DNA of 64,000 bases from Streptomyces venezuelae (GTDB lineage: Bacteria; Actinomycetota; Actinomycetes; Streptomycetales; Streptomycetaceae): the NCBI RefSeq assembly GCF_008642335.1, contig NZ_CP029191.1, forward strand, positions 3,162,001 through 3,226,000, in the 5' to 3' direction. The notes below the pieces were generated by a model, which was not told where the DNA came from, ran no database searches, and was given only the letters and a program-made list of their open reading frames with translations. The translations under genes and the position numbers were made by a program. Positions 1 through 64,000 of the stretch are shown here, one piece after another. Position 1 is the stretch's first letter; every line of letters starts with the position of its first letter.

Positions 1-722
1 AGCTCAAGTCGAACGACACCCTCACCAGCCCGAAGAAGATGATCGACCTCGCGGAGGCCGGCACCGAGGCTCTCACCGTCGACTCCAAGATCGCCGACAT
101 AATGAAGCTCAAGAGCCTCGGCATGGAGCTCGGCAAGCTCGACATGAAGAACCTGAGCTTCGCCACGGTGCCGGTCATCGACAACCCGGCCGAGACGGTC
201 CACACCACGGTCGTGCCGGACCCGACCAAGGCCGAGCAGCTGTTCGCGATGATGCGCGCCGACCAGTCGCTCACCGTGGTGAAGAAGAAGGAGAAGAAGG
301 AGAAGGCCGCGGTGGCCGCCCGGCTCAAGGGCCCCAAGGCCGACGCCTCCGAGGTGCGCGTCGACATCTACAACGGCAGCGGGAAGACGGGCGCCGCTCA
401 GACAACTCTCACGTGGCTGCAGAACACTGAGGGCGTGCTCAAGTCCAGCCAGCTGGGGAACGCGCCCTCGGACATCAAGAAGACGACGCTCGAGTACGCG
501 CCTGACCAGGCGGACCAGGCCCGTCGGCTCGCCGACATCATGGGCCTGTCCGGTGCCGCCCTCAAGCCGGGCAAGAGCGAGAAGAACGCACAGGGCCTCC
601 CGGCCATGAAGCTGACGCTCGGCGGAGACTTCAAGGGCGCGGGGGTGCCCATTGATGCCTCTTCGAAGGCACCGAAGGACATCAAGAAGGTCGGAGCGGA
701 CAAGGTTATGTGCGCCAAGTGA
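1..722 (+). CDS. LCP family protein, C-terminal part (left edge truncates it)
   Basis: The reading frame is open from the first bases of the window, so only the C-terminal ~240 residues are present. The first part (LKSNDTLTSPKKMIDLAEAG, TEALTVD, then FATVPV) matches the end of the LytR-CpsA-Psr catalytic domain. From about position 355 comes a LytR_C domain (VRVDIYNGSG start), typical of actinobacterial LCP proteins. LCP enzymes are membrane-bound phosphotransferases that attach glycopolymers such as teichoic acids or arabinogalactan to peptidoglycan outside the membrane. Three more LCP genes follow within 7 kb. The catalytic residues lie outside the window, so activity cannot be judged here. 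Family assignment is firm; substrate is unknown. Confidence 0.85.
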   Translation, partial: LKSNDTLTSPKKMIDLAEAGTEALTVDSKIADIMKLKSLGMELGKLDMKNLSFATVPVIDNPAETVHTTVVPDPTKAEQLFAMMRADQSLTVVKKKEKKEKAAVAARLKGPKADASEVRVDIYNGSGKTGAAQTTLTWLQNTEGVLKSSQLGNAPSDIKKTTLEYAPDQADQARRLADIMGLSGAALKPGKSEKNAQGLPAMKLTLGGDFKGAGVPIDASSKAPKDIKKVGADKVMCAK

Positions 723-728
723 CCTGAA

Positions 729-792
729 GCGGTCGTTCTGCGTCTAACAACGCGCCAAGGCGTCCGGCGTCAAGGCACCGCGGAACGACCGC
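729..792. terminator. Inverted repeat between two LCP genes
   Basis: Arms GCGGTCGTTCTGCG (729-742) and CGCGGAACGACCGC (779-792) pair at 13 of 14 positions around a 36-base loop, just after the stop of the first LCP gene. It probably ends or attenuates transcription before the next LCP gene. The long loop makes a simple intrinsic terminator less certain. Confidence 0.5.
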
Positions 793-823
793 AGTTCATG
801 AATGGGGCGGGGAGGGGCTGGGG

Positions 824-2539
824 ATGAGGCAGAACAGCGTGCGCAAGGAGGGGGCGCGACAACGCGCTCCGCACGCAAGTGATCACGGCTGGGACGAGAG
901 CAAGGGCGAGAGCAGGGACGAGGTCCCGGACGAAGGCTCTCGCAAGGCCGCTCGTGAGGGCCGGGGTCGCTCCGCGAAGGCGTCGAAAGGCGGCGGCGAA
1001 CCCCCTGAGGGCAGCGCCAGGCACCGGCGCGGCTCGCGCGGCGGGGCACGTCCACCGCGCCGCAAGCGCCGTGTCCTGCGCTGGTCGGCGACGATCCTGT
1101 CGGTCCTGATACTCGGCACGGCCGGCGCCGGATACCTCTACTACCAGCACCTCAACAGCAACCTCGAGACGGACGACCTGAACCTCGGCGAGCACCGGGC
1201 CCCCGAGCCCACGCCCAACGCCGCGGGCCAGACCCCGATGAACATCCTGCTCATCGGGTCGGACGCACGGGACTCCAAGGCGAACCAGAAGCTCGGCGGC
1301 GCCAAGGACACGTTCGGTTCCCCGCCCCTCGCGGACGTGCAGATGCTGCTGCACCTCTCGGCCGACCGCAGCAACATGTCGGTCGTCAGCATGCCGCGCG
1401 ACACCCTGCTGCAGATCCCCAAGTGCACCGACCCGGACGACGGCAAGGTCTATCCGGAGACCGGCCCGAAGTACATGACGAACGAGTCCCTGGGCCGCGG
1501 CGGCCCCGGCTGCACGGTCGCCACCTGGGAGAAGCTCACCAACATCCACATCGACCACTTCATGATGGTCGACTTCGCGGGTGTGGTCTCCATGGCGGAC
1601 GCCATCGGCGGCGTACCGGTCTGCGTGGACAAGAACATCCACTCGCGCACCAGGGAGGGCAAGGGCTCGGGTCTGAAGCTGAAGAAGGGCACCACGGAGA
1701 TCCAGGGCGAACAGGCCCTGCAGTGGCTGCGCACCCGCTACGGCTTCGAGGGCGGCACCGACATCAGCCGCGCCAAGGCCCAGCACATGTACATGAACGC
1801 GCTGGTCCGCAAGCTCCGCGAGAACACCGGCCTGACCAGCCCCAACCAGCTGCGCAAGCTCGCCGAGGAGGCGACGAACGCGCTGACGGTGGACGACGGC
1901 CTGGGCAGCCCCAAGAAGCTGTACGACCTGGGCAACGAGCTCAAGAAGGTCTCGCCGGGCCGTACGACGATGACCACCATGCCGTTCGACTACGCGGGCG
2001 CGCGCGTCGTCCCCAAGCCCGACGACGCGGAGCAGCTGTTCCGGCTGGTCCGCGACGACATCGCGCTGGACGGCAAGGGCAAGAAGAAGAAGGCCAAGGA
2101 GAAGCCGTCGGACGACCCGGCCGCCGCGGACGGCGAGATCGCGGTGCAGGTCCAGAACGGCACGCGCAGCACCACGGAGCCGCCGGTCAGCGGCCGCGCC
2201 TCCACGGTGGCCCAGCTCCTCGCGGGCAAGGGCTTCAAGAAGGCGACGCCGGACTCCACGGCGGCGCTGTCCGAGGAGAAGACGGTCGTCCGCTTCCCCA
2301 GCAAGGACCTGGAGGGCGACGCCCAGCGGATCGCCAAGTCCCTCGGGCTGCCGCTGAGCGCGGCGAAGAAGTCGACGGACGTGTCGGGGGTGACGCTGAT
2401 CGTCGGCGCCGACTGGCGCGAGGGCGACGCTCCGCCCAAGGGGAAGAAGAAGGACGACACGACGCCGGACTCCGCGGACGCGCTCAGCGGGTCCGACAAG
2501 AAGGCGTGCATGAAGGTCGATCCGAACTTCACCTGGTAA
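824..2539 (+). CDS. LCP family glycopolymer transferase with LytR_C domain
   Basis: 571 residues. The order is a long, basic, Ser/Gly/Arg-rich cytoplasmic N-terminus (about 1-86), one membrane helix (about 87-108), an extracytoplasmic LCP domain (NILLIGSDARD, VVSMPRDTLL, ALQWLRTRYGFEGGTDISRA) and a C-terminal LytR_C domain (from EIAVQVQNGT near residue 438). The conserved Asp/Arg motifs that bind the polyprenyl pyrophosphate substrate are visible, so it looks active. LCP enzymes transfer lipid-linked wall polymers to peptidoglycan. The ATG has a strong upstream GGGGAGGGG. It lies between another LCP gene and a convergent glycosyltransferase, which supports a wall-polymer role. The exact polymer is unknown. 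Confidence 0.92.
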   Translation: MRQNSVRKEGARQRAPHASDHGWDESKGESRDEVPDEGSRKAAREGRGRSAKASKGGGEPPEGSARHRRGSRGGARPPRRKRRVLRWSATILSVLILGTAGAGYLYYQHLNSNLETDDLNLGEHRAPEPTPNAAGQTPMNILLIGSDARDSKANQKLGGAKDTFGSPPLADVQMLLHLSADRSNMSVVSMPRDTLLQIPKCTDPDDGKVYPETGPKYMTNESLGRGGPGCTVATWEKLTNIHIDHFMMVDFAGVVSMADAIGGVPVCVDKNIHSRTREGKGSGLKLKKGTTEIQGEQALQWLRTRYGFEGGTDISRAKAQHMYMNALVRKLRENTGLTSPNQLRKLAEEATNALTVDDGLGSPKKLYDLGNELKKVSPGRTTMTTMPFDYAGARVVPKPDDAEQLFRLVRDDIALDGKGKKKKAKEKPSDDPAAADGEIAVQVQNGTRSTTEPPVSGRASTVAQLLAGKGFKKATPDSTAALSEEKTVVRFPSKDLEGDAQRIAKSLGLPLSAAKKSTDVSGVTLIVGADWREGDAPPKGKKKDDTTPDSADALSGSDKKACMKVDPNFTW

Positions 2540-2564
2540 CCGCACGCCGCGGCAGGATGCGCGA

Positions 2565-2591
2565 AGGGCCCCGGCGGCGTGCCGGGGCCCT
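2565..2591. terminator. Bidirectional hairpin terminator
   Basis: A perfect 11-bp stem (AGGGCCCCGGC / GCCGGGGCCCT) with a 5-base loop lies between the convergent LCP gene and glycosyltransferase gene. It is well placed to end both transcripts. Confidence 0.8.
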
Positions 2592-2619
2592 CGTCGTGCG
2601 TATGCCTCTGTAGGGCCGG

Positions 2620-3672
2620 TCAAGCTTCCTGCGGCTCCCTCACCACCGCAGGCCGGCGCGAGGCGATGACCCGCCGGGCCAGCGAGCGCGGGCTCGTGAG
2701 GAAGCCCCAGCCCCACGACATGTGCATGGTCGCGAGGGCCACCGGGATCTGCAGGCGTGCCTTCAGGGGCAGGCCCTTGCCCGCGGGGACGGACCCGGCG
2801 GTGATGGCCGCGAGGTAGCCGCCGGGGATCACGAAGCCCCACGGCGTGAGGGCCGCGCCCACGACGACGCCCGCGGCGATCGCGCAGACCGCGGTCGGCG
2901 GCGCGAGGTAGCGGAGGTTGATGGAGCCTTCGTGGTAGCGGGCGACGACGTGGCGCCACCGGCCGTAGTCCCTGTACTGCTTGGCGAGCGCCCGCACGCT
3001 CGGCCGCGGGCGGTACGAGACCTTCAGCTCGGGCGAGAACCAGATCATGCCGCCGGCCTCGCGGATGCGGAAGTTCAGCTCCCAGTCCTGGGCGCGGATG
3101 AACTCTTCGTTGTACCCGCCCTGCTGCTCCAGGGCCTCGCGGCGGAACACGCCCAGGTAGACCGTCTCGGCCTCCTGTGCGTCGCCGCCCGTGTGGAAGG
3201 CGGCGTTGCCCACGCCGATCTTCGAGGTCATGGCGGCGGCGACCGCGTGCTCCCAGTCGTTCTGTCCCTCGGCGTGCATGATGCCGCCGACGTTCATCGC
3301 GCCGGTCTCCTCCAGGAGGCGGACGGCCGTCGTGATGTAGCCGGGCGAGAGCGCGGCGTGGCCGTCGACGCGCACCACGATCGGGTGACGCGAGGCCTTG
3401 ATGGCGGCGTTGAGCGCCGCGGGCGTGCGCCCCGTCGGGTTCGGGACCGTGTGCACCCTTCCCCAGGCATGCGACGCGGTCTCGCGGACCAGCTCGGCGG
3501 CGATCTCGTCCGTGCGGTCGGTCGAGGGGCCGAGCGCGACGACGACCTCCATCTCGCCCGCGTACTCCTGCCGCAGGATCGCGTGCACGGCCTCGCGCAG
3601 ATGCCGTTCCTCGTTGAGGACGGGCATGATCACGGATACGGCCGGCGGCGGCACCTCGGACTTCGCGTTCAT
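2620..3672 (-). CDS. Glycosyltransferase family 2
   Basis: About 350 residues. A GT-A nucleotide-sugar domain occupies the first ~230: SVIMPVLNEERHL start, a VRVDGHAAL stretch as the DXD-like metal site, and RAQDWELNFRI resembling the ED acceptor/base motif. The C-terminus has hydrophobic segments (VCAIAAGVVVGAAL and following) that probably sit in the membrane, with a basic tail. Such enzymes add sugars to lipid-linked precursors at the cytoplasmic face. It is convergent with the upstream LCP gene and divergent from the next one, consistent with making the polymer that LCP enzymes attach. Two adjacent Met codons (3675, 3672) could both start it; the choice is unimportant. Donor sugar unknown. 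Confidence 0.88.
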   Translation of the reverse strand: MNAKSEVPPPAVSVIMPVLNEERHLREAVHAILRQEYAGEMEVVVALGPSTDRTDEIAAELVRETASHAWGRVHTVPNPTGRTPAALNAAIKASRHPIVVRVDGHAALSPGYITTAVRLLEETGAMNVGGIMHAEGQNDWEHAVAAAMTSKIGVGNAAFHTGGDAQEAETVYLGVFRREALEQQGGYNEEFIRAQDWELNFRIREAGGMIWFSPELKVSYRPRPSVRALAKQYRDYGRWRHVVARYHEGSINLRYLAPPTAVCAIAAGVVVGAALTPWGFVIPGGYLAAITAGSVPAGKGLPLKARLQIPVALATMHMSWGWGFLTSPRSLARRVIASRRPAVVREPQEA

Positions 3673-3819
3673 CACGCGTCACGTTACCGCGAACGGGGGA
3701 CACGGGAGCGCGCCGTCCGGGTCGCTACCCCGGGCCGCATTTCGTATGGCCTTACGTTTCTCGGGTTAACCGGCTCGTCCTCACCGGGCCAAGGCCCGTC
3801 TCGCGGAGGTGCCCCGCAC

Positions 3820-5328
3820 GTGCCCACACCGCCCCGCCGCTCCCCCGCCCCGCCACCGCGCCGCCCCCGTCCCCCGGCTCCGAGGGCCGAGCGGGCCGTG
3901 CGGGCCGAGCGGGTCGCCCGGAAGTCCGCGGGGCGGCGGAGACGGCCGCGCTGGGCCATGCGCCTGGCGACCGGCTTCTCCGTGACGGTCCTCGTCGCGG
4001 CCGGTATCGGGCACGCGGTCGTGACGGGCCTGGACACCGGCATCAAGCGGGTCGACGCCTTCCGGGACATGAAGAACAGGCCGGAGCCGGGCAACGGCAT
4101 GAACGTGCTGCTCGTCGGCACCGACGGCCGCGACAAGCTCTCCCCCGAGGACAAGCAGAAGTACCGCCTGGGCGGTGCGCCCTGTCACTGCACGGACACG
4201 ATCATGATCGTGCACATCTCGGAGGACAGGGACCGCGCCAGCGTCGTGAGCCTGCCCCGGGACAGCTACGCCGACCTGCCCGCGCACACCGACAGGAACA
4301 CGCGCGAGAAGCACCACGAGCACCCCAACAAGATCAACGCGGCGTACGCGGAGGGCGGCCCGAACCTCACGGTGCGGACCGTCGAGCACATGACGAAGGT
4401 CAAGATCGACCACTATCTGGAGGTCGACTTCACCAGCTTCATGAAGACCGTGGACGTGCTCGGCGGCGTGGAGATCTGCACGGCACGGCCCCTCCAGGAC
4501 TCGCACACCGGCCTCAACCTGGCCGAGGGCACGCACCTCATGAACGGCGGCGAGGCGCTCCAGTACGTCCGCTCCCGGTACGTCGACGGGGCGTCGGACC
4601 TCGGCCGCATGCAGCGCCAGCAGCGCTTCCTCGCGGCGCTCATCGCCAAGGCGACGGGCAGCGGCGTGCTCCTGAACCCGGTCAAGTTCCGTGACGTGAC
4701 GCTGACGCTGCTCGGCGCGGTCCGCGCGGACAACGGCTTCGGGACGGACGAGATCCTCGACCTCGGGCGGGCGATGCGGGGCTTCTCGCCGTCGTCGTCG
4801 GAGTTCACGACCGTGCCGCTGAGCGACAGGGGGACGAACATCCCGGGCATCGGTTCGACGCTCGTCTGGCATCCGCAGAAGTCGGAGAAGCTGTTCGACG
4901 CGCTGCGCGAGGACCGCCCGCTGGCGGCGCGCCACGGCAAGGGCAGGGCCACCCTGGTCGGCGTCGCACCGCAGCAGATCCGGGTGCAGGTCGACAACGG
5001 CACGGCCGACCCGGGGCTCGGCAAGCGGGTCGACGCGGCGCTGGCCAAGACCGGTTTCCGGACCTCGCAGCTGCCGGGGAACGTGCCGGGAGCGGCGGCC
5101 AGGCCGGTCGAGAGGACCGTCGTCGCGTACGACCCGCGATGGGACCGGTCGGCGAAGGCGCTGGCCACGGCTCTGCCGGGGAGCGAGCTGCGGGAGGTGC
5201 CGGGGCAGGGCGCGACCCTGAAGGTGATCGCTGGGAAGGACTTCAAGGAGGTCCGGCGGGTGCGCGCGGAGGATGTGCGGCAGGGCGAGTTCGGCGCGGT
5301 CACCGGGGACCAGGTGGTCTGCCCCTGA
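3820..5328 (+). CDS. LCP family glycopolymer transferase with LytR_C domain
   Basis: 502 residues from a GTG start preceded by GGAGG (3805-3809) at 10-base spacing. The frame stays open far upstream, but that part is only a shadow of the glycosyltransferase on the other strand. A Pro/Arg-rich cytoplasmic tail (1-47) is followed by a membrane helix (about 48-68), an LCP domain (MNVLLVGTDGRD, ASVVSLPRDSY, ALQYVRSRYVDGASDLGRMQ) and LytR_C (IRVQVDNGT near 387). All core LCP motifs are intact. It probably ligates a wall glycopolymer outside the membrane; paralogue of its neighbours. Confidence 0.92.
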   Translation: MPTPPRRSPAPPPRRPRPPAPRAERAVRAERVARKSAGRRRRPRWAMRLATGFSVTVLVAAGIGHAVVTGLDTGIKRVDAFRDMKNRPEPGNGMNVLLVGTDGRDKLSPEDKQKYRLGGAPCHCTDTIMIVHISEDRDRASVVSLPRDSYADLPAHTDRNTREKHHEHPNKINAAYAEGGPNLTVRTVEHMTKVKIDHYLEVDFTSFMKTVDVLGGVEICTARPLQDSHTGLNLAEGTHLMNGGEALQYVRSRYVDGASDLGRMQRQQRFLAALIAKATGSGVLLNPVKFRDVTLTLLGAVRADNGFGTDEILDLGRAMRGFSPSSSEFTTVPLSDRGTNIPGIGSTLVWHPQKSEKLFDALREDRPLAARHGKGRATLVGVAPQQIRVQVDNGTADPGLGKRVDAALAKTGFRTSQLPGNVPGAAARPVERTVVAYDPRWDRSAKALATALPGSELREVPGQGATLKVIAGKDFKEVRRVRAEDVRQGEFGAVTGDQVVCP

Positions 5329-5361
5329 GACAGGTCAGCGGGTCCGGGGCCGGGGGCCGTC

Positions 5362-5910
5362 TCAGTCGTCGAAGCCCTCGGCCGCGCGGGACTCGCGGAG
5401 CTCCTTGATCGCGCGGCGACGGGCCAGGCGGTGGGTGCGGCGGATCTGGGCCTCCTGGTAGCGGCGGCGGTCGCGGTCGGTCTCGGGGACGACCGGGGGG
5501 ACCGTGCGGGGCTTGCCGTCCGCGTCGACCGCGGCGAAGACGAGGTAGGCGGAGCCGACCTGCTGGGCGGGCGTCGACTCGTTCCAGCGCTCGGCGAGGA
5601 CGCGGACGCCGACCTCCATGGAGCTGCGTCCTGTCCAGTTCACCTGGGCCTTCACATGGACCAGGTCGCCGACCCTGACCGGCTCGAGGAACACCATCTC
5701 GTCCATGGACGCGGTGACGGCGGGGCCGCCGGAGTGGCGTCCGGCGACGGCGCCCGCCGCGTCGTCGACCAGTTTCATGATCACGCCACCGTGCACCGTA
5801 CCGAGGAGGTTGGTGTCGTTGTGGGTCATGATGTGGCTGAGCGTGGTGCGGGATGCCGAGGTCGGCTTGCCCGGAATCTCCGATTCCGAATGGGGAGCCT
5901 GGTCTGTCAT
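5362..5910 (-). CDS. Acyl-CoA thioesterase, hotdog fold
   Basis: 182 residues; the ATG is preceded by GGTGGAGGG. The HNDTNLLGTVHGGVIMKLVD segment is the signature of the YciA/BACH-type acyl-CoA hydrolase family, with the Asn/Asp positions near the thioester site. The rest follows a single hotdog domain (about 15-135) and ends in a long, very basic tail rich in Arg (about 150-182), which is longer than in typical YciA proteins. It should hydrolyse acyl-CoA to free acid and CoA in the cytoplasm. It converges with one LCP gene and diverges from the next, with no obvious operon partner. Acyl chain preference cannot be read from sequence. Confidence 0.88.
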   Translation of the reverse strand: MTDQAPHSESEIPGKPTSASRTTLSHIMTHNDTNLLGTVHGGVIMKLVDDAAGAVAGRHSGGPAVTASMDEMVFLEPVRVGDLVHVKAQVNWTGRSSMEVGVRVLAERWNESTPAQQVGSAYLVFAAVDADGKPRTVPPVVPETDRDRRRYQEAQIRRTHRLARRRAIKELRESRAAEGFDD

Positions 5911-6039
5911 GCCCTCCACCCTATGCCGGACGTGTGACCGCCCCCTCCCCGGCCGCTTTGCATCAGCTCTGCAACAGCCGTGACCCGAATTCCCGACCGC
6001 CCTGTAAGGCGCGGCCCGAAAGACGGCAGACTGGGCCAC

Positions 6040-7398
6040 ATGAGCGATTGGCCTGACGATCAGGGTGGCGGCCGGGGATACGGCCGCGGCAGCGGGAACT
6101 CCCAGCCCGAGGGAGCCCGTGCGATGCGGCACATCCAGCGCGGCCGGCCCTCCAGTCCGGCCGGACCACCGCCCGGCGGGGTCCCGCGGCAGACCGGGTA
6201 CGACGACGGGTACGACGAGCCGCGCGGCAACGGGCAGCCGTACGGCGACGCACGCGACGAGGTCTTCGAGCCGCGCGCCGCGCGCCAGGACCCGTACGCG
6301 CAGAACCAGGGCTACGACAGCGGCTACAACACCGGCCAGGTCTACGGCAGGCCCGGCGCGGGCGACGGCGGCGGCCCCGGCGGCGACGGACGCCCGCCGC
6401 GTGCCCCGCGCCCCGCACCGAACTGGCGCAAGCGGATCAAGTGGACCGCGATCACGCTGGTCAGCGTGCTCGTCGTGACCTCCGTCAGCACGTACTTCTG
6501 GGCCGACTCCAAGCTCAAGCGCGAGGTCGACCTCTCCAAGGTCATCGAGCGGCCCGAGGGCGGCGCGGGCACGAACTACCTGATCGTGGGCTCCGACAGC
6601 CGCGAGGGCATGACCGCCGAGGACAAGAAGAAGCTGCACACCGGCTCCGCCGAGGGCAAGCGCACGGACTCGATGATGATCCTGCACGTCGCGGACGACG
6701 GCGGGAACACGATGATCTCGCTCCCCCGCGACTCGAACGTCACGATCCCCTCGTTCAAGGGCGCCGAGTCCGGCAAGCTCTACCCGAACCAGGGTCGCCA
6801 GACGAAGCTCAACGCGGCGTACGCGGAGGACGGCCCCGAGCTGCTCGTGCGGACCGTCGAGTACAACACCGGCCTCAAGATCGACCACTACGCGGAGATC
6901 GGTTTCGGCGGCTTCGCCAAGATCGTGGACGCCGTCGGCGGCGTCGAGATGGACATCCCCAAGGCCTTCAAGGACAAGTGGTCGGGCGCCGACTTCGAGA
7001 AGGGCAAGCAGACGCTCGACGGCCAGGAGGCCCTGGCCTTCGTCCGCACCCGGCACGCCTTCTCCAGCGACCTGGACCGTACGAAGAACCAGCAGAAGTT
7101 CCTCGCGGCCCTGGCCCACCAGGCGGCGACGCCCGGCACGGTCCTGAACCCGTTCAAGCTCTACCCGACGATGGGCGCGGGCCTGGACACGCTGGTCGTC
7201 GACAAGGACATGGGCCTGTTCGACGTGGCCTCCATGTTCTGGGCGATGAAGGGCGTGACCGGCGGCGACGGCAAGTCGATGAACATGCCGATCTCGGGCT
7301 CCGTCGGCGGCAACCTCGTCTGGGACAAGGCCAAGGTCAAGCAGCTCGTCAAGGAGCTCAACAACGACGAGAAGGTGACGGTCTCGGACAACCGGTGA
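6040..7398 (+). CDS. LCP family glycopolymer transferase without LytR_C
   Basis: 452 residues from ATG 6040. An in-frame ATG 60 bases upstream would add 20 residues that do not look like family sequence. The first ~127 residues are cytoplasmic, Gly/Tyr/Gln/Arg-rich and low in complexity (repeated YDDGYD, YDSGYN-like stretches). A membrane helix (about 134-152) and a complete LCP domain follow (NYLIVGSDSREG, TMISLPRDSNV, ALAFVRTRHAFSSDLDRTKN). Unlike its three neighbours it stops soon after the LCP domain and lacks LytR_C, so the four copies are not simply interchangeable. Probable wall-polymer ligase. A strong terminator follows. Confidence 0.92.
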   Translation: MSDWPDDQGGGRGYGRGSGNSQPEGARAMRHIQRGRPSSPAGPPPGGVPRQTGYDDGYDEPRGNGQPYGDARDEVFEPRAARQDPYAQNQGYDSGYNTGQVYGRPGAGDGGGPGGDGRPPRAPRPAPNWRKRIKWTAITLVSVLVVTSVSTYFWADSKLKREVDLSKVIERPEGGAGTNYLIVGSDSREGMTAEDKKKLHTGSAEGKRTDSMMILHVADDGGNTMISLPRDSNVTIPSFKGAESGKLYPNQGRQTKLNAAYAEDGPELLVRTVEYNTGLKIDHYAEIGFGGFAKIVDAVGGVEMDIPKAFKDKWSGADFEKGKQTLDGQEALAFVRTRHAFSSDLDRTKNQQKFLAALAHQAATPGTVLNPFKLYPTMGAGLDTLVVDKDMGLFDVASMFWAMKGVTGGDGKSMNMPISGSVGGNLVWDKAKVKQLVKELNNDEKVTVSDNR

Positions 7399-7419
7399 CG
7401 CCGTCGACCGCGCGCGTGT

Positions 7420-7457
7420 GAGAGGGCCCCGCCGATCCGGGTCGGCGGGGCCCTCTC
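7420..7457. terminator. Intrinsic-type hairpin terminator after LCP gene
   Basis: A perfect 16-bp GC-rich stem (GAGAGGGCCCCGCCGA and its complement) with a 6-base loop lies 21 bases after the LCP stop codon. Confidence 0.88.
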
Positions 7458-7570
7458 GCGTACCGCGACGGCCGCTCCGTACCCCGAACGCTCCGTCCGC
7501 CGCGAAGCCGTGGCCGTGCCGTGCCACGGTTTATTCGAACTGCCACCCGCCGACGTCCGGAGCACCTGCC

Positions 7571-8716
7571 ATGGCAGACCTGCAGGAGGAATTCAGCCCC
7601 ACCGCCGAAGCGGGGGCGCTCGACCAGGCCCTCGTCCCGCCCGACCCCGTGCCCGACCCCACCGACCCCGCGACCGCGACCGCGCCGGGACCGGAGACCG
7701 TCCGCTGCGCGTCCCCCGCGGACCGGGCCCGCGCCCTGCTCGCCGCCCACCCCGTCGCCGACGGCTACAGCGGCCTGCCGTGGGCCCTGCGCGAGCTGCC
7801 CTGGCACGACTTCGAGACCGGCGACAGCGGCCTGGAGGGCGACGTGCCGCGGCTGCGCGCCGGCCGGGTCGGCGCGCAGTTCTGGTCGGTGCACGTGCCC
7901 GACGGGCCGAGCGGCGACCGCACCGTCCGCACGACGCTCGAACAGATCGACCTCGTCAAGCACGTCGTCGCCACCCACTCCGACGACCTGCGGCTCGCCC
8001 GCAACGCGTCGGAGACCGCCGACGCCCGCAACTGCGGCCGCATCGCCACCCTGATCGGCCCGGCCCGTGGCGCCGCGCTCGGCGACTCGCTGGGCACGCT
8101 GCGGGCGCTGCACAGCCTGGGCCTGTGCGTGGTCACGCTCTGCGGGACGTCGTGGGCGGGCGAGGGCGGTCTGACGCCGTTCGGCGAGGAGGTCGTCAGG
8201 GAGATGAACCGGCTCGGGGTCCTCGCGGACCTGTCCGGCGCCTCCGAGGTGACGGCGCGGCGGGTCCTCGCCGTCTCCAAGGCCCCGGTGGTCTTCATGC
8301 GCTCGGGGGCCCGCGCCCTGTACGACCATCCGGCGAACCTCTCCGACGGTCTCCTCGCGGCGGTGGGCGCCGCCAAGGGCCTGGTCCTCGTCCCGCTCGC
8401 CGTGGGGCGGACGGGGCCCACGGTGCGCACGGTGGCGGACCACCTCGACCACGTGCGGCGGGTCGCGGGTCCGGAGTGCGTCGGGATCTCCGGCACGCAC
8501 GACACGCTGGAGCCGCACCCGGAGGGCCTCGCGGACCCGTCGGGTCACCCGCGGCTGATCGCGGAGCTCGTCGAACGCGGCTGGCCCGAGGCCGACGTGG
8601 CGCTGCTCACCTGGGGCAACGTGCAACGCGCCCTGCGCGGGGCGGACTTCACCGCGCGGGCCACGCGGGAGCGGCGCTCCGCGTCGACGGCGACGATAGA
8701 CCGACTGGACGGGTGA
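7571..8716 (+). CDS. Peptidase M19 (renal dipeptidase)-like protein lacking the zinc ligands
   Basis: 381 residues, clearly homologous along its length to the intact M19 dipeptidase at 12034-13236 (shared PWALRE, [13 protein letters not shown], SLxTLRALHxLG, VVREMNRxG, DHPxN). Every residue expected to bind the two zinc ions is changed: the DGHND motif reads DGYSG (Tyr66, Gly68), the bridging Glu in GAEGG is Ala, DLSH is DLSG, FSHSS is FMRSG, and GGDYDG is SGTHDT. It should therefore not be a metallo-dipeptidase. It has a ~50-residue Pro/Ala/Asp-rich N-terminal extension. The frame is intact and good coding sequence, which argues for a kept, non-hydrolytic role (binding or regulatory, inferred). 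It stands alone after a terminator. Confidence 0.85.
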   Translation: MADLQEEFSPTAEAGALDQALVPPDPVPDPTDPATATAPGPETVRCASPADRARALLAAHPVADGYSGLPWALRELPWHDFETGDSGLEGDVPRLRAGRVGAQFWSVHVPDGPSGDRTVRTTLEQIDLVKHVVATHSDDLRLARNASETADARNCGRIATLIGPARGAALGDSLGTLRALHSLGLCVVTLCGTSWAGEGGLTPFGEEVVREMNRLGVLADLSGASEVTARRVLAVSKAPVVFMRSGARALYDHPANLSDGLLAAVGAAKGLVLVPLAVGRTGPTVRTVADHLDHVRRVAGPECVGISGTHDTLEPHPEGLADPSGHPRLIAELVERGWPEADVALLTWGNVQRALRGADFTARATRERRSASTATIDRLDG

Positions 8717-8771
8717 ACCACGCCCAGCCGGTCCGGTCCGATCAGGTCCGGTCCGATCCGGCCCTCCGTCG

Positions 8772-9161
8772 TCAGGGGATCTTGCAGAGGCAGAACGGGT
8801 GCCCCGCGGGGTCGGCGTAGACGCGGAAGTCGCGCCTGCCGTTGTCGTCGTCCAGGTCGAGGGGGGTCGCGCCGAGCGCGAGCACCTTCTCCTGGGCGGC
8901 GTCGATCTCCTCGACGGTGCGTCCCGCGTCCAGGTCCAGGTGGACCTGCTGCGCGTTGACGTCGGAGCGCGGCCACTCCGGCGGGCGCAGGTCCTCGACC
9001 TTCTGGAACGACACCTTGACGCGGCCGGGCGACACGAGGTCGATCCAGTCCCCGTCCTCTTCGATGGTGCCGCCGATGAGGGCGGCGTAGAACTCGGCGA
9101 GTGCGCGCGGGTCCGGGCAGTCCAGGACCACGTTGCGCAGGCGGGCGATGGGTTCTGTCAT
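8772..9161 (-). CDS. VOC (glyoxalase/dioxygenase-like) family protein
   Basis: 129 residues from an ATG preceded by GGAGAGG. It has the beta-alpha-beta-beta-beta modules of vicinal-oxygen-chelate proteins: LRNVVLDCPDPRALAEFYAAL at the start and FRVYADPAGHPFCLC at the end, with HLDLDAG in the middle. This CPDP...GHPFCLC subtype is common in Streptomyces, and its substrate is unknown. A close paralogue sits at 37591-38001. The gene is 29 bases downstream of the UDP-sugar dehydrogenase on the same strand and may share its transcript. Confidence 0.85.
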   Translation of the reverse strand: MTEPIARLRNVVLDCPDPRALAEFYAALIGGTIEEDGDWIDLVSPGRVKVSFQKVEDLRPPEWPRSDVNAQQVHLDLDAGRTVEEIDAAQEKVLALGATPLDLDDDNGRRDFRVYADPAGHPFCLCKIP

Positions 9162-9190
9162 ATCCCTCTCCATGCCCCCCATGGTCACTC

Positions 9191-10534
9191 TCAGGCGGCG
9201 GGCCTGCCCATCGCGCGGTACGTCCAGCCCGCGGCGCGCCACGTCTCGGGGTCCAGGGCGTTGCGGCCGTCCAGGATGAGCGGGGAGGCCGCGGCGGCGG
9301 CGAGCTCCGCCGGGTCGAGCTCGCGGAACTCGCGCCACTCGGTGAGGTGCAGGACGACGTCGGCGCCGTGGACGGCGTCCAGGGCCGTGTCCGCGTACCC
9401 GAGGGTGGGGAACAGCCTGCGGGCGTTCTCCATGCCCTTGGGGTCGTAGACGGTCACCTGGCCGCCCTGGAGGTGGATCTGGCCGGCGACGTTGAGGGCC
9501 GGGGAGTCGCGAACGTCGTCCGAGTCCGGCTTGAACGTGGCGCCGAGGACCGCGACCCGCTTGCCGAGGAAGGACCCGCCGCCGAGCGCCTCGCGCGCCA
9601 TCTCGACCATCTGGCCGCGGCGCCGCATGTTGATGGAGTCGATCTCGCGCAGGAACGTCAGGGCCTGGTCCGCGCCGAGCTCGCCCGCGCGTGCCATGAA
9701 CGCGCGGATGTCCTTGGGCAGGCAGCCGCCGCCGAAGCCGATGCCGGCGCGCAGGAACTTCTTGCCGATCCGGTCGTCGTGGCCGAGGGCCTCCGCGAGC
9801 TTCACGACGTCGCCGCCCGCGGCCTCGCAGACCTCGGCCATGGCGTTGATGAAGGAGATCTTCGTGGCGAGGAACGAGTTCGCGGAGGTCTTGACGAGCT
9901 CGGCGGTCGGGAAGTCCGTGACGACGAACGGCGAGCCCTCGCCGACGGGCGCCGCGTACACCTCGCGCAGGAGCTTCTCCGCGCGCTCGCTGCGCACGCC
10001 GACGACGATCCGGTCGGGGTGCAGCGTGTCGTCGACGGCGAAGCCCTCGCGCAGGAACTCGGGGTTCCAGGCCAGCTCGACCTCGTCGCCCGCGGGGGCG
10101 AGCTCCGCGAGGCGGGACGCGAGACGGTCCGCGCTGCCGACCGGGACGGTGGACTTGCCGACGACCAGGGAGGGCTTGGTGAGGTGCTTGGCGAGGGACT
10201 CCAGGGCGTTGTCGACGTACGACATGTCGCACGCGTACTCGCCGTGCTTCTGCGGGGTGTTCACGCAGATGAAGTGGACGTCGCCGAAGTCCGCGACCTC
10301 CGCCCAGTCCATCGTGAAGCGCAGCCGCCCGCTGGCGCCCTCGATGCCCGCGACGTGCTTGCGCAGCAGCTCCTCGAGACCGGGCTCGTACATGGGGACC
10401 TCGCCCCGCTGGAGCATCTCGATCTTCTCCGGCACCACGTCGAGCCCCAGCACCTCGAAACCGAGCTCGGCCATGGCCGCGGCGTGTGTGGCGCCGAGAT
10501 AGCCGGTACCGATCACGGTGATCTTGAGGGCCAT
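9191..10534 (-). CDS. UDP-glucose/GDP-mannose dehydrogenase family (UDP-glucose 6-dehydrogenase)
   Basis: 447 residues. The N-terminal Rossmann domain begins with a VIGTGYLGATHAAAM glycine-rich NAD site. The middle carries the catalytic Cys in GIGFGGGCLPKD, and the C-terminal domain binds the sugar nucleotide (ATFKPDSDDVRDSPAL). Full length for the family. The expected reaction is the two-step oxidation of UDP-glucose to UDP-glucuronate with 2 NAD+, in the cytoplasm. With LCP ligases and a glycosyltransferase nearby, a role in acidic wall or capsule polymer supply is reasonable but inferred. The VOC gene follows 29 bases downstream. Confidence 0.93.
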   Translation of the reverse strand: MALKITVIGTGYLGATHAAAMAELGFEVLGLDVVPEKIEMLQRGEVPMYEPGLEELLRKHVAGIEGASGRLRFTMDWAEVADFGDVHFICVNTPQKHGEYACDMSYVDNALESLAKHLTKPSLVVGKSTVPVGSADRLASRLAELAPAGDEVELAWNPEFLREGFAVDDTLHPDRIVVGVRSERAEKLLREVYAAPVGEGSPFVVTDFPTAELVKTSANSFLATKISFINAMAEVCEAAGGDVVKLAEALGHDDRIGKKFLRAGIGFGGGCLPKDIRAFMARAGELGADQALTFLREIDSINMRRRGQMVEMAREALGGGSFLGKRVAVLGATFKPDSDDVRDSPALNVAGQIHLQGGQVTVYDPKGMENARRLFPTLGYADTALDAVHGADVVLHLTEWREFRELDPAELAAAAASPLILDGRNALDPETWRAAGWTYRAMGRPAA

Positions 10535-10669
10535 GCGGTGCTCCAGGGGGCTGTGGCGTCAGTGCGCAGACGAGCATAGTCCCGCGTGTCCGGGCCTCTC
10601 ACCGGGCAGGATTCCCGCTGTCGCGAAGCTCACGTATCCCTTGCGTGGGGGGCGCCACTAAAATTTGGG

Positions 10670-10683
10670 TTACTTAACGGTAA
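10670..10683. promoter_or_regulatory. Small inverted repeat upstream of acyl-CoA dehydrogenase
   Basis: TTAC (10670-10673) and GTAA (10680-10683) are complementary arms around TTAACG, in an unusually AT-rich patch ending 26 bases before the TTG start of the acyl-CoA dehydrogenase. It could be a regulator site or part of the promoter. The arms are only 4 bp. Confidence 0.3.
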
Positions 10684-10709
10684 TTAGCGTCCTTGGAGCG
10701 TGAGAGACC

Positions 10710-11867
10710 TTGGCCGGATCGGCTGATTTCGACCTGTACCGCCCGTCCGAGGAGCACGACATGCTCCGCGACGCGATCCGTTCGCTGGCCGAGGCGAAGA
10801 TCGCGCCGTTCGCCGCCGCGGTGGACGAGGAGGCGCGCTTCCCGCAGGAGGCCCTCGACGCCCTCGTCGCGAACGACCTGCACGCCGTGCACGTCCCGGA
10901 GAGCTACGGCGGCGCGGGCGCCGACGCGCTCGCCACGGTCATCGTCATCGAGGAAGTCGCGCGCGTGTGCGCCAGCTCCTCGCTGATCCCGGCCGTCAAC
11001 AAGCTCGGCTCGCTGCCGGTCATCCTCTCCGGCTCCGAGGAGCTGAAGAAGAAGTACATGGCGCCGCTCGCCTCCGGCGAGGGCATGTTCTCGTACTGCC
11101 TCTCCGAGCCGGACGCCGGTTCGGACGCGGCGGGCATGAAGACCAAGGCCGTGCGCGACGGCGACTTCTGGGTGCTCAACGGCGTGAAGCGCTGGATCAC
11201 CAACGCGGGCGTCTCCGAGTACTACACGGTGATGGCCGTCACCGACCCGGAGAAGCGCTCCAAGGGCATCAGCGCGTTCGTCGTCGAGAAGGGCGACGAG
11301 GGCGTCTCCTTCGGTGCGCCGGAGAAGAAGCTCGGCATCAAGGGCTCCCCCACGCGCGAGGTCTACCTCGACAACGTCCGCATCCCCGCCGACCGCATGA
11401 TCGGCGCGGAGGGCACGGGCTTCGCGACCGCCATGAAGACCCTGGACCACACCCGCATCACCATCGCGGCCCAGGCTCTCGGCATCGCCCAGGGCGCGCT
11501 CGACTACGCCAAGGGGTACGTGAAGGAGCGCAAGCAGTTCGGCAAGCCGATCGCCGACTTCCAGGGCATCCAGTTCATGCTCGCCGACATGGCGATGAAG
11601 ATCGAGGCGGCCCGTCAGCTGACGTACGCGGCGGCGGCCAAGTCGGAGCGCGGCGACAAGGACCTCACCTTCCAGGGTGCGGCCGCGAAGTGCTTCGCCT
11701 CGGACGTGGCGATGGAGGTCACCACGGACGCGGTGCAGCTCCTCGGTGGGTACGGGTACACGCGCGACTACCCCGTCGAGCGGATGATGCGTGACGCGAA
11801 GATCACGCAGATCTACGAGGGCACGAACCAGGTCCAGCGCATCGTCATGGCCCGCAACCTGCCGTAG
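10710..11867 (+). CDS. Acyl-CoA dehydrogenase
   Basis: 385 residues from a TTG start, with GGAG 14 bases upstream. The three acyl-CoA dehydrogenase domains are all present: helical N-terminus (about 10-120), middle beta domain with SYCLSEPDAGSDAAGMKTKA and WITNAG (FAD and substrate contacts), and helical C-terminus. The YEGTNQVQRIVMAR ending and the EGT Glu match the short-chain (butyryl-CoA type) class, where this Glu is the catalytic base. It oxidises acyl-CoA to 2-enoyl-CoA with FAD, passing electrons to ETF. It is a single gene followed by a long palindromic repeat. Chain length is inferred only. Confidence 0.93.
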   Translation: MAGSADFDLYRPSEEHDMLRDAIRSLAEAKIAPFAAAVDEEARFPQEALDALVANDLHAVHVPESYGGAGADALATVIVIEEVARVCASSSLIPAVNKLGSLPVILSGSEELKKKYMAPLASGEGMFSYCLSEPDAGSDAAGMKTKAVRDGDFWVLNGVKRWITNAGVSEYYTVMAVTDPEKRSKGISAFVVEKGDEGVSFGAPEKKLGIKGSPTREVYLDNVRIPADRMIGAEGTGFATAMKTLDHTRITIAAQALGIAQGALDYAKGYVKERKQFGKPIADFQGIQFMLADMAMKIEAARQLTYAAAAKSERGDKDLTFQGAAAKCFASDVAMEVTTDAVQLLGGYGYTRDYPVERMMRDAKITQIYEGTNQVQRIVMARNLP

Positions 11868-11903
11868 CCCCTCCAGGGGCGGGGCACTTGTTCGTGCCCC
11901 TTC

Positions 11904-12022
11904 AGGGGCGCGGGGAACTGCGCGAGCAGCCAAGAGCAAAGCCGCACCCGCCGCCGAGCCGCCGTAGGCAGACGCGGCTGCGGGTGCGTCGTGGCTGGGC
12001 GCGCAGTTCCCCGCGCCCCTTA
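11904..12022. repeat. Dispersed palindromic repeat, complete two-arm copy
   Basis: Arm GGGGCGCGGGGAACTGCGCG (from 11905) is mirrored by the complementary arm at about 11998-12020. Between them lies a ~70-base centre that itself pairs (CCGCACCCGC with GCGGGTGCG). The whole could fold into one long hairpin. It fills the gap between the convergent acyl-CoA dehydrogenase and dipeptidase genes. The same arms recur at 16964, 22292-22590, 54614-54735 and 59094-59190. Confidence 0.85.
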
Positions 12023-12033
12023 CGGGGCGCAGC

Positions 12034-13236
12034 TCAGCCGTCCAGCTGCTCCAGCGTCGCGATCGACGGGCCCCTGCGGGACTGGACGTCCCGCGCCACG
12101 TCCTCCGCGGCCCCGAGCACCCGTACCGCGTTCTGCCAGGTCAGCTTCGCGAGGTCGGCCTTGGACCAGCCGCGGCTGATCAGCTCCGCGATCAGGTTCG
12201 GGTAGCCCGCCACGTCGTCGAGGCCCGACGGGGTGAACGCCGTGCCGTCGTAGTCGCCGCCGATGCCGATGTGGTCGACGCCCGCCACCTCGCGCATGTG
12301 GTCGAGGTGGTCGGCGACCGTCGCGGCGGTGGCGATCGGGCGGGGGTTCGTCGCCTCGAAGGCCTCGTGGACCTTCATCGCCTCGGGCCGCGTGTCCAGG
12401 TGGTGGAAGCCGTTGGCCCGCATGTTCTCGTCGGCGGCCCGCGTCCAGTCGGCCGCCGCCTGGAGGACGAACTTCGGGACGAAGGTCGCCATCGCCACGC
12501 CGCCGTTGGCGGGCAGCCGCTCCAGGACGTCGTCCGGGATGTTGCGCGGGTGGTCGCACACCGCCCGCGACGAGGAGTGCGAGAAGATCACCGGCGCCAC
12601 CGACGTGTCGAGCGCCGCCCGCATCGTCGTCGCCGCGACGTGCGAGAGGTCCACCAGCATGCCGACGCGGTTCATCTCGCGTACGACCTCGTGGCCGAAG
12701 GGCGAGAGACCGCCGACGCCCGGCTCGTCCGTCGCCGAGTCCGCCCACGCGATGTTGTCGTTGTGCGTGAGCGTCATGTAGCGGACGCCGAGCGTGTGCA
12801 GCGCCCGCAGCGTGGCGAGGGAGTTGTTGATGGAGTGCCCGCCCTCGGCGCCCATCAGGGAGGCGATGCGGCCCTCGGCGCGGACCTTCTCCATGTCCGC
12901 CGCCGTCAGCGCGCGGCCCAGGTCCGCCGGGTAGCGGGTGAGCAACTGGTCGACGCAGTCGATCTGTTCGAGCGTGGCGCTGACCGCCGCGTCGCCGGTG
13001 AGGTCCGTACGGACGTACACCGACCAGAACTGCGCGCCGACGCCGCCCGCGCGCAGCCGGGCTATGTCCGTGTGCAGGCTGCCCCGCTGGTCCGTCGCGA
13101 TGTCGAGCTCGCCGATGTCGTAACCGGCCTTCTCGCGCAGGGCCCACGGCAGGTCGTTGTGGCCGTCGACGACGGGGAAGTCGGCGAGGAGCGCGCGTGC
13201 CTCGTCGAGGGAGCCGAGGGAGTCGGGTGATGTCAT
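12034..13236 (-). CDS. Membrane dipeptidase (peptidase M19, Sco3058-like)
   Basis: 400 residues, full length for renal-dipeptidase-like enzymes. All zinc ligands are visible: His26 and Asp28 in VVDGHNDLP, the Glu of MGAEGG, the His of DLSH, the His of FSHSS and the Asp of GGDYDG. It should hydrolyse dipeptides (possibly L-D dipeptides from wall turnover) with a binuclear zinc centre. The homologous S. coelicolor enzyme Sco3058 is a characterised dipeptidase. It starts 4 bases after the purE stop in the purK-purE-dipeptidase order, so it is very probably co-transcribed with purine genes. No signal peptide is evident, suggesting a cytoplasmic enzyme. Confidence 0.94.
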
Positions 13237-13240
13237 GCGA

Positions 13241-13774
13241 TCACTTTCCCGAGCCGAAGCCGAATCCGGAACCCGCTCCCTCGACCTTGGCCCGGAGCCG
13301 CTTGCCCTTCTCCGTGGCCTGGTCGTTCAGCTCCTGCTGGAACTCCCGCATACGGCCGAGGAGTTCGGGGTCGTGCGCGGCGAGCATGCGGGCCGCGAGC
13401 AGGCCCGCGTTGCGCGCGCCGCCGACGGAGACCGTCGCGACCGGGACGCCCGCGGGCATCTGCACGATGGACAGGAGGCTGTCCATGCCGTCCAGGTACT
13501 TGAGCGGGACGGGCACGCCGATCACGGGGAGCGGGGTCACCGACGCCAGCATGCCGGGCAGGTGGGCGGCGCCGCCCGCGCCGGCGATGATCGCCTTGAG
13601 GCCGCGGTCCGCCGCCTGCTCGCCGTACGCGATCATCTCGTGCGGCATGCGGTGCGCGGAGACGACGTCGACCTCGAAGGGGACCTCGAACTCGTCGAGT
13701 GCCTTGGCGGCGCCCTCCATCACCGGCCAGTCGGAGTCCGAGCCCATGACGATGCCAACAACAGGTGAGGTCAT
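13241..13774 (-). CDS. purE: N5-carboxyaminoimidazole ribonucleotide mutase PurE
   Basis: 177 residues; class I PurE with [13 protein letters not shown] at the start, SAHRMP and [11 protein letters not shown] around the active site. It converts N5-CAIR to CAIR in purine synthesis, acting right after PurK. Its ATG overlaps the purK TGA (ATGA), so the two are translationally coupled. The C-terminus carries a Gly/Phe-rich tail ([12 protein letters not shown]) beyond the usual PurE end. Confidence 0.96.
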
Positions 13775-14955
13775 TCGGTGATCGTTCCTCTGAGATAGCC
13801 GGCCGCGTGCCGGGCGCGGTCGAGGACCTCGTCCAGATCGTCGCCGTAGGTGTTCACGTGACCGACCTTGCGGCCGGGCTTCACGTCCTTGCCGTACATG
13901 TGGATCTTGAGCTGCGGGTCGCGGGCCATGCAGTGCAGGTACGCGGTGTACATGTCGGGGTAGTCCCCGCCCAGCACGTTGGCCATCACGGTCCACTTGG
14001 CGCGCGGGCGCGGGTCGCCGAGCGGCAGGTCGAGGACGGCGCGGACGTGGTTGGCGAACTGCGAGGTGATCGCGCCGTCCTGCGTCCAGTGGCCGGAGTT
14101 GTGCGGGCGCATCGCGAGTTCGTTGACGAGGATGCGGCCGTCGCGGGTCTCGAAGAGCTCGACGGCGAGGTGTCCGACGACGCCGAGTTCCTTGGCGATG
14201 CGCAGAGCCAGTTCCTGCGCCTGGCCCGCGAGGTTCTCGGAGAGGCCGGGCGCGGGGGCGATCACCGTGTCGCAGACGCCGTCGACCTGCTGGGACTCGA
14301 CGACGGGGTAGGCGACGGCCTGGCCGTGCGGCGAGCGGACGACGTTCGCCGCCAGTTCCCGCTCGAAGTCCACCTTCTCCTCGGCGAGCACGGGGACACC
14401 GGCCCGGAAGGGGTCTTCGGCGTCCTCGACGGAACGTACGAACCACACCCCCTTTCCGTCATAGCCGCCGCGCACCGTCTTCAGGATCACGGGGAAGCCG
14501 TCGCCGCCGTCCTCGGCGCCCTCGGCCGCGAAGGCGGCCACGTCGGCCGGGTCCTTCACGATCCGGTGGCGCGGGCAGGGCACGCCGATCTCCGTGAGCT
14601 TCGCGCGCATGACGCCCTTGTCCTGGGCGTGCACCAACGCGTCGGGCCCCGGACGGACGGGGATGCCGTCCGCCTCCAGGGCCCGTAGATGCTCGGTGGG
14701 TACGTGTTCGTGATCGAAGGTGATCACGTCGCAGCCCCGCGCGAACGCGCGCAGCGTGTCCAGGTCGCGGTAGTCGCCGATGACGACGTCGCCGACGACC
14801 TGCGCCGCGGAATCCTGCGGGGTGTCACTGAGGAGCTTGAATTTAAGGCCGAGGGGGATGCCCGCCTCGTGGGTCATGCGGGCGAGCTGACCGCCGCCGA
14901 CCATGCCGACTACCGGGAACGTCACGCCCCCAGGGTATCGGCCGGTATCGGCCAC
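13771..14955 (-). CDS. purK: N5-carboxyaminoimidazole ribonucleotide synthetase PurK
   Basis: 394 residues, ATP-grasp enzyme. It has [12 protein letters not shown] at the N-terminus, a [19 protein letters not shown]-grasp lid region and [16 protein letters not shown] near the metal/ATP site. It makes N5-CAIR from AIR, ATP and bicarbonate. It is the first gene of the purK-purE-dipeptidase operon, divergent from the GtrA gene across a 195-base gap that should hold both promoters. Confidence 0.96.
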
Positions 14956-15100
14956 CGCGGAACGGCCGGATCCCGCGTCCCACGGCCCCGCCTGTCACAG
15001 CGGCGCCACAGTGTCCAAGCGTGCGCGAGCGCCCGTGGGGGCCGCTGGTTAGCATGGCTGGGTCGACACGACCGAATCACCAATCCGTCGGCACGTACAC

Positions 15101-15128
15101 GACCGGTACGGAACGACCGGTACGGAAT
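15101..15128. repeat. 14-bp tandem repeat upstream of GtrA gene
   Basis: GACCGGTACGGAA(C/T) is repeated twice head to tail, ending 22 bases before the GtrA start codon. It contains the palindromic ACCGGT core and could be a regulator site in the purK/GtrA divergent promoter region. Function is not known. Confidence 0.4.
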
Positions 15129-15150
15129 CGACGGGGGCTGGGGCGACACC

Positions 15151-15660
15151 ATGACGGAACGGGGCTCACTGCGCGTGCGGCTGGACAGGCTCGGGCGCGA
15201 AGTTGCCAAGTTCGGAGCCGTGGGGGCGGTCGGAACCCTGGTCAACTTCGGTGTCTTCAACCTCGTGCGGCACGTCACCGACCTCCACGTGGTGCGCGCG
15301 AGCGTGATCGCCACGGTCGTCGCCATCGCCTTCAACTACGTGGGCTTCCGCTACTTCACGTACCGGGACCGTGACAAGAGCGGCCGCACCAAGGAACTCA
15401 CGCTGTTCCTGCTGTTCAGCGCGGTCGGCCTGGTCATCGAGAACGGCGTGCTCTACGCGGCGACGTACTGGTTCGGCTGGGACAGCCGCCTCCAGTCCAA
15501 CTTCTTCAAGTTCCTCGGCATGGGCATCGCGACGCTCTTCCGCTTCTGGTCGTACCGCAGTTGGGTGTTCAAGGCCCTGCCCGTGCGCGAGACGACGGTC
15601 GGGCATGCGGAATCGTTCCTGGAGGAGACCGAGCCGAAACCTGTGGTGCGCAGGCCCTAG
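15151..15660 (+). CDS. GtrA family membrane protein
   Basis: 169 residues with four predicted membrane helices (about 20-40, 50-70, 88-108, 120-142) and charged loops, the standard GtrA layout. GtrA-like proteins are thought to help move lipid-linked sugars (for example undecaprenyl-phosphate glucose) across the membrane or to partner with glycosyltransferases. It begins at ATG 15151; the frame is open further upstream but without family sequence. Its TAG overlaps the stop of the convergent histidine kinase gene, leaving no intergenic gap. The substrate is unknown. Confidence 0.87.
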   Translation: MTERGSLRVRLDRLGREVAKFGAVGAVGTLVNFGVFNLVRHVTDLHVVRASVIATVVAIAFNYVGFRYFTYRDRDKSGRTKELTLFLLFSAVGLVIENGVLYAATYWFGWDSRLQSNFFKFLGMGIATLFRFWSYRSWVFKALPVRETTVGHAESFLEETEPKPVVRRP

Positions 15661-16934
15661 CGGATCGTCTTCTCGTCCCCTTCGTGGTCCGTGCTCCGCG
15701 TCAGCGGCGTACGGGACAGGAAGAGCCCGAAGACCGGCGGCTGCGTCTGCAGCATCTCCAGGCGGCCGCCGTCCGCCTCGGCCAGATCCCGCGCCACCGC
15801 GAGGCCGATTCCCGTCGAGTTGCGGCCGCTGATCGTCCGCTCGAAAATGCGCGCCCCCAGGTCGGCGGGGACGCCGGGACCCTCGTCCGTGACCTCGATG
15901 ACCGCCTGATTGCCGGTGACGCGGGTACGCAGCGCGACCGTGCCGCCACCGTGCATCAGCGAGTTCTCGATCAGCGCGGCGAGGACCTGCGCCACGGCGC
16001 CCGGCGTGCCGACCGCCTCCAGGTGCCGCTTGCCCGAGCTGACGATGGCGCGGCCCGCGCTGCGGTAGGCGGGGCGCCACTCCTCCAGCTGCTGCTTGAC
16101 GACCTCGTCCAGGTCGAAGGCGACGGCGGAGCCCGTACGCGGGTCGCGGGAGTTGGTCAGGAGGCGCTCCACGACGTCGGTGAGCCGCTCGACCTGCGCC
16201 AGCGCGATCGTCGCCTCCTCCTTGACCGTGTCCAGCTCCTCGGTGACGGTGATCTCCTCAAGCCGCATGGACAGGGCGGTCAGCGGGGTGCGCAGCTGGT
16301 GCGACGCGTCGGCGGCCAGGCGCCGCTCGGCGGTCAGCATCCGTCCGATGCGCTCGGCGGAGGAGTCCAGGACGTCCGCGACACGGTCCAGCTCCGGCAC
16401 GCCGTACCGCTTGTGGCGGGGGCGGGGGTCGCCCGAGCCGAGGCGCTCCGCGGTCTCGGCGAGGTCGGTGAGCGGGGACGCGAGGCGGTTGGCCTGCCGG
16501 ACGGCGAGGAGGACGGCGGCGACGATCGCGAGCAGGGCCACGGCGGCGATGATCAGCAGGGTCCTGCCGACCTCGCGGGTCACCGCGGCCTTGGGCTCCT
16601 GCACGGTGACCTTCTCACCCTGTTCGCCGGGGCGGGTGGCGCTGATGACCTGGCCACCGGGGCGCTCGCCGATCTGGATGGGCTTGCGGCCGGGGATCTC
16701 GATGCGGGCGTACCGGTCGGAGGCGACCTGGTCACGCAGGATGTCGCCGCTGATCTTCTCCTCGCTGATCAGCCGGCTGTCCACGATGCTCGCGAGGCGC
16801 AGCGCCTCGGAGTCGACGCGCTCCTGGGCGCTGCTGCTGATGGTCCTCGTCTCGACGATGACGAGGCTCACCCCGAACACGGCGATCACCACGAGGACGA
16901 CGGCGAGGGTGGAGTTGATCAGTCGACGGCGCAT
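15657..16934 (-). CDS. Two-component sensor histidine kinase
   Basis: 425 residues. Membrane helix near 5-25, an extracytoplasmic sensor of ~120 residues, a second helix (about 148-168), HAMP, then HisKA with the phospho-acceptor His in ADASHQLRTPLTAL. The HATPase domain has AALIENSLMHGGG (N box), VTDEGPGVP (G1) and GIGLAVARDL (G2). It is downstream of its response regulator but separated from it by ~185 bases containing a long palindromic repeat. Signal unknown. The C-terminus overlaps the convergent GtrA stop codon. Confidence 0.94.
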   Translation of the reverse strand: MRRRLINSTLAVVLVVIAVFGVSLVIVETRTISSSAQERVDSEALRLASIVDSRLISEEKISGDILRDQVASDRYARIEIPGRKPIQIGERPGGQVISATRPGEQGEKVTVQEPKAAVTREVGRTLLIIAAVALLAIVAAVLLAVRQANRLASPLTDLAETAERLGSGDPRPRHKRYGVPELDRVADVLDSSAERIGRMLTAERRLAADASHQLRTPLTALSMRLEEITVTEELDTVKEEATIALAQVERLTDVVERLLTNSRDPRTGSAVAFDLDEVVKQQLEEWRPAYRSAGRAIVSSGKRHLEAVGTPGAVAQVLAALIENSLMHGGGTVALRTRVTGNQAVIEVTDEGPGVPADLGARIFERTISGRNSTGIGLAVARDLAEADGGRLEMLQTQPPVFGLFLSRTPLTRSTDHEGDEKTIR

Positions 16935-16963
16935 CTACACAGTGTCGCGGATCCGGGTGCCCC

Positions 16964-17085
16964 GTCAGGGGCGCGGGGAACTGCGCGAGCAACCACGACG
17001 AGCCCGCAGACGCGTCTGCCTGCGGCGCCAGTACGGCGGGTGCGGGTTGTACCTGGCTGGTCGCGCAGTTCCCCGCGCCCCTGGG
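16964..17085. repeat. Dispersed palindromic repeat between response regulator and kinase genes
   Basis: A complete two-arm copy: GGGGCGCGGGGAACTGCGCG near 16968-16990 and its complement near 17060-17082, with a centre rich in GC palindromes. It lies inside what would otherwise be a compact two-gene operon, so readthrough must cross it. Confidence 0.85.
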
Positions 17086-17119
17086 GGACTTCGGGTACCG
17101 CCCCCCCCGACGGGTGACG

Positions 17120-17797
17120 TCAGCTCTTCTCGAAGCGGAAACCGACTCCCCGTACCGTCGCGATGTACCGCGGATTCGCCGCGTCGTCCCCGAGCTTCTT
17201 GCGCAGCCAGGAGATGTGCATGTCGAGGGTCTTCGTGGAGGACCACCACGTCGTGTCCCAGACCTCCCGCATCAGCTGGTCCCGCGTGACGACCCGCCCC
17301 GCGTCCCGCACCAGGACCCGCAGCAGGTCGAACTCCTTGGCGGTGAGCTGGAGCTCCTCGTCGCCCATCCACGCGCGGTGCGACTCGACGTCGATCCGCA
17401 CGCCGTGCGTGGCCGGCGCCTCCTTGGGCTCGCTCGCGCCGCGTCGAAGGAGCGCCCGGACCCGGGCGAGGAGCTCGGCGAGCCGGAAGGGCTTGGTCAC
17501 GTAGTCGTCGGCGCCCGCGTCCAGACCGACGACCGTGTCCACCTCGTCGGCGCGCGCGGTCAGGATCAGGATCGGCACCGTGAGCCCGTCGGCCCGCAGC
17601 CGGCGGGCGACCTCCAGGCCGTCCATGCCGGGCAGCCCCAGGTCGAGTACGACAAGGTCGACGCCGCCCTGCAGTCCTGCGTCGAGGGCGGTCGGGCCGT
17701 CCTCACGGACTTCGACCTCGTACCCCTCCCTCCGCAGGGCGCGGGCCAGCGGCTCCGAGATGGACGCGTCGTCCTCGGCGAGCAGTACACGGGTCAT
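17120..17797 (-). CDS. Two-component response regulator, OmpR/PhoB type
   Basis: 225 residues. The receiver domain (1-115) has acidic residues in LLAEDDASI, the phospho-acceptor Asp in VVLDLGLPGMDG and the conserved Lys in YVTKPF. A winged-helix DNA-binding domain follows (about 128-222: LTAKEFDLLRVLV, TLDMHISWLRKKLG, TVRGVGFRFE). ATG 17797 gives a standard receiver start. It is the partner of the downstream kinase at 15657-16934. Targets are not visible. Confidence 0.95.
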   Translation of the reverse strand: MTRVLLAEDDASISEPLARALRREGYEVEVREDGPTALDAGLQGGVDLVVLDLGLPGMDGLEVARRLRADGLTVPILILTARADEVDTVVGLDAGADDYVTKPFRLAELLARVRALLRRGASEPKEAPATHGVRIDVESHRAWMGDEELQLTAKEFDLLRVLVRDAGRVVTRDQLMREVWDTTWWSSTKTLDMHISWLRKKLGDDAANPRYIATVRGVGFRFEKS

Positions 17798-18267
17798 GGG
17801 GTGATGGTAGTCCGCAGTGGACAACGTCAGGGAGGTGATCGCACAGTGTGGGGGCGACCCTGCGGCTGTGGGAAGCAATTCTGTGAAACACCTTTGAATG
17901 TGTGCCGCTGGTTGCAGCGACACCTGTGATCCATCTCTCAAGTCCTTCCATATGCATCCCTGACGTGTCGTATGGTGACCCAACGCCTGATGCACTACTC
18001 AAGGACCTTTGGCCCGCTGTGCGCGCCTTAGGTCTCTTTTATGTGCGGGCCGGCTTCGGCCAGCCTTGAAAGGAATGACCTGTGGTCGGGCCCTGCGCGC
18101 GAGGAAGCGCCAGGGTGTGGATCCCGGAGTCACCGCCCCTCGCCTCTTTCGCGGGGTGAACTCCCCCTGGGCGTGGGGGTGGGCGGCATGACGACGGTGC
18201 CGACCGCCCCCCACCGGGCGCGCTCACGCTCCTGCCGCGCGCGTCCCGAACCCACGAGGATCGACCC
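17798..18267. other. Long gap between response regulator and POT transporter
   Basis: 470 bases that must hold divergent promoters and a long leader for the POT gene. I see AT-richer sequence at about 17930-18000 and short GC hairpins around 18047-18065. A small open frame (MTCGRALRARKRQG..., about 18075-18191) ends 77 bases before the POT start, but its ribosome site (GAAAGGA) directly touches the ATG, so I do not call it as a gene. Confidence 0.5.
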
Positions 18268-19764
18268 ATGGCGTCCAGCCTGACGAAGGACTCCGCCAGC
18301 ACCCCTGGCTCCGAGAAGACCTTCTTCGGCCACCCCCGCGGACTGGCCACTCTCTTCATGACCGAGATGTGGGAGCGCTACAGCTTCTACGGCATGAAGG
18401 CACTTCTCCCGCTGTACCTGATCGCCCCCGGCGGCATGAACATGAGTGCCACGACGGCGACGGCGATCTACTCCGTCTACATGTCGATGGTCTATCTCCT
18501 CGCCATGCCCGGCGGCTGGATGGCGGACCGCTTCTGGGGTCCGCGCAAGACGGTCGTCATCGGTGCGGCCGTCGTGATCCTCGGCCACATCACGCTCGCG
18601 CTGCCGAGCTCGGCCACCTTCTTCGCCGGTCTCGCGCTCGTCGCGCTCGGCTCCGGTCTCCTGAAGGCGAACATCTCCGTGATGGTCGGCCACCTCTACG
18701 ACGGTCCGAAGGACCCGCGCCGTGACGGTGGCTTCACGCTCTTCTACATCGGCATCAACCTCGGTGCCTTCCTCGCCCCGCTGTCCATCGGCACGGTCGG
18801 CGAGAACGTCAACTGGCACCTCGGCTTCGCGCTCGCCGCGGTCGGCATGGCGCTGGGTCTCGCCCAGTTCATGATCGGCTCGCGTCACCTGAGCGCGCAG
18901 AGCAGCGTGGTCTCGCAGCCCGCGACGCCGCAGCAGCGCGCCTCGGCCCTGCGCAACGGCCTGATCTGGCTGATCGTCGCCGCCGCGCTCTACACGCTCA
19001 TGGGCGTGACCGGCAACTTCGCCGACTGGGCCCTGATGCCGCTGATCATCGCGGGTCTGGTCATCCCGGTGACCGTCCTGGCCCGCATGAAGCGCGACAA
19101 GGAGCTCTCGCAGCTGGAGCAGTCCAAGCTGTCGGGTTACATCTGGTTCTTCGTGGTCGCCGCCGTCTTCTGGATGATCTACGACCAGAACGGCTCGACG
19201 CTGTCGATCTTCGGCAAGGGCTCGACGACGAACAACCTGCTCGGGTTCGACTTCCCGACCTCCTGGTACCAGTCGCTGAACCCGATCTTCATCATGGCGC
19301 TGGCCCCCGTGGTCGCCTCGGCGTGGCTGTGGCTGAACAAGCGGGGCAAGGAGCCGAGCACGGCCGTCAAGTTCGCCTCCAGCCTCACGCTGATCGGCAT
19401 CTCCTTCGCCGTCTTCCTCATCCCGCTGATCGACACCGCGAACAACGGCGGCCGCGTCAGCCCGATGTGGCTGGTCTCGATCTACTTCATCCAGACCGTC
19501 GGCGAGCTCTGCCTCTCCCCGGTCGGCCTGTCGCTCACGACCAAGATGGCCCCGGAGAAGTACAGCGCCCAGATGATGGGTGTCTGGTTCCTCGCGGTCA
19601 CCGCGGGCGACTCGGTGACGGGTCTGCTGACCTCGCCGCAGCTGGGCGTGGACCTGAACAATTCGGGGGCGGTCGCCGTCGAAGCGATCATCGCCGTCCT
19701 GGCCGGCTTCGGGATCTGGACGTCCCGCAAGAAGGTCAAGGAACTCATGGGTTCGGTCAACTGA
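18268..19764 (+). CDS. Proton-dependent oligopeptide transporter (POT/PTR family)
   Basis: 498 residues with 12-14 hydrophobic helices. The family signature is present: EMWERYSFYGMKALL carries the ExxER proton-coupling motif on helix 1, and FTLFYIGINLGAFLAP is the PTR2 signature around helix 5. It should import di- and tripeptides with protons across the cytoplasmic membrane. Gap of 470 bases upstream and a perfect hairpin terminator directly downstream, so it is a single-gene unit. Peptide use fits the nearby dipeptidase, but they are not linked in an operon. Confidence 0.94.
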   Translation: MASSLTKDSASTPGSEKTFFGHPRGLATLFMTEMWERYSFYGMKALLPLYLIAPGGMNMSATTATAIYSVYMSMVYLLAMPGGWMADRFWGPRKTVVIGAAVVILGHITLALPSSATFFAGLALVALGSGLLKANISVMVGHLYDGPKDPRRDGGFTLFYIGINLGAFLAPLSIGTVGENVNWHLGFALAAVGMALGLAQFMIGSRHLSAQSSVVSQPATPQQRASALRNGLIWLIVAAALYTLMGVTGNFADWALMPLIIAGLVIPVTVLARMKRDKELSQLEQSKLSGYIWFFVVAAVFWMIYDQNGSTLSIFGKGSTTNNLLGFDFPTSWYQSLNPIFIMALAPVVASAWLWLNKRGKEPSTAVKFASSLTLIGISFAVFLIPLIDTANNGGRVSPMWLVSIYFIQTVGELCLSPVGLSLTTKMAPEKYSAQMMGVWFLAVTAGDSVTGLLTSPQLGVDLNNSGAVAVEAIIAVLAGFGIWTSRKKVKELMGSVN

Positions 19765-19779
19765 CCCCACGGTTTCATC

Positions 19780-19816
19780 GGAAAGGGCCGCTGCTCCTGA
19801 AGCAGCGGCCCTTTCC
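19780..19816. terminator. Hairpin terminator after POT transporter
   Basis: Perfect 16-bp stem (GGAAAGGGCCGCTGCT and its complement) with a 5-base loop, 16 bases after the POT stop codon. No long T run, as is usual in Streptomyces. Confidence 0.9.
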
Positions 19817-19927
19817 GCTGTCTGCAGACCCTGGCGGCGTGCGAACAGAGGAACGTTCCGCCACCCGCACAGGTGGTGCGTGGGGGTTGTGCGGGAACGG
19901 GACGCCCAAGCGGTGCAACATCTCGCC

Positions 19928-20767
19928 ATGCACGCCATGCGTCGTACGTTGCTCAGCCTGGCCCTCTGCGGGGCGCTGCTGTCGTCCGGTGCCACCGCCG
20001 AGGCGGCCCCCGAGCCGCCGCACGGGCAGGTCTTCCGCTACGGGGGACACCCCCGCCAGAACATCACGGTGTACGGCGACGGCGGCACCCCACTCGTCAT
20101 CGTGCACGGCGGCTACTGGTCGAAGGACACCGACTGGAGCGGCTGGGCGCGGTGGTTCGCGGCGCGCGGGTTCACCGTGTACGACACCGACTACCGCCTC
20201 ACCTCCGACGCGGTCTGGCCCGCCCAGCGCGACGACGTCCTCGCGGCGCTCCACTGGGTGCAGCGCAGGGAGGACGGGCGGCGCCCCCTCGTGCTCGGCT
20301 CGTCGGCGGGTGGGCACCTCGCGCTGCAGGCGGGCGCGTACGGGGCGGGGTGGGCACGGTCGCGGGGCGTGGTCGCGCTGTCGCCGGTGGCCTCGCCGCT
20401 GCGGGCGTGGCGCGACGGGGCGAGACCGGGGGCGTCCGCGGAGCGGCGGGCGCTGCGGAGATCCGCGGCGCGGCTCGCGGGGTGTGTGCCGGAGACGGGG
20501 GCGGGGCGGACGTGCCGGGCACGCTGGACGGACCTGTCGGTCGCGTCCCACGCGTCGGGCGCGGACGACGCGCCGCTCCTCCTGATCCACTCCGCGGGGG
20601 ACTTCGTGCCGCGCACGCACTCCTCGGAGCTGGCGGGCGCGGAGCGGGGCGCGGGCCTGGGCGACATCACGGTCCGCACGGTGCCGGGGTCCGCGCACGG
20701 GGGCCCGCTGCTGCGGGGCTCGGGAATGGCGCAGTCGGTCCTGCGGTGGCTGCGGGGACACGCGTAA
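19928..20767 (+). CDS. Secreted alpha/beta hydrolase (esterase-like)
   Basis: 279 residues from ATG 19928 (or 19937). The N-terminus MRRTLLSLALCGALLSSG-AEA is a Sec signal peptide. The body has HGGYW (oxyanion loop), GSSAGG (nucleophile elbow with catalytic Ser), HSAGDFVP (Asp) and GSAHGG (His), so the full Ser-Asp-His triad of an esterase/lipase-like alpha/beta hydrolase is present. Substrate unknown; probably acts outside the cell. The frame is open to 19880, but the upstream part lacks signal-peptide character. No clear ribosome site is visible. Convergent with the condensation-domain gene. Confidence 0.8.
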   Translation: MHAMRRTLLSLALCGALLSSGATAEAAPEPPHGQVFRYGGHPRQNITVYGDGGTPLVIVHGGYWSKDTDWSGWARWFAARGFTVYDTDYRLTSDAVWPAQRDDVLAALHWVQRREDGRRPLVLGSSAGGHLALQAGAYGAGWARSRGVVALSPVASPLRAWRDGARPGASAERRALRRSAARLAGCVPETGAGRTCRARWTDLSVASHASGADDAPLLLIHSAGDFVPRTHSSELAGAERGAGLGDITVRTVPGSAHGGPLLRGSGMAQSVLRWLRGHA

Positions 20768-20785
20768 GGGATACGAGGACGAGGG

Positions 20786-20827
20786 TCAGAAGCCCCCGTA
20801 GTCGGCTCAGAAGCCCCCGTAGTCGAC
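20786..20827. repeat. 21-bp tandem duplication of a gene's 3' end
   Basis: The last ~20 bases of the condensation-domain gene, including its stop, are repeated head to tail just downstream (units 20786-20806 and 20807-20827, 19 of 21 identical). It looks like a recent slippage duplication that did not change the protein. Confidence 0.75.
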
Positions 20828-22189
20828 GAGGTTCCGCAGCGTGCGCCGCAGCGTGCCGTCGAGAGCGCGCTTCGTCTCCTTCGCCCGGTCCGTCCCTGCG
20901 TAGATCGCGTTCATGTAGAGGCCGGTATCGGTGCGGACGAGCCAGAAGTTGTACCAGCCCGACCCTTCCGCCCACACGTGCGACCTGGCGTTGCGCTCCA
21001 TGTGGAACTCCGCTCCGGGGGAACGGCGGACGTCGAGGTACGAGAACCAGTTCACCGAGTACGGCCAGTAGTGATGGGCGCAGTACTCGTCGGGGGCGAG
21101 CAGTTCCCACACCCGCACGAACGGGACGTCGATGTGCTGCCACATGTCGGTGAGGGCGGCGCGCACGCCGGCCATGACGGCGCCGAAGCTCTGACCGTCA
21201 CCCACCGGAAACGCGAGGGGCATGGTGTTCACGAACCAGCCCATCGCGTGGGCGTAGGGCCCGTTCCCGCGGTCGCTGACCGGCATGAGGGTCCGGTGGA
21301 CGTCGGGCCCGCCCTCCTTGCGCACGGCCACGCCCACGGCCGCGAGCAGCCCCATGTGGACCTTCCCGCCGGCGTCCCGGCACACCGTCTCAAGACCCTT
21401 CATCTCCTCGGCGGTGAGCAGGCACGTGGTCTCGTTGGCCGCCGGGTACATGCGGCCCGGCTCGAGGCCCATGTCCAGCGGGAAGCGCGGGAAGAGGCTT
21501 CCGGTCCCGGCGATGAACGCCTTCCAGCGGTCCAGGCGCGGGTCGTCGACGTGCAGGTCGATGTTGCGGTCGCGCTGCTCGTGGCTGAAGGCGAGGTAGC
21601 TGCCGGTCTCGGGGAGGGCGGGGGTGCGGCCGTCCGCGTAGGCGCGGTAGGCCTCGGCGATGTCGCGCACGCCGACCGGCATGGACAGCCCGTCGGCCAC
21701 GGCGTGGTCGCAGGAGAACCACACGGTGGCGGAGTCGTCCCGGATGACGGCGCCGAGCCGGATCATGGGCCAGACGAGCGGGTCGACTCCACGGAAGATG
21801 TGGTGCAGCAGGTCGCGTACGGCGGACGGCGACTCCGCGTGCCCGTGGTCGACCGGCCTCAACTCGACGTGTTCCGGGGCGAGGACGTCACAGGACAGGC
21901 CGCCGGTGAGCTGCTGGAAGGTGCTGCGCAGGACGTCGTGGCGCCGTACGAAGTGCAGCAGGGCGGCGCCGAGCGCTTCGCGGTCGACGGGGCCGGACAG
22001 CTCGAACGTCGCGGCGATGTACGTGGTGAGGTAGTCGTCGGCGGCGCGGGCCTCCTGGGCGATGCTGAAGTGCTTCTCCTGGTTGAAGCTGGTGACCCCG
22101 CTCGGCTGCTCGTTCCCGTCCGCGGCGACCATCCGCCACTCGTACACGTCTCCCGGGGCGAACTGCACGTCTTCGACGTTTACCTGCAT
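20807..22189 (-). CDS. Stand-alone condensation-domain acyltransferase-like protein
   Basis: 460 residues, one condensation superfamily domain (the CAT/NRPS-C/Pap fold). The catalytic HxxxDG appears as DHAVADG; the first His of the classic HHxxxDG is Asp, but the essential second His and the Asp remain. Other C-domain landmarks are VRRHDVLRSTF near residue 88 and a C-terminal bridging region (MGWFVNTMPLAFPV). Such free-standing proteins join an acyl or aminoacyl group to an alcohol or amine. No adenylation or carrier domain is encoded nearby, so the donor must come from elsewhere or be CoA-linked. Length fits a single domain. Start at ATG 22189; upstream open frame is repeat DNA. Confidence 0.8.
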   Translation of the reverse strand: MQVNVEDVQFAPGDVYEWRMVAADGNEQPSGVTSFNQEKHFSIAQEARAADDYLTTYIAATFELSGPVDREALGAALLHFVRRHDVLRSTFQQLTGGLSCDVLAPEHVELRPVDHGHAESPSAVRDLLHHIFRGVDPLVWPMIRLGAVIRDDSATVWFSCDHAVADGLSMPVGVRDIAEAYRAYADGRTPALPETGSYLAFSHEQRDRNIDLHVDDPRLDRWKAFIAGTGSLFPRFPLDMGLEPGRMYPAANETTCLLTAEEMKGLETVCRDAGGKVHMGLLAAVGVAVRKEGGPDVHRTLMPVSDRGNGPYAHAMGWFVNTMPLAFPVGDGQSFGAVMAGVRAALTDMWQHIDVPFVRVWELLAPDEYCAHHYWPYSVNWFSYLDVRRSPGAEFHMERNARSHVWAEGSGWYNFWLVRTDTGLYMNAIYAGTDRAKETKRALDGTLRRTLRNLVDYGGF

Positions 22190-22601
22190 CACGCCCCGCC
22201 CAACGAGACGCCTCCCGCGGGGCAACGGCACGTCACGGAATCCGCGCGGGGACCGGCGCGACCGGCCGTCGCCTGCGGGCAGTTCCGGGTTGCTCGCGCA
22301 GTTCCCCGCGCCCCTGGGGAGCCGACGCACGGGTCGACGCCCACACAACGCTCCCCGCACGGAGGTGCGGTCAAGGGGCGCGGGGAACTGCGCGACCAGC
22401 CACGACGGGCCCGCAGGGAAGCCGTCGCCTGGTTCGTCCGCACACAACGCTCCCCGCACGGAGGTGCCGTTCAGGGGCGCGGGGAACTGCGCGACCAGCC
22501 ACCGACTGCCCGCAGACGCGTCTGCCTCCCGCGGTGCATCGGCGGCCGCGGGCAGTCGCGGGTTGCTCGCGCAGTTCCCCGCGCCCCCACCGGGGCACAG
22601 G
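22190..22601. repeat. Cluster of four dispersed-repeat arms
   Basis: Between the condensation and surface-protein genes there are four arms of the GGGGCGCGGGGAACTGCGCG family: reverse (about 22292-22318), forward (22374-22400), forward (22472-22500) and reverse (22563-22590). The two forward arms lie in ~62-base direct repeats (22342-22403 and 22441-22502, 99 bases apart) that share a CACACAACGCTCCCCGCACG head. No gene is evident; open frames here are repeat-driven. Confidence 0.85.
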
Positions 22602-23957
22602 TCAGCGCGCGCCCCGGCGCCGGGGCAGGAACGTGAAGACCGCTCCGCCCAGGAGGATCACCGTGCCGGCGACAAGACCGAGCGCCCGCAGCGCCCCGTC
22701 GTCCTCCGCCCCCGTCTCCGCGAGACCCCCGCCCGAGGCGGAGCCACCCGCGGCGGAGCCACCCGCCGTACCGGAGCCCCCGGCCGCACCGGAACCACCC
22801 GTCCCGGAGGAACCCCCCGCCGCCCCGCCCGGCTGCGCGGACGTGTCGAGTTCGAGGGAGACCTCCGCCTTCGCCGGCGTACACGTCGTCGTCGTGCCCA
22901 GCGCCTTCACCGTCAGGACACCCGGCGACAGCGTCGACTTCCCGTCCGCCCCCGGCTTGTACGTCCCGGTGAGGTCAGGAATCGTCATCGGGTCGCCCGA
23001 CTTGATCGGCTCCTTGTTGGTCGGCCCCTCCACATGCACCGTGCCCTTGTCCGCGCCGCCCAGCGCGACCTCCATCGACGGCTTCACGGAGTCCGCGGGG
23101 ATGTCCGCCGGGCTGTCCATCACCGCCTTCTTGAACTGCACGGTGAGGCCGTAACTCCCGCCGTCCTTCTTGGCGTTGATCTGGACCGGCGACGTCGCCT
23201 CCTTGTCGCCGATGGGCGTCTTGCACTTGTACGGGGTCTGGACCTCCTTGCCGGGGAAGTCGGTCTGCCCACCTCCCCCGCCGGTGGAACCGCCGGCGGA
23301 ACCACCGGTAGAACCGCCGGAGGACCCAGCCGTCGTACCACCCGAAGAGGAGCCACCTGACGAAGACCCGCCCGTCGACGAACCTCCCGAACTGCCCCCG
23401 CCCGCCGTCACCTTGATCGTCGCGCCCACCCCCACCCGCTCCTTGGGCGTGCACTTCGTGTCCGTCGAGATCGGCTTGTTGACGTTGATGTTGTACGCGT
23501 CCGGCGTCAGCGTCACCTCGCCCGCCGCCGTCAGCTTGAGCTTGCCCTTCATGTCGGAGAGGAGCATGGGGCTGTTCTTCTTGATGGGCGGGTTCTTGCG
23601 CTCACCCGTCATCTTCAGGTCGCCCGTCCGGCCCCCGGCCAGCTTGATCGTGCCGGTCGGCTGCACCGTGTTCTCGCCGAGGTCCAGGACGTCCGGGTTC
23701 TTGGACGCGGCCTGCGTCGTCTTCCACACCACCTCGACCTCGTCGCCGACCTTCGCCGTCGCGGGCGCGCTGATCTCGACCTGGGTCGTGCCCTGCACGG
23801 GCGGCAGACCGGAGATCGGCGGCGGAATGCACTCCGTCTTGTAGGCGACCGCGGCGGCCGCGGCGGCGTGCGCGGGCCCCGCGGTCAGCAGAACCCCCGC
23901 TCCGCCCAGCAGGAGCGCGACCGAGGCCGCGCCCGCTCTCCGTCGTTGCGTGATCAC
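22602..23957 (-). CDS. Sortase-anchored surface protein, two-domain, LAETG motif
   Basis: 451 residues from a GTG overlapping the previous stop (GTGA). Signal peptide (1-31), domain A (about 36-183), a Gly/Ser linker (184-230), domain B (about 242-372), a second Gly/Ser/Ala-rich linker, then the sortase signal LAETG (412-416), a hydrophobic helix and a basic tail RRRGAR. LAxTG is the signal used by class E sortases in Streptomyces. Domain B aligns well with the core of the 251-residue protein at 26366-27121 (CKTPIGDK, LTVKALGTTTTCTP), and domain A is a diverged copy. Cysteine pairs frame each domain. Likely covalently linked to peptidoglycan. Function unknown. Confidence 0.85.
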   Translation of the reverse strand: MITQRRRAGAASVALLLGGAGVLLTAGPAHAAAAAAVAYKTECIPPPISGLPPVQGTTQVEISAPATAKVGDEVEVVWKTTQAASKNPDVLDLGENTVQPTGTIKLAGGRTGDLKMTGERKNPPIKKNSPMLLSDMKGKLKLTAAGEVTLTPDAYNINVNKPISTDTKCTPKERVGVGATIKVTAGGGSSGGSSTGGSSSGGSSSGGTTAGSSGGSTGGSAGGSTGGGGGQTDFPGKEVQTPYKCKTPIGDKEATSPVQINAKKDGGSYGLTVQFKKAVMDSPADIPADSVKPSMEVALGGADKGTVHVEGPTNKEPIKSGDPMTIPDLTGTYKPGADGKSTLSPGVLTVKALGTTTTCTPAKAEVSLELDTSAQPGGAAGGSSGTGGSGAAGGSGTAGGSAAGGSASGGGLAETGAEDDGALRALGLVAGTVILLGGAVFTFLPRRRGAR

Positions 23958-25309
23958 GTGGTTCCCTTCGTCGGACTGTCGTCGGACGGTGCGGAGAGCC
24001 GGCCTGCGGGTGCGCCGGGGTCTGTGTCGGGGGTGAACCAGGGCAGGGCGCCGGTGCTGGGGCCGGGGGCGGGGGCAGTGACCGTCGGGTCACCCGTGCC
24101 GCCCGGATCGCCCGCACCGGGCGCCCCCTTGGGGTACCTGCCGGACGTACGCGCCGCATGCGACGCCCGCCCCTTCCGGTCCGCGTCGACCGCCCCCTGC
24201 GGCAGCCTCAACCGCGGCATACGGCGCGCGAGTTCGGCGACGCGGGCACCGCGGCGTCGCCCGGCGCCCGACCGGGACGCGCCGCGCCGGTTCGGCCGGA
24301 GCCGGTCCACGACCGCCATGCCGATACGGAAGACGGCCGCGGGCACGACGACGCACAGCAGGAGCCAGAAGAGCGTCACGCCCCACGGACGCCCCACGCC
24401 CCACGGCTGCTCGGCGAGGACCTTCCCGCCGAACTTCAGCGAGACCAGATAGTCCCCGTGCGCCCCCGCCGAAAGCTCCACCGGCAGCTTGATCCGCGCC
24501 TTCTCGCCGGGAGCGATCGTGCCGCGCCACTGCTGCTCCTCCCACTGCGGCGCGAACACGCCGTGGGACGTACCGACCTGGAAGACGGGGTCCTTCACCG
24601 GCACCGAGCCCACGTTGCCGACGGTGAATTCGAGCGTGCGCTGCGGCGGGGCGCCGAACCAGGTCAGCACCCCGCTGGACCCCTCCAGCGCCGTGTCGGT
24701 CAGCACGGAGAGCCTGCCGCCGTTCGCCTGCGCGGGCAGCGGCTTCACGGGGTGGCCCGCGACCTTCAATACGGCGTCGACCTGCTGTTTCTCCCCCGTC
24801 ACCGTCGCCACGTGGACGACGCAGGGGCAGGGCTCCGGCGGCTCTGCGACGGGGAGTTTCTTGCTGAACGCGCCGTCGTCGTCCGTGGTGACGGCGCGAC
24901 CGTCGGAGTTGGCGCAGGAGTTCGTGCCGCCGACGACGCCCTTGCCGGGTGCCGACTGGCCGCAGACGAGCATCATCAGGAGTGCGTCGGGCCGCCACCC
25001 CGCGCCCTTGACGGTGACGGAACCGCCCTTGCCCGCCTGGGACGCCGAGAGCTTCACGGTCGGCTTGGCGGGCTTGGCCGCGGCGGCGGCCGCGGGTGTG
25101 GATGCGGGTGTGGATGCGGGTGTGGATGCGGACGCGGACGCCTGCGGCAGCAACGTGAGACCGAGGAGAGCCAGGGCGGCGAGGAAAGCCACAGCCCCCC
25201 GCACCAGGCCCGCTCCCCTGCCCCTACCCACACCCGCTCGTGCTCCCGTTTCCGTTCCCGTTTCCGTTCCCGCATGCGCCCCCGGGCCGGGGCCGTTCTC
25301 ACCGTTCAC
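23954..25309 (-). CDS. Secreted membrane-anchored protein of the surface operon, function unknown
   Basis: 451 residues from a GTG that overlaps the stop of the upstream gene (GTGA, 25306-25309). Signal/anchor helix at about 32-55, then a low-complexity Ala/Ser/Thr/Pro stretch with three STPA repeats, an extracytoplasmic region with a Cys-rich stretch (CGQS, NSCANS, EPCPCVV) and a beta-rich domain resembling Ig-like wall proteins. A C-terminal membrane helix (TLFWLLLCVVVPAAVFRIGMAV) and a basic cytoplasmic tail of ~110 residues complete it. No sortase motif. It lies between a WxL-type protein and a sortase substrate and is translationally coupled to both, so it probably works with them at the surface. 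Confidence 0.78.
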   Translation of the reverse strand: MNGENGPGPGAHAGTETGTETGARAGVGRGRGAGLVRGAVAFLAALALLGLTLLPQASASASTPASTPASTPAAAAAAKPAKPTVKLSASQAGKGGSVTVKGAGWRPDALLMMLVCGQSAPGKGVVGGTNSCANSDGRAVTTDDDGAFSKKLPVAEPPEPCPCVVHVATVTGEKQQVDAVLKVAGHPVKPLPAQANGGRLSVLTDTALEGSSGVLTWFGAPPQRTLEFTVGNVGSVPVKDPVFQVGTSHGVFAPQWEEQQWRGTIAPGEKARIKLPVELSAGAHGDYLVSLKFGGKVLAEQPWGVGRPWGVTLFWLLLCVVVPAAVFRIGMAVVDRLRPNRRGASRSGAGRRRGARVAELARRMPRLRLPQGAVDADRKGRASHAARTSGRYPKGAPGAGDPGGTGDPTVTAPAPGPSTGALPWFTPDTDPGAPAGRLSAPSDDSPTKGTT

Positions 25310-26337
25310 CGTTCGTCTCCCGTCCCCGCTCGCGCCAACTCCCGCGTCTCGCCCGCCCGTTCGCCGCCGTCGCCCGTCTCGGGCTCCTCCGTGCGCCGCC
25401 GCCCCCGTCTGCGTACGACATGCAGCGCCCCGCCGACCGCCGCGAGCAGCAGCGCAGCCCCGCCCGCCACCGCGCCCCACGGCACGAAGCGGGCCGCGGC
25501 CGTGGCGGTGTCGCGGGCGCCGCCCGCGGCCGTGACCGTCAGCTCGACGTCGACCGAGTCGAACGCCGGGGCGCCCGGCCACGGCTCGGTCAGGGACACC
25601 CGGCGGCCGGGCAGCAGCTCGACCGGCAGCGTGCGCGCGGGGCGGTCGAGGCGGGCGCCGAGGACACCGTCCGCGTGCACGGCGAGCTTCGGGGTCAGCA
25701 CGGTGTTGCCGCGGTTGACCAGGTCGTACGAGATGCTGCCCGCGTCGGTGTCGACGTCGACGCGTTCGACGGTGAGCGCGGAGAGCGTCGGTCCTTCGAC
25801 CCGCAGGTCCACGCGTACGCCGACCGTGCGGCCGCCCCCGCTCGCGACGATGGCCCCCGGGTGGTCGCCGGGCATCGCGTTCGTGGGCACGGTGACGCTG
25901 AACGGCACCTCGGCCCGGGTCCGCGGGGGCACCTTCACCTGACGTTTCGCGAAACTGATCCACGCCCCGGTGTCCTTCGGCGTGCCCTTGGCGGGCGTGA
26001 CGGAGAACGCTCCGGAGCCGGTGTTGCGGGCGTCCGCGCCCCGCAGGGTGATCGTGCGGGGCTTCGGGCCGGGGTTGGTGACGGAGAGGGTGTCCTGGAG
26101 CACGGCTCCGGGGGTGCCCTCCGCGTAGAAGGAGGGCCGCCCGTCCTTCGCGGGCCGGGTGCCGCCGCCGGACGAGGGCGCGACGGACCAGGCGGCCGGG
26201 CCGCCACCACTGCCGTCCGCGCGATCACCGCCATCCGCCCGCCCGCCACCGTCCGCGTGCGCGGGCCCGGCGCCGCCGGCCACCACCAGCAGCGCCAGGG
26301 CAGCCGCGTACAACCCACCTCGCACGGAGAATGTCAT
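25306..26337 (-). CDS. WxL-peptidoglycan-domain (DUF916-like) membrane protein
   Basis: 343 residues. Signal peptide (1-28), a Gly/Asp-rich linker, then a beta-sandwich region (about 65-275) with the pattern of DUF916 proteins found with WxL surface proteins in Gram-positive bacteria: DTLSVTNPGPKPRTITLRGADA, a PTNAMPGDHPGAIVAS motif and VSYDLVNRGNTVL-type stretch. A C-terminal membrane helix (about 284-306) and basic tail follow. In Firmicutes these proteins help anchor partner proteins to the wall. It is second in a four-gene operon and overlaps the next gene by 4 bases. Confidence 0.8.
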   Translation of the reverse strand: MTFSVRGGLYAAALALLVVAGGAGPAHADGGGRADGGDRADGSGGGPAAWSVAPSSGGGTRPAKDGRPSFYAEGTPGAVLQDTLSVTNPGPKPRTITLRGADARNTGSGAFSVTPAKGTPKDTGAWISFAKRQVKVPPRTRAEVPFSVTVPTNAMPGDHPGAIVASGGGRTVGVRVDLRVEGPTLSALTVERVDVDTDAGSISYDLVNRGNTVLTPKLAVHADGVLGARLDRPARTLPVELLPGRRVSLTEPWPGAPAFDSVDVELTVTAAGGARDTATAAARFVPWGAVAGGAALLLAAVGGALHVVRRRGRRRTEEPETGDGGERAGETRELARAGTGDER

Positions 26338-26365
26338 CGGCGGCTCCTCAGTCGTCCCGCGGGCC

Positions 26366-27121
26366 CTACCGCGACCGTGCCGCCTGGTTCCTGCGCGTCA
26401 GCCACAGCGCCCCGGCCGCTCCCGCGAGCAGCACCGTGCCGCCGAGGGTGCCGAGTGCGACGGCGGAGTCCGCGGGGCCGGTCTGCGGGAGCTCGCCGCC
26501 GCCGGAGGGTGCGCTGCCGGAGCCGCCCGTCGTACCCGTGCCGCCACCGGTCGCGTCGGAGCCCCCGCCCGAACCGCCCCCGGAGCTCCCGGAGCCCCCG
26601 GAACCACCGGCGCCCTTGACGTCGAGTTCGAGCGACGGCTTGGGATTGTTGGACGGCGTGCACGTCGTGGTCGTACCGAGCGCCTTGATCGTGAGGACAC
26701 CGGCCGTGAACGTGACCTTGCCGCTCTTCTTGGGCGTGTACGTCCCCGACAGGTCACTGATCTTGATCGGGGTGTTCGCGGGGATGGCCTCGGCGTTCGT
26801 CGCGCCGGAGACCGGCACCGTGCCGCTCTCCGCGCCGCCCAGCTTGATCACCGCGCTTGGCTTCATCGCGCCCTTGCCGAGCTCGACGGGGCTGGAGGAG
26901 ACGCCCTTCTGGAAGGACATGGTGAGCTTGTAGCCGCTGCCGCTCTTGACGCTCTTGATGTCGATCGGCGAGACGGCGCTCTTGTCCCCGATCGGTGTCT
27001 TGCACTGATAGTTGACGTCCTGGACGGTGGCCTGCGCGGCGGGGGCGGCCAGCAGCACCGCTGAGCCGCCGGCCAGGACGGTGGCGAGCGCGAGCGCGGC
27101 CGATTTTTTCGTGTGCGACAC
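26366..27121 (-). CDS. Sortase-anchored surface protein, LPQTG motif
   Basis: 251 residues from GTG 27121. Signal peptide (1-32), one beta-rich domain (about 36-165) with Cys40 and Cys154 at its ends, a Gly/Ser/Thr linker (170-208), the sortase signal LPQTG (211-215), a hydrophobic helix and a basic tail. The domain is a paralogue of domain B in the LAETG protein downstream (CKTPIGDK, SGTYTP, VLTIKALGTTTTCTP). First gene of a compact operon with the DUF916-like protein 28 bases downstream. It is expected to be linked to peptidoglycan by a sortase encoded elsewhere. Binding partner unknown. Confidence 0.87.
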   Translation of the reverse strand: MSHTKKSAALALATVLAGGSAVLLAAPAAQATVQDVNYQCKTPIGDKSAVSPIDIKSVKSGSGYKLTMSFQKGVSSSPVELGKGAMKPSAVIKLGGAESGTVPVSGATNAEAIPANTPIKISDLSGTYTPKKSGKVTFTAGVLTIKALGTTTTCTPSNNPKPSLELDVKGAGGSGGSGSSGGGSGGGSDATGGGTGTTGGSGSAPSGGGELPQTGPADSAVALGTLGGTVLLAGAAGALWLTRRNQAARSR

Positions 27122-27241
27122 CTCGTTTGTCCCCTCATGCCGGTCGTGGCGTGCCGCGGTGCGGAGTGACGGGTGTTACTGACGGCACATCAGATTGGGC
27201 GCTCAAGGTACGCCGGGGACCTTGACGAGGGAAGACAAAAG

Positions 27242-27271
27242 ACGCGCCGGATCCGTGATGATCCGGCGCGT
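27242..27271. terminator. Hairpin terminator
   Basis: Perfect 12-bp stem (ACGCGCCGGATC / GATCCGGCGCGT) with a 6-base loop between the anti-sigma-like gene and the surface operon. On the minus strand it lies after the anti-sigma-like gene and before the surface operon, so it should insulate the two. Confidence 0.85.
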
Positions 27272-27290
27272 GTGGTAACCGTGGGTAACG

Positions 27291-27332
27291 GTGTGGGCAA
27301 GGCCCGCGGTCGTGTGGGCAAGGCCCGCGGTC
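27291..27332. repeat. 21-bp perfect tandem duplication
   Basis: Two identical 21-base units (27291-27311, 27312-27332) sit directly downstream of the stop codon of the anti-sigma-like gene. Together with the similar 21-bp duplication at 20786 this suggests replication slippage at gene ends. Confidence 0.75.
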
Positions 27333-27841
27333 TACGCGGGCGCCCCCACCTCCGCCCAGACGGTCTTGCCCGCGACTCCGGGGCTGCGGACGACGCCCCA
27401 GTCCAGGCAGAGCCGCTGCACGATGAACATGCCGTGCCCGCCGGGCCGCCCGGCGCGGTGCGGGGTGCGGGGCGCGGGCTGGCCCGTGCCGCGGTCGGAG
27501 ACCTCGATGCGCAGCACCTTGCCGTCGGAGGACAGCCAGAGCTCGTCGGGGCCCTCGGCGTGCAGGCAGGCGTTGGTGACCAGCTCGGAGACGACGAGGA
27601 GCACGTCCTCGGCGGCCGCGCGCCGGTCGGCGCTCTCCGCGGGGAGCCAGCCCCACGCGTGCAGCGCCTCGCGCGTGTAGTCGCGGGCGAGCGGCACGAT
27701 GCCGCTCGCGCCGTTCAGGCTCAGCCTGCGGACCTGCCGGGCGGCGGGCGTGCCTGAGGCCCGCTCCGCGGGAGCGTCCGCGACTGCGGCCTCGGACTCC
27801 GGGCCGCGGTCGCCCGGCGAGTAAGGCCGGGTGGTGCTCAT
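27332..27841 (-). CDS. Anti-sigma factor-like ATP-binding protein (HATPase_c, RsbW type)
   Basis: 169 residues. After a ~40-residue variable N-terminus, a GHKL ATPase domain carries the N box ELVTNACLH, a G1-like VSDRGTG and GGHGMFIVQRL. These small serine kinases bind sigma factors of the SigB/SigF class and phosphorylate STAS partners. It sits downstream of a STAS gene and close to a SigB-type sigma gene, so it is probably the anti-sigma factor of this partner switch. The arrangement resembles the SigI locus of S. coelicolor. Two tandem 21-bp units follow the stop. Confidence 0.85.
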   Translation of the reverse strand: MSTTRPYSPGDRGPESEAAVADAPAERASGTPAARQVRRLSLNGASGIVPLARDYTREALHAWGWLPAESADRRAAAEDVLLVVSELVTNACLHAEGPDELWLSSDGKVLRIEVSDRGTGQPAPRTPHRAGRPGGHGMFIVQRLCLDWGVVRSPGVAGKTVWAEVGAPA

Positions 27842-28114
27842 CAGCGCTTCACCTCACCGACAGGAGGACTGGACTGGACTGGATTGGGAACATCGGCTGC
27901 TGGGGCTGTCGCTTGCCGTTCTGACTGTTGACTCTGCTGACTGCGCGGATCGCCGACTACGGGATCCAGGTCTCTCCTGCCCGGACGAACCGTGAGAACA
28001 CCCACTAGTTCGGCACGGTCCTTGTGACACTGGTAACGCCATGATCACACAGAGGAAACTGACACATAACTTTCGCCTGTGACCACGACATTTTCTCGCA
28101 TGACCACTTCGGAG

Positions 28115-28483
28115 TCACTCTCCGAGGGCCGCGTCGAGGTTGTCATGAACGGTAAAGACCGCCTCCGCGCCGGTGATCTCGAAGACCCTGGCGACCACCG
28201 GAAGCATCCCGGCGAGATGAACCCCGCCACCGGCGGCCTCGGCCTTCAGCCGGGCACCGAGGAGCACGTTGAGTCCCGTGGAATCGCAGAACTCAAGACG
28301 TGAGCAGTCGACGACAAGCCGTGCGTAGCCCTCTGACAGGCAGTTTTCGAGTGGTTCGCGCAACACGTCGGCGGTGTGGTGATCCAACTCACCCGCCGGG
28401 GTCACGACGGCACTCGCGCCCACCTTCCGGACTTCGACCAGAAGCCGGCCCCTGTGTGCGCTGCCGACCGTCCCGCGGTCCAT
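28115..28483 (-). CDS. Anti-anti-sigma factor (STAS domain)
   Basis: 122 residues from ATG 28483, preceded by AAGAGAGAGA; longer in-frame starts exist (to 28585) but add non-family sequence. One STAS domain: VVTPAGELDHHTADVL, then LEFCDSTGLNVLLGAR with the phosphorylatable Ser in DSTG. When unphosphorylated such proteins bind the anti-sigma kinase and free the sigma factor. It is divergent from the sigma gene and upstream of the anti-sigma-like gene on the same strand (273-base gap). Confidence 0.87.
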   Translation of the reverse strand: MDRGTVGSAHRGRLLVEVRKVGASAVVTPAGELDHHTADVLREPLENCLSEGYARLVVDCSRLEFCDSTGLNVLLGARLKAEAAGGGVHLAGMLPVVARVFEITGAEAVFTVHDNLDAALGE

Positions 28484-28733
28484 GCCGTCTCTCTCTTCCG
28501 ACCGTCGTTGCTGTTGATGACGCCCCTGAACATTACGCCCTCCTGGCGCTCCGGGGTACCCGAACATCCCCCCGAATTCGGACATTTAGCACCAGAACGC
28601 ACTTGCGACCGAAGCGCGGAAGCGGGTAGGGGTAGAAGAGACATCAATCGACACGGACGGCTTTGGAGGCGCCGCACACCGCAGTGCACGTATTGGCATC
28701 GGCAGCCATATGCCGAGAACGATGGAGGACACC

Positions 28734-29684
28734 ATGTCACCCCGGCTCGACGAATCGCATACTGACCAGGCGACGTCGACACTCCCGCCGCACCGCTCCG
28801 CCACCGAGATCCCGGCGCCCGCCCACGAGTCCGTCCCGACTCAGAGTGCCCACGAAATCGCCGAGGACACCTACGAAGGCCTCGACGGTCTCCCCGAGAT
28901 CCCGCCGTACGCCGAAGTGGCGCCGCTGGACGCGAGGGCCCTGTCCAAGACTCTCTTCGAGCGGCTCGAATCCCTCGAAGAAGGCACGCACGAATACGCG
29001 TACGTCCGCAACACCCTGGTCGAACTGAACCTCGCCCTGGTGAAGTTCGCCGCCTCCCGGTTCCGCTCCCGCAGCGAGCCCATGGAGGACATCATCCAGG
29101 TCGGCACGATCGGCCTCATCAAGGCGATCGACCGCTTCGAACTCAGCCGCGGCGTCGAGTTCCCCACTTTCGCGATGCCGACGATCGTCGGCGAGATCAA
29201 GCGCTTCTTCCGCGACACCAGCTGGTCGGTGCGCGTCCCGCGCCGCCTCCAGGAACTCCGACTGGACCTCGCCAAGGCGGGCGACGAACTCGCCCAGCAG
29301 TTCGATCGCGCCCCCACGGTGGGCGAGCTCGCCGAGCGCCTGGGCATCTCCAACGAAGAGGTCGTCGAGGGGATGGCCGCGTCCAACGCCTACACGGCGA
29401 GCTCCCTGGACGCGCAGCCCGAGGAGGACGACTCCGAGGGCGCGCTCGCGGACCGCATCGGCTACGAGGACCACGGCCTCGAAGGCATCGAGTACGTCGA
29501 GTCGTTGAAGCCGCTGATCGCCGAGCTGCCCCCGCGCGACCGCAAGATCCTCTCGCTCCGCTTCGTCGCCAACATGACGCAGTCGGAGATCGGCGAGGAG
29601 CTCGGCATCTCGCAGATGCACGTTTCACGACTGTTGTCCCGCACTCTCGTCAAGCTCCGCAAGGGACTGACGGTCGAGGAGTGA
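28734..29684 (+). CDS. sigI: RNA polymerase sigma factor, SigB/SigF family (SigI-like)
   Basis: 316 residues from ATG 28734, chosen because GGAGG (28724-28728) is 5 bases upstream; ATGs at 28710 and 28722 are possible. After a variable acidic N-terminus (1-60), region 2 (NLALVKFAASRF, IIQVGTIGLIKAIDRFEL, FPTFAMPTIVGEIKRFFRD), region 3 (VPRRLQELRLDL, PTVGELAERLGI) and region 4 (ALADRIGYED, LPPRDRKILSLRFVANMTQSEIGEELGISQMHVSRLL) are all intact. It belongs to the stress sigma group controlled by partner switching; the neighbouring anti-sigma and STAS genes fit. The symbol rests on synteny with the S. coelicolor SigI locus, not on a search. Confidence 0.9.
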   Translation: MSPRLDESHTDQATSTLPPHRSATEIPAPAHESVPTQSAHEIAEDTYEGLDGLPEIPPYAEVAPLDARALSKTLFERLESLEEGTHEYAYVRNTLVELNLALVKFAASRFRSRSEPMEDIIQVGTIGLIKAIDRFELSRGVEFPTFAMPTIVGEIKRFFRDTSWSVRVPRRLQELRLDLAKAGDELAQQFDRAPTVGELAERLGISNEEVVEGMAASNAYTASSLDAQPEEDDSEGALADRIGYEDHGLEGIEYVESLKPLIAELPPRDRKILSLRFVANMTQSEIGEELGISQMHVSRLLSRTLVKLRKGLTVEE

Positions 29685-29722
29685 GGTGCCGCCGCGCTCG
29701 GCTCGGGCGCGCGAACACCGTG

Positions 29723-29755
29723 GTAGGGCCCGCCCCTTGAAGGGACGGGCCCTAC
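29723..29755. terminator. Bidirectional hairpin terminator
   Basis: A perfect 10-bp stem (GTAGGGCCCG / CGGGCCCTAC) around a 13-base loop, between the convergent sigma factor and racemase genes. Confidence 0.8.
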
Positions 29756-29779
29756 TGACGTCCCGTCACCCGCTGTCCC

Positions 29780-30481
29780 TCACCCGCTGTTGTCGGTGAG
29801 TGCTACGTCGACGGCGGCTTCGGCGTGGAGCCGGGTGGTGGGGAACACGGGTACGGGGCTGTGCTCCTGCTGGACGAGCAGCTCGATCTCCGTACACCCG
29901 AGAATGACGCCCTGCGCACCTCTGTCGACGAGGCCGCGGATGACCTCCTGATACGCGACACGCGACTCCTCGCGTACGACGCCGAGGCAGAGCTCTTCGT
30001 AGATGACGCGGTGGACGACGTCCCGGCCGGCCTCGTCAGGCACGAGGACGTCCAGCCCGTGCGCGGCGAGGCGATCCCGGTAGAAGTCCTGCTCCATGGT
30101 GAAGGCGGTCCCGAGCAGCCCGACCCGCGTGGCCCCCGCCCGGCGTACGGCCTCGGCGGTGGCGTCCCCGAGGTGCAGCAGCGGCACGGAGATCGCGTCC
30201 TGCACCTGGTCGGCGACCTTGTGCATGGTGTTGGTGCAGATGAGGACGAGATCGGCCCCGGCGGCCTCAACCCCCTTGGCAGCGGCGGCGAGCACGCCAC
30301 CGGCCCGCTCCCACTCGCCCTGTACTTGCAGCCGCTCGATCTCGGCGAAGTCGACGGAGTACAGCACGCAGCGCGCGGAGTGCAGCCCGCCGAGCCGTTC
30401 CCGTACGAGTTCGTTGAGGAGCCGGTAGTACTCGGCGCTGGACTCCCAGCTCATGCCGCCGATGAGGCCGATGGTCTTCAT
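29780..30481 (-). CDS. Aspartate/glutamate racemase family protein
   Basis: 233 residues. Asp/Glu/hydantoin racemase fold with both catalytic Cys motifs: LICTNTMHK (about 80) and GVILGCTEIELL (about 190), plus IGLIGGMSWESSAEYY at the start, the mark of aspartate racemase-type members. It would interconvert L- and D-amino acids without a cofactor, most likely aspartate. Its ATG overlaps the TGA of the 80-residue gene upstream, so it is part of a three-gene unit with an ATP-binding protein. Confidence 0.9.
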   Translation of the reverse strand: MKTIGLIGGMSWESSAEYYRLLNELVRERLGGLHSARCVLYSVDFAEIERLQVQGEWERAGGVLAAAAKGVEAAGADLVLICTNTMHKVADQVQDAISVPLLHLGDATAEAVRRAGATRVGLLGTAFTMEQDFYRDRLAAHGLDVLVPDEAGRDVVHRVIYEELCLGVVREESRVAYQEVIRGLVDRGAQGVILGCTEIELLVQQEHSPVPVFPTTRLHAEAAVDVALTDNSG

Positions 30482-30720
30482 GGGGCCAGGATGCCGCAGG
30501 GTTCTGTGTGGGCGTGGGCTCGGAGGTAGGGCCGGGTGAGAGGGACGCCGCTGACGTCGATGGGACGGTTCTCGGCGGCGTCGCGGGCGTAGGGGCTGCG
30601 GGGGCGGAGGTTCCGGACCGGGTGGCGCTGCTTCGGCCGACATGTTCCGGCTGTTCTCGCCTGCGGCGCGCGTCGCGCACCCGTGCCGGGCAGCAGCCAG
30701 GTCAGTAGGCGGCGCAGCAT
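30478..30720 (-). CDS. Small basic protein of unknown function
   Basis: 80 residues, Arg/Pro-rich, with a short hydrophobic N-terminus (MLRRLLTWLLPGTG) and a segment SPYARDAAENRPIDVSG. GGGGAGGGG lies upstream of its ATG. It starts 5 bases after the stop of the ATP-binding gene and its TGA overlaps the racemase ATG. This coupling on both sides is the main reason to accept it. I do not know its function; similar small ORFs beside anti-sigma-like ATPases occur in Streptomyces. Confidence 0.6.
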   Translation of the reverse strand: MLRRLLTWLLPGTGARRAPQARTAGTCRPKQRHPVRNLRPRSPYARDAAENRPIDVSGVPLTRPYLRAHAHTEPCGILAP

Positions 30721-30724
30721 GCCC

Positions 30725-31120
30725 CTACCCCTCCCCCAGCTCGCACCAGACCGTCTTGCTGTCGGGGCCCTGTTCCACGCCCCACCGCAGCGAGACGGCG
30801 TCCAGCAGAGCGAGCCCTCTGCCCGTCTCGTCGTCGCGGCCCGCGCTGCGGAGGAGCGGCCAGGCGCGGGGGTCCGGGTCGGTGACGGCCACGCGGATGC
30901 GGTCGCGGGCGGTGGTGAGGCGGACGGTGACGGGCGTCCCCTCGCCGAGGTGCCGGATCACGTTGCTGAGCAACTCACTGACGCAGAGCTGTACGTCGGG
31001 GTGGGGGCTGCCGTAGGGGTGCTCGCTCAGGGTGCGGCGGATCTCTGGGACGGCTTTGGGGACGGCGAGCAGGGAGAGTTCGAAGGGGGGTGGCGGGGAG
31101 GTGGGGGGTGGCTCTTGCAT
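30725..31120 (-). CDS. Anti-sigma-like ATP-binding protein (HATPase_c)
   Basis: 131 residues; one GHKL ATPase domain with the N box SELLSNVIRHLG and VTDPDPR, DDETGRGLALLDAV. This short RsbW-like type is very abundant in Streptomyces and often lies next to XRE regulators and DUF397 genes, as here (divergent from 31236). It could bind a sigma factor or another STAS protein; no cognate sigma gene is adjacent. A Pro-rich N-terminus precedes the domain. Confidence 0.85.
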   Translation of the reverse strand: MQEPPPTSPPPPFELSLLAVPKAVPEIRRTLSEHPYGSPHPDVQLCVSELLSNVIRHLGEGTPVTVRLTTARDRIRVAVTDPDPRAWPLLRSAGRDDETGRGLALLDAVSLRWGVEQGPDSKTVWCELGEG

Positions 31121-31235
31121 GGGGGTACGCCTTCCGTGCGCTCTGTGACGGTGCGGTCACACAGTGGCGTGGGGCGGCGTAACGTGACAGGGGTACGGGT
31201 TGCGCAGAGTAACTGGCAAATGGCGGTGGTGGGTT

Positions 31236-32087
31236 GTGCCTCCTCGTAAGGATCCCGACGCGTCGGCGAGCGTTCCGGCCTTCTACGGCGCGGAGTTGCG
31301 TTTCAAGAGAGAGGCGGCGGGCCTCACGCTGGAGGGCTTGGCCGAGGGCAGCTTCCGGGCCGTCTCCTTCCTCAGCCAGATCGAGCGCGGCGAGCGGCGC
31401 ATGCCGTCCGATCTGGCCCAGCACGTCGACACCAGGCTCCGGACGGACGGCTTTTTCCAACGCCGCTGTGAAGATGCGCGCAAGGCCCGCCAGGGCGGGC
31501 ATGCCGAGTACTTCGCCGATGTCGCGGAGATGGAACGGTTCGCGGAGAGCATCGAGGAGTGGGCGCCGATGCTGGTTCCTGGGCTGCTGCAGACGCGGGC
31601 GTACGCCGAGGGCGTCGTACGGACGTCACTGCCCTGGCTGCGGCCGCACATCGTGGAGAAACAGGTCACCGCGCGCTTGGAGCGTGCGACGCTGTGGGAG
31701 CGGGAGGCGCCTCCGGGCTTCTGGGTGATCCTGCACGAGACGCTGATCGGCAAGCCGTTGGTGCCGTCCGAACAGATGGCGGACCAGCTTCGGCACATCT
31801 CGACGGTGATCCGCTCCGTGCAGGGCGTTCTGCAGATCCTTCCGGAAACCGCAGCGGCCCACCCCTTCATGATGGGCATGAGCAAGGTCATGACCTTCCC
31901 GGATGCCCCACCCGTGGTCTACACGGAGGGACTTCACAGCGGCCAACTCATCGACTACCCAGCGCTCGTGAAGGACTACCGCAGGTCGTACGATCTGCTC
32001 AGGGCCGCCGCATTGCCACCTGAGGCGTCCCTGGACATGATCGAGGCAGCGGCAGAGGACTACGCAAATGGCGTGCAACGACATTGA
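31236..32087 (+). CDS. XRE-family regulator with DUF5753 domain
   Basis: 283 residues from GTG 31236, with GGTGGTGGG just upstream; a TTG at 31200 is possible. An N-terminal helix-turn-helix (about 10-70: LRFKREAAGLTLEGLAEGS, SQIERGERRMPS) is followed by DUF5753 (about 100-275: WAPMLVPGLLQTRAYAEGV, MADQLRHI, HPFMMGM). These WhiJ/AbaA-like regulators control development and antibiotics in Streptomyces and usually act with a DUF397 partner, which overlaps its 3' end here by 20 bases. Ligand and targets unknown. Confidence 0.9.
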   Translation: MPPRKDPDASASVPAFYGAELRFKREAAGLTLEGLAEGSFRAVSFLSQIERGERRMPSDLAQHVDTRLRTDGFFQRRCEDARKARQGGHAEYFADVAEMERFAESIEEWAPMLVPGLLQTRAYAEGVVRTSLPWLRPHIVEKQVTARLERATLWEREAPPGFWVILHETLIGKPLVPSEQMADQLRHISTVIRSVQGVLQILPETAAAHPFMMGMSKVMTFPDAPPVVYTEGLHSGQLIDYPALVKDYRRSYDLLRAAALPPEASLDMIEAAAEDYANGVQRH

Positions 32088-32361
32088 CTTGAGCGCAGCC
32101 GTGTGGCGCAAGAGCAGCCACAGCAACGGGTCCGGCGGCGACTGCGTCGAGGTCGCCGAACGGTTCCCCGGCGCTGCCCGCTGGCGTAAAAGCAGCCACA
32201 GCAACGGTGACGGGGGAGACTGCCTCGAAGTCACCGACGGCCTCCCCGGCCTCGTCCCCGTCCGGGACTCCAAACTGACGGCCGGCCCCACCCTCGTGTT
32301 TCCGGCGACCGCCTGGGCCCCCTTCATCGAGGCACTCGCCGGGGACCAGCCCGCCCGCTGA
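32068..32361 (+). CDS. DUF397 protein with duplicated N-terminal motif
   Basis: 97 residues, overlapping the upstream XRE gene by 20 bases. The DUF397 core motif WRKSSHSNGxGGDCxEV occurs twice in a row (residues 13-29 and 39-55) before a single C-terminal half (GLVPVRDSKL, GPTLVFPATAWAPFIEAL). Usual family members have one copy and 60-75 residues, so this is a partial tandem duplication. DUF397 proteins are thought to antagonise or pair with the adjacent XRE regulator. Confidence 0.88.
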   Translation: MACNDIDLSAAVWRKSSHSNGSGGDCVEVAERFPGAARWRKSSHSNGDGGDCLEVTDGLPGLVPVRDSKLTAGPTLVFPATAWAPFIEALAGDQPAR

Positions 32362-32397
32362 CACTGTCGTGCGGCTACTCGGGGACCTCAACGTCAC

Positions 32398-32414
32398 GCA
32401 AGTTCGTGCAAGTT
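32398..32414 (+). promoter_or_regulatory. Candidate regulator site, GCAAGTT direct repeats
   Basis: GCAAGTT-CGT-GCAAGTT: two identical 7-base units with a 10-base period, 70 bases before the next start codon. A matching element (GCAAGTTCGTAGAAGTG) occurs at 34104-34120 upstream of another DUF397 gene. It is probably bound by one of the local XRE regulators (inferred). Confidence 0.5.
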
Positions 32415-32483
32415 TGCTGCGCGCGTCGCGCGTTTAAAGCAACCTCGTACTCAGAGATCGTCTCCACGAACAAGGTGGTCACC

Positions 32484-32711
32484 ATGGCACTGCGCATGCT
32501 GGGCAAGGACCCGAATTCTCCCGAGGGCAAGTCCGCGACGATCTACTACGACGACGTGACGGACCGGTACCTCGTCCAGGGGCTGAAGGTCCTCGACGAC
32601 GAACGCCACGTACAAATGGACCTCCCGGACCACGAGACGGTCGTCGAGATCCCGACGTACATGGTGCAGTTCTTCCCGGAGGTGAGCGGTGGCCGCGGAG
32701 CCGACGTTTGA
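32484..32711 (+). CDS. Small protein of unknown function
   Basis: 75 residues from ATG 32484 (AAGGTGG upstream). Sequence MALRMLGKDPNSPEGKSATI, then YYDDVTDRYLVQGLKVLDDE, an acidic, beta-strand-rich protein with no cysteine. It overlaps the following DUF6879 gene by 23 bases, so the two are made together. Such small proteins regularly precede DUF6879 genes in Streptomyces; the function is unknown. Confidence 0.8.
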   Translation: MALRMLGKDPNSPEGKSATIYYDDVTDRYLVQGLKVLDDERHVQMDLPDHETVVEIPTYMVQFFPEVSGGRGADV

Positions 32712-33216
32712 GGAACTGTTCCGGCAGACCAAGCGCTCTGCCGTACACCTTGAGATGCGGGACGGCTACATGCGCTCCGACCAGGACTTCGTCTCGTGGT
32801 CGGAGGACCCCCGGAGCGTTCAGCGACTGCGTCCACCCGAGACGAGGCCGTGGCTCTCGCTCATGAAGGAGATCACCAGCCGCGGAGTGGAAGTTCGTCG
32901 TGCCCGGATCTTCTCCGAGCCGATGAGTGACTACCTGCGCTACGAGCATCACCTGACGCCGAGCAACATTGCAGCCGGTGAGATCGTCCGTTGGCTTCCG
33001 CGTCGCCGGACATCGGACCTCGCGCTCCCGGGGAACGACTTCTGGCTCTTCGACGACAGCCTCGTCCTCTTCCTGCACTTCACGGGTGACGGAGAGCTGT
33101 CCCCCGAAGGCGACGAGGAACGGTCATCTGCGCCTGAAGTGGTCCAGCTCTGCCGCACGGCCTTCGAGGCAGTGTGGGAACGGGCCGTTCCGCACGAGGA
33201 GTACAGGCCGTTCTGA
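32689..33216 (+). CDS. DUF6879 family protein
   Basis: 175 residues from GTG 32689. Features: FEELFRQTKRSAVHLEMRD start, ITSRGVEVRRARIFSEPMSDYLRYEHH, NIAAGEIVRWLPRR, and a NDFWLFDDSLVLFLHFTGDG segment. Two related copies lie at 35362-35947 (broken) and 35987-36523. The family always keeps company with XRE/DUF397 genes; its biochemical role is unknown. It ends 21 bases before the next XRE gene. Confidence 0.85.
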   Translation: MAAEPTFEELFRQTKRSAVHLEMRDGYMRSDQDFVSWSEDPRSVQRLRPPETRPWLSLMKEITSRGVEVRRARIFSEPMSDYLRYEHHLTPSNIAAGEIVRWLPRRRTSDLALPGNDFWLFDDSLVLFLHFTGDGELSPEGDEERSSAPEVVQLCRTAFEAVWERAVPHEEYRPF

Positions 33217-33236
33217 GCCTGTAGACCTGATACGGC

Positions 33237-34097
33237 GTGCCTCCGCCGCCACCTCCGCCGCCCCCGAGCGTCCGGCAAGCCAGAGACGCACTCGGGGAGC
33301 GCCTACGTGAAATCCGTAAGGCATCCGGCCTGACCGGGCGTGCTCTGGCGGCGGAGGCCGGTTGGCACGAGTCGAAGAGTTCGCGACTCGAGAACGGCAA
33401 AACCTCCCCTTCGGATGAGGACATCCGAACGTGGACCCGCATCTGTCGCGCCGAGCATGAGACGGCGGACCTCATCGCGACGGCTCGCGGCATCGACGGC
33501 ATGTACGTCGAGTGGCGCCGCGTGGAGAGCGCTGGTCTGAAGCATGTACAGGAATCGGTGCTGCCACTGTTCCTGCGAACCCGATGGTTCCGCTTCTACC
33601 AGTCGCAGGTCGTCCCCGGTCTGCTCCAGACCGAGCATTACACCCGAGCCATGCTCAGCACCGTCGTCGCACTGCGCGAAATCTCTGCGGACATTGACGA
33701 CGCGGTGACCGCCCGTATGAGCCGCCAGCACATCCTGCACGCCGGGGGACGCCGCTTCGCCTTCCTGATCGAGGAGTGGGTTCTGCGGTCCGTGATCGGC
33801 TCGCCGGAGACCATGGCGAACCAGCTCGTCCACCTCATCGGCCTGACGGCCACGCCGTCCGTGAGCCTCGGCGTGATCCCCATGGGGGTTGTGCGGGGGA
33901 ATGCATGGCCCGTCGAGTCCTTCGCCATCTACGACGTGAAGCAGGTCTCCGCCGAACTGGTGTCCGCCGGTCTCACCGTGACGCAGCCGCGCGAGATCGC
34001 TGAATACGCGAAGAGTTTCGCCGAGCTGTCCGGCATCGCCGTTTACGGGACCGCAGCCAGGCAGCTCATCGCCTCGGCCATCGAGGCGCTCAGGTGA
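33237..34097 (+). CDS. XRE-family regulator with DUF5753 domain
   Basis: 286 residues from GTG 33237, opening with nine consecutive prolines (MPPPPPPPPPS). Helix-turn-helix at about 15-75 (LREIRKASGLTGRALAAEAG, SKSSRLENGKTSPS) and DUF5753 at about 100-280 (YQSQVVPGLLQTEHYTRAML, ETMANQLVHLIGL, VESFAIYDVKQVSAELVSA). A second cassette regulator, only distantly similar to the one at 31236. A GCAAGTT element and a DUF397-like gene follow. Confidence 0.9.
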   Translation: MPPPPPPPPPSVRQARDALGERLREIRKASGLTGRALAAEAGWHESKSSRLENGKTSPSDEDIRTWTRICRAEHETADLIATARGIDGMYVEWRRVESAGLKHVQESVLPLFLRTRWFRFYQSQVVPGLLQTEHYTRAMLSTVVALREISADIDDAVTARMSRQHILHAGGRRFAFLIEEWVLRSVIGSPETMANQLVHLIGLTATPSVSLGVIPMGVVRGNAWPVESFAIYDVKQVSAELVSAGLTVTQPREIAEYAKSFAELSGIAVYGTAARQLIASAIEALR

Positions 34098-34103
34098 AGC
34101 GGT

Positions 34104-34120
34104 GCAAGTTCGTAGAAGTG
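34104..34120 (+). promoter_or_regulatory. Candidate regulator site, second GCAAGTT element
   Basis: GCAAGTT-CGT-AGAAGTG repeats the layout of 32398-32414 (same CGT spacer, second unit degenerate), 93 bases before the DUF397-like gene. Two independent occurrences upstream of cassette genes support a functional site. Confidence 0.5.
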
Positions 34121-34212
34121 CATTGAACGCCGAATTCCGCGGTCCCTACTTTGAAGCAGGACCACTCGGCAGGTGCGCGGCGAGAGGCGCACCACTTCCC
34201 GGAAGGTGAACC

Positions 34213-34446
34213 ATGCCCGGAACCGACATCTACAGCCTTCACATCACCGAAGCCGTCGTCTACAGCAAGGCTTGCGGCGGCAACACCCACCCCGACGGTG
34301 AGGCGTGCGTGACCCTCGCGAAGATCGGCGAGGGCGCCTGGGCCGTGGGTGACAGCAAGCGGCCCGGCGCCGAGCCGCTGCGCTTCAGCACCGCCGAGCT
34401 GGACGCCGCCGGCATCGACCCGGCGCGGTTCGGGCTCTCCGTCTGA
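34213..34446 (+). CDS. DUF397-like protein
   Basis: 77 residues; ATG preceded by GGAAGGTGA. The sequence ACVTLAKIGEGAWAVGDSKRPGAEPLRF fits the C-terminal half of DUF397, but the usual N-terminal WRKSSxSxxG motif is replaced by ITEAVVYSKACGGNTHPDGE. It is a diverged member and the likely partner of the XRE regulator just upstream. Confidence 0.8.
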   Translation: MPGTDIYSLHITEAVVYSKACGGNTHPDGEACVTLAKIGEGAWAVGDSKRPGAEPLRFSTAELDAAGIDPARFGLSV

Positions 34447-34489
34447 CGGCTCCACGTCCTTACTCCGTACTCTCCTAAGGGGACGACAG

Positions 34490-35101
34490 GTGCACCACCA
34501 CGGATATTTGTGGACCGGTCCCAAGCAGCGGTATGACGACGAAGCGCTGCGGCGGCCTCCGCCGCCGCACTCGCCTCCGGACGGGAGCCGCCCCGATCTC
34601 GTTCTGCGTCACCGTGAGGTGAAGGTGGAGTTCCCGGTCGTTGATCTGCCGCCGCTGGAGACGGCGTACTGGCTGATCAAGCCGGAAAAGCTGGTCCGGG
34701 GTACGTGGGAGGAACCCAAGGAAGCGGCGGACTGGCTCGGAGAACGACTGAGCGAGTACGCCGCCAGGTTCGACTCCGAAGGCGGACGAGATGGCGGGCG
34801 CCTGGCCATGCTCGTCGAATCCGCCGCAGACCGACTGAGTCGTGGAGGGGACGTGTCCCATGGCTGCTATCTGGAACGCCCCACATTCCTGTCCCTGGCC
34901 TTGGTGTGCTGCTCCCCCAACCGCTGCCTGCCCATGCTCCCGTGCCCCGTGGGAGGTCCGGAACCAGTCGTAGCAGTCGCACCGCTGTGCGAGGGCGCCA
35001 AGTCGGTCGACGAAAACCGGGAAGGTGAGCACTTCCGGCTGGACTGTCCGACAGCACGGTTGCCTGTCAGCGTCGGCATCGTTACCCCGAGCAGTGCCTG
35101 A
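34490..35101 (+). CDS. Hypothetical protein of the XRE/DUF397 cassette
   Basis: 203 residues from GTG 34490 with AAGGGGA upstream. It opens HHHGYLWTGPKQRYDDEALRR, has a Pro-rich stretch, then a charged helical part (ETAYWLIKPEKLVRGTWEEP, DWLGERLSEYAARF) and a Cys-containing end (LALVCCSPNRCLPMLPCPV). I recognise no domain. The last ~45 residues look unlike the rest and may be a run-on after a lost stop or a frameshift. Neighbours suggest a role with the regulators, not established. Confidence 0.65.
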   Translation: MHHHGYLWTGPKQRYDDEALRRPPPPHSPPDGSRPDLVLRHREVKVEFPVVDLPPLETAYWLIKPEKLVRGTWEEPKEAADWLGERLSEYAARFDSEGGRDGGRLAMLVESAADRLSRGGDVSHGCYLERPTFLSLALVCCSPNRCLPMLPCPVGGPEPVVAVAPLCEGAKSVDENREGEHFRLDCPTARLPVSVGIVTPSSA

Positions 35102-35133
35102 GAAGGATCAGTGAAGCCGTGGAGGTTCCGCAA

Positions 35134-35688
35134 ATGGCCTGTCGCACGCATGAGTTCAGCGCCACTCAGTGGCGCAAGAGCAGTTACAGCAACGGATCCG
35201 GTGGCCTGTGCCTGGAGGTCGCCGACGGCTTTTCCGGCGTGGTCCCCGTTCGGGACTCCAAAAGGACGGACGGCCCCACCCTCGTGTTCCCGGCCACCGC
35301 GTGGTCCCCTTTCGTCGCCGCGATCGCGGCGGACGGACCCGCTACCTACAAGGGGCGACCCATGCCATTGGATGGTGAAGACTGGCGACGATTCTTCGAC
35401 CGCTTCGAGCGGGAGGCCTGGCGGTTCGAGGCGCAACCGACGTACACCATGCCCAGGGAGCAGGAGAGCGTCGCCCGCTTCCTGCGGGGCGAGGCCAAAC
35501 CCGTCGACCACAACGTCCGTTGGCACGAACGGATCCGCGGCTACGTCGCGTCCGGCCGCCGCATTGGCCGCGTCCGCATCGTGCGCCGACCACTCACGGA
35601 CTACCAGCGGTACCAGTTCGCGTGGGGAATCCCCGGCAACGTCGCGGCCGGAGAGGACATCCGCGTCCTGGACGTCACGCGGGGATGA
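35134..35688 (+). CDS. DUF397 - DUF6879 in-frame fusion, frameshifted near its end
   Basis: 184 residues from ATG 35134 (GGAGG 8 bases upstream). Residues 1-70 are DUF397 (WRKSSYSNGSGGLCLEV, VVPVRDSKRT, GPTLVFPATAW). The usual stop is missing and the frame runs straight into DUF6879 (from MPLDGEDWRRFFDRF, residue 77; YTMPREQESVARFLRGE; RIVRRPLTDYQRYQF; IPGNVAAGEDIRVLDVT). The internal ATG 35362 has its own AAGGGG, so separate translation is possible. The frame ends early after GGGG at 35681-35684; see the pseudogene entry. Confidence 0.75.
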   Translation: MACRTHEFSATQWRKSSYSNGSGGLCLEVADGFSGVVPVRDSKRTDGPTLVFPATAWSPFVAAIAADGPATYKGRPMPLDGEDWRRFFDRFEREAWRFEAQPTYTMPREQESVARFLRGEAKPVDHNVRWHERIRGYVASGRRIGRVRIVRRPLTDYQRYQFAWGIPGNVAAGEDIRVLDVTRG

Positions 35689-35947
35689 CTTCGGACTGCC
35701 GCTGACCGGGCGCGACTGGTGGATGTTCGACGGCTCCCGCATCGCGCATCTCGACTTTCGCCCGGACGGGACGCAGATCGGTCGCGAGGCGTACGAAGGC
35801 GACCCGGGCCCGTACCGGGAATGGCAGCGCACGGCACTGGCGCACGCCGTGCCGTTCGAGGAGTACGTGCTGGGCGCGACGCTGGATCCCGCACTGCCGG
35901 CGATCCAGGGCTACGACGTGACCCACCCGACGCCTCATGGCGAATAG
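35362..35947 (+). pseudogene. DUF6879 gene with +1 frameshift
   Basis: The DUF6879 coding sequence runs in one frame to about 35680 (AGEDIRVLDVTR) and resumes in the +1 frame (DDFGLPLTGRDWWMFDGSRI, then HLDFRPDGTQIGREAYEG) to a stop at 35947. Removing one G of the GGGG run at 35681-35684 restores a single frame that aligns with the intact copy at 35987-36523 (RIVDVTD...QDFWMFDE, LNYRPDGTQINRE). Either the gene is broken, the run is a slippery/phase-variable site, or the assembly has a one-base error. Confidence 0.75.
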
Positions 35948-35986
35948 GTCGTGCTCATCCCGAAAGACAACCGAAGGAGGCGGCCC

Positions 35987-36523
35987 ATGCCCGTGAATGG
36001 CTCTGGCCCCGTACTGCTGGACGGCGACGCGTGGCAGGCGTACTTCCGCGACTTCACGCGTTCTGCTTTCCGGCTCGAAGTGCATCAGACGTACACCATG
36101 CCCGCCGAGGCCGAGACGATCCGCGCATTCCTTGCGGGAGCCGAGAAGCCCGACGACTTCAACACCTCGTGGCACCACACGGTCAGAGACCACGCGGAGG
36201 CGGGTCAGACGATGACGCGCGCAAAGATCGTGCGTCGGCCGCTTACGCCGTACAGCAGGTATCTGTTCGAGTGGTGCATTCCTGGAAACGTCGCCGCCGG
36301 GGAGGACTACCGGATTGTCGATGTGACGGACCGGCCGAACCCCGGACTTCCCGAGCAGGACTTCTGGATGTTCGACGAAATGGCGGTCGTACACCTGAAT
36401 TACCGTCCCGACGGCACGCAGATCAACCGCGAACTCGTCCAGAACCCCGACATGGGCAAGTACCTCGCCTGGCGCGACCTCGCCCTGAAAAGCGCCATAC
36501 CGTTCGGTGCCTACCGAACCTGA
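35987..36523 (+). CDS. DUF6879 family protein
   Basis: 178 residues from ATG 35987; AAGGAGG lies 5 bases upstream, an excellent site. Intact relative of the frameshifted copy just upstream: LDGDAWQAYFRDFTRSAFRLE, HQTYTMPAEAETIRAFL, KIVRRPLTPYSRYLFEW, IPGNVAAGEDYRIVDVTD, QDFWMFDEMAVVHLNYRPDG. The two adjacent copies probably arose by tandem duplication. Function unknown. Confidence 0.87.
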   Translation: MPVNGSGPVLLDGDAWQAYFRDFTRSAFRLEVHQTYTMPAEAETIRAFLAGAEKPDDFNTSWHHTVRDHAEAGQTMTRAKIVRRPLTPYSRYLFEWCIPGNVAAGEDYRIVDVTDRPNPGLPEQDFWMFDEMAVVHLNYRPDGTQINRELVQNPDMGKYLAWRDLALKSAIPFGAYRT

Positions 36524-36556
36524 GAAGCAAAGCACAGCAACGAGTAAGCAGGGGGA

Positions 36557-37511
36557 ATGAGCTACCGGGCAATCGCTCGCCGGGAACTCGACGTCATGGG
36601 GGCGTTCCGGCCCCCATGGCTTCGGCCGGCCTTCGACGCCGTGGACCGCGAGGTCTTCGTCCCCGACGCGTTCTGGGGGTACGGCACGGACGATCTCGGC
36701 CGGCACGAGGTGATCGACAGGCGGGTCGACGAAGACGCGTGGCGCAGGGCCGTATGGAATACCCATCGCTCACTCATCACGCAGATGAATGACGGTGACA
36801 CGGCTGAACAGGGGCCGACGGCTGGGGACTTCAGCTCCTCCGTCTCAGCACTGGACATCGTCCTCGAGAAGCTGAACCGACTCGCGGTCGAACCCGGTCA
36901 CAGGGTTCTGCACGCCCACAACGGTTTGCGGCGACGGCCTGGAGGGGTGGGCGGCGACCGCGCCCCACGACCGGGTCATCTCGACGGCGGCCGTACGAAG
37001 CATCCCTCGTCAGTGGCGCGAGCAGTGCAACGAGGGGGCGATCATCCTGACGCCTTTCAATACCCTCTACGCCCGCGGTGGCCTCCTGAGGCTGCGGATG
37101 CGGGGACGGGTCGCGTCAGGCCGGTTCGTCGGTGGCGCCTGCTACATGTGGGTACGCAGCCATCGCCCCGAACATCGGCTGTCCCCTCCTCCCGACAGCC
37201 GGAAGGAGGCCTCGCCCATCGACCCCGCGGAGGTCCTGGAGCGGGGTTGGGCCCAGGACTTCGCGCTGGGTTTGTACCTGCCTGACGTGTCCCTCTGCCA
37301 TCGCGGGCAGGGTGAGGACAGGCAGGTGCAGCTCTGGGACGAGGCGGGGACGTCGGTCGCGATCGTCGACTACGACGAGTGGTGGCGGGCGGATGCGGTG
37401 ACCGTCTACGGGGACCGCGACCTCTGGAGCGAGCTTGTCGACGCGTACAGCGCTTGGCGGCTCGCGGGGCAGCCGCACTACACACGCTTCGGGGTGACCT
37501 GCGACGAGTAA
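36557..37511 (+). pseudogene. PCMT-like protein methyltransferase, broken by internal deletion
   Basis: The first frame (36557 to about 36915) encodes the N-terminal part of a PCMT-like methyltransferase (FRPPWLRPAFDAVDREVFVP, NTHRSLITQMNDGDT, VEPGHRVL). The C-terminal part is in another frame (about 36924-37511: CGDGLEGWAATAPHDRVIST, ITPFNTLYARGGLLRLR, then the RFVGGACYMWVRSH tail). Between HRVL and CGDG the glycine-rich AdoMet loop (GxGxG) and roughly 50 residues are missing. The protein cannot bind AdoMet normally. Family knowledge: intact homologues sit with DUF397/DUF6879 genes or FxLD-type RiPP clusters; no such precursor is seen here. Confidence 0.78.
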
Positions 37512-37590
37512 GGCGAGCACTTCTGGCTGGACCGTCCGACAGGCGAAATAACAGCCGCAGCGACGAATGCCCTTGTGGCAAGATCGCCGG

Positions 37591-38001
37591 ATGCTACGAC
37601 TTACTGACTTCATCATCGACTGCCCCGACGCGATGAAGCTGGCAGCCTTCTACTCCGAGGTGACGGGGGTCCCGGTCAAGGGGGACAGTAACGAGCACTG
37701 GGCCGGCATCCCGCTCGGCGACATCGAGTTGGCCTTCACCCCGGTGGAGAACTACCTCGCCCCGCAGTGGCCCGACAGCGAGCACCCCAAGCAGTTCCAC
37801 CTCGACTTCGAAGTCGACGACATCGAGGCCGAACAGAGCCGCGTCCTGGCCCTCGGGGCGACCCTGAAGCAGGACATGGTCGGCCCTGAGGGCTACGGCT
37901 TCCGCGTGTACGCCGACCCCGTCGGCCACCCCTTCTGCCTCTGCCGCAACAAGGGCGTGACCTGGACCGACGAGGGACCCGCCTGGCCCGAGCGCGACTA
38001 G
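37591..38001 (+). CDS. VOC family protein
   Basis: 136 residues from ATG 37591. Same subtype as the protein at 8772-9161: LTDFIIDCPDAMKLAAFYSEV at the start, HLDFEVDDIEAEQSRVLALG, and YGFRVYADPVGHPFCLCRN at the end. A small glyoxalase/bleomycin-resistance-like fold protein of unknown substrate. It closes the accessory region and converges with the XRE regulator. Confidence 0.85.
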   Translation: MLRLTDFIIDCPDAMKLAAFYSEVTGVPVKGDSNEHWAGIPLGDIELAFTPVENYLAPQWPDSEHPKQFHLDFEVDDIEAEQSRVLALGATLKQDMVGPEGYGFRVYADPVGHPFCLCRNKGVTWTDEGPAWPERD

Positions 38002-38025
38002 GGCCCGTCTTCTTGGACGAGCCGC

Positions 38026-38895
38026 TCAGCCCGGTACGTCCATGCGCTGCGTGCCGATGACCGACAAGAGGCGCATCGCCTCCTCCGAGCCCGGGGCCGC
38101 CGTGTAGATGAAGACCCGTTGGTCGCGGTCCGTGATGTCCAGGACGTCGCAGTGCACGGCCACCAGGCCGACCGTGGGGTGCTGGAACGTCTTGCAGAGG
38201 GTGGGGCGGGTCGCCACCTCGTGGGTGGCCCAGAGCGTGGCGAATTCCGGGCTGCCCGCCCGGAGTTCCGCCACCAGCGACCGCACCTCCGGGTCCTCCG
38301 GGTAGCGCGCCGCCGTCGCCCGGAGGTGTTGCGCCATCGTTCGGGAGAATTCCTCCGTGTCGGAGACGCCGTAGAGGGAGCAGCCCATGCCTGGCTGCCG
38401 CGGAGTCAGGAATGTTCGGCGGGCCAGGTTGCGGGCGTGGCGAGGCAGGAGGGAGAAGTCCTCCATCAGCGCTGCCGCCAAGCCGTTCCACGCGATGACC
38501 TCGTACGTCGCCGACAGCACCACCGCCGCCGCCTCCGGGAGTCTGTCCAGGAGTTGGACGATGCTCGGCCGCACGTCCCTCGACGGGCCCTGCGGCAGGG
38601 TGGGCGGGACGCCCGCCAGGTGGTGGAGGTGGTCGCGTTCCGGGTCCGACAGGCGCAGCGCGCGGGCCAGTTGGGCCAGGACTTCGCGGGACGGGTGCGG
38701 GGCCCGTGCCTGTTCCAGGCGTGTGTAGTACTCCGTCGAGATGTACGCCAACTGCGCCACCTCCTCCCGGCGCAGGCCCGGCGTGCGGCGGCGCGGTCCC
38801 GCGGGCAGGCCCACGTCGGCGGGCGTGATGCGTTCGCGCCGGCTGCGCAGGAAGTCCGCCAGGTCGCGTTCCCGGTCGAAGTCTTGTCGGTTCAC
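38026..38895 (-). CDS. XRE-family regulator with MmyB-like ligand domain
   Basis: 289 residues from GTG 38895. Helix-turn-helix at about 10-75 (LADFLRSRRERITPADVGL, TPGLRREEVAQLAYISTEYYTRLEQAR) and a PAS-like MmyB C-terminal domain (about 100-280: AVVLSATYEVIAWNGLAAALM, PTVGLVAVHCDVLDI). Regulators of this type in actinobacteria usually control a divergent dehydrogenase/reductase gene, here the SDR at 38983, 87 bases away. The much longer open frame extending to 41115 is a shadow of hutI. Confidence 0.9.
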   Translation of the reverse strand: MNRQDFDRERDLADFLRSRRERITPADVGLPAGPRRRTPGLRREEVAQLAYISTEYYTRLEQARAPHPSREVLAQLARALRLSDPERDHLHHLAGVPPTLPQGPSRDVRPSIVQLLDRLPEAAAVVLSATYEVIAWNGLAAALMEDFSLLPRHARNLARRTFLTPRQPGMGCSLYGVSDTEEFSRTMAQHLRATAARYPEDPEVRSLVAELRAGSPEFATLWATHEVATRPTLCKTFQHPTVGLVAVHCDVLDITDRDQRVFIYTAAPGSEEAMRLLSVIGTQRMDVPG

Positions 38896-38928
38896 CCGTC
38901 CAGTGTGCCGGGGATCGTCGCAGCTCAG

Positions 38929-38939
38929 CCAGGTACTGG
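38929..38939. promoter_or_regulatory. Palindrome in XRE/SDR divergent promoter
   Basis: CCAGGTACTGG (CCAG/CTGG arms around GTA) lies between the divergent XRE and SDR genes. It is a reasonable place for the regulator to bind, but short. Confidence 0.35.
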
Positions 38940-38982
38940 TGGGGCCTGGATGGGGAGCGGTGGGCGGCTCAGGCTTCTCCTC

Positions 38983-39783
38983 ATGAATGACATGAATGAC
39001 ATGACATCCGCTGATTCCAGTGTCGGGCTTCTCTCCGGCAAGGTCGCCCTCGTCACCGGGGCCGGGCGCGGCATCGGTGCCGCGGCTGCTCGGCTCTTTG
39101 CCCGGGAGGGGGCGCGAGTTCTCCTTGCTTCGCGTACGGAGACGGAGTTGCAGGGGGTCGTCGAGGATATTCGAAGTTGCGGTGGCGTCGCCGATTACGT
39201 GGTGTGCGATCTCGGTGATGGCGGGAGCGTGCGGAGTGCCGTCGCGGCGGCCGTCGACCTTTACGGGCGGCTCGACGTCGCCTTCAACAACGCGGCCACC
39301 GGGCAGCCCCCCGGGCCCATGGACGAGTTGGGCGAGGACGACTTCGACCAGGTGTGCGCCGTGAACCTCAAGGGGCCCTGGCTCGCCATGAACGCCGAGA
39401 TCGCCGCCATCCGCGCCACGTCCAAGCGCGGTGCCATCGTCAATACGTCCAGTGTCGGGAGCCTCATGGCCAACCCCGACCTGCCCGTGTACGGGGCGAC
39501 GAAGCGGGCGCTCAACAGTCTCACCGCGTCCGCCGCCGTCACGTACGGGCCCGAGAACATCCGTATCAACGCCGTCGCCCCCGGCACCACGCTCACCGAG
39601 ATGCTCCGCGAGTGGGACGCCAAGTCGCCCGGCACCATCGAGCATCTGAACTCCCAGACTCCGCTGGGGCGTGCCGCCGAGCCCGAGGAGGTCGCTCAGG
39701 CCGCCGCTTGGCTGTTGAGCGACCGGGCCTCCTACGTCACCGGCACGGTGCTGAGGGTCGATGGGGGGATGTGGGCGGCGTGA
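38983..39783 (+). CDS. Short-chain dehydrogenase/reductase
   Basis: 266 residues. NAD(P) motif TGAGRGIG (about 25-32), NNAAT, catalytic Ser in NTSSVGS and YxxxK in VYGATKRAL, and a GGMW end: a complete classical SDR. ATG 38983 begins a duplicated MNDMNDMT stretch; ATGs at 38992 and 39001 are also possible. Divergent from an XRE/MmyB regulator that probably controls it. Substrate unknown. Confidence 0.92.
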   Translation: MNDMNDMTSADSSVGLLSGKVALVTGAGRGIGAAAARLFAREGARVLLASRTETELQGVVEDIRSCGGVADYVVCDLGDGGSVRSAVAAAVDLYGRLDVAFNNAATGQPPGPMDELGEDDFDQVCAVNLKGPWLAMNAEIAAIRATSKRGAIVNTSSVGSLMANPDLPVYGATKRALNSLTASAAVTYGPENIRINAVAPGTTLTEMLREWDAKSPGTIEHLNSQTPLGRAAEPEEVAQAAAWLLSDRASYVTGTVLRVDGGMWAA

Positions 39784-39786
39784 TCC

Positions 39787-39828
39787 CCCCTGCCCCCTGC
39801 CCCCTGCCGCCTGCCCCCTGCCGCCGTC
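39787..39828. repeat. Short GCCCCCT tandem repeat
   Basis: Imperfect 7-base units (CTGCCCC / CTGCCGC) repeat about five times between the convergent SDR and hutI genes. Low-complexity sequence with no clear hairpin. Confidence 0.6.
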
Positions 39829-39833
39829 CCGTT

Positions 39834-41009
39834 TTACGCCACCCGCGCGCCTCGGCGCCACACCTCGTCGACCAGCGGGACTCCCGGGCGGTACGCCAGG
39901 TGGACGTGGCTCGGGGCGTCGAGGAGGGCGAGGTCCGCTCGGGCTCCCACGGTGACGCGGCCCACGTCGGTCCTGCGCAGGGCCGCCGCGCCGCCCGCCG
40001 TCGCCGACCAGATCGCCTCGTCCGGGGTCATGCCCATGTCCCGCACGGCCAGGGCGATGCAGAACGGCACCGAGGACGTGAACGACGAGCCCGGGTTGCA
40101 GTCCGTGGACAGGGCCACCGTCGCGCCCGCGTCCAGGAGGCGGCGGGCGTCGGGCCACTCGGCCCGGGTCGAGAACTCCGCGCCGGGGAGGAGGGTCGCC
40201 ACCGTCGAGCTGTTCGCCAGGGCGTCGATGTCCTCGGATGTGAGGTGCGTGCAGTGGTCCGCCGATGCCGCGTCCAGTTCTACGGCCAGCTGCACTCCCG
40301 GGCCGTACGACAGCTGGTTCGCGTGGATGCGCGGGTGCAGGCCCTTCGCCATGCCCGCGGTCAGGATCGCGCGGGCCTGGTCGCCGTCGAACGCGCCCTT
40401 CTCGCAGAAGACGTCGATCCAGCGGGCGTGGGGGGCGCAGGCGTCCAGCATCTCGCCGGTGACGAGGTCCACGTACGCCGCCGGGTCCTCCGCGTAGTCC
40501 GGGGACACGATGTGCGCGCCGAGGAACGTGACCTCGTCGGTGTGGCGGGCGGCGATGCGGAGGGCGCGGGACTCGTCCTCGGTGTTCAGGCCGTAGCCCG
40601 ACTTCGTCTCGAACGTGGTCGTGCCCTGGCGGAGGGCCTCTTCGAGGTAGTGGGTGAGGTTCGCCTCCAGTGCGGCGTCGGTAGCCGCTCGCGTCGCCGC
40701 CACCGTCGTACGGATGCCTCCCGCCTCGTACGCGCGGCCCGACATGCGGGCGTTGAACTCCTGGGTGCGGTCGCCGGCGAAGACGAGGTGGGAGTGGGAG
40801 TCGACGAAGCCGGGGATGGCGGCGCGGCCTGCGGCGTCGTACGTCTCGTCTGCCGACGGGGCCTTTGCCGTCGGGCCCACCCAGGCGATGGTCTCGCCCT
40901 CCAGGACTACGGCCGCGTCCGTCATGAGGCCCAGCGGGCCGCCGTCGCCCTGCACGGGGTCGTTGGTGACGAGGGATGCGATGTTCGTGATGAGGGTGGT
41001 GCGGGGCAT
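39834..41009 (-). CDS. hutI: Imidazolonepropionase HutI
   Basis: 391 residues, amidohydrolase fold. Metal-binding HxH in [16 protein letters not shown], substrate-contact [16 protein letters not shown] and STDCNPGSS motifs, all typical of HutI. It hydrolyses 4-imidazolone-5-propanoate to N-formimidoyl-L-glutamate, step 3 of histidine degradation. It is the last gene of the minus-strand hut operon, 152 bases after hutF across a known dispersed repeat. Confidence 0.95.
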
Positions 41010-41079
41010 GGGGCTTCTCCCGGGGGGGGTGGGTGGGGCTGGGGTTCAAGCGGGTTACTTCCCCGAGCCCGCCCCTTCC

Positions 41080-41132
41080 CGAAACTGGGGCTCCGCCCCA
41101 GACCCCGCTCCTCAAACGCCGGAGGGGCTGAC
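41080..41132. repeat. Second dispersed Streptomyces repeat type
   Basis: The sequence GGGGCTCCGCCCCAGACCCC, then GCTCCTCAAACGCCGGAGGG, matches a repeat I know to be common in Streptomyces intergenic DNA. The first part folds on itself (GGGGCTCCGCCCC). It lies between hutF and hutI inside the operon. Confidence 0.65.
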
Positions 41133-41161
41133 ATCCGGAGCTCAGCGGGCTCGGGAACGCT

Positions 41162-42532
41162 TCAATCTCTCAGCGCAGCGATCGCCTCCGTCAGGGCCCC
41201 CGGCACGTCCGGGATCAGGGCGTGTGCGCCGTCGCGTACGACGCGGGTGCCTCCCACCACCGTGTGCCGGACATCCGCCGACGTCGCCGCGAAGACCGCC
41301 GTCTCCGCCGCCAGGCGGGGGAGTGGGCCCGCCGTGCGGACCGAGTCCAGGGTGATGGTCGTGAGGTCCGCGAGCGCGCCCCGCTCCAGCGTGCCCGCGT
41401 CCGGCCAGCCCAGGGCCGCGTGGCCGTCCGCCGTGGCCGCGCGGAGCAGCGCCGCCGCCGTCCAGTGGCCGCGCGTATGGGAGCGGAGGCGTTCGTTCAG
41501 CTCCATGGCGCGGGCCTCCTCCAGGATGTCGATCACCGCGTGGCTGTCGCTGCCCAGGGAGAGGGGGCTGCCCGCCTGCTGGAGGCGGAGCGCCGGACCG
41601 ATGCCGTCCGCCAGGTCGCGTTCCGTCGTCGGGCACATGCAGGTGCCGGACGAGGAACCGCCCAGCAGGGCGATGTCCTCTTCCGTGAGGTGGGTGTTGT
41701 GGATGCCCGTCGTGCGGGGGCCCAGGACTCCGTGGTCCGACAGGAGCTGTGTCGGGGTGCGGCCGTGTGCCGCCATGCACGCCTCGTTCTCCGCCGTCTG
41801 CTCGGAGAGGTGGACGTGGAGGGGGGCCGTGCGGGCCGACGCCCACTCCGCCACCGTGGCGAGCTGCCGCGCCGGCACCGCCCGCACGGAGTGGATCGCC
41901 GCGCCGATCCGGGCGTGCGGGCGGTCCTTGAGGAGCGACGCCCGCTCCGCCCACGCGTCCGTCGTACCGTCGGAGAAGCGCAGCTGGTGGCGGTCCGGGG
42001 CCTTGCCGCGGTCCGCGTCGAGGAGGCCCGATGCCACGTACGCCGTGTCGAGAAGGGTGATGCGTACGCCTGCGTCCGCCGCCGCCTGGATCAGCGCCTC
42101 GCCCATCGCGTTCGGGTCGGCGTAGGGGGTGCCGCCGGGGGCGTGGTGCAGGTAGTGGAACTCGCCCACCGTCGTGATGCCCGCCAGCGCCATCTCCGCG
42201 TACACCGCCCGCGCCAGCGCGTGGTACGTCTCGGGGGTGAGGCGGTCGGCCACCGCGTACATGACCTCGCGCCACGTCCAGAACGTGCCGGAGCCGACCT
42301 GGACCGTGCCGCGCAGGGCGCGGTGGAACGCGTGCGAGTGGGCGTTCGCGAGGCCCGGGACCGTCAGGCCGCGCAGGACCGTCGCGCCGGGCGGGGGCAC
42401 GTCGATGTTCTTGCGGACCGCCGTGATGCGGTCGCCCGTCACGTCGACCGCGACGCCCGGCTCGACGTGCGGGTCGAGCCAGGCGTGCTCCAGCCAGTAG
42501 GTCTCCGTCGAGCGCTCCGTCGTCACCTGCAC
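41162..42532 (-). CDS. hutF: Formimidoylglutamate deiminase HutF
   Basis: 456 residues, amidohydrolase family. PGLANAHSHAFHRALRG holds the HxH metal site, with LHVHLSEQTAENEAC, GIHNTHL and LGSDSHAVID completing it. It deiminates N-formimidoyl-L-glutamate to N-formyl-L-glutamate. Its start overlaps the end of the M20 gene by 10 bases, and hutI lies downstream, so the route here goes through formylglutamate. Confidence 0.93.
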   Translation of the reverse strand: MQVTTERSTETYWLEHAWLDPHVEPGVAVDVTGDRITAVRKNIDVPPPGATVLRGLTVPGLANAHSHAFHRALRGTVQVGSGTFWTWREVMYAVADRLTPETYHALARAVYAEMALAGITTVGEFHYLHHAPGGTPYADPNAMGEALIQAAADAGVRITLLDTAYVASGLLDADRGKAPDRHQLRFSDGTTDAWAERASLLKDRPHARIGAAIHSVRAVPARQLATVAEWASARTAPLHVHLSEQTAENEACMAAHGRTPTQLLSDHGVLGPRTTGIHNTHLTEEDIALLGGSSSGTCMCPTTERDLADGIGPALRLQQAGSPLSLGSDSHAVIDILEEARAMELNERLRSHTRGHWTAAALLRAATADGHAALGWPDAGTLERGALADLTTITLDSVRTAGPLPRLAAETAVFAATSADVRHTVVGGTRVVRDGAHALIPDVPGALTEAIAALRD

Positions 42533-43752
42533 GCCAGCCCTTCCAGTACGTCGGCCAGTGCGGTCACCCCGGCCAGGCAGTCGTCCTCGGCGGCGAACTC
42601 GGCCGGGGAGTGCGAGACACCCGTGGGGTTCCGCACGAACAGCATGGCGGTGGGGATCGAGCCGGACAGAATACCGGCGTCGTGTCCCGCGCCCGTGCCG
42701 AGGACGGGGAGGGGACGCGGGTGCTCCGCGCGTGCGCCGAGGATCTTGGTCAGCTCGTCGCGGAGCGCGTCCTCGAACTCGACCACCGGTGTGAACGACT
42801 CACGGACGACGTCGAGGTCGATGCCGTGCCGCTCCGCGTACTCGCGGGCCGCCTTCTCGATGCCCGTCACCACCGTGTCCAGCGTCGACTGGTCGGCCGC
42901 GCGCGAGTCCAGCCAGCCGCGTACGAGCGACGGGATCGCGTTGACGCCGTTCGGCTCGACCGAGATCTTGCCGAAGGTGGCTACCGCCCCTGCGAGTTCC
43001 GCCTCACGGCGCGCCGCCAGGACCGTCTCCGCGTACGACAGCATCGGGTCCCTGCGGTCCACGAGGCGCGTGGTGCCCGCGTGGTTCGCCTCGCCCCGGA
43101 AGTCGAAGCGCCAGCGGCCGTGCGGCCAGATGGCGGACGCGATGCCCACCGGGTCACCGGAGAGGTCCAGGGCGCGGCCCTGTTCCACGTGCAGCTCCAC
43201 GAACGCGCCGATACGTGACAGGCGTTCGGGGTCCGGGCCGATGCCGTACGGGTCGTAACCCGCCGCCTCCATCGCCCGCGGCAGCGTCACGCCGTCGCCG
43301 TCCGTCAGCTTGTGCGCGGCCTCGACCGTCAGCTGTCCCGCGGTGAGGCGGGAGCCCACACAGGCCAGGCCGAAGCGGGCGCCCTCCTCGTCGCCGAAGT
43401 TGACGATCGCGAGGGGCTTGCTGAATTCGGCCTCGCGTGCCCGGAGTTCGTCGAGTGCCGCGAACGACGACACCACGCCCAGCGGGCCGTCGAACGCGCC
43501 GCCGTCCGGCACCGAGTCCAGGTGGGAGCCCGTGACGACCGCGTCACCGGCCGCGGGGTCGCCGAGCCACGCCCACTGGTTGCCGTTGCGGTCCAGTTCG
43601 TACGTCAGTCCGCGGGTATCCGCCTGTGCCTTGAACCAGGCGCGGCAGTCCGCGTCCGCGCGGGTCCAGGCGTACCGGCGGTAGCCGTGACTGCCCGCGT
43701 CGCGGCCGATGGGCAGCAGCTCCGCCCACATGCTGTGGAACGTGGAGGTCAC
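42523..43752 (-). CDS. M20-family amidohydrolase (allantoate amidohydrolase-like) in hut operon
   Basis: 409 residues, Zn-dependent M20 amidase of the hydantoinase/carbamoylase type: [33 protein letters not shown], and [13 protein letters not shown] in the dimer domain. It is usually named allantoate amidohydrolase, but it starts within the hutU stop (ATGA) and precedes hutF, so the natural substrate is more likely N-formylglutamate, filling the missing HutG step (inferred). All metal-site motifs are present. Confidence 0.88.
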
Positions 43753-45431
43753 GCGTCGCCGCCCTCGCGCATGGGAACCCGCACGCCCTTCTCGTCCGCC
43801 ACGCTCTCCGCGATGTCGTACCCCGCGTCCACGTGCCGGATCACGCCCATCCCCGGGTCGTTCGTGAGGACGCGGCGGATCTTCTCGCCCGCGAGCTTCG
43901 TGCCGTCGGCGACCGAGACCTGGCCCGCGTGGAGGGAGCGGCCCATGCCGACGCCGCCACCGTGGTGGATGGAGACCCAGGAGGCGCCGGACGCGACGTT
44001 CACCATCGCGTTCAGGAGCGGCCAGTCGGCGATCGCGTCGGAGCCGTCGAGCATGGCCTCCGTCTCGCGGTACGGGGACGCGACGGAACCGCAGTCCAGG
44101 TGGTCGCGGCCGATCGCGAGGGGCGCGGCGAGCGTGCCGTCGCCGACCATGTCGTTGAACATGTCGCCCGCCTTGTCGCGCTCGCCCTGGCCGAGCCAGC
44201 AGATGCGGGCGGGGAGACCCTGGAAGTGGACGCGTTCGCCCGCCATCTTGATCCAGCGGTGGAGGGATTCGTTCTCCGGGAAGAGGTCGAGGATCGCCTT
44301 GTCCGTCTTGTGGATGTCGGACGCCTCGCCGGAGAGCGCCGCCCAGCGGAACGGGCCCTTGCCCTCGCAGAAGAGGGGGCGGATGTAGGCGGGGACGAAG
44401 CCGGGGAACGCGAACGCGCGGTCGTAGCCCGCCAGTTGCGCCTCGCCGCGGATCGAGTTGCCGTAGTCGAAGACCTCGGCGCCCGCGTCCATGAATCCGA
44501 CCATCGCCTCGACGTGCTTCGCCATCGACTCGCGGGCGCGGGTGGTGAAGCCCGCGGGGTCCTTCGCCGCGTACGTCTGCATGTCGTCGAAGTCGACGCC
44601 CGTCGGCAGGTACGACAGCGGGTCGTGGGCCGAGGTCTGGTCCGTGACGATGTCGATGGGGGCGCCCTCGGCGAGCATGCGCGGGAGGAGGTCCGCCGCG
44701 TTGCCGAGGAGGCCGATGGAGAGCGGCTTGCGCCGGTCGCGGGCTTCCGTCGCGAGCTGGAGCGCGTGCTCCAGCGAGTCCGCCTTCACGTCCAGGTACT
44801 TGTGCTCGATGCGGCGCTCGATCGCGCGCGGGTCGCAGTCGATGCAGATCGCGACGCCGTCGTTCATCGTCACGGCGAGGGGCTGGGCGCCGCCCATGCC
44901 GCCGAGACCGGCGGTGAGGGTGATCGTGCCCGCGAGCGTGCCGTTGACCCCTTTACCCATTGAATGCAGCTTCGCGGCGACGGCGGCGAACGTCTCGTAC
45001 GTGCCCTGGAGGATGCCCTGCGTGCCGATGTAGATCCAGGAGCCCGCGGTCATCTGGCCGTACATGGTGAGGCCGAGCTGCTCCAGGCGGCGGAACTCCT
45101 CCCAGTTCGCCCAGTCGCCGACGAGGTTGGAGTTGGCGATGAGGACGCGCGGGGCCCACTCGTGGGTCTGCATGACGCCGACGGGGCGGCCGGACTGGAC
45201 GAGCATCGTCTCGTCCTGCTTCAGGGTCCGCAGCGTACGCACCATGGCGTCGAAGGAACGCCAGTCGCGGGCCGCCTTGCCGGTGCCGCCGTAGACGACG
45301 AGCTTGTCGGGGTGTTCGGCGACCTCGGGGTCGAGGTTGTTCTGCAGCATGCGGAGGGCGGCTTCCTGCTGCCATCCCAGGGCGCTCAGTTCCGTACCGC
45401 GCGGTGCCCGTACGGGGCGGGGTCCTGACAT
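43749..45431 (-). CDS. hutU: Urocanate hydratase HutU
   Basis: 560 residues, full length. [11 protein letters not shown] near the N-terminus, [20 protein letters not shown] (NAD-binding region) and a [20 protein letters not shown] segment identify it clearly. It hydrates urocanate to imidazolonepropionate with tightly bound NAD+. First gene of the hutU-M20-hutF-hutI operon; histidine ammonia-lyase proper is not in the operon. Regulation probably acts in the 138-base gap upstream, which holds a palindrome at 45474-45498. Confidence 0.96.
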
Positions 45432-45448
45432 GGCGATGCCTCCTCGAC

Positions 45449-45498
45449 GCTGTGACCTCTGCTGTGACCTTGTTATTCACATCCTGGGGGGATGAATA
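45449..45498. promoter_or_regulatory. Direct repeats and palindrome upstream of hutU
   Basis: GCTGTGACCT occurs twice with a 12-base period (45449-45458, 45461-45470), followed by a palindrome with arms TATTCACATCC (45474-45484) and GGATGAATA (45490-45498, one base shorter). The region is AT-rich for this genome and lies between hutU and the divergent decarboxylase gene. A repressor or activator site is likely, but no regulator gene is adjacent. Confidence 0.45.
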
Positions 45499-45569
45499 GA
45501 GCTAGTCAATAGCGAACGAATGCGCGAGTACGGCAGCGGGGTCCCGTCGCGGGTGATTGGCTGGATCAC

Positions 45570-46994
45570 ATGGGCCACGACGAGGACAACGACCTGACCA
45601 CGGTTCTCCGCGCGGACGCGGCACCCGGGACCACCGCCCCCTCCACTCTCGGGAGTGACGCCGCCGCCCGCCGCGACCGCGCCGTCCGCGCCGCCGTCGA
45701 ACAGGGCGTCGTCGGGCCCGCCGCCCCCGTCGCGGGCCTCCTCGACGTCACCGGCATCCGCGCGAGCGCCGCCGCCCTGCACGCCGCCTTCGAGGCCGTC
45801 GTCCCGCCCGGCACCCGCGTCCTGCACGCCTTTGCCGTGAAGGCGACCCCGCTCGTCCCGGTCCTGCGGCTGCTGCGCGCGGCAGGCATCGGCGCCGAGG
45901 TGGCGAGCCCCGGCGAGCTGGCCCTCGCGCGGGCCGCCGGGATGCCGCCCACCGCGACCGTCCTCGACTCGCCCGCCAAGACCCCCGCCGAACTCCGCGA
46001 GGCCCTTGCGCTCGGCATCGCCGTGAACGCGGACAACCCGCAGGAACTGGCCCGCATAGACGCCATGACCCGGTCGGCGCTGACCGGCTCCCCCATCGGC
46101 ATCCGCGTCAACCCGCAGATCGGCGGCGGCGCGATCGGCGCCCTCTCCACGGCGACGGCCACGTCCAAGTTCGGAGTGCCGCTGCGCGACGACGACGCCA
46201 GGGAGTGGGTGGTCAGGGCCTTCCTCGACCGGCCGTGGCTGACCCGCCTGCACGCGCACTCCGGGTCGCAGGGCATGCCTCTGGAGATGATGGTGCGGGG
46301 CGTGGCGGCCGCGTACGAACTGGCCGAGGAGATCAACGAACGCGCCGGGCGGCGGCAGGTCGACACCGTCGACATCGGCGGCGGCCTGCCGGTCAACTTC
46401 GGTTCGGACGACGAGACCCCGACGCACGCGCAGTACGCGCGCCGCCTGAAGTCACGGGTGCCGGGGCTGCTCGACGGGCGGTACGGCATCGTCACCGAGT
46501 TCGGCCGCTCGCTGCTCGCCAAGCACGGCACGGTGCTCGCCCGCGTCGAGTACACGAAACGGGCGGGGGGCCGGCCCATCGCCGTGACGCATGCGGGCGT
46601 GCAGGTGGCGACGAGGACCGTGTACGCGCCCGCGTCGTGGCCCCTGCGAATCGCCGCGTTCGACGCGAAGGGGCTGCCCAAGAGCGGTCCCGCCGTCGGC
46701 CAGGACATCGCGGGCCCGGCCTGCTTCGCGGGCGACCTGCTCGCCGAGAACCGCCCGCTGCCGCTGCTCGAACCGGGGGACTACGTCGCCGCGTTGGACA
46801 CCGGCGCCTACTATTTCGCCCAGCACTATTCGTACAACAGCCTGGCCAGGCCAGGTGTCCACGGGTTCGCCGCCGACACCTCCAGGGATGCCGACGGCGT
46901 GCGTTTCGCCGTGGTGCGCGAGCCGCAGACGGTCGACGAGATCGTGGCGGAGGCGGGCGGCGGAACGGAACGGGACGCGCTGCGGAACCTGTGA
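45570..46994 (+). CDS. PLP fold-III amino-acid decarboxylase (diaminopimelate decarboxylase-like)
   Basis: 474 residues. PLP-binding Lys in HAFAVKATPL, His in HAHSGSQG, GGGLP phosphate loop, EFGRS, and the active-site Cys in GPACFAGDLLA with Tyr in GAYYFAQHY: the full set for alanine-racemase-fold decarboxylases. It is not a typical LysA (no lysA context, altered substrate loop), so another amino acid may be used. Divergent from hutU. Followed by an APC permease 127 bases downstream, which may bring its substrate or export its product. Confidence 0.83.
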   Translation: MGHDEDNDLTTVLRADAAPGTTAPSTLGSDAAARRDRAVRAAVEQGVVGPAAPVAGLLDVTGIRASAAALHAAFEAVVPPGTRVLHAFAVKATPLVPVLRLLRAAGIGAEVASPGELALARAAGMPPTATVLDSPAKTPAELREALALGIAVNADNPQELARIDAMTRSALTGSPIGIRVNPQIGGGAIGALSTATATSKFGVPLRDDDAREWVVRAFLDRPWLTRLHAHSGSQGMPLEMMVRGVAAAYELAEEINERAGRRQVDTVDIGGGLPVNFGSDDETPTHAQYARRLKSRVPGLLDGRYGIVTEFGRSLLAKHGTVLARVEYTKRAGGRPIAVTHAGVQVATRTVYAPASWPLRIAAFDAKGLPKSGPAVGQDIAGPACFAGDLLAENRPLPLLEPGDYVAALDTGAYYFAQHYSYNSLARPGVHGFAADTSRDADGVRFAVVREPQTVDEIVAEAGGGTERDALRNL

Positions 46995-47121
46995 CCCCAC
47001 CCGCACACCGTGCGCCTCCGGACACCTGTCGGATGCTCTGACCTTCCTCAACTCCCGCATAGTGACCTGCGTCACGGGAAATAGCCCCCTCGACCCGCAC
47101 TCGGTCTCGGGGGAGGCACCT

Positions 47122-48492
47122 GTGACGACATCCGGCACGTCCACCACCGCATCACCCTCACCATCCGCCGAAGAGGGCGCGCTGCACCGCGCCATCGGCC
47201 CCAAGCTGCTGATCCTCTTCGTGATCGGCGACATCCTCGGCACCGGCATCTACGCGACCACCGGCAAGGTCGCTGGGAAGGTCGGCGGCGCGCTCTGGCT
47301 GCCGTTCGCGATCGGGTTCGTCGTGGCGATCCTGACCGCCGCGTCGTACGTCGAACTCGTCGGCAAGTACCCGAAGGCGGCCGGTGCCGCGCTCTACACG
47401 CAGAAGGCGTTCAAGGCGCCGTTCCTCACCTTCATCATCGCCTTCATGGTGATGTGCTCCGGGCTCTCCTCCGCGAGCGCCGCCGCCCGCGCCTTCAGCG
47501 GCGACTACCTCGCCGAACTGACCGGCGACGCGCTGCCGCCGACGCTGACCGCCATCACGTTCATCGTGCTGCTCGCGGCGCTCAACCTGCGGGGCGTGTC
47601 GGAGTCCGTCAAGACGAACGTGGTGCTCACCCTCGTCGAGCTCACCGGCCTCGTGATCATCCTCGCGATCGGGGCGTACGCCGTCATGAGCGGGGACGGC
47701 GAGGCGTCGCGCCTCACCGAGTTCGAGTCCGACGGCAGCGGCTACGCCCTGATGACCGGCGTGCTCGGCGCCACCGCCCTCGGCTTCTTCGCCTTCGTCG
47801 GCTTCGAGGACTCGGTGAACATGGCCGAGGAGACGAAGGACCCGGTGCGCACCTTCCCGCGCGCCATCTTCATCGGAGTCGCGGTCACCGGCACGGTCTA
47901 CGTCCTCGTCGCGCTGGTCTCGTCCCTGCTCGTCGACTCCGAGACTCTGGCGGGGTCGAGCGGCCCGCTGCTCGAGGTCGTGAAGGCGGGCGGCGTCGAC
48001 TTCCCGCACAAACTCTTCGCGCTCATCGCCCTGTTCGCGGTCACCAACTCGGCGCTGATCAACATCATGATGGCCTCGCGGCTCTGCTACGGCATGGCCA
48101 ACGAACGCATCCTGCCGCGCGCGATGGGCCGCGTCCTGTCCGGGCGGCGCACCCCGGTCGTCGGCATCGTCTTCGTCTCGCTCCTCGCCATCGGGCTCGT
48201 CTCCACGGGCGAGATCGAGGGCCTCGGCGACACCACGGCGTTCCTGCTCCTGTGCGTGTTCGCGGTGGTCAACGTGGCGGTCCTGGTCCTGCGCCGCGAC
48301 CCGGTCGGGCACGCGCACTTCCGTACGCCGACCGCCCTGCCGGTCCTCGGCGCCGTCACGGCCCTGATCCTCGCGAGCCCCCTCGCGGACCGCCCCGCGG
48401 AGGTCTACATCCGCGCCGGCGTCCTCATCGCGATCGGCGTCGCCCTGTGGGGCGTGAACAAGGTGGTACTGCGCACCCGCGGCGAGGACTGA
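47122..48492 (+). CDS. APC-family amino acid permease
   Basis: 456 residues from GTG 47122 with GGGGGAGG 6 bases upstream. About 12 membrane helices; the first has the unwound GDILGTGIYATTG motif of APC transporters, and FFAFVGFEDSVNMAEETKDP lies around helix 6-7. It moves an amino acid or polyamine across the membrane, probably proton-coupled. Its place behind a PLP decarboxylase suggests a linked substrate. Confidence 0.92.
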   Translation: MTTSGTSTTASPSPSAEEGALHRAIGPKLLILFVIGDILGTGIYATTGKVAGKVGGALWLPFAIGFVVAILTAASYVELVGKYPKAAGAALYTQKAFKAPFLTFIIAFMVMCSGLSSASAAARAFSGDYLAELTGDALPPTLTAITFIVLLAALNLRGVSESVKTNVVLTLVELTGLVIILAIGAYAVMSGDGEASRLTEFESDGSGYALMTGVLGATALGFFAFVGFEDSVNMAEETKDPVRTFPRAIFIGVAVTGTVYVLVALVSSLLVDSETLAGSSGPLLEVVKAGGVDFPHKLFALIALFAVTNSALINIMMASRLCYGMANERILPRAMGRVLSGRRTPVVGIVFVSLLAIGLVSTGEIEGLGDTTAFLLLCVFAVVNVAVLVLRRDPVGHAHFRTPTALPVLGAVTALILASPLADRPAEVYIRAGVLIAIGVALWGVNKVVLRTRGED

Positions 48493-48724
48493 CACCGTCC
48501 CGGGGGACGTATCGATCGCGTGAGCGGCACATTCGGTCAGCTGTGAGCCGCCCAGGGCCATGACCGAACGCGTCCCGTCGGGCTCGGACGCATTCCCGCG
48601 GGATATGCCCATCCGGCCCGAACCCCCTCTTCCCTGCGTACTTTCCTCTCCACCGGGTGGCGGTCGCCGCCCCCCGGTCGGGTGGTGGGGACCACCTGGT
48701 TCCACCTGGGGAAGGGGAGGCCAC
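48493..48724. promoter_or_regulatory. Promoter region of the Roadblock cluster with inverted repeat
   Basis: TTCGGTCA (48532-48539) and TGACCGAA (48561-48568) form a perfect 8-bp inverted repeat with 21 bases between, in the gap before the Roadblock cluster. GGGGAAGGGGAGG follows just before the first start codon. Confidence 0.4.
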
Positions 48725-49153
48725 GTGCCCGGAATCGACGAGTGTCTGTACGAAGCCATGACACTGCCCGGTGCCCGTGGAGCCGCCATCGTCGACTGGA
48801 CCAGCGGCCTCGCACTCGGTTCAGTCGGCGACTCCCCCAACGGTGACTACGAAGCGACCGCCGCCGAGACCGCCGAGGTGGCCCGCGCGGCAGCCGAGTA
48901 CCAGGCGTTCGCGCCGGTCGACGACGAGGACGACGCCGACCGCGAGCGCGGTATGGACGATGCCGCCCGCAAGGGGCTCCCCGTCGAGGACCTGATGCTC
49001 ACGACCCAGTCCGGGTTCCACCTGATCCGCTACGTGGAGACGACCTTCGACAGCAGCGTCTTCCTCTACCTCTGGCTCGACCGGCACACCGGCAACCTCG
49101 CCATGGCGCGGCTACGGCTGCGGAGCCTCGCCGAACGGCTGGTGCTGGTGTGA
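48725..49153 (+). CDS. Roadblock/LC7 domain protein
   Basis: 142 residues from GTG 48725. One Roadblock domain: ARGAAIVDWTSGLALGSVGD and FHLIRYVETTFDSSVFLYLW, ending NLAMARLRLRSLAERLVLV. It closely resembles the protein at 50531-50905, with an extra acidic loop (PVDDEDDADRERGMDD). These proteins act with small GTPases in other bacteria (MglB) and in Streptomyces conservons (CvnB). The next gene overlaps its stop by 4 bases. Confidence 0.85.
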   Translation: MPGIDECLYEAMTLPGARGAAIVDWTSGLALGSVGDSPNGDYEATAAETAEVARAAAEYQAFAPVDDEDDADRERGMDDAARKGLPVEDLMLTTQSGFHLIRYVETTFDSSVFLYLWLDRHTGNLAMARLRLRSLAERLVLV

Positions 49154-49980
49154 ACGGCCTGCGGGCCGCCGCGCCCGCCGAGTCCGCCGAGCCCGCCACC
49201 GTCCCGCGGGCCGTCGGTGCGCCCGCCGTCTCGCCCCTGCTGACACGGCTCGCCGCCGAGCGGGCCACCGGCGCCTTCCTGCGCGCCCAGGGCACCCTCT
49301 ACCTCGTGGACGGGCGCGTCGTGCACGCCGAGAGCCCCGCGGCGCCCGGCATAGACGTCCTCCTCACGGCGGGCGGCGCACTCGCCGCGCAGGGCTGGCA
49401 GGAGGCCCTGTCCACGGCGGGGATCCGGAACGAGGTGGGGCGCGAGCTCGTCGCCAGCGGCCGGGTCACCGCGGGCGAGCTGGAGATGTGCCACCTCGGC
49501 GCGCTCTTCGACGCCGCGTTCTTCGTGCTCGGCGCGGCGAGCGGCCCCACCCGGTTCCGCTACGGCGTCGCGCACTGGCTCGGCCGCGTCCGTCCGGTGC
49601 CCGCCGCCGCCCTCGAACGTGAGACGCTGCGGCGCCGGGCGCTCCTGGACAGCATCTGGCCGCGGCCCGAGGTCGACACCGCGCCCGTCGTGCCCCGCGC
49701 GCCCGCGCCCGGCCAGACGGTCACCGTGCGCCAGCGTGCGCTGTTGCGGCTCGCGGACGGCGTCCGTACGCCGACAGCCATCGCCTGGGCCCTCGGCAGG
49801 CCCTCGTTCCACACCCTGGTCGAGGTCAGGCGGCTGGCCGCCGCCGGACTCGTGGAGGTCCCGGGGACACCGGAGCGGGAGCCGGTGTCCGTGGCCCTCC
49901 CCTTCCCGGCCGCGACGGAGTGCGCCGATCCCGACATCGCGCTCCTGCGCCGGGTCCGTGACGCCCTGGAGGCGCTGTGA
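49150..49980 (+). CDS. Hypothetical protein of the Roadblock cluster (DUF4388/PATAN-like)
   Basis: 276 residues from GTG 49150, overlapping the previous stop (GTGA). Residues about 30-130 resemble DUF4388/PATAN-type modules (SPLLTRLAAERATGAFLRAQ, LYLVDGRVVHAESP). Residues about 195-240 form a winged-helix-like part (QRALLRLADGVRTPTAIAWA, EVRRLAAAGLVEV). It could be a regulator or adaptor for the Roadblock proteins. Family assignment is tentative. Confidence 0.65.
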   Translation: MNGLRAAAPAESAEPATVPRAVGAPAVSPLLTRLAAERATGAFLRAQGTLYLVDGRVVHAESPAAPGIDVLLTAGGALAAQGWQEALSTAGIRNEVGRELVASGRVTAGELEMCHLGALFDAAFFVLGAASGPTRFRYGVAHWLGRVRPVPAAALERETLRRRALLDSIWPRPEVDTAPVVPRAPAPGQTVTVRQRALLRLADGVRTPTAIAWALGRPSFHTLVEVRRLAAAGLVEVPGTPEREPVSVALPFPAATECADPDIALLRRVRDALEAL

Positions 49981-50062
49981 AACTCCCTGCCGCCCCCTGG
50001 GCCGGGACCTCGACCACATGAAGTTCTTCGCGTCCTGGCGGCGCGCAGGGAGGAGAGAGCTG

Positions 50063-50455
50063 GTGGCTGCCGAAGCCGACGTACTCGGCGAACTGAAACG
50101 GCTGCGGACCCGGATTCCCCAGCTCCGCGGCGCCCTGACGGCCAGCGTCGACGGACTCCTGCTGGCGCAGGACGCCTCCGACGTGGAGGCGGAGGGCGTC
50201 TGCGCGCTCACCGCGGCGGCGCTCGGCGTGGCGCTGCGGCTGTCCGACGCCACCCATCAGGGCGGCTTCCGCGAACTGATCATCCGCGGCGAACAGGGTT
50301 ACGTCGCCACGTACGCGGCCGGTTCGTCCGCCGTGCTCACGCTGCTCGCCGAGCCCCGCATCAACGTGGGCCGGCTGCACCTGGAGGCCCGCCGTTCCAG
50401 CGCCCTCATCGGAGAGCTGGTCGACGCCGCCGTCGATCGAGCGGAGGAAACCTGA
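50063..50455 (+). CDS. Roadblock/LC7-like protein
   Basis: 130 residues from GTG 50063, preferred because GGGAGGAG lies 7 bases upstream; ATG 50018 would add 15 residues with a weak site. ADVLGELKRLRTRIPQLRGA, ASVDGLLLAQD, and a C-terminal [20 protein letters not shown] segment fit a diverged Roadblock domain. It sits between the DUF4388-like protein and another Roadblock gene, all on the same strand. Confidence 0.75.
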   Translation: MAAEADVLGELKRLRTRIPQLRGALTASVDGLLLAQDASDVEAEGVCALTAAALGVALRLSDATHQGGFRELIIRGEQGYVATYAAGSSAVLTLLAEPRINVGRLHLEARRSSALIGELVDAAVDRAEET

Positions 50456-50530
50456 CCCATGCCCCCCACCACACCCTCGTCGTCCCCCTCACCGCGGACG
50501 CCCGGAAGACGGAAAGGAAGCACCAAGCAC

Positions 50531-50905
50531 ATGACCGACACGGAGACCGCACTCAAGGAAGCCACCACCACGATCGAGGGCGTCATCGGCGCCGCTCTGG
50601 TCGACTACACCAGCGGAATGGCCCTCGGCACGATCGGGGGCGGAAAGGACCTGGACCTGTCGGTGGCGGCGGCAGGCAACACGGACGTCGTCCGCGCCAA
50701 GCTGCGCACCATGGAGATGCTCGGGCTGAAGGACGAGATCGAGGACATCCTGATCTCGCTGGGCTCGCAGTACCACCTCATCCGGCTGATGAAGGGCCGC
50801 AACAACAACGGCCTCTTCCTCTACCTGGCCCTCGACAAGGACCGCGCCAACCTGGCGATGGCCCGCCATCAGCTCAAACGCATCGAGACCGGCCTGGACG
50901 TCTGA
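50531..50905 (+). CDS. Roadblock/LC7 domain protein
   Basis: 124 residues from ATG 50531 with GGAAAGGAAG upstream. Compact Roadblock fold: [60 protein letters not shown]. Strongly similar to the first Roadblock protein of the cluster, suggesting they duplicated and may form homo- or heterodimers. No GTPase gene is adjacent. Confidence 0.87.
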
Positions 50906-50930
50906 CGCTCGACGTCCTCGCCGCCCCGCG

Positions 50931-50957
50931 GCGCCGCGCTCCCCCCGGGCGCGGCGT
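50931..50957. terminator. Hairpin between convergent genes
   Basis: GCGCCGCGC and GCGCGGCGT pair at 8 of 9 positions with a 9-base loop, between the Roadblock gene and the RpiR gene. Confidence 0.6.
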
Positions 50958-50993
50958 CGCTCTTATGTGTGTCCCCCTTACGTATGCGTCCGC

Positions 50994-51827
50994 CTACTCC
51001 ACGAAGAGTCCGCGGGCCACCGCCCGTACGTCGAACTCCTCCAGGCGGGCCTGCGCGTCGGGGAGGTTGTCGCACATGGCCTCCAGGAGGACACGGCCGA
51101 GCAGCATCGGGGCGCAGGCCGTGTCGAAGGCGAGGCCCGTGCCGACGGCGGCCGGGAGGAGCAGGTCGGAGTGGGCGGCGACCGGGGCGAAGGCCGAGTC
51201 GGCGACGGTGACGACGGTGAGGCCCGCCGACTGGGCGTAGGCGAGGGCGTCGACGACCTCGCGGGGGTGGCGGGGCAGCGCGAAGCAGAGGAGGGCCGAG
51301 GCACCGGCGCGGGCCGCGGCGTCGATGCGGTCCGCGAGCATCGTGCCGCCCTCGTCGAGGAGGCGCACCTCGGGGTGGACCTTCGCGGCGAAGTACGAGA
51401 AGCCGTACGCCTGGGACGCGGCGGCCCGCAGTCCGAGGACGGGCAGGGGCCGGGACGCGGCGAGGAGCCGTCCCGCGCGCTCGACCGGCTCGGGGTCGGC
51501 GAGGACCTCCGCCAGGTGCCTGAGGTTCTCGATCTCCGCGTCGACCGCCTGCTGGTACTCGTTGGCGGCCGTCGCCCCCGACTCCTCGGCGGGCGCCACG
51601 TCCCGCAGGTGTCTGCGCAGCGCCGGGTAGCCGTCGAAGCCGAGGGCGACGGCGAAGCGGGTGACCGACGGCTGGCTGACGCCGGCGAGTTCGGCCAGCT
51701 CCACGCTGGAGAGGAAGGGCGCGTCGGCGGCCCTGCGCACCATGCAGTGCGCGATGCGCCGCTGGGTGGGTGTGAGCCGATGGCCCTCGAAGAGCACTTG
51801 CAGTCGCGCGGCAGGGCTGTCACTCAT
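50994..51827 (-). CDS. RpiR-family transcriptional regulator
   Basis: 277 residues from ATG 51827, which overlaps the stop of the ammonia-lyase-like gene (ATGA). N-terminal HTH_6 (about 1-75: LTPTQRRIAHCMVRRAADAP, SSVELAELAGVSQPSVTRFAVALGFDGYPALRRHL) and a SIS sugar/phosphate-binding domain (about 110-250). Coupling to the lyase-like gene suggests it controls that operon and perhaps the divergent ABC transporter. The palindrome at 53450-53466 is its best candidate site. Confidence 0.9.
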   Translation of the reverse strand: MSDSPAARLQVLFEGHRLTPTQRRIAHCMVRRAADAPFLSSVELAELAGVSQPSVTRFAVALGFDGYPALRRHLRDVAPAEESGATAANEYQQAVDAEIENLRHLAEVLADPEPVERAGRLLAASRPLPVLGLRAAASQAYGFSYFAAKVHPEVRLLDEGGTMLADRIDAAARAGASALLCFALPRHPREVVDALAYAQSAGLTVVTVADSAFAPVAAHSDLLLPAAVGTGLAFDTACAPMLLGRVLLEAMCDNLPDAQARLEEFDVRAVARGLFVE

Positions 51828-53401
51828 GCCGTCCCCCTCATGATGTCCGTACCCGCTGTCGTTCCGGCGGTCGTTCCCGCGTTCGTCGCCGCGCCGAGTT
51901 CCGACCACACCGTGGTGAACCGGTCGAGCAGACCCGCCGCCGCCGTCACATCATCCGTCAGCGGCCGGTCCGCGAACTCCGCTTCCAGAACGGAGTCGGC
52001 GAGTTCGAAGGCGCGCGCGAGCGGTGTGTCCGGATCGAGCCGCATGTCCCGCTGCCGCAACGCCCGCACGGCGGCCACCAGTTCGCACCCCACGACCATC
52101 CGGAACGCCTCGCAGGCACGCAGGGTCTGGCGGGCGGCGAGCGAGGCGAAGCTCGCCTGTTCCTCCACGCCGCGCGAGAGCACGGCGTGGCCGAGGGAGG
52201 CGGGCGCGGAGAAGGCGCGCAGGTCACCGAGGGCGGCGCCGGCCGCGTATTCGAGGATCATGACGCCGGACGAGGCCGGTTCGCCGTCCGCGAGGAAGGG
52301 GCGCAGACGGGTGAAGGCCGGTTCGTTGAGCGTGGAGAGCCGGGAGGTGGAGAGGCGGGCCGCCTGGGTCACGGCGAGCCGGAAGTGGTCGAGTGCGAGG
52401 GCGAGTTGGGCCAGGTAGAAGCCGCCGTGGTGGTACGCGGCCAGGTCCTCGGGCGAGATCAGCGGGTTCTCCGCGGCCGCGTTGATCTCGACGGTCAGGA
52501 CATCCTCCAGGGCGTCCGCCGCGTCGTGCGCGGGGCCGTGGATCTGGGGCACGCACCGGAAGCCGTAGGGGTCCTGGATGCGGCCCAGGGGCGGAGTGGG
52601 GCGGTCGGGGGCGCCCAGCAAACGACGCATGCGCTCGGCGACCGCGTACGAGCCGGGGTGGCGCCGCGCCTCGTGCACGGGCAGCGCGTACGCCTCGTAC
52701 GAGCCGTCGACCGCCATCAGCGAGAGCGCCGCGACCACCTGCGTGGCGCCGATCAGGCCGCGCAGTTCGTGCAGGGCGAGCGCGGACTGGCCGAGGGTGA
52801 GGGCGTTGCTGCTGATGAGAGCGAGGGCGTCGTTGTTGTCGAGGGGCTGCGGCTGCGGGGGCCGCCCGGCGCCCCGCCACGGATGCTCACCGGCGAGCGC
52901 GAGGCCCATCTGGGAGAGGGCCGCGATGTCTCCGGTGCCGACCGAGCCGAACTCGTTGACGGTGGGGTACGCGCCGGTCTCCAGGGCCTCGCAGAGCGCC
53001 GTGACGACGCTGGGGCGCAGTCCGGCGCCGCCCGCGAGGAGCTGGTTGGCGCGGACGGCGAGCATCGCGCGGACCTGCCGCGCGGGGAGTTCGGCGCCGA
53101 TGGCGCCCGCGTGCGAGCGGAGCAGTCGCAGGCCGTGGTCGGCGGCGGCCTCCGTGGGCACGTCCTCGTTCCGGTTGGCGCCGACGCCGGTGGAGCGGCC
53201 GTAGACACGGCCCCACGCGGCGATCTCCCTGGCGGCGTTCCAGGACTCCTCGGCGCGCTTCATCCCGTCGGTCGCGGGAACGGGCCGGGCACCGGATTCG
53301 GCCAGGCGTACGACGTCTGCGACCATCATTCCCCGGCCGTCGAGGACGACGACCGCTTTTCTGTCGTTGGCCGCGGTGTCCGCGATACGAGACGACTTCA
53401 C
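51824..53401 (-). CDS. HAL/PAL-family ammonia-lyase homologue lacking the MIO triad
   Basis: 525 residues from GTG 53401 (GAGGAGGG upstream). Homologous along its length to histidine ammonia-lyase: Tyr67 in YGRSTGVGANR, SHAG (His97), QDPYGFRCVPQ and EEQASF. The prosthetic-group triad Ala-Ser-Gly, normally in GSVGASGD, is missing: the sequence here is GSVG-TGD (residues 152-158), one codon shorter with no Ala-Ser. The Asn site near LISSN also differs. An MIO-dependent lyase reaction is therefore unlikely. In an operon with an RpiR regulator and divergent from a quaternary-amine-type ABC transporter. Substrate unknown. Confidence 0.85.
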   Translation of the reverse strand: MKSSRIADTAANDRKAVVVLDGRGMMVADVVRLAESGARPVPATDGMKRAEESWNAAREIAAWGRVYGRSTGVGANRNEDVPTEAAADHGLRLLRSHAGAIGAELPARQVRAMLAVRANQLLAGGAGLRPSVVTALCEALETGAYPTVNEFGSVGTGDIAALSQMGLALAGEHPWRGAGRPPQPQPLDNNDALALISSNALTLGQSALALHELRGLIGATQVVAALSLMAVDGSYEAYALPVHEARRHPGSYAVAERMRRLLGAPDRPTPPLGRIQDPYGFRCVPQIHGPAHDAADALEDVLTVEINAAAENPLISPEDLAAYHHGGFYLAQLALALDHFRLAVTQAARLSTSRLSTLNEPAFTRLRPFLADGEPASSGVMILEYAAGAALGDLRAFSAPASLGHAVLSRGVEEQASFASLAARQTLRACEAFRMVVGCELVAAVRALRQRDMRLDPDTPLARAFELADSVLEAEFADRPLTDDVTAAAGLLDRFTTVWSELGAATNAGTTAGTTAGTDIMRGTA

Positions 53402-53449
53402 TCGTAAACCCTCCTCAACCGGACGTTCCGTCTTGCCTGTCGGCCATTT

Positions 53450-53466
53450 ATTGCTCGGCGATCAAT
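53450..53466. promoter_or_regulatory. Near-perfect 17-bp palindrome, candidate RpiR operator
   Basis: ATTGCTCGGCGATCAAT reads almost the same on both strands (7 of 8 arm positions pair around one central base). It lies in the 148-base gap between the divergent lyase-like and ABC transporter genes. The adjacent RpiR gene makes it a natural operator candidate. Confidence 0.5.
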
Positions 53467-53485
53467 GCCGGAGCGCCGCGAACTA

Positions 53486-53515
53486 TTGACAACCTATTCA
53501 GACAACGAGAACTCT
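53486..53515 (+). promoter_or_regulatory. Candidate promoter of the ABC transporter
   Basis: A consensus TTGACA (53486-53491) lies 59 bases before the ATPase start in AT-rich sequence. No strong -10 stands out at the expected distance (GAACTC at 53509). Confidence 0.35.
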
Positions 53516-53549
53516 GCATGACGATATACAGCCGGGCAAGGGACTCCAC

Positions 53550-54776
53550 ATGATCCAATTCGATACGGTCCACAAGCGCTTCCCGAACGGCACGACAGCG
53601 GTCCACGACCTCACCCTCGACATGCCCGAAGGCGGCGTGACCGTCCTCGTCGGATCTTCCGGTTGCGGCAAGACGACGACCCTCCGCATGATCAACCGGA
53701 TGGTCGACCCGACCTCCGGGACCATCCGGGTCGGCGGCCGCGACATCCTGGAGCAGGACGCGGCGAAACTGCGCCGCTCCATCGGCTACGTCATCCAGCA
53801 GGCCGGCCTCTTTCCGCACCGCACGGTCCTCGACAACATCGCCACGGTGCCGCTGCTGCTCGGCTGGGGCCGCAGGAAGGCGCGGGCGCGGGCGGCGGAG
53901 CTCCTGGAGACGGTGGGGCTCGCGCCGGACGCGGGGCGTCGGTACCCGCACCAGCTCTCCGGCGGCCAGCAGCAGCGGGTGGGCGTGGCCCGTGCGCTCG
54001 CCGCGGACCCTCCCGTCCTCCTCATGGACGAGCCGTTCGGGGCGGTGGACCCCGTGGTCCGTACCCAACTCCAGGACGAACTGCTCCGCCTTCAGCGGGA
54101 CCTGAACAAGACGATCGTCTTCGTCACGCACGACATCGACGAGGCGGTGCGGCTCGGTGATCGCATAGCCGTGTTCCGCACGGGTGGGCATCTCGTGCAG
54201 TGCGCCGAGCCCGCGGAGCTTCTCGCCCGTCCCGCGGACGACTTCGTCGCGGACTTCCTGGGCGCGGAGCGTGGCCTCAAGCTCTTGTCCCTGTCCACGT
54301 TGTCGGGCGTCCCGCAGGGCCCCGCGCCGGAGGGCGGCGCGTGGACGCTCCGCTGGGACGCGACGGGGTCGCCTCTTTCCTGGCGCCACAAGGACGGAGA
54401 GTCCGCGGACGTCCCCGTACGTCCTCTCCGCGACACGGACTCGCTCCTCGCGGCGCTGGACGAGTCCTTGTCCGCCCCGACGGGGCTGGTGGCCCGCGTG
54501 GACGCGGAGGGGGTTCTGACGGGGGTCACGTCCCGCACCGACATCCACGAAGTCGCTGCCGCGGCGCACGAACGGGGCCGGCACGCTTCCATCCGCGGCC
54601 CGGTGGGGGCTGATCGCGCAGTTCCCCGCGCCCCTAAGTCGTCCACCCCAACGCCACCGAACGAGCCACCCCAGCCAGAGGCGCCGGGCGAGGTGGACGA
54701 GTCAGGGGCGCGGGGAACTGCGCGACAAGCCACAAGCGACCCGCAGCCGCAGGACCACGCGGAGCCCACCACATGA
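53550..54776 (+). CDS. ABC transporter ATPase, glycine betaine/quaternary amine type
   Basis: 408 residues. Walker [11 protein letters not shown]-loop [11 protein letters not shown], signature LSGGQQQR, Walker [13 protein letters not shown] and switch THD are intact; part of a regulatory CBS-like region follows ([20 protein letters not shown]). From about residue 350 the C-terminus is made of the dispersed palindromic repeat, in frame (DRAVPRAP ... GARGTARQA), ending HAEPTT. It belongs to the OpuA/OpuC-type uptake systems for betaine, choline or related compounds. First gene of a four-gene transporter operon. Confidence 0.9.
54600..54740. repeat. Dispersed palindromic repeat inside the ATPase coding sequence
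   Basis: Reverse arm at about 54614-54635 and forward arm at about 54702-54730 of the GGGGCGCGGGGAACTGCGCG family, separated by ~65 bases of Pro/Thr/Glu codons. Translated as the C-terminal tail of the ATPase. Confidence 0.85.
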
Positions 54777-55420
54777 CCGTCGACTGGTCGTGGATACGCG
54801 ATCACACCGACGACCTCACCACCCTCACCCTCTCCCACCTCCAGGCCGCCCTCACAGCCGTAGCCCTGGGGCTGCTCATCTCACTGCCCCTCGCCGTCGT
54901 CGCCCACCGCGTCCGCCCCCTCCGCGGACTCCTCCTCGGCCTCTCGAACGTCCTCTTCACCATCCCCTCCATCGCCGTCTTCGTCCTGCTCCTCCCCGTC
55001 AGCGGCCTCACCCGCACCACCACCGTCATCGGCCTGACGATCTACACCCTCGTCGTGCTCCTGAGGAACACCGTCGAGGGACTCGACTCCGTCCCGGCGA
55101 AGACGAAGGAAGCCGCCAAGGCCATGGGCACCCGCCCCCTCCGGACGCTCCTCACCGTCGAACTCCCCCTCGCCCTCCCCGTGATCATGGCCGGCGTACG
55201 GATCGCGACGGTCATGTCGATCTCGCTCGTCTCCGTGGCGACGTACATCGGCGACGGCGGCCTCGGGCAGCTCTTCACCGACGGGTTCCAGCGCAACTTC
55301 CCCACCCCCGTGATCGTCGGCGTGGTCCTCACCCTGCTCCTCGCGCTCGTCGCGGACGCCCTGCTCGTCACGCTCCAGTACGTCCTGACGCCCTGGACCC
55401 GCCGCCGGAGGAGCGCCTGA
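54773..55420 (+). CDS. ABC transporter permease, glycine betaine/quaternary amine type
   Basis: 215 residues, start overlaps the ATPase stop by 4 bases. Five to six membrane helices and the EAA loop (VPAKTKEAAKAMGTRPLRTL) that contacts the ATPase. OpuCB/OpuCD-like; moves the substrate handed over by the binding protein at 56107. Pairs with the second permease just downstream. Confidence 0.92.
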   Translation: MTVDWSWIRDHTDDLTTLTLSHLQAALTAVALGLLISLPLAVVAHRVRPLRGLLLGLSNVLFTIPSIAVFVLLLPVSGLTRTTTVIGLTIYTLVVLLRNTVEGLDSVPAKTKEAAKAMGTRPLRTLLTVELPLALPVIMAGVRIATVMSISLVSVATYIGDGGLGQLFTDGFQRNFPTPVIVGVVLTLLLALVADALLVTLQYVLTPWTRRRRSA

Positions 55421-55421
55421 C

Positions 55422-56093
55422 ATGTACGAACTCTTCAAGGACCTCGGCGCCTGGCTGGTCAGCGGCGACCAGTGGACCGGCCCCGACGGCATCGGGCACC
55501 GGCTCGTCGAGCACCTCCAGTACTCGCTGCTCGCCACCCTCGTCGCCGCCGCCATCGCCCTGCCGGTCGGCCTGCTCATCGGCCACACGGGACGCGGCGC
55601 GTTCATCGCCATCAACCTGTCCTCGTTCGGCCGCGCGCTGCCGACCGTCGGACTCGTCGTACTGGTCTTCCTGGCGAGCGGCCTCTCCATGTGGCCCGTC
55701 TACATCGCGCTGGTCGCGCTCGCCGTGCCCTCCATCGTCACCAACACGTACGCGGGCATGACCGCCGTCGACCCCGAGGTGCGGGACGCGGCGCGCGGCC
55801 AGGGCATGCGGGCCCACCAGGTGCTGTTCCAGGTCGAGTTGCCGCTCGCGCTGCCGCTGATCATGACGGGCCTGCGGCTCGCCCTCATCCAGGTCGTCGC
55901 GACGGCCACCATCGCCGCGTACGTCTCCTTCGGCGGCCTCGGCCGGTACGTGTTCGACGGACTCGCCCAGCGCGACCTCGTCCAGGTGCTCGGCGGTGCC
56001 GTACTCGTGGCCGCGGTCGCCGTCGTACTCGATCTCGCGCTCGCCGCCCTCCAGCGCGCCCTCTTCCGCCACCGTCCGTCCGCACAGGCTTAG
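55422..56093 (+). CDS. ABC transporter permease, glycine betaine/quaternary amine type
   Basis: 223 residues starting 1 base after the first permease stop. About six helices, EAA loop (DPEVRDAARGQGMRAHQVLF), and the AYVSFGGLGRYVFDGLAQRD region common to OpuC-type permeases. Likely forms a heterodimer with the preceding permease. Confidence 0.92.
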   Translation: MYELFKDLGAWLVSGDQWTGPDGIGHRLVEHLQYSLLATLVAAAIALPVGLLIGHTGRGAFIAINLSSFGRALPTVGLVVLVFLASGLSMWPVYIALVALAVPSIVTNTYAGMTAVDPEVRDAARGQGMRAHQVLFQVELPLALPLIMTGLRLALIQVVATATIAAYVSFGGLGRYVFDGLAQRDLVQVLGGAVLVAAVAVVLDLALAALQRALFRHRPSAQA

Positions 56094-56106
56094 GAGCACC
56101 CAGGAC

Positions 56107-57042
56107 ATGAACCGCAGAACTCTCCTCGGCGGGCTCCTCGCCACCGCCTCCGTCCCCGCGCTGGCCGCCTGCAGCGGTGGCATCACCTCCCTCGACGGCG
56201 GGGGCTCCGGCGGCGGCGGAGGCGGCTCCAGCAAGGACGGCGTCACCATCGGCACCGCCAACTTCACCGAGAACCAGGTGCTCGGGTACCTGTACGCGGC
56301 CGCCCTGGAGGCGGCGGGCGTGAAGACGAACGTCCGCCCCAACCTCGGCACCCGCGAGATCCTCATCCCCGCGCTCAAGGGCGGTGACATCGACCTGCTC
56401 CCCGAGTACCAGGGCGCCCTCCTGCACTACCTCGACCCCGAGGCGAAGGCCACGGAGGAGGGCGAGATGCAGAACGCGCTGGCCATGCGCCTGCCGCGCG
56501 GGCTCCAGATCCTCCCGTACGGGCGTGCCGAGGACTCCGACGCGTTCGTGGTGACGCGCGAGACCGCGAAGGAGTACGGCCTCACGTCCCTCGCCGACCT
56601 GGCGAAGCACAACGGAAAGCTGGTCATCGGCGCCTCCGCCGAGGTGAAGAAGCGCACGGTCGGCGTGGTCGGCCTGAAGGACGTGTACGGAGTCGAGTTC
56701 AAGGAGTTCAAGTCGCTCGACTCGTCCGGGCCGCTGGTCAAGGGCGCCCTGCGCAAGGGCGACGTCGACGTCGCGAACCTCTTCACCACCGACACCGACA
56801 TCGCCGCCGAGCACTGGGTCGTCCTCACCGACCCCAGGAACCTCGTCCCCGGCCAGCACGTCGTCCCGCTCATCGCCGACCGCAAGGCCGACTCGACGGT
56901 CCGCAAGGCCCTCGCCCGCCTCGGCGCCCTCCTGACGACGGCGCAGCTCACCGAGTTGAACCGCCTGGTGGACAAGGACAAGAAGGACCCGGAGGACGTC
57001 GCACAGGACTGGGCGGACCGGCACGGCATCACGAAGAAGTAG
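56107..57042 (+). CDS. ABC transporter substrate-binding lipoprotein (quaternary amine type)
   Basis: 311 residues from ATG 56107. Lipoprotein signal peptide with lipobox LAAC (Cys22), a Gly/Ser linker (31-40), then a type II binding fold: VTIGTANFTENQVLGYLYAA, LLPEYQGALLHYL, DVDVANLFTTDTDI. This matches the OpuAC-like family for betaines, choline, carnitine or ergothioneine-type ligands. It should sit on the outer face of the membrane and feed the two permeases. The exact ligand cannot be read off without structure-level comparison. Confidence 0.92.
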   Translation: MNRRTLLGGLLATASVPALAACSGGITSLDGGGSGGGGGGSSKDGVTIGTANFTENQVLGYLYAAALEAAGVKTNVRPNLGTREILIPALKGGDIDLLPEYQGALLHYLDPEAKATEEGEMQNALAMRLPRGLQILPYGRAEDSDAFVVTRETAKEYGLTSLADLAKHNGKLVIGASAEVKKRTVGVVGLKDVYGVEFKEFKSLDSSGPLVKGALRKGDVDVANLFTTDTDIAAEHWVVLTDPRNLVPGQHVVPLIADRKADSTVRKALARLGALLTTAQLTELNRLVDKDKKDPEDVAQDWADRHGITKK

Positions 57043-57069
57043 CCGTACGAACTTGGGGAGTTGACCGGC

Positions 57070-58497
57070 ATGGCAGCTGAAGATCTGGTGGAGCGGCGCT
57101 CCATCGACGTCGTCCCTGACGACGAACGGCACGGCACCGCGTTCAGCCAGTTCACGCTCTGGCTCGGCGCGAATCTGCAGATCACCGCGGTCGTGACGGG
57201 CGCGCTCGCCGTCGTGTTCGGCGGCGACGTGGTGTGGTCGCTCGTCGGCCTCGTCCTCGGCAACCTGCTCGGCGGCGCGGTCATGGCGCTGCACTCGGCG
57301 CAGGGCCCGAAGCTGGGGCTGCCGCAGATGATCCAGTCGCGGGCCCAGTTCGGGGTGAAGGGCGCGGTCGTCCCGCTGCTCCTCGTCATCCTCATGTACG
57401 TCGGTTTCTTCGCGAGCGGCAGCGTCCTCGCGGGCCAGGCGACAGCCGAACTGACGCACACGAACGACACCACGGGCATCGTCGTCTTCGCCGCCGTCAC
57501 GGCGGTCATGGCGGCGGTCGGCTACCGCGTCATCCACGCGCTCGGCCGGGTGGCGAGCGTGATCTGCGCGCTCGCCTTCGTCTACCTCGGCATCCGGCTC
57601 GTCGACCGCGTGGACATCGGCGCACTGTTCTCGGACGCCCACTTCGACCTGCCGATGTTCCTGCTCGCCGTGTCGCTGTCGGCGTCCTGGCAGCTGGCGT
57701 TCGGCCCGTACGTCGCGGACTACTCGCGCTACCTGCCGCGCACCACCTCCGCCAAGGCCACGTTCTGGTGGACCCTGTCGGGGTCGGCGCTCGGCTCGCA
57801 GTGGTCGATGACGTTCGGCGTGCTCGTCGCGGCGAGCGCGGGCGACGCGTTCCTCGCCAACCAGGTCGGCTACGTCGTCGGCCTCGGCGGCACGGGCCTG
57901 ATCGCCTCCTTCCTCTACTTCGTGATCGCGCTCGGCAAGCTGACCATCAACGTCCTGAACACCTACGGCGGCTTCATGTCGATGGTCACGAGCATCAGCG
58001 GCTTCCGCGGCCAGAAGGTGCTCGGGGCGCGCGGGCGGGCCGCGTACATCGCGGTGATCATGGTGGCGGGCACGGCGGTCGCGCTGCTGGGCAAGGACAG
58101 CTTCCTGTCCTCCTTCAAGGACTTCCTGCTGTTCCTGCTGACGTTCTTCACGCCGTGGTCGGCCATCAACCTGGTCGACTACTACCTGATCTCCCGCGAG
58201 CGGTACGACATCCCCGCCCTCGTCGACCCGCACGGCCGCTACGGCGCCTGGCGCTGGGACGCCCTGACCGTCTACGGCACAGGCCTGCTCGCCCAGCTCC
58301 CCTTCCTGGTCACCCACTTCTACACGGGCCCCCTCGTCGACCCGCTCGGCGGCGCCGACATCTCGTGGATCGTGGGGCTCGTGGTGCCCGCGGTGCTGTA
58401 CTGGGCACTCGCCAGGCGGAACCCGCCCGTCCCTGGGGCTGGGCCCCGTGCGGAAAGGGGGGTTAGCCCCAGCGCCGAGAGCGCGCCGGCGCCGTAA
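57070..58497 (+). CDS. NCS1-family permease (cytosine/purine/hydantoin type)
   Basis: 475 residues from ATG 57070 (GGGGAG upstream; TTG 57061 also possible). About 12 helices; FSQFTLWLGANLQITAVVTG on helix 1, FGPYVADYSRYLPRTTSAKA and INLVDYYLISRERYDIP are NCS1 landmarks. It should import a nucleobase, hydantoin, allantoin or similar ring compound with Na+ or H+. The last ~20 residues (VPGAGPRAERGVSPSAESAP) seem derived from repeat DNA. It follows the ABC operon by 27 bases and may share its transcript. Confidence 0.9.
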   Translation: MAAEDLVERRSIDVVPDDERHGTAFSQFTLWLGANLQITAVVTGALAVVFGGDVVWSLVGLVLGNLLGGAVMALHSAQGPKLGLPQMIQSRAQFGVKGAVVPLLLVILMYVGFFASGSVLAGQATAELTHTNDTTGIVVFAAVTAVMAAVGYRVIHALGRVASVICALAFVYLGIRLVDRVDIGALFSDAHFDLPMFLLAVSLSASWQLAFGPYVADYSRYLPRTTSAKATFWWTLSGSALGSQWSMTFGVLVAASAGDAFLANQVGYVVGLGGTGLIASFLYFVIALGKLTINVLNTYGGFMSMVTSISGFRGQKVLGARGRAAYIAVIMVAGTAVALLGKDSFLSSFKDFLLFLLTFFTPWSAINLVDYYLISRERYDIPALVDPHGRYGAWRWDALTVYGTGLLAQLPFLVTHFYTGPLVDPLGGADISWIVGLVVPAVLYWALARRNPPVPGAGPRAERGVSPSAESAPAP

Positions 58498-58508
58498 CGT
58501 AAACGCCC

Positions 58509-58928
58509 ATGGAAGCCCGTGACGCCGAACTCAAGAAGGAACTCGACGCCACTCTGCACGCCCGCAGAGAACTCGGCGAAGAGTACGACTCCGCCTTGGT
58601 CGACTCGTTCCTCGGGAAGATCGAGCAGCGCCTGGACGGCACGATCGACCGCCGTATGCGCCGTCACCTGGCGGAACAGCAGATGGTGGTCGCCCGCGGC
58701 GCCCGTTCCCCCGCGAGCGGGGTCGACTCCTGGGGCGAACGCTTCGGATTCGGCGTCGTCTCCCTCATCCTGGCGGTCCCGCTCTCCGCGATCGCCGTGG
58801 TCAACGCGGATCTGACCGGCCTCTTCGTGGCCTGGGCGGGCATCGTGGGCGTGAACGCGGTGCACGCGTTCCGCGGCCTGTCGTTCGGCCGCAGGCGCGA
58901 GGAGCGCAAGTCGGAGTGGGACGACTGA
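58509..58928 (+). CDS. Small integral membrane protein of unknown function
   Basis: 139 residues, 11 bases after the NCS1 stop. The N-terminal half is charged and helical (ELKKELDATLHARRELGEEY), the second half has two membrane helices (FGFGVVSLILAVPLSAIAVV and TGLFVAWAGIVGVNAVHAF), and the tail is basic-acidic (RRREERKSEWDD). Similar small proteins are common in Streptomyces. Function unknown. Confidence 0.8.
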   Translation: MEARDAELKKELDATLHARRELGEEYDSALVDSFLGKIEQRLDGTIDRRMRRHLAEQQMVVARGARSPASGVDSWGERFGFGVVSLILAVPLSAIAVVNADLTGLFVAWAGIVGVNAVHAFRGLSFGRRREERKSEWDD

Positions 58929-59469
58929 GCAGAAGCCTTTTCCGGGTACTTACGCCTGGGCGGCTGGTGGCGGCATTCGTGATGTGCCCCCGCAGCTCGG
59001 TGTCGGTGAACCCCGGCTCGATGTCGGTGACGCGCACGTCGCGCGACCCGAGCCAGTTCCCCGCACCCGGCGGCGCCGAGCGAGCAGGACCAGTCAGGGG
59101 CGCGGGGAACTGCGCGAACAGCCCCCACCCACCCGCAGGAAAAGGCGAAGCGGCACCACCCCAGGGGCGCGGGGAACTGCGCGAGCAACCCCCACCGGCC
59201 CGCAGGGATGAACCGGCCACCCGCAGAGGCATCGTCACCGCGAGGGACCGCCGCACCCCCGGGTGTCCAGGGGGCGGGACGACGGCGGTCCCCCGCGGAA
59301 GGCGTCGGACCGGGTCAGAGCCGGCCGCGCCCAGGCGTCCACGGACCCGGGAGCCGCTCCGGAGTTCCTGACGCCGACACCCACCAGCATGCCCACCCCG
59401 TGTTAAGCACGTGCTGCGCACACATGACGTCCTCGTGCCACCCGGTTACGGACAACCGGTAACCGGTCA
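58929..59469. repeat. Gene-poor stretch with repeat arms and an SDR remnant
   Basis: 541 bases without an intact gene. It contains two forward arms of the GGGGCGCGGGGAACTGCGCG family (about 59097-59120 and 59164-59190), a degenerate arm near 59053-59068, and on the minus strand an SDR fragment (see pseudogene). The rest, to 59469, is GC-rich and shows no clear gene. Confidence 0.75.
58960..59053 (-). pseudogene. C-terminal fragment of a short-chain dehydrogenase
   Basis: The minus strand encodes GSRDVRVTDIEPGFTDTELR, then GHITNAAT, the late part of a classical SDR (just after the YxxxK helix). The upstream part is replaced by palindromic repeat sequence and downstream homology stops. A leftover of a deleted gene. 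Confidence 0.7.
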
Positions 59470-60861
59470 TCACTGCGACTGCTGCTCCGCGAGGAACGCA
59501 AGCAGGTCCTGCCGGCTCACGACCCCCGTCGGCTTCCCCTCGACCAGCACGATCGCCGCGTCGGCCCCACCCAGCACCGACATCAGGTCGGCCACCGGCT
59601 CACCCGAGCCGACCTGCGGCAGCGGGTCCGACATGTGCTTCTCGAGCGGATCGGACAACGACGCCCGCTGCGCGAACAACGCGTCGAGCAGCTCACGCTC
59701 CACCACCGACCCGATGACCTCCGCCGCCATGACGTCAGGATGCCCCGCGCCCGGCTTGACGATCGGCATCTGCGAGACCCCGTACTCCCGCAGCACCTCG
59801 ATCGCCTCCCCCACCGTCTCCTCGGGGTGCATGTGGACGAGCGAGGGCAGCTCACCGCCCTCCTTGCGGCTCAGCACGTCGCCGACGCGCGGCTGGTCGC
59901 CGGCCTCCTCCAGGAAGCCGTAGTCGTTCATCCACTCGTCGCTGAAGATCTTGCTCATGTAGCCGCGCCCGCTGTCCGGCAGCAGCACGACCACCACATC
60001 ATCCGGACCGAGCCGCTCCGCGACCCGCAGCGCCGCCACGACGGCCATGCCGCAGGACCCGCCGACGAGGAGCCCCTCCTCCTTGGCGAGCCGCCGCGTC
60101 ATCTGGAAGGAGTCCTTGTCGGACACGGCGATGATCTCGTCCGTGACATTGCGGTCGTACGCCGTGGGCCAGAAGTCCTCGCCCACGCCCTCGACGAGGT
60201 AGGGCCGCCCGGACCCGCCCGAGTACACGGACCCCTCGGGGTCGGCACCGACGACGGTCACGCCGCCCTTGGAGATCTCCTTCAGATACCCACCGGTCCC
60301 GGAGATCGTGCCGCCCGTCCCGATGCCCGCCACGAAGTGGGTGATCTTCCCCTCCGTCTGCTCCCACAGCTCGGGGCCGGTGGAGTGGTAGTGCGAAAGG
60401 GGGTTGTTCGGGTTGCTGTACTGGTCCGGCTTCCAGGCGCCCGGCGTCTCCCGTACGAGCCGGTCGGAGACGTTGTAGTACGAATCCGGGTGCTCGGGGT
60501 CGACGGCGGTCGGGCAGACCACCACATCGGCGCCGTACGCGCGCAGCACGTTGATCTTGTCGAGGGACACCTTGTCCGGGCAGACGAAGATGCACTTGTA
60601 GCCCTTCTGCTGGGCCACGATGGCGAGGCCGACCCCCGTGTTGCCCGAGGTGGGCTCGACGATGGTGCCGCCGGGCTTCAGCTCCCCGCTCTGCTCGGCC
60701 GCCTCGATCATGCGCAGCGCGATGCGGTCCTTCACGGAGCCGCCGGGGTTGAAGTACTCGACCTTGGCCAGGACGGTCGCCTGGATGCCCGCGGTCACGT
60801 TGTTGAGCCTCACGAGCGGGGTGTTGCCGACGAGGCTGATCATCGAGTCGTGGAATTGCAC
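59470..60861 (-). CDS. cbs: Cystathionine beta-synthase with CBS domains
   Basis: 463 residues. Fold-II PLP enzyme: the PLP Lys is in NPGGSVKDR (about residue 43), PTSGNTGVG and GIGTGGTISGTG bind phosphate and substrate. Two CBS domains follow (about 335-463: RVGDVLSRKEGG, VGEAIEVLREYGVSQMPIV, GVVSRQDLLAFLAEQ). It condenses serine and homocysteine to cystathionine in reverse transsulfuration; the CBS pair probably senses a nucleotide or AdoMet. Divergent from the SGNH hydrolase. Confidence 0.93.
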   Translation of the reverse strand: MQFHDSMISLVGNTPLVRLNNVTAGIQATVLAKVEYFNPGGSVKDRIALRMIEAAEQSGELKPGGTIVEPTSGNTGVGLAIVAQQKGYKCIFVCPDKVSLDKINVLRAYGADVVVCPTAVDPEHPDSYYNVSDRLVRETPGAWKPDQYSNPNNPLSHYHSTGPELWEQTEGKITHFVAGIGTGGTISGTGGYLKEISKGGVTVVGADPEGSVYSGGSGRPYLVEGVGEDFWPTAYDRNVTDEIIAVSDKDSFQMTRRLAKEEGLLVGGSCGMAVVAALRVAERLGPDDVVVVLLPDSGRGYMSKIFSDEWMNDYGFLEEAGDQPRVGDVLSRKEGGELPSLVHMHPEETVGEAIEVLREYGVSQMPIVKPGAGHPDVMAAEVIGSVVERELLDALFAQRASLSDPLEKHMSDPLPQVGSGEPVADLMSVLGGADAAIVLVEGKPTGVVSRQDLLAFLAEQQSQ

Positions 60862-61025
60862 CGTTGTCTCCGGGCTGCGATGTAGTGCGACGAATTGGTG
60901 CGGTCAGCCTAAGGGTCCGGCTCATCCGTTCACCTCCGCTTGCGATTGGCCGACCGTGCTTACGGGGCAATGAGTGGATGTACGGCCGTACGAACCGGTA
61001 CGGCACGAGGAGGTGGCTGCAGGGC

Positions 61026-62045
61026 ATGTCGAGGGCGAGGGTGGCGCGGCGGATCGCCGCGGGCGCGGCGTACGGCGGCGGAGGCATCGGGCTGCTCGGG
61101 GCCGCCACGGTGGGCGTGGTGCTCGCCGAGGTGCAGCTGGCGAAGCGGACGGTGGGCAACGGGCACGTGGACCCGCCACGGGCCGACGGGCGCTACGGCG
61201 GGGCGTTCGCCGCGGAGGCCGCGCGTCCCACGCACGCGGAACCGGTGCGGTTCGCGATGCTCGGGGACTCCACGGCGGCGGGGCAGGGCGTGCACCGGGC
61301 CAGGCAGACCCCGGCGGCACTCCTCGCCTCCGGTCTCGCCGCGGTGGCCGAGCGCCCGGTCGACCTCCGGAACGTGGCGCTGCCGGGCGCCCAGTCGGAC
61401 GACCTGGACCGCCAGGTGACCCTGATCCTGTCCGACCCCCACTGGGTGCCGGACGTCTGCGTCATCATGATCGGCGCGAACGACGTGACGCACCGGATGC
61501 CGCCGACGCGGTCGGTACGCCACCTCTCCTCCGCGGTACGCAGGCTCCGTACGGCCGGTGCGGAGGTCGTGGTCGGCACGTGTCCCGACCTGGGCACGGT
61601 CGAGAACGTCTATCAGCCCCTGCGGTGGCTGGCCCGCCGCGTCTCACGGCAACTGGCCGCGGCGCAGACGATCGGGGTGGTCGAACAGGGCGGCCGTACG
61701 GTGTCGCTCGGCGACCTCCTGGGCCCGGAATTCGCGGCACACCCCCGCGAACTCTTCGGCCCCGACCGCTACCACCCCTCCGCGGAGGGCTACGCGACGG
61801 CGGCGATGGCAGTACTCCCCACGCTCTGCGCGGCGCTCGGCCTATGGCCGGAGGAGGACCGCCCGGACGTCTCGCGCCGCGAGGGTTTCCTGCCGGTGGC
61901 GAGGGCGGCGGCCCAAGCGGCCTCGGAAGGCGGCACGGAGGTCACGGCCGCGATGCCGACGGGCCCCCGCGGCCCGTGGGCCCTCCTGAAACGCCGACGC
62001 CGCCGCCGCATCCATACGCCGACGCCGTCGCCGCTTCCCCACTGA
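61026..62045 (+). CDS. SGNH/GDSL hydrolase
   Basis: 339 residues from ATG 61026 with GAGGAGG 11 bases upstream (ATG 60978 also possible). An N-terminal hydrophobic segment (IAAGAAYGGGGIGLLGAATV) suggests membrane anchoring or secretion. SGNH blocks: GDSTAAGQG (Ser), Gly in ALPGAQS, GANDV (Asn) and DRYHPSAEGY (Asp/His). The C-terminus is Arg-rich. Probably an esterase acting on wall or lipid substrates; exact target unknown. Confidence 0.87.
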   Translation: MSRARVARRIAAGAAYGGGGIGLLGAATVGVVLAEVQLAKRTVGNGHVDPPRADGRYGGAFAAEAARPTHAEPVRFAMLGDSTAAGQGVHRARQTPAALLASGLAAVAERPVDLRNVALPGAQSDDLDRQVTLILSDPHWVPDVCVIMIGANDVTHRMPPTRSVRHLSSAVRRLRTAGAEVVVGTCPDLGTVENVYQPLRWLARRVSRQLAAAQTIGVVEQGGRTVSLGDLLGPEFAAHPRELFGPDRYHPSAEGYATAAMAVLPTLCAALGLWPEEDRPDVSRREGFLPVARAAAQAASEGGTEVTAAMPTGPRGPWALLKRRRRRRIHTPTPSPLPH

Positions 62046-62460
62046 CGCTCCCGGGGGGGGCTGCTCCTCCGGTCCTGACTCCCCGGTCCTGACTCTCCGG
62101 TCCTGACTCTCCGGTCCTGACCCTCCCGTCCTGACCCTCCGGTCCCGGAAATGGCGTGTCCGGTACGGCGGGCCGCGTTGCGCCGAGCGGAACGAGCTGC
62201 ACAGAGAGGCAGGGAATCGCCCCCCTCCTGCCCTCGTAACCCGCCGGTCGCCCGAATTTGCACTCCGAGATGCCCACTCACTTCCAGCCCCATAGCGGTG
62301 AGCGACACATACGAGCCAAGAGTGAGCAAAACTCCTCCAAACTCTGCCACTATGCGCCCATTTACACCTTGACCAGGCACCCCTGCCGCTGGTGCCCCCT
62401 CCCTCCTCCTGGATAGCTTGGTTCACTCCAGAGAACCCCCACCCCCTCCAGGAGCTGACC
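62046..62460. repeat. Gap with five 14-bp tandem repeats
   Basis: 415 bases between the SGNH and lipoprotein genes. Units of CCGGTCCTGACTCT repeat about five times with small changes (62069-62138), a minisatellite. The rest is less GC-rich (about 62235-62370) and probably holds the lipoprotein promoter; no gene is evident. Confidence 0.75.
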
Positions 62461-63135
62461 GTGAACCGCCGCCCCACCCTGCTCGCAGCGGCCACCATGA
62501 CTGCTGCCGCGGTCCTCTCGCTCTCGGCGTGCGGAGGGAGTGACGGCGACTCCAAGGACAACGAAAAGATCGCGGGCGCGGACTCGAACCCGGGCAGCCA
62601 GAAGGAGAAGTCGCCGTCTCCGAAGGCATCGGCGGCGGACGGGGTCGACCGCCCGGAGATCAAGCTGCCGAAGGACGTGAAGAACGTCTTCGAGGGGGGC
62701 AAGACGGGGGATCCGAAGAAGGACGCGGTGTTGGCGGACAACGAGCGGTGGCTCGACGCCCTGATCGAGGCCACCGTTGTCGTCGATGCCAAGGATCATC
62801 CGGCGCTGAAGTTCTATGGATCGGGTGACGCCCTGTTGTCGGCGGCGGATTACATCCAAGGGTTCCGGAAGAAGGACAAGAGCTTCATCGGGACCATTCG
62901 GTACTACGACCGCCAGGTCACCTTCCTCAAGGACGGCGTCGCAGCGGTGTCGTACTGCAAGGACGGCACCAAGACGTATCCCAAGGACCTCAAGACCGGC
63001 AAGGTCGACCGATCCATCCCTGAATCAGCGGCCGATTACGGCTTCTACAACACCCGCGTGAAGAAGGACGCCAACGGTGTCTGGCAGACGGAGTCTGTCA
63101 CGTACGTGGAAGAGGCGACCAAGAAGTGCATGTGA
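62461..63135 (+). CDS. Lipoprotein of unknown function
   Basis: 224 residues from GTG 62461 with AGGAG upstream. Signal peptide with lipobox LSAC (Cys near 24), then a Ser/Lys/Pro-rich linker (27-65) and an alpha/beta domain (about 90-224: NERWLDALIEATVVVDAKDH, FIGTIRYYDRQVTFLKDGVA) resembling SnoaL/NTF2-like folds. Last base group overlaps the start of the next gene (GTGA), so the two are coupled. Surface lipoprotein of unknown role. Confidence 0.83.
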   Translation: MNRRPTLLAAATMTAAAVLSLSACGGSDGDSKDNEKIAGADSNPGSQKEKSPSPKASAADGVDRPEIKLPKDVKNVFEGGKTGDPKKDAVLADNERWLDALIEATVVVDAKDHPALKFYGSGDALLSAADYIQGFRKKDKSFIGTIRYYDRQVTFLKDGVAAVSYCKDGTKTYPKDLKTGKVDRSIPESAADYGFYNTRVKKDANGVWQTESVTYVEEATKKCM

Positions 63136-64000
63136 GCGCACCGAAGTCGGCCGCCCGCTGGGCCGCTCCTGTTCTCGCCATGGCTATGGCGCTGCTCCCT
63201 GGTGCTGCCTACGCCGCTGGTGGCGACACCGAGGGAGGGGGAGACTTCGGGGGCGAGCAGCAGTCGAGGGGCACCGTCCAGGACAAGAACCTCGGCGTCC
63301 AGACGAAAATCCAGACGACGGTCAAGGGCAGCCCGAAGTCCACGAAGACAGGAACGCTCACCCCTGCCAACTCCAACTGGGACCCGCCCGCCTGCTGGTA
63401 CGAGCCCGCCTACACCCCGAAGCAGATCGAGGCCACGGTCAAGGCCATCCGGTCGTTCAAGGTCTTCAGCATCGGCGACCTCGTGGGCGGGATCTTCGAC
63501 TCGTACTTCAAGGAGGGCCACCCCTACAAGAACTACAACCTCGACAAGCAGGGCGAGGGGCAGTTCTGGGCGACGGCGGTCGACGAGAAGCGCAAGGACG
63601 AACCAGAGGCCCAGGCCTGCGACAGGCTGCCGTTCTGGGTGCCCAAGGGCGAGCCGCCCAAGGAGCCGCTCGCGGTCTCCCCCAGAATCCTCGCCGAGTA
63701 CGCCTACGGCCAGATCCCGGTCCCGGACACGAAGATCGAGATGGCACCGGAGGGCGAGACGAAGGTCAATCTGCCGACCTGGGTGTGGCTGGACAAGGCC
63801 AAGTTCAAGAAGATCTCGGTGACGGCGACCCTGCCGGGAACGGGCCTCTCCGCGACGACGACCGCCGAACCCGTCTCTCTGCGGCTCGATCCGGGAACGC
63901 CGGACGCCGAGACGTACCCATCATCCGGCGAGTGCCCGATCGGGAACGACGACCGGATCGGCAGACCCCGCGCCAAGGGAACCCCGGCGGACACGGACCC
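63132..64000 (+). CDS. Secreted protein, truncated by the right edge
   Basis: GTG 63132 overlaps the lipoprotein stop by 4 bases; the frame runs open to the window end (about 289 residues). Signal peptide (about 1-30, ending in AYA-AGG). The body is charged and Trp/Tyr-containing: SNWDPPACWYEPAYTPKQIE, then SYFKEGHPYKNYNLDKQGEG and FWVPKGEPPKEPLAVSPRIL. I recognise no domain. Coupling to the lipoprotein suggests a shared surface function. Confidence 0.75.
   Translation, partial: MSAPKSAARWAAPVLAMAMALLPGAAYAAGGDTEGGGDFGGEQQSRGTVQDKNLGVQTKIQTTVKGSPKSTKTGTLTPANSNWDPPACWYEPAYTPKQIEATVKAIRSFKVFSIGDLVGGIFDSYFKEGHPYKNYNLDKQGEGQFWATAVDEKRKDEPEAQACDRLPFWVPKGEPPKEPLAVSPRILAEYAYGQIPVPDTKIEMAPEGETKVNLPTWVWLDKAKFKKISVTATLPGTGLSATTTAEPVSLRLDPGTPDAETYPSSGECPIGNDDRIGRPRAKGTPADTD

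Follow-up and report, generated by a model that had tools for sequence, protein, structure and literature searches.

We analyzed a 64,000-nucleotide stretch of the Streptomyces venezuelae genome (the window) and found in it a gene for a histidine ammonia-lyase (HAL)-family protein that has lost the residues of the MIO cofactor and is linked to the histidine utilization (hut) genes. We consider it probable, though far from certain, that this protein works as an MIO-free lyase within the hut regulon and forms urocanate, most likely from hercynine with release of trimethylamine. The gene runs from a GTG start codon, with AGGAGG immediately 5′ of it, through an intact frame of 525 codons.

51824..53401, minus strand: MIO-less HAL-family lyase ("TGD lyase"), 525 aa (PF00221, alignments, AF2 model)
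52928..52948, minus strand: codons of GSVGTGD (residues 152–158), in place of HAL GSVGASGD

The protein scores 373.4 bits against the Pfam aromatic amino acid lyase family PF00221 (gathering cut-off 27.3) and falls below the HutH equivalog cut-off of NCBIfam (TIGR01225; 285.5 vs. 539.15 bits). In an alignment with Pseudomonas putida HAL (PpHAL), its MIO loop reads GSVG-TGD against GSVGASGD and is one residue shorter, and the triad from which MIO is formed, Ala-Ser-Gly (or Cys-Ser-Gly), is absent. The open reading frame (ORF), the PF00221 score, and the alignment confirm the first-pass annotation, which had described an HAL-family protein with this loop. An MIO-bearing HutH is encoded by a separate gene of the same genome, 1.9 Mb from the lyase.

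The altered loop is shared by many relatives. We collected 119 HAL-family ORFs of at least 300 codons from extracted loci, a few genes being counted twice, and 106 of them carry G-[TI]-[GA]-D at the site. Another 11, which are HutH or TAL-like paralogues, have ASG or CSG at this place, one (the second HAL-family gene of locus L090) has a different MIO-less motif, GSVGYLGPEAH, and one (L012) is unreadable at the motif in the extracted frame. The first-pass annotation had asked whether the TGD variant is conserved and had named orthologues with ASG, or a sequencing error at 52930–52950, as possible refutations; the variant is conserved, the ASG-bearing ORFs are paralogues, and the recurrence of the motif in 106 relatives makes GSVG-TGD a clade-wide trait rather than an error. 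Matches at E ≤ 1e-60 occurred in 13 of 396 genomes across the phylum, S. venezuelae included, and in 6 of 236 genera, and the lyase is present in 27 of 61 Streptomyces sampled. Databases label these genes histidine or aromatic ammonia-lyases.

The closest solved relatives by sequence are the HALs 7tqr and 6v6h, followed in third place by the ergothionase of Treponema. Ergothionase is described as a characterized HAL-family member without MIO (PMC13405746). The AF2 model of the window lyase (pLDDT 87.8, pTM 0.88) gave ergothionase 6s7j as its first PDB match in Foldseek (TM 0.86/0.90), while VIA-align placed ergothionase on a par with tyrosine aminomutase and HAL. The primary paper on ergothionase is Maurer et al. 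2019. The Treponema denticola enzyme (ergothioneine trimethylamine-lyase; PDB 6s7j/6s7q) has, like the window lyase, an HAL fold without MIO, and its loop, SSIG-EGD, carries the same one-residue deletion. The first-pass annotation had read the loss of MIO from an otherwise intact protein as suggesting a new reaction or a binding role; the loss is real, and it is less surprising because an MIO-less relative is already known. In a tree of 55 rows, in which L013 forms a long branch, the 27 window-type lyases make up one clade (support 100/99), and 14 ergothionase-like proteins fall into a separate one (100/100) that does not include the window lyase. The MIO-bearing HutH and TAL-like rows, together with the MIO-less second gene of L090, split from both MIO-less clades (92/95); if the root lies among the MIO enzymes, both would be accounted for by a single loss of MIO in common. 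The window-type lyases are a distinct clade that we place in the hut regulon, and we found no characterized member of it.

We compared the 27 window-type lyases with 14 ergothionase-clade, 8 HutH, and 5 TAL-like rows (PpHAL numbering unless stated). At the seven positions that we take to be the HAL active site (Y53, H83, Q277, Y280, R283, F329, and E414), Y53, H83, R283, F329, and E414 are invariant in 27/27 and Q277 is kept in 26/27, which bears out the earlier statement that several active-site residues are retained; Y280 is kept in 10/27 and in none of the 14 ergothionases. These five of seven fall among only 48 invariant columns of 481 (p = 1.5e-4), and they hold across lineages down to ∼41% identity. 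Val59, Ser195, and Ala198 are universal in both the window-type lyases (27/27) and the ergothionases (14/14); HutH has Phe at 59 (8/8) and Asn at 195 (8/8, as do 5/5 TAL-like rows), and Ala198 also occurs in one of the five TAL-like rows. Ergothionase further shares R283, F329, and E414 with the window lyase and differs from it at position 143 (Glu vs. Thr/Ile). Conversely, position 382 is Met in 25/27 window-type lyases, as in HutH, but Gly in 12/14 ergothionases and Lys in 4/5 TAL-like rows, and position 386 is Tyr in 26/27 window-type lyases (Tyr or Trp in 27/27), again as in HutH, but Lys in 14/14 ergothionases. Position 414 is Glu in all 27, in ergothionases, and in HutH, but Gln in 5/5 TAL-like rows. 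One residue sets the clade apart: position 385 is Glu in 27/27 (Glu384 in the window lyase's own numbering) but Gln in all ergothionase (14/14), HutH (8/8), and TAL-like (5/5) rows; the neighboring Tyr385 of the window lyase aligns with Lys384 of ergothionase.

With the roles that we presume for these residues, the amine/MIO side of the window lyase appears to resemble ergothionase and the ring side HutH. An HAL-type ring side joined to an ergothionase-type leaving-group side points to hercynine. HutH (TIGR01225) has Y53, H83, R283, F329, M382, and E414, and its association with hut genes, in common with the window lyase but differs in having the MIO triad, N195 in place of Ser, a retained Y280, and Q385 in place of Glu. 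A further MIO-less relative, the GSIGASD-type HAL homologue of Streptomyces loci L127 and L133, also adjoins a related ABC transporter, and the RpiR at L133 is 76–79% identical to that of the window; it differs in having Arg for His83, Lys at 386, and Ala at 385, and is flanked, unlike the window lyase, by an OCD/mu-crystallin gene.

The surroundings of the lyase tie it to histidine utilization. On its strand lie a regulator gene and a hut operon:

50994..51827, minus strand: RpiR-family regulator (family match; orthologue alignments)
43749..45431, minus strand: hutU, urocanase (true HutU; NCBIfam 887.4 bits, cut-off 375)
42523..43752, minus strand: allantoate amidohydrolase-type hydrolase of the hut operon
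41162..42532, minus strand: hutF, formimidoylglutamate deiminase
39834..41009, minus strand: hutI, imidazolonepropionase

The operon, which the first-pass annotation does not mention, lies 6.4 kb from the lyase. The lyase stop codon overlaps the ATG start of rpiR as ATGA, and the two genes are therefore probably translationally coupled, as judged from the sequence. The listed rpiR ORF begins at a GTG at 51908; orthologues align from residue 3–32, many from 21–29. RpiR orthologues of at least 70% identity occur in 58 of 61 Streptomyces, each of which also has a HutU match. In 51 of these 58 the distance from rpiR to hutU is less than 20 kb, and the 51 include all 31 that lack the lyase; of the 27 that have it, 20 carry rpiR less than 1.5 kb from the lyase gene. 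Since the linkage of rpiR to hutU is steady even without the lyase, RpiR is a regular neighbor of the hut locus and the lyase an optional gene preceding rpiR. The lyase lies within 25 kb of hutU in 16 of the 27; in the other 11 it is farther away, three times on the same contig at more than 2 Mb and eight times on another contig (some assemblies being drafts). Through its linkage to hut genes and to the hut-locus regulator, the lyase probably belongs to the hut regulon.

A similar association extends beyond Streptomyces. Among 80 named loci out of 520 confirmed ones, with at most 10 kb of DNA on each side, HutU was seen near the lyase in 42, three of them clearly outside Streptomyces, and was not found within the DNA examined in 38. 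The locus of Actinomadura barringtoniae contains hutF, allC, hutU, an MIO hutH, ABC genes, and the lyase; that of Sphaerisporangium perillae contains hutI, hutF, allC, hutU, rpiR, and the lyase; and that of a Thermoleophilaceae metagenome-assembled genome contains hutU (cut by the contig end), an MIO hutH, and the lyase. Within 10 kb of the lyase, hut genes were not found in Lentzea, Prauserella, Kutzneria, and others. In L200, from a distant actinobacterium of another class of the phylum (G041), the lyase sits inside a complete hut operon, with rpiR, a sodium:solute symporter, an MIO hutH, an ABC ATPase, two permeases, a binding protein, the lyase, an M20 peptidase-type gene, hutU, hutF, and hutI following one another on one strand; its RpiR and lyase are 54% and 41% identical to those of the window. 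In L201, from another family of the phylum (G118), the lyase is 4.5 kb from a hutU-allC-hutF run, and no hut genes lie within the stretch examined in L202, L203, and L204. The urocanases at L049, L099, L200, and L201 are true HutU by NCBIfam, and an MIO HutH adjoins the lyase in L200, L049, and L078.

Two DNA elements, both selected after they had been seen, are shared by these promoter regions:

53514..53531, minus strand: palindrome CTGTAT-N6-ATGCAG, candidate RpiR operator
53483..53500, plus strand: CTATTGAC-N3-CTATTCA element in the lyase/transporter intergenic region
45493..45512, minus strand: CTATTGAC-N5-CTATTCA element upstream of hutU

The palindrome has the consensus CTGYATA-N4-YATGCAG, which the copy in the lyase/transporter gap of the window matches without mismatch. 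It precedes rpiR in all 20 genomes examined of the 31 without the lyase (at most two mismatches; shuffled sequences, 1/1000) and the lyase in 64/64 close orthologues (at most four mismatches; shuffled, 18/64), and at up to four mismatches it is present in 45 of 62 regions upstream of hutU (shuffled, 13). Before lyases less than 75% identical there was no excess over shuffles (7/31 vs. 7/31), genome-wide matches at up to two mismatches showed none over the control (39 vs. 141), and the best site upstream of the window hutU is poor (five mismatches). The CTATTGAC-N-CTATTCA pattern, chosen after both sites were seen and with spacers that differ (5 and 3), has exactly two copies in the 8.05-Mb genome, before hutU and in the lyase/transporter gap (control 0). 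A looser element of this type precedes hutU in 45 of 50 loci and in 20/20 lyase-free genomes; of 118 lyase genes, 60 have it upstream, and those that lack it include every lineage outside Streptomyces.

Opposite the lyase lie genes for two transporters:

53550..54776, plus strand: ABC transporter ATPase (ProV-like)
54773..55420, plus strand: ABC permease 1
55422..56093, plus strand: ABC permease 2
56107..57042, plus strand: OpuAC-type solute-binding protein without an aromatic cage
57061..58497, plus strand: NCS1-family heterocycle transporter

The type of transporter beside the lyase varies among ABC, NCS1, and MFS carriers (the last in L087, L090, and L101), and in several Streptomyces loci where ABC genes were not found, the NCS1 transporter adjoins the lyase. 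Close copies (at least 68% identical) of the window binding protein occur in 18 of 61 Streptomyces genomes, always adjoining the lyase, which ties the ABC system to the lyase. The binding protein belongs to the osmoprotectant family, with EgtU-type proteins among its best solved matches. It shares with the binding domain of EgtU (EgtUC) membership of SBP family F-III and the residues E375 and R379, whereas EgtU residues K242, I243, G244, T275, F293, T296, Y337, N339, Y341, Y419, and Y443 are all different (PMC9732360). The features of an EgtU-type ergothioneine transporter (G244, the F293/Y337 switch, and the aromatic cage) are accordingly absent from the window protein. In EgtU numbering, the cage residues are replaced in it and in 14 other lyase-linked binding proteins (Y341 by D, Y443 by Q, Y337 by A, and T275 by R), and F244, Y293, A337, D341, and Q443 are present in 15/15 of these aligned proteins. 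The Asp at 341 recurs in 56 of 57 binding proteins of the extracted loci, lyase-free genomes included, and such a residue in the pocket would favor a ligand with N-H amines. To judge by these residues, the window pocket does not look like one for a quaternary amine, which is the strongest point against hercynine. The sole caged protein, that of L011/L200, has Y293, F337, N339, Y341, and Y443, a full cage as in the glycine-betaine and quaternary-ammonium binding proteins described in PMC9732360, but with F244, Y293, and F337. Its best solved matches are the binding proteins of acetylcholine and nicotine sensors, and the cargo in the L200 lineage is likely a quaternary or similar cation. The first-pass annotation had called the window system a quaternary-amine transporter and had thought a betaine-like ligand conceivable on that ground. 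The assignment stands at the family level (OpuAC), but the argument is weak because the window binding protein lacks the cage. A betaine-like, histidine-derived ligand does fit the hut setting, the HAL-type ring residues, the ergothionase-type loss of MIO, and the caged protein of L200.

The downstream genes indicate which product could be used. Ergothionase feeds thiourocanate pathways. Thiourocanate hydratase exceeded the profile cut-off in 0 of 61 Streptomyces genomes; matches in 60 of the 61 were well under it, at about the level of the window HutU (633.7 bits, cut-off 930), and the PF04463 desulfurase was not found in the S. venezuelae genome. Urocanate is therefore the product that the cell can use. 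Fungi produce hercynine, which also arises as an intermediate on the way to ergothioneine; the EgtD reaction yields it, and S. venezuelae, which encodes EgtD, is therefore able to produce it. In the mechanism that we propose, a substrate would be imported by the divergent ABC transporter, the NCS1 transporter, or both, and the lyase would most likely act on hercynine (N-alpha-trimethylhistidine, histidine betaine). The carboxylate of hercynine would be held by Arg282 and its imidazole ring by His97, Met381, and Glu413 (window lyase numbering); Tyr67 would take the beta-proton, acidified by the protonated imidazole, and neutral trimethylamine could depart without activation by MIO. Urocanate would then pass to HutU, HutI, and HutF, with the product of the overlapping rpiR as the putative regulator.

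We weighed four other explanations. The substrate might be some other amino acid derived from histidine (L- or D-histidine or a form with partial N-methylation) that would lose an ordinary amine without MIO, its beta-proton being acidified via the protonated ring, perhaps with the aid of the unique Glu384. The hut setting, the invariance of Glu384 in 27/27 lyases where the compared families have Gln, and the Asp, Gln, and Arg that replace the cage in most lyase-linked binding proteins all favor this, as does HutXWV, a QAT-family transporter that carries histidine in Sinorhizobium. We nevertheless regard it as unlikely: without MIO, histidine loses NH3 far more slowly, an MIO HutH is encoded in the same genome and next to the lyase at L200, L049, and L078, the lyase has the amine-side changes of ergothionase, and L200 has a caged binding protein. 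The cage-less pocket and the unique Glu do allow the specific proposal that histidine or one of its partly methylated forms loses an N-H amine through ring protonation and Glu384, with neither MIO nor a quaternary leaving group; we think this quite improbable. If true, the hut regulon would hold a second way to carry out the histidine ammonia-lyase reaction, one that needs no cofactor.

That the protein is itself an ergothionase, converting ergothioneine to thiourocanate and trimethylamine, seems improbable too. The MIO deletion, fold, and amine-side residues are the same, the window lyase is 27% identical to P0121 (which matches the Treponema enzyme at 99% identity), and EgtD is encoded in the genome. 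But Lys384 of ergothionase, which has a catalytic role and is conserved in 14/14, gives way to Tyr or Trp in all window-type lyases, the two groups are separately supported clades (100/99 for the window type), thiourocanate hydratase is over its cut-off in none of the 61 genomes, the urocanase genes neighboring the lyase at L049, L099, L200, and L201 encode true HutU, and the binding proteins lack the G244 and F293/Y337 of EgtU. A noncatalytic sensor or ligand-binding protein partnering RpiR would suit the overlap of the two genes, yet five of seven HAL active-site positions stay invariant down to ∼41% identity and 31 genomes retain RpiR while lacking the lyase; we give this very little weight. 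The first-pass annotation had left a new reaction and a binding role side by side; a changed reaction fits the evidence, and the invariance of the catalytic positions makes a role in binding alone unlikely. A sequencing error or a decayed copy of an ordinary HutH has practically no probability, refuted as it is by the motif in 106 ORFs, the open frame, and a clade of its own; moreover, the ordinary HutH of the genome is located elsewhere.

If the hercynine reading is right, the window-type lyases would be a second type of MIO-free lyase beside ergothionase and would give soil actinobacteria a route to use hercynine through the hut pathway. They form a natural series in which the purpose of MIO can be tested, and the RpiR encoded beside them is a candidate regulator of histidine use in Streptomyces.

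A third MIO-less type of HAL relative, with the motif GSIGASD, occurs in Streptomyces at L133:4520-6346 and L127:7350-8837. It lacks His83 and carries Lys at residue 386 (PpHAL numbering), and its gene adjoins an OCD/mu-crystallin gene and an ABC transporter related to that of the window. In L133, an RpiR regulator 76-79% identical to the window RpiR lies near this HAL gene, as does a further gene that is amidohydrolase-like in appearance and has no Pfam match. A Type 2A encapsulin (SrpI-like, with a cNMP domain) and a class-V aminotransferase are encoded at L127:1355-4364, near the GSIGASD lyase cluster. In Sciscionella (L090), a second HAL-like gene (frame from 11157, + strand) lies immediately 3' of the TGD lyase; its product reads GSVGYLGPEAH, likewise without the MIO triad.

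A second set of ABC components, binding protein included, also occurs in Streptomyces (L128, L129, L131, L132, and L135-L142) and shares ∼40-45% identity with that of the window. Its neighbors are frequently conservon-like (sensor kinase, roadblock, DUF742, and GTPase genes, judged by gene sizes and sequence), and some of these loci contain a second TGD-lyase paralogue. Elsewhere, RpiR's place beside the lyase is taken by a LacI-family gene in Actinomadura (L049:11605-12600) and by a putative one in Actinoallomurus (L102:11410-12450), the family check covering L049 only.

The hutH start codon in the genome that contains the window falls inside a palindrome-like sequence, CTGAATATGGATATGCAC (5083823-5083840, L196), identical in all four Streptomyces hutH loci examined and a possible RpiR site. 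Upstream of hutU, the window carries an inverted repeat, TATTCA-N13-TGAATA (45474-45498), which in a slightly looser form was matched in 15 of 20 Streptomyces genomes without the TGD lyase. This repeat is a candidate operator for a different hut regulator.
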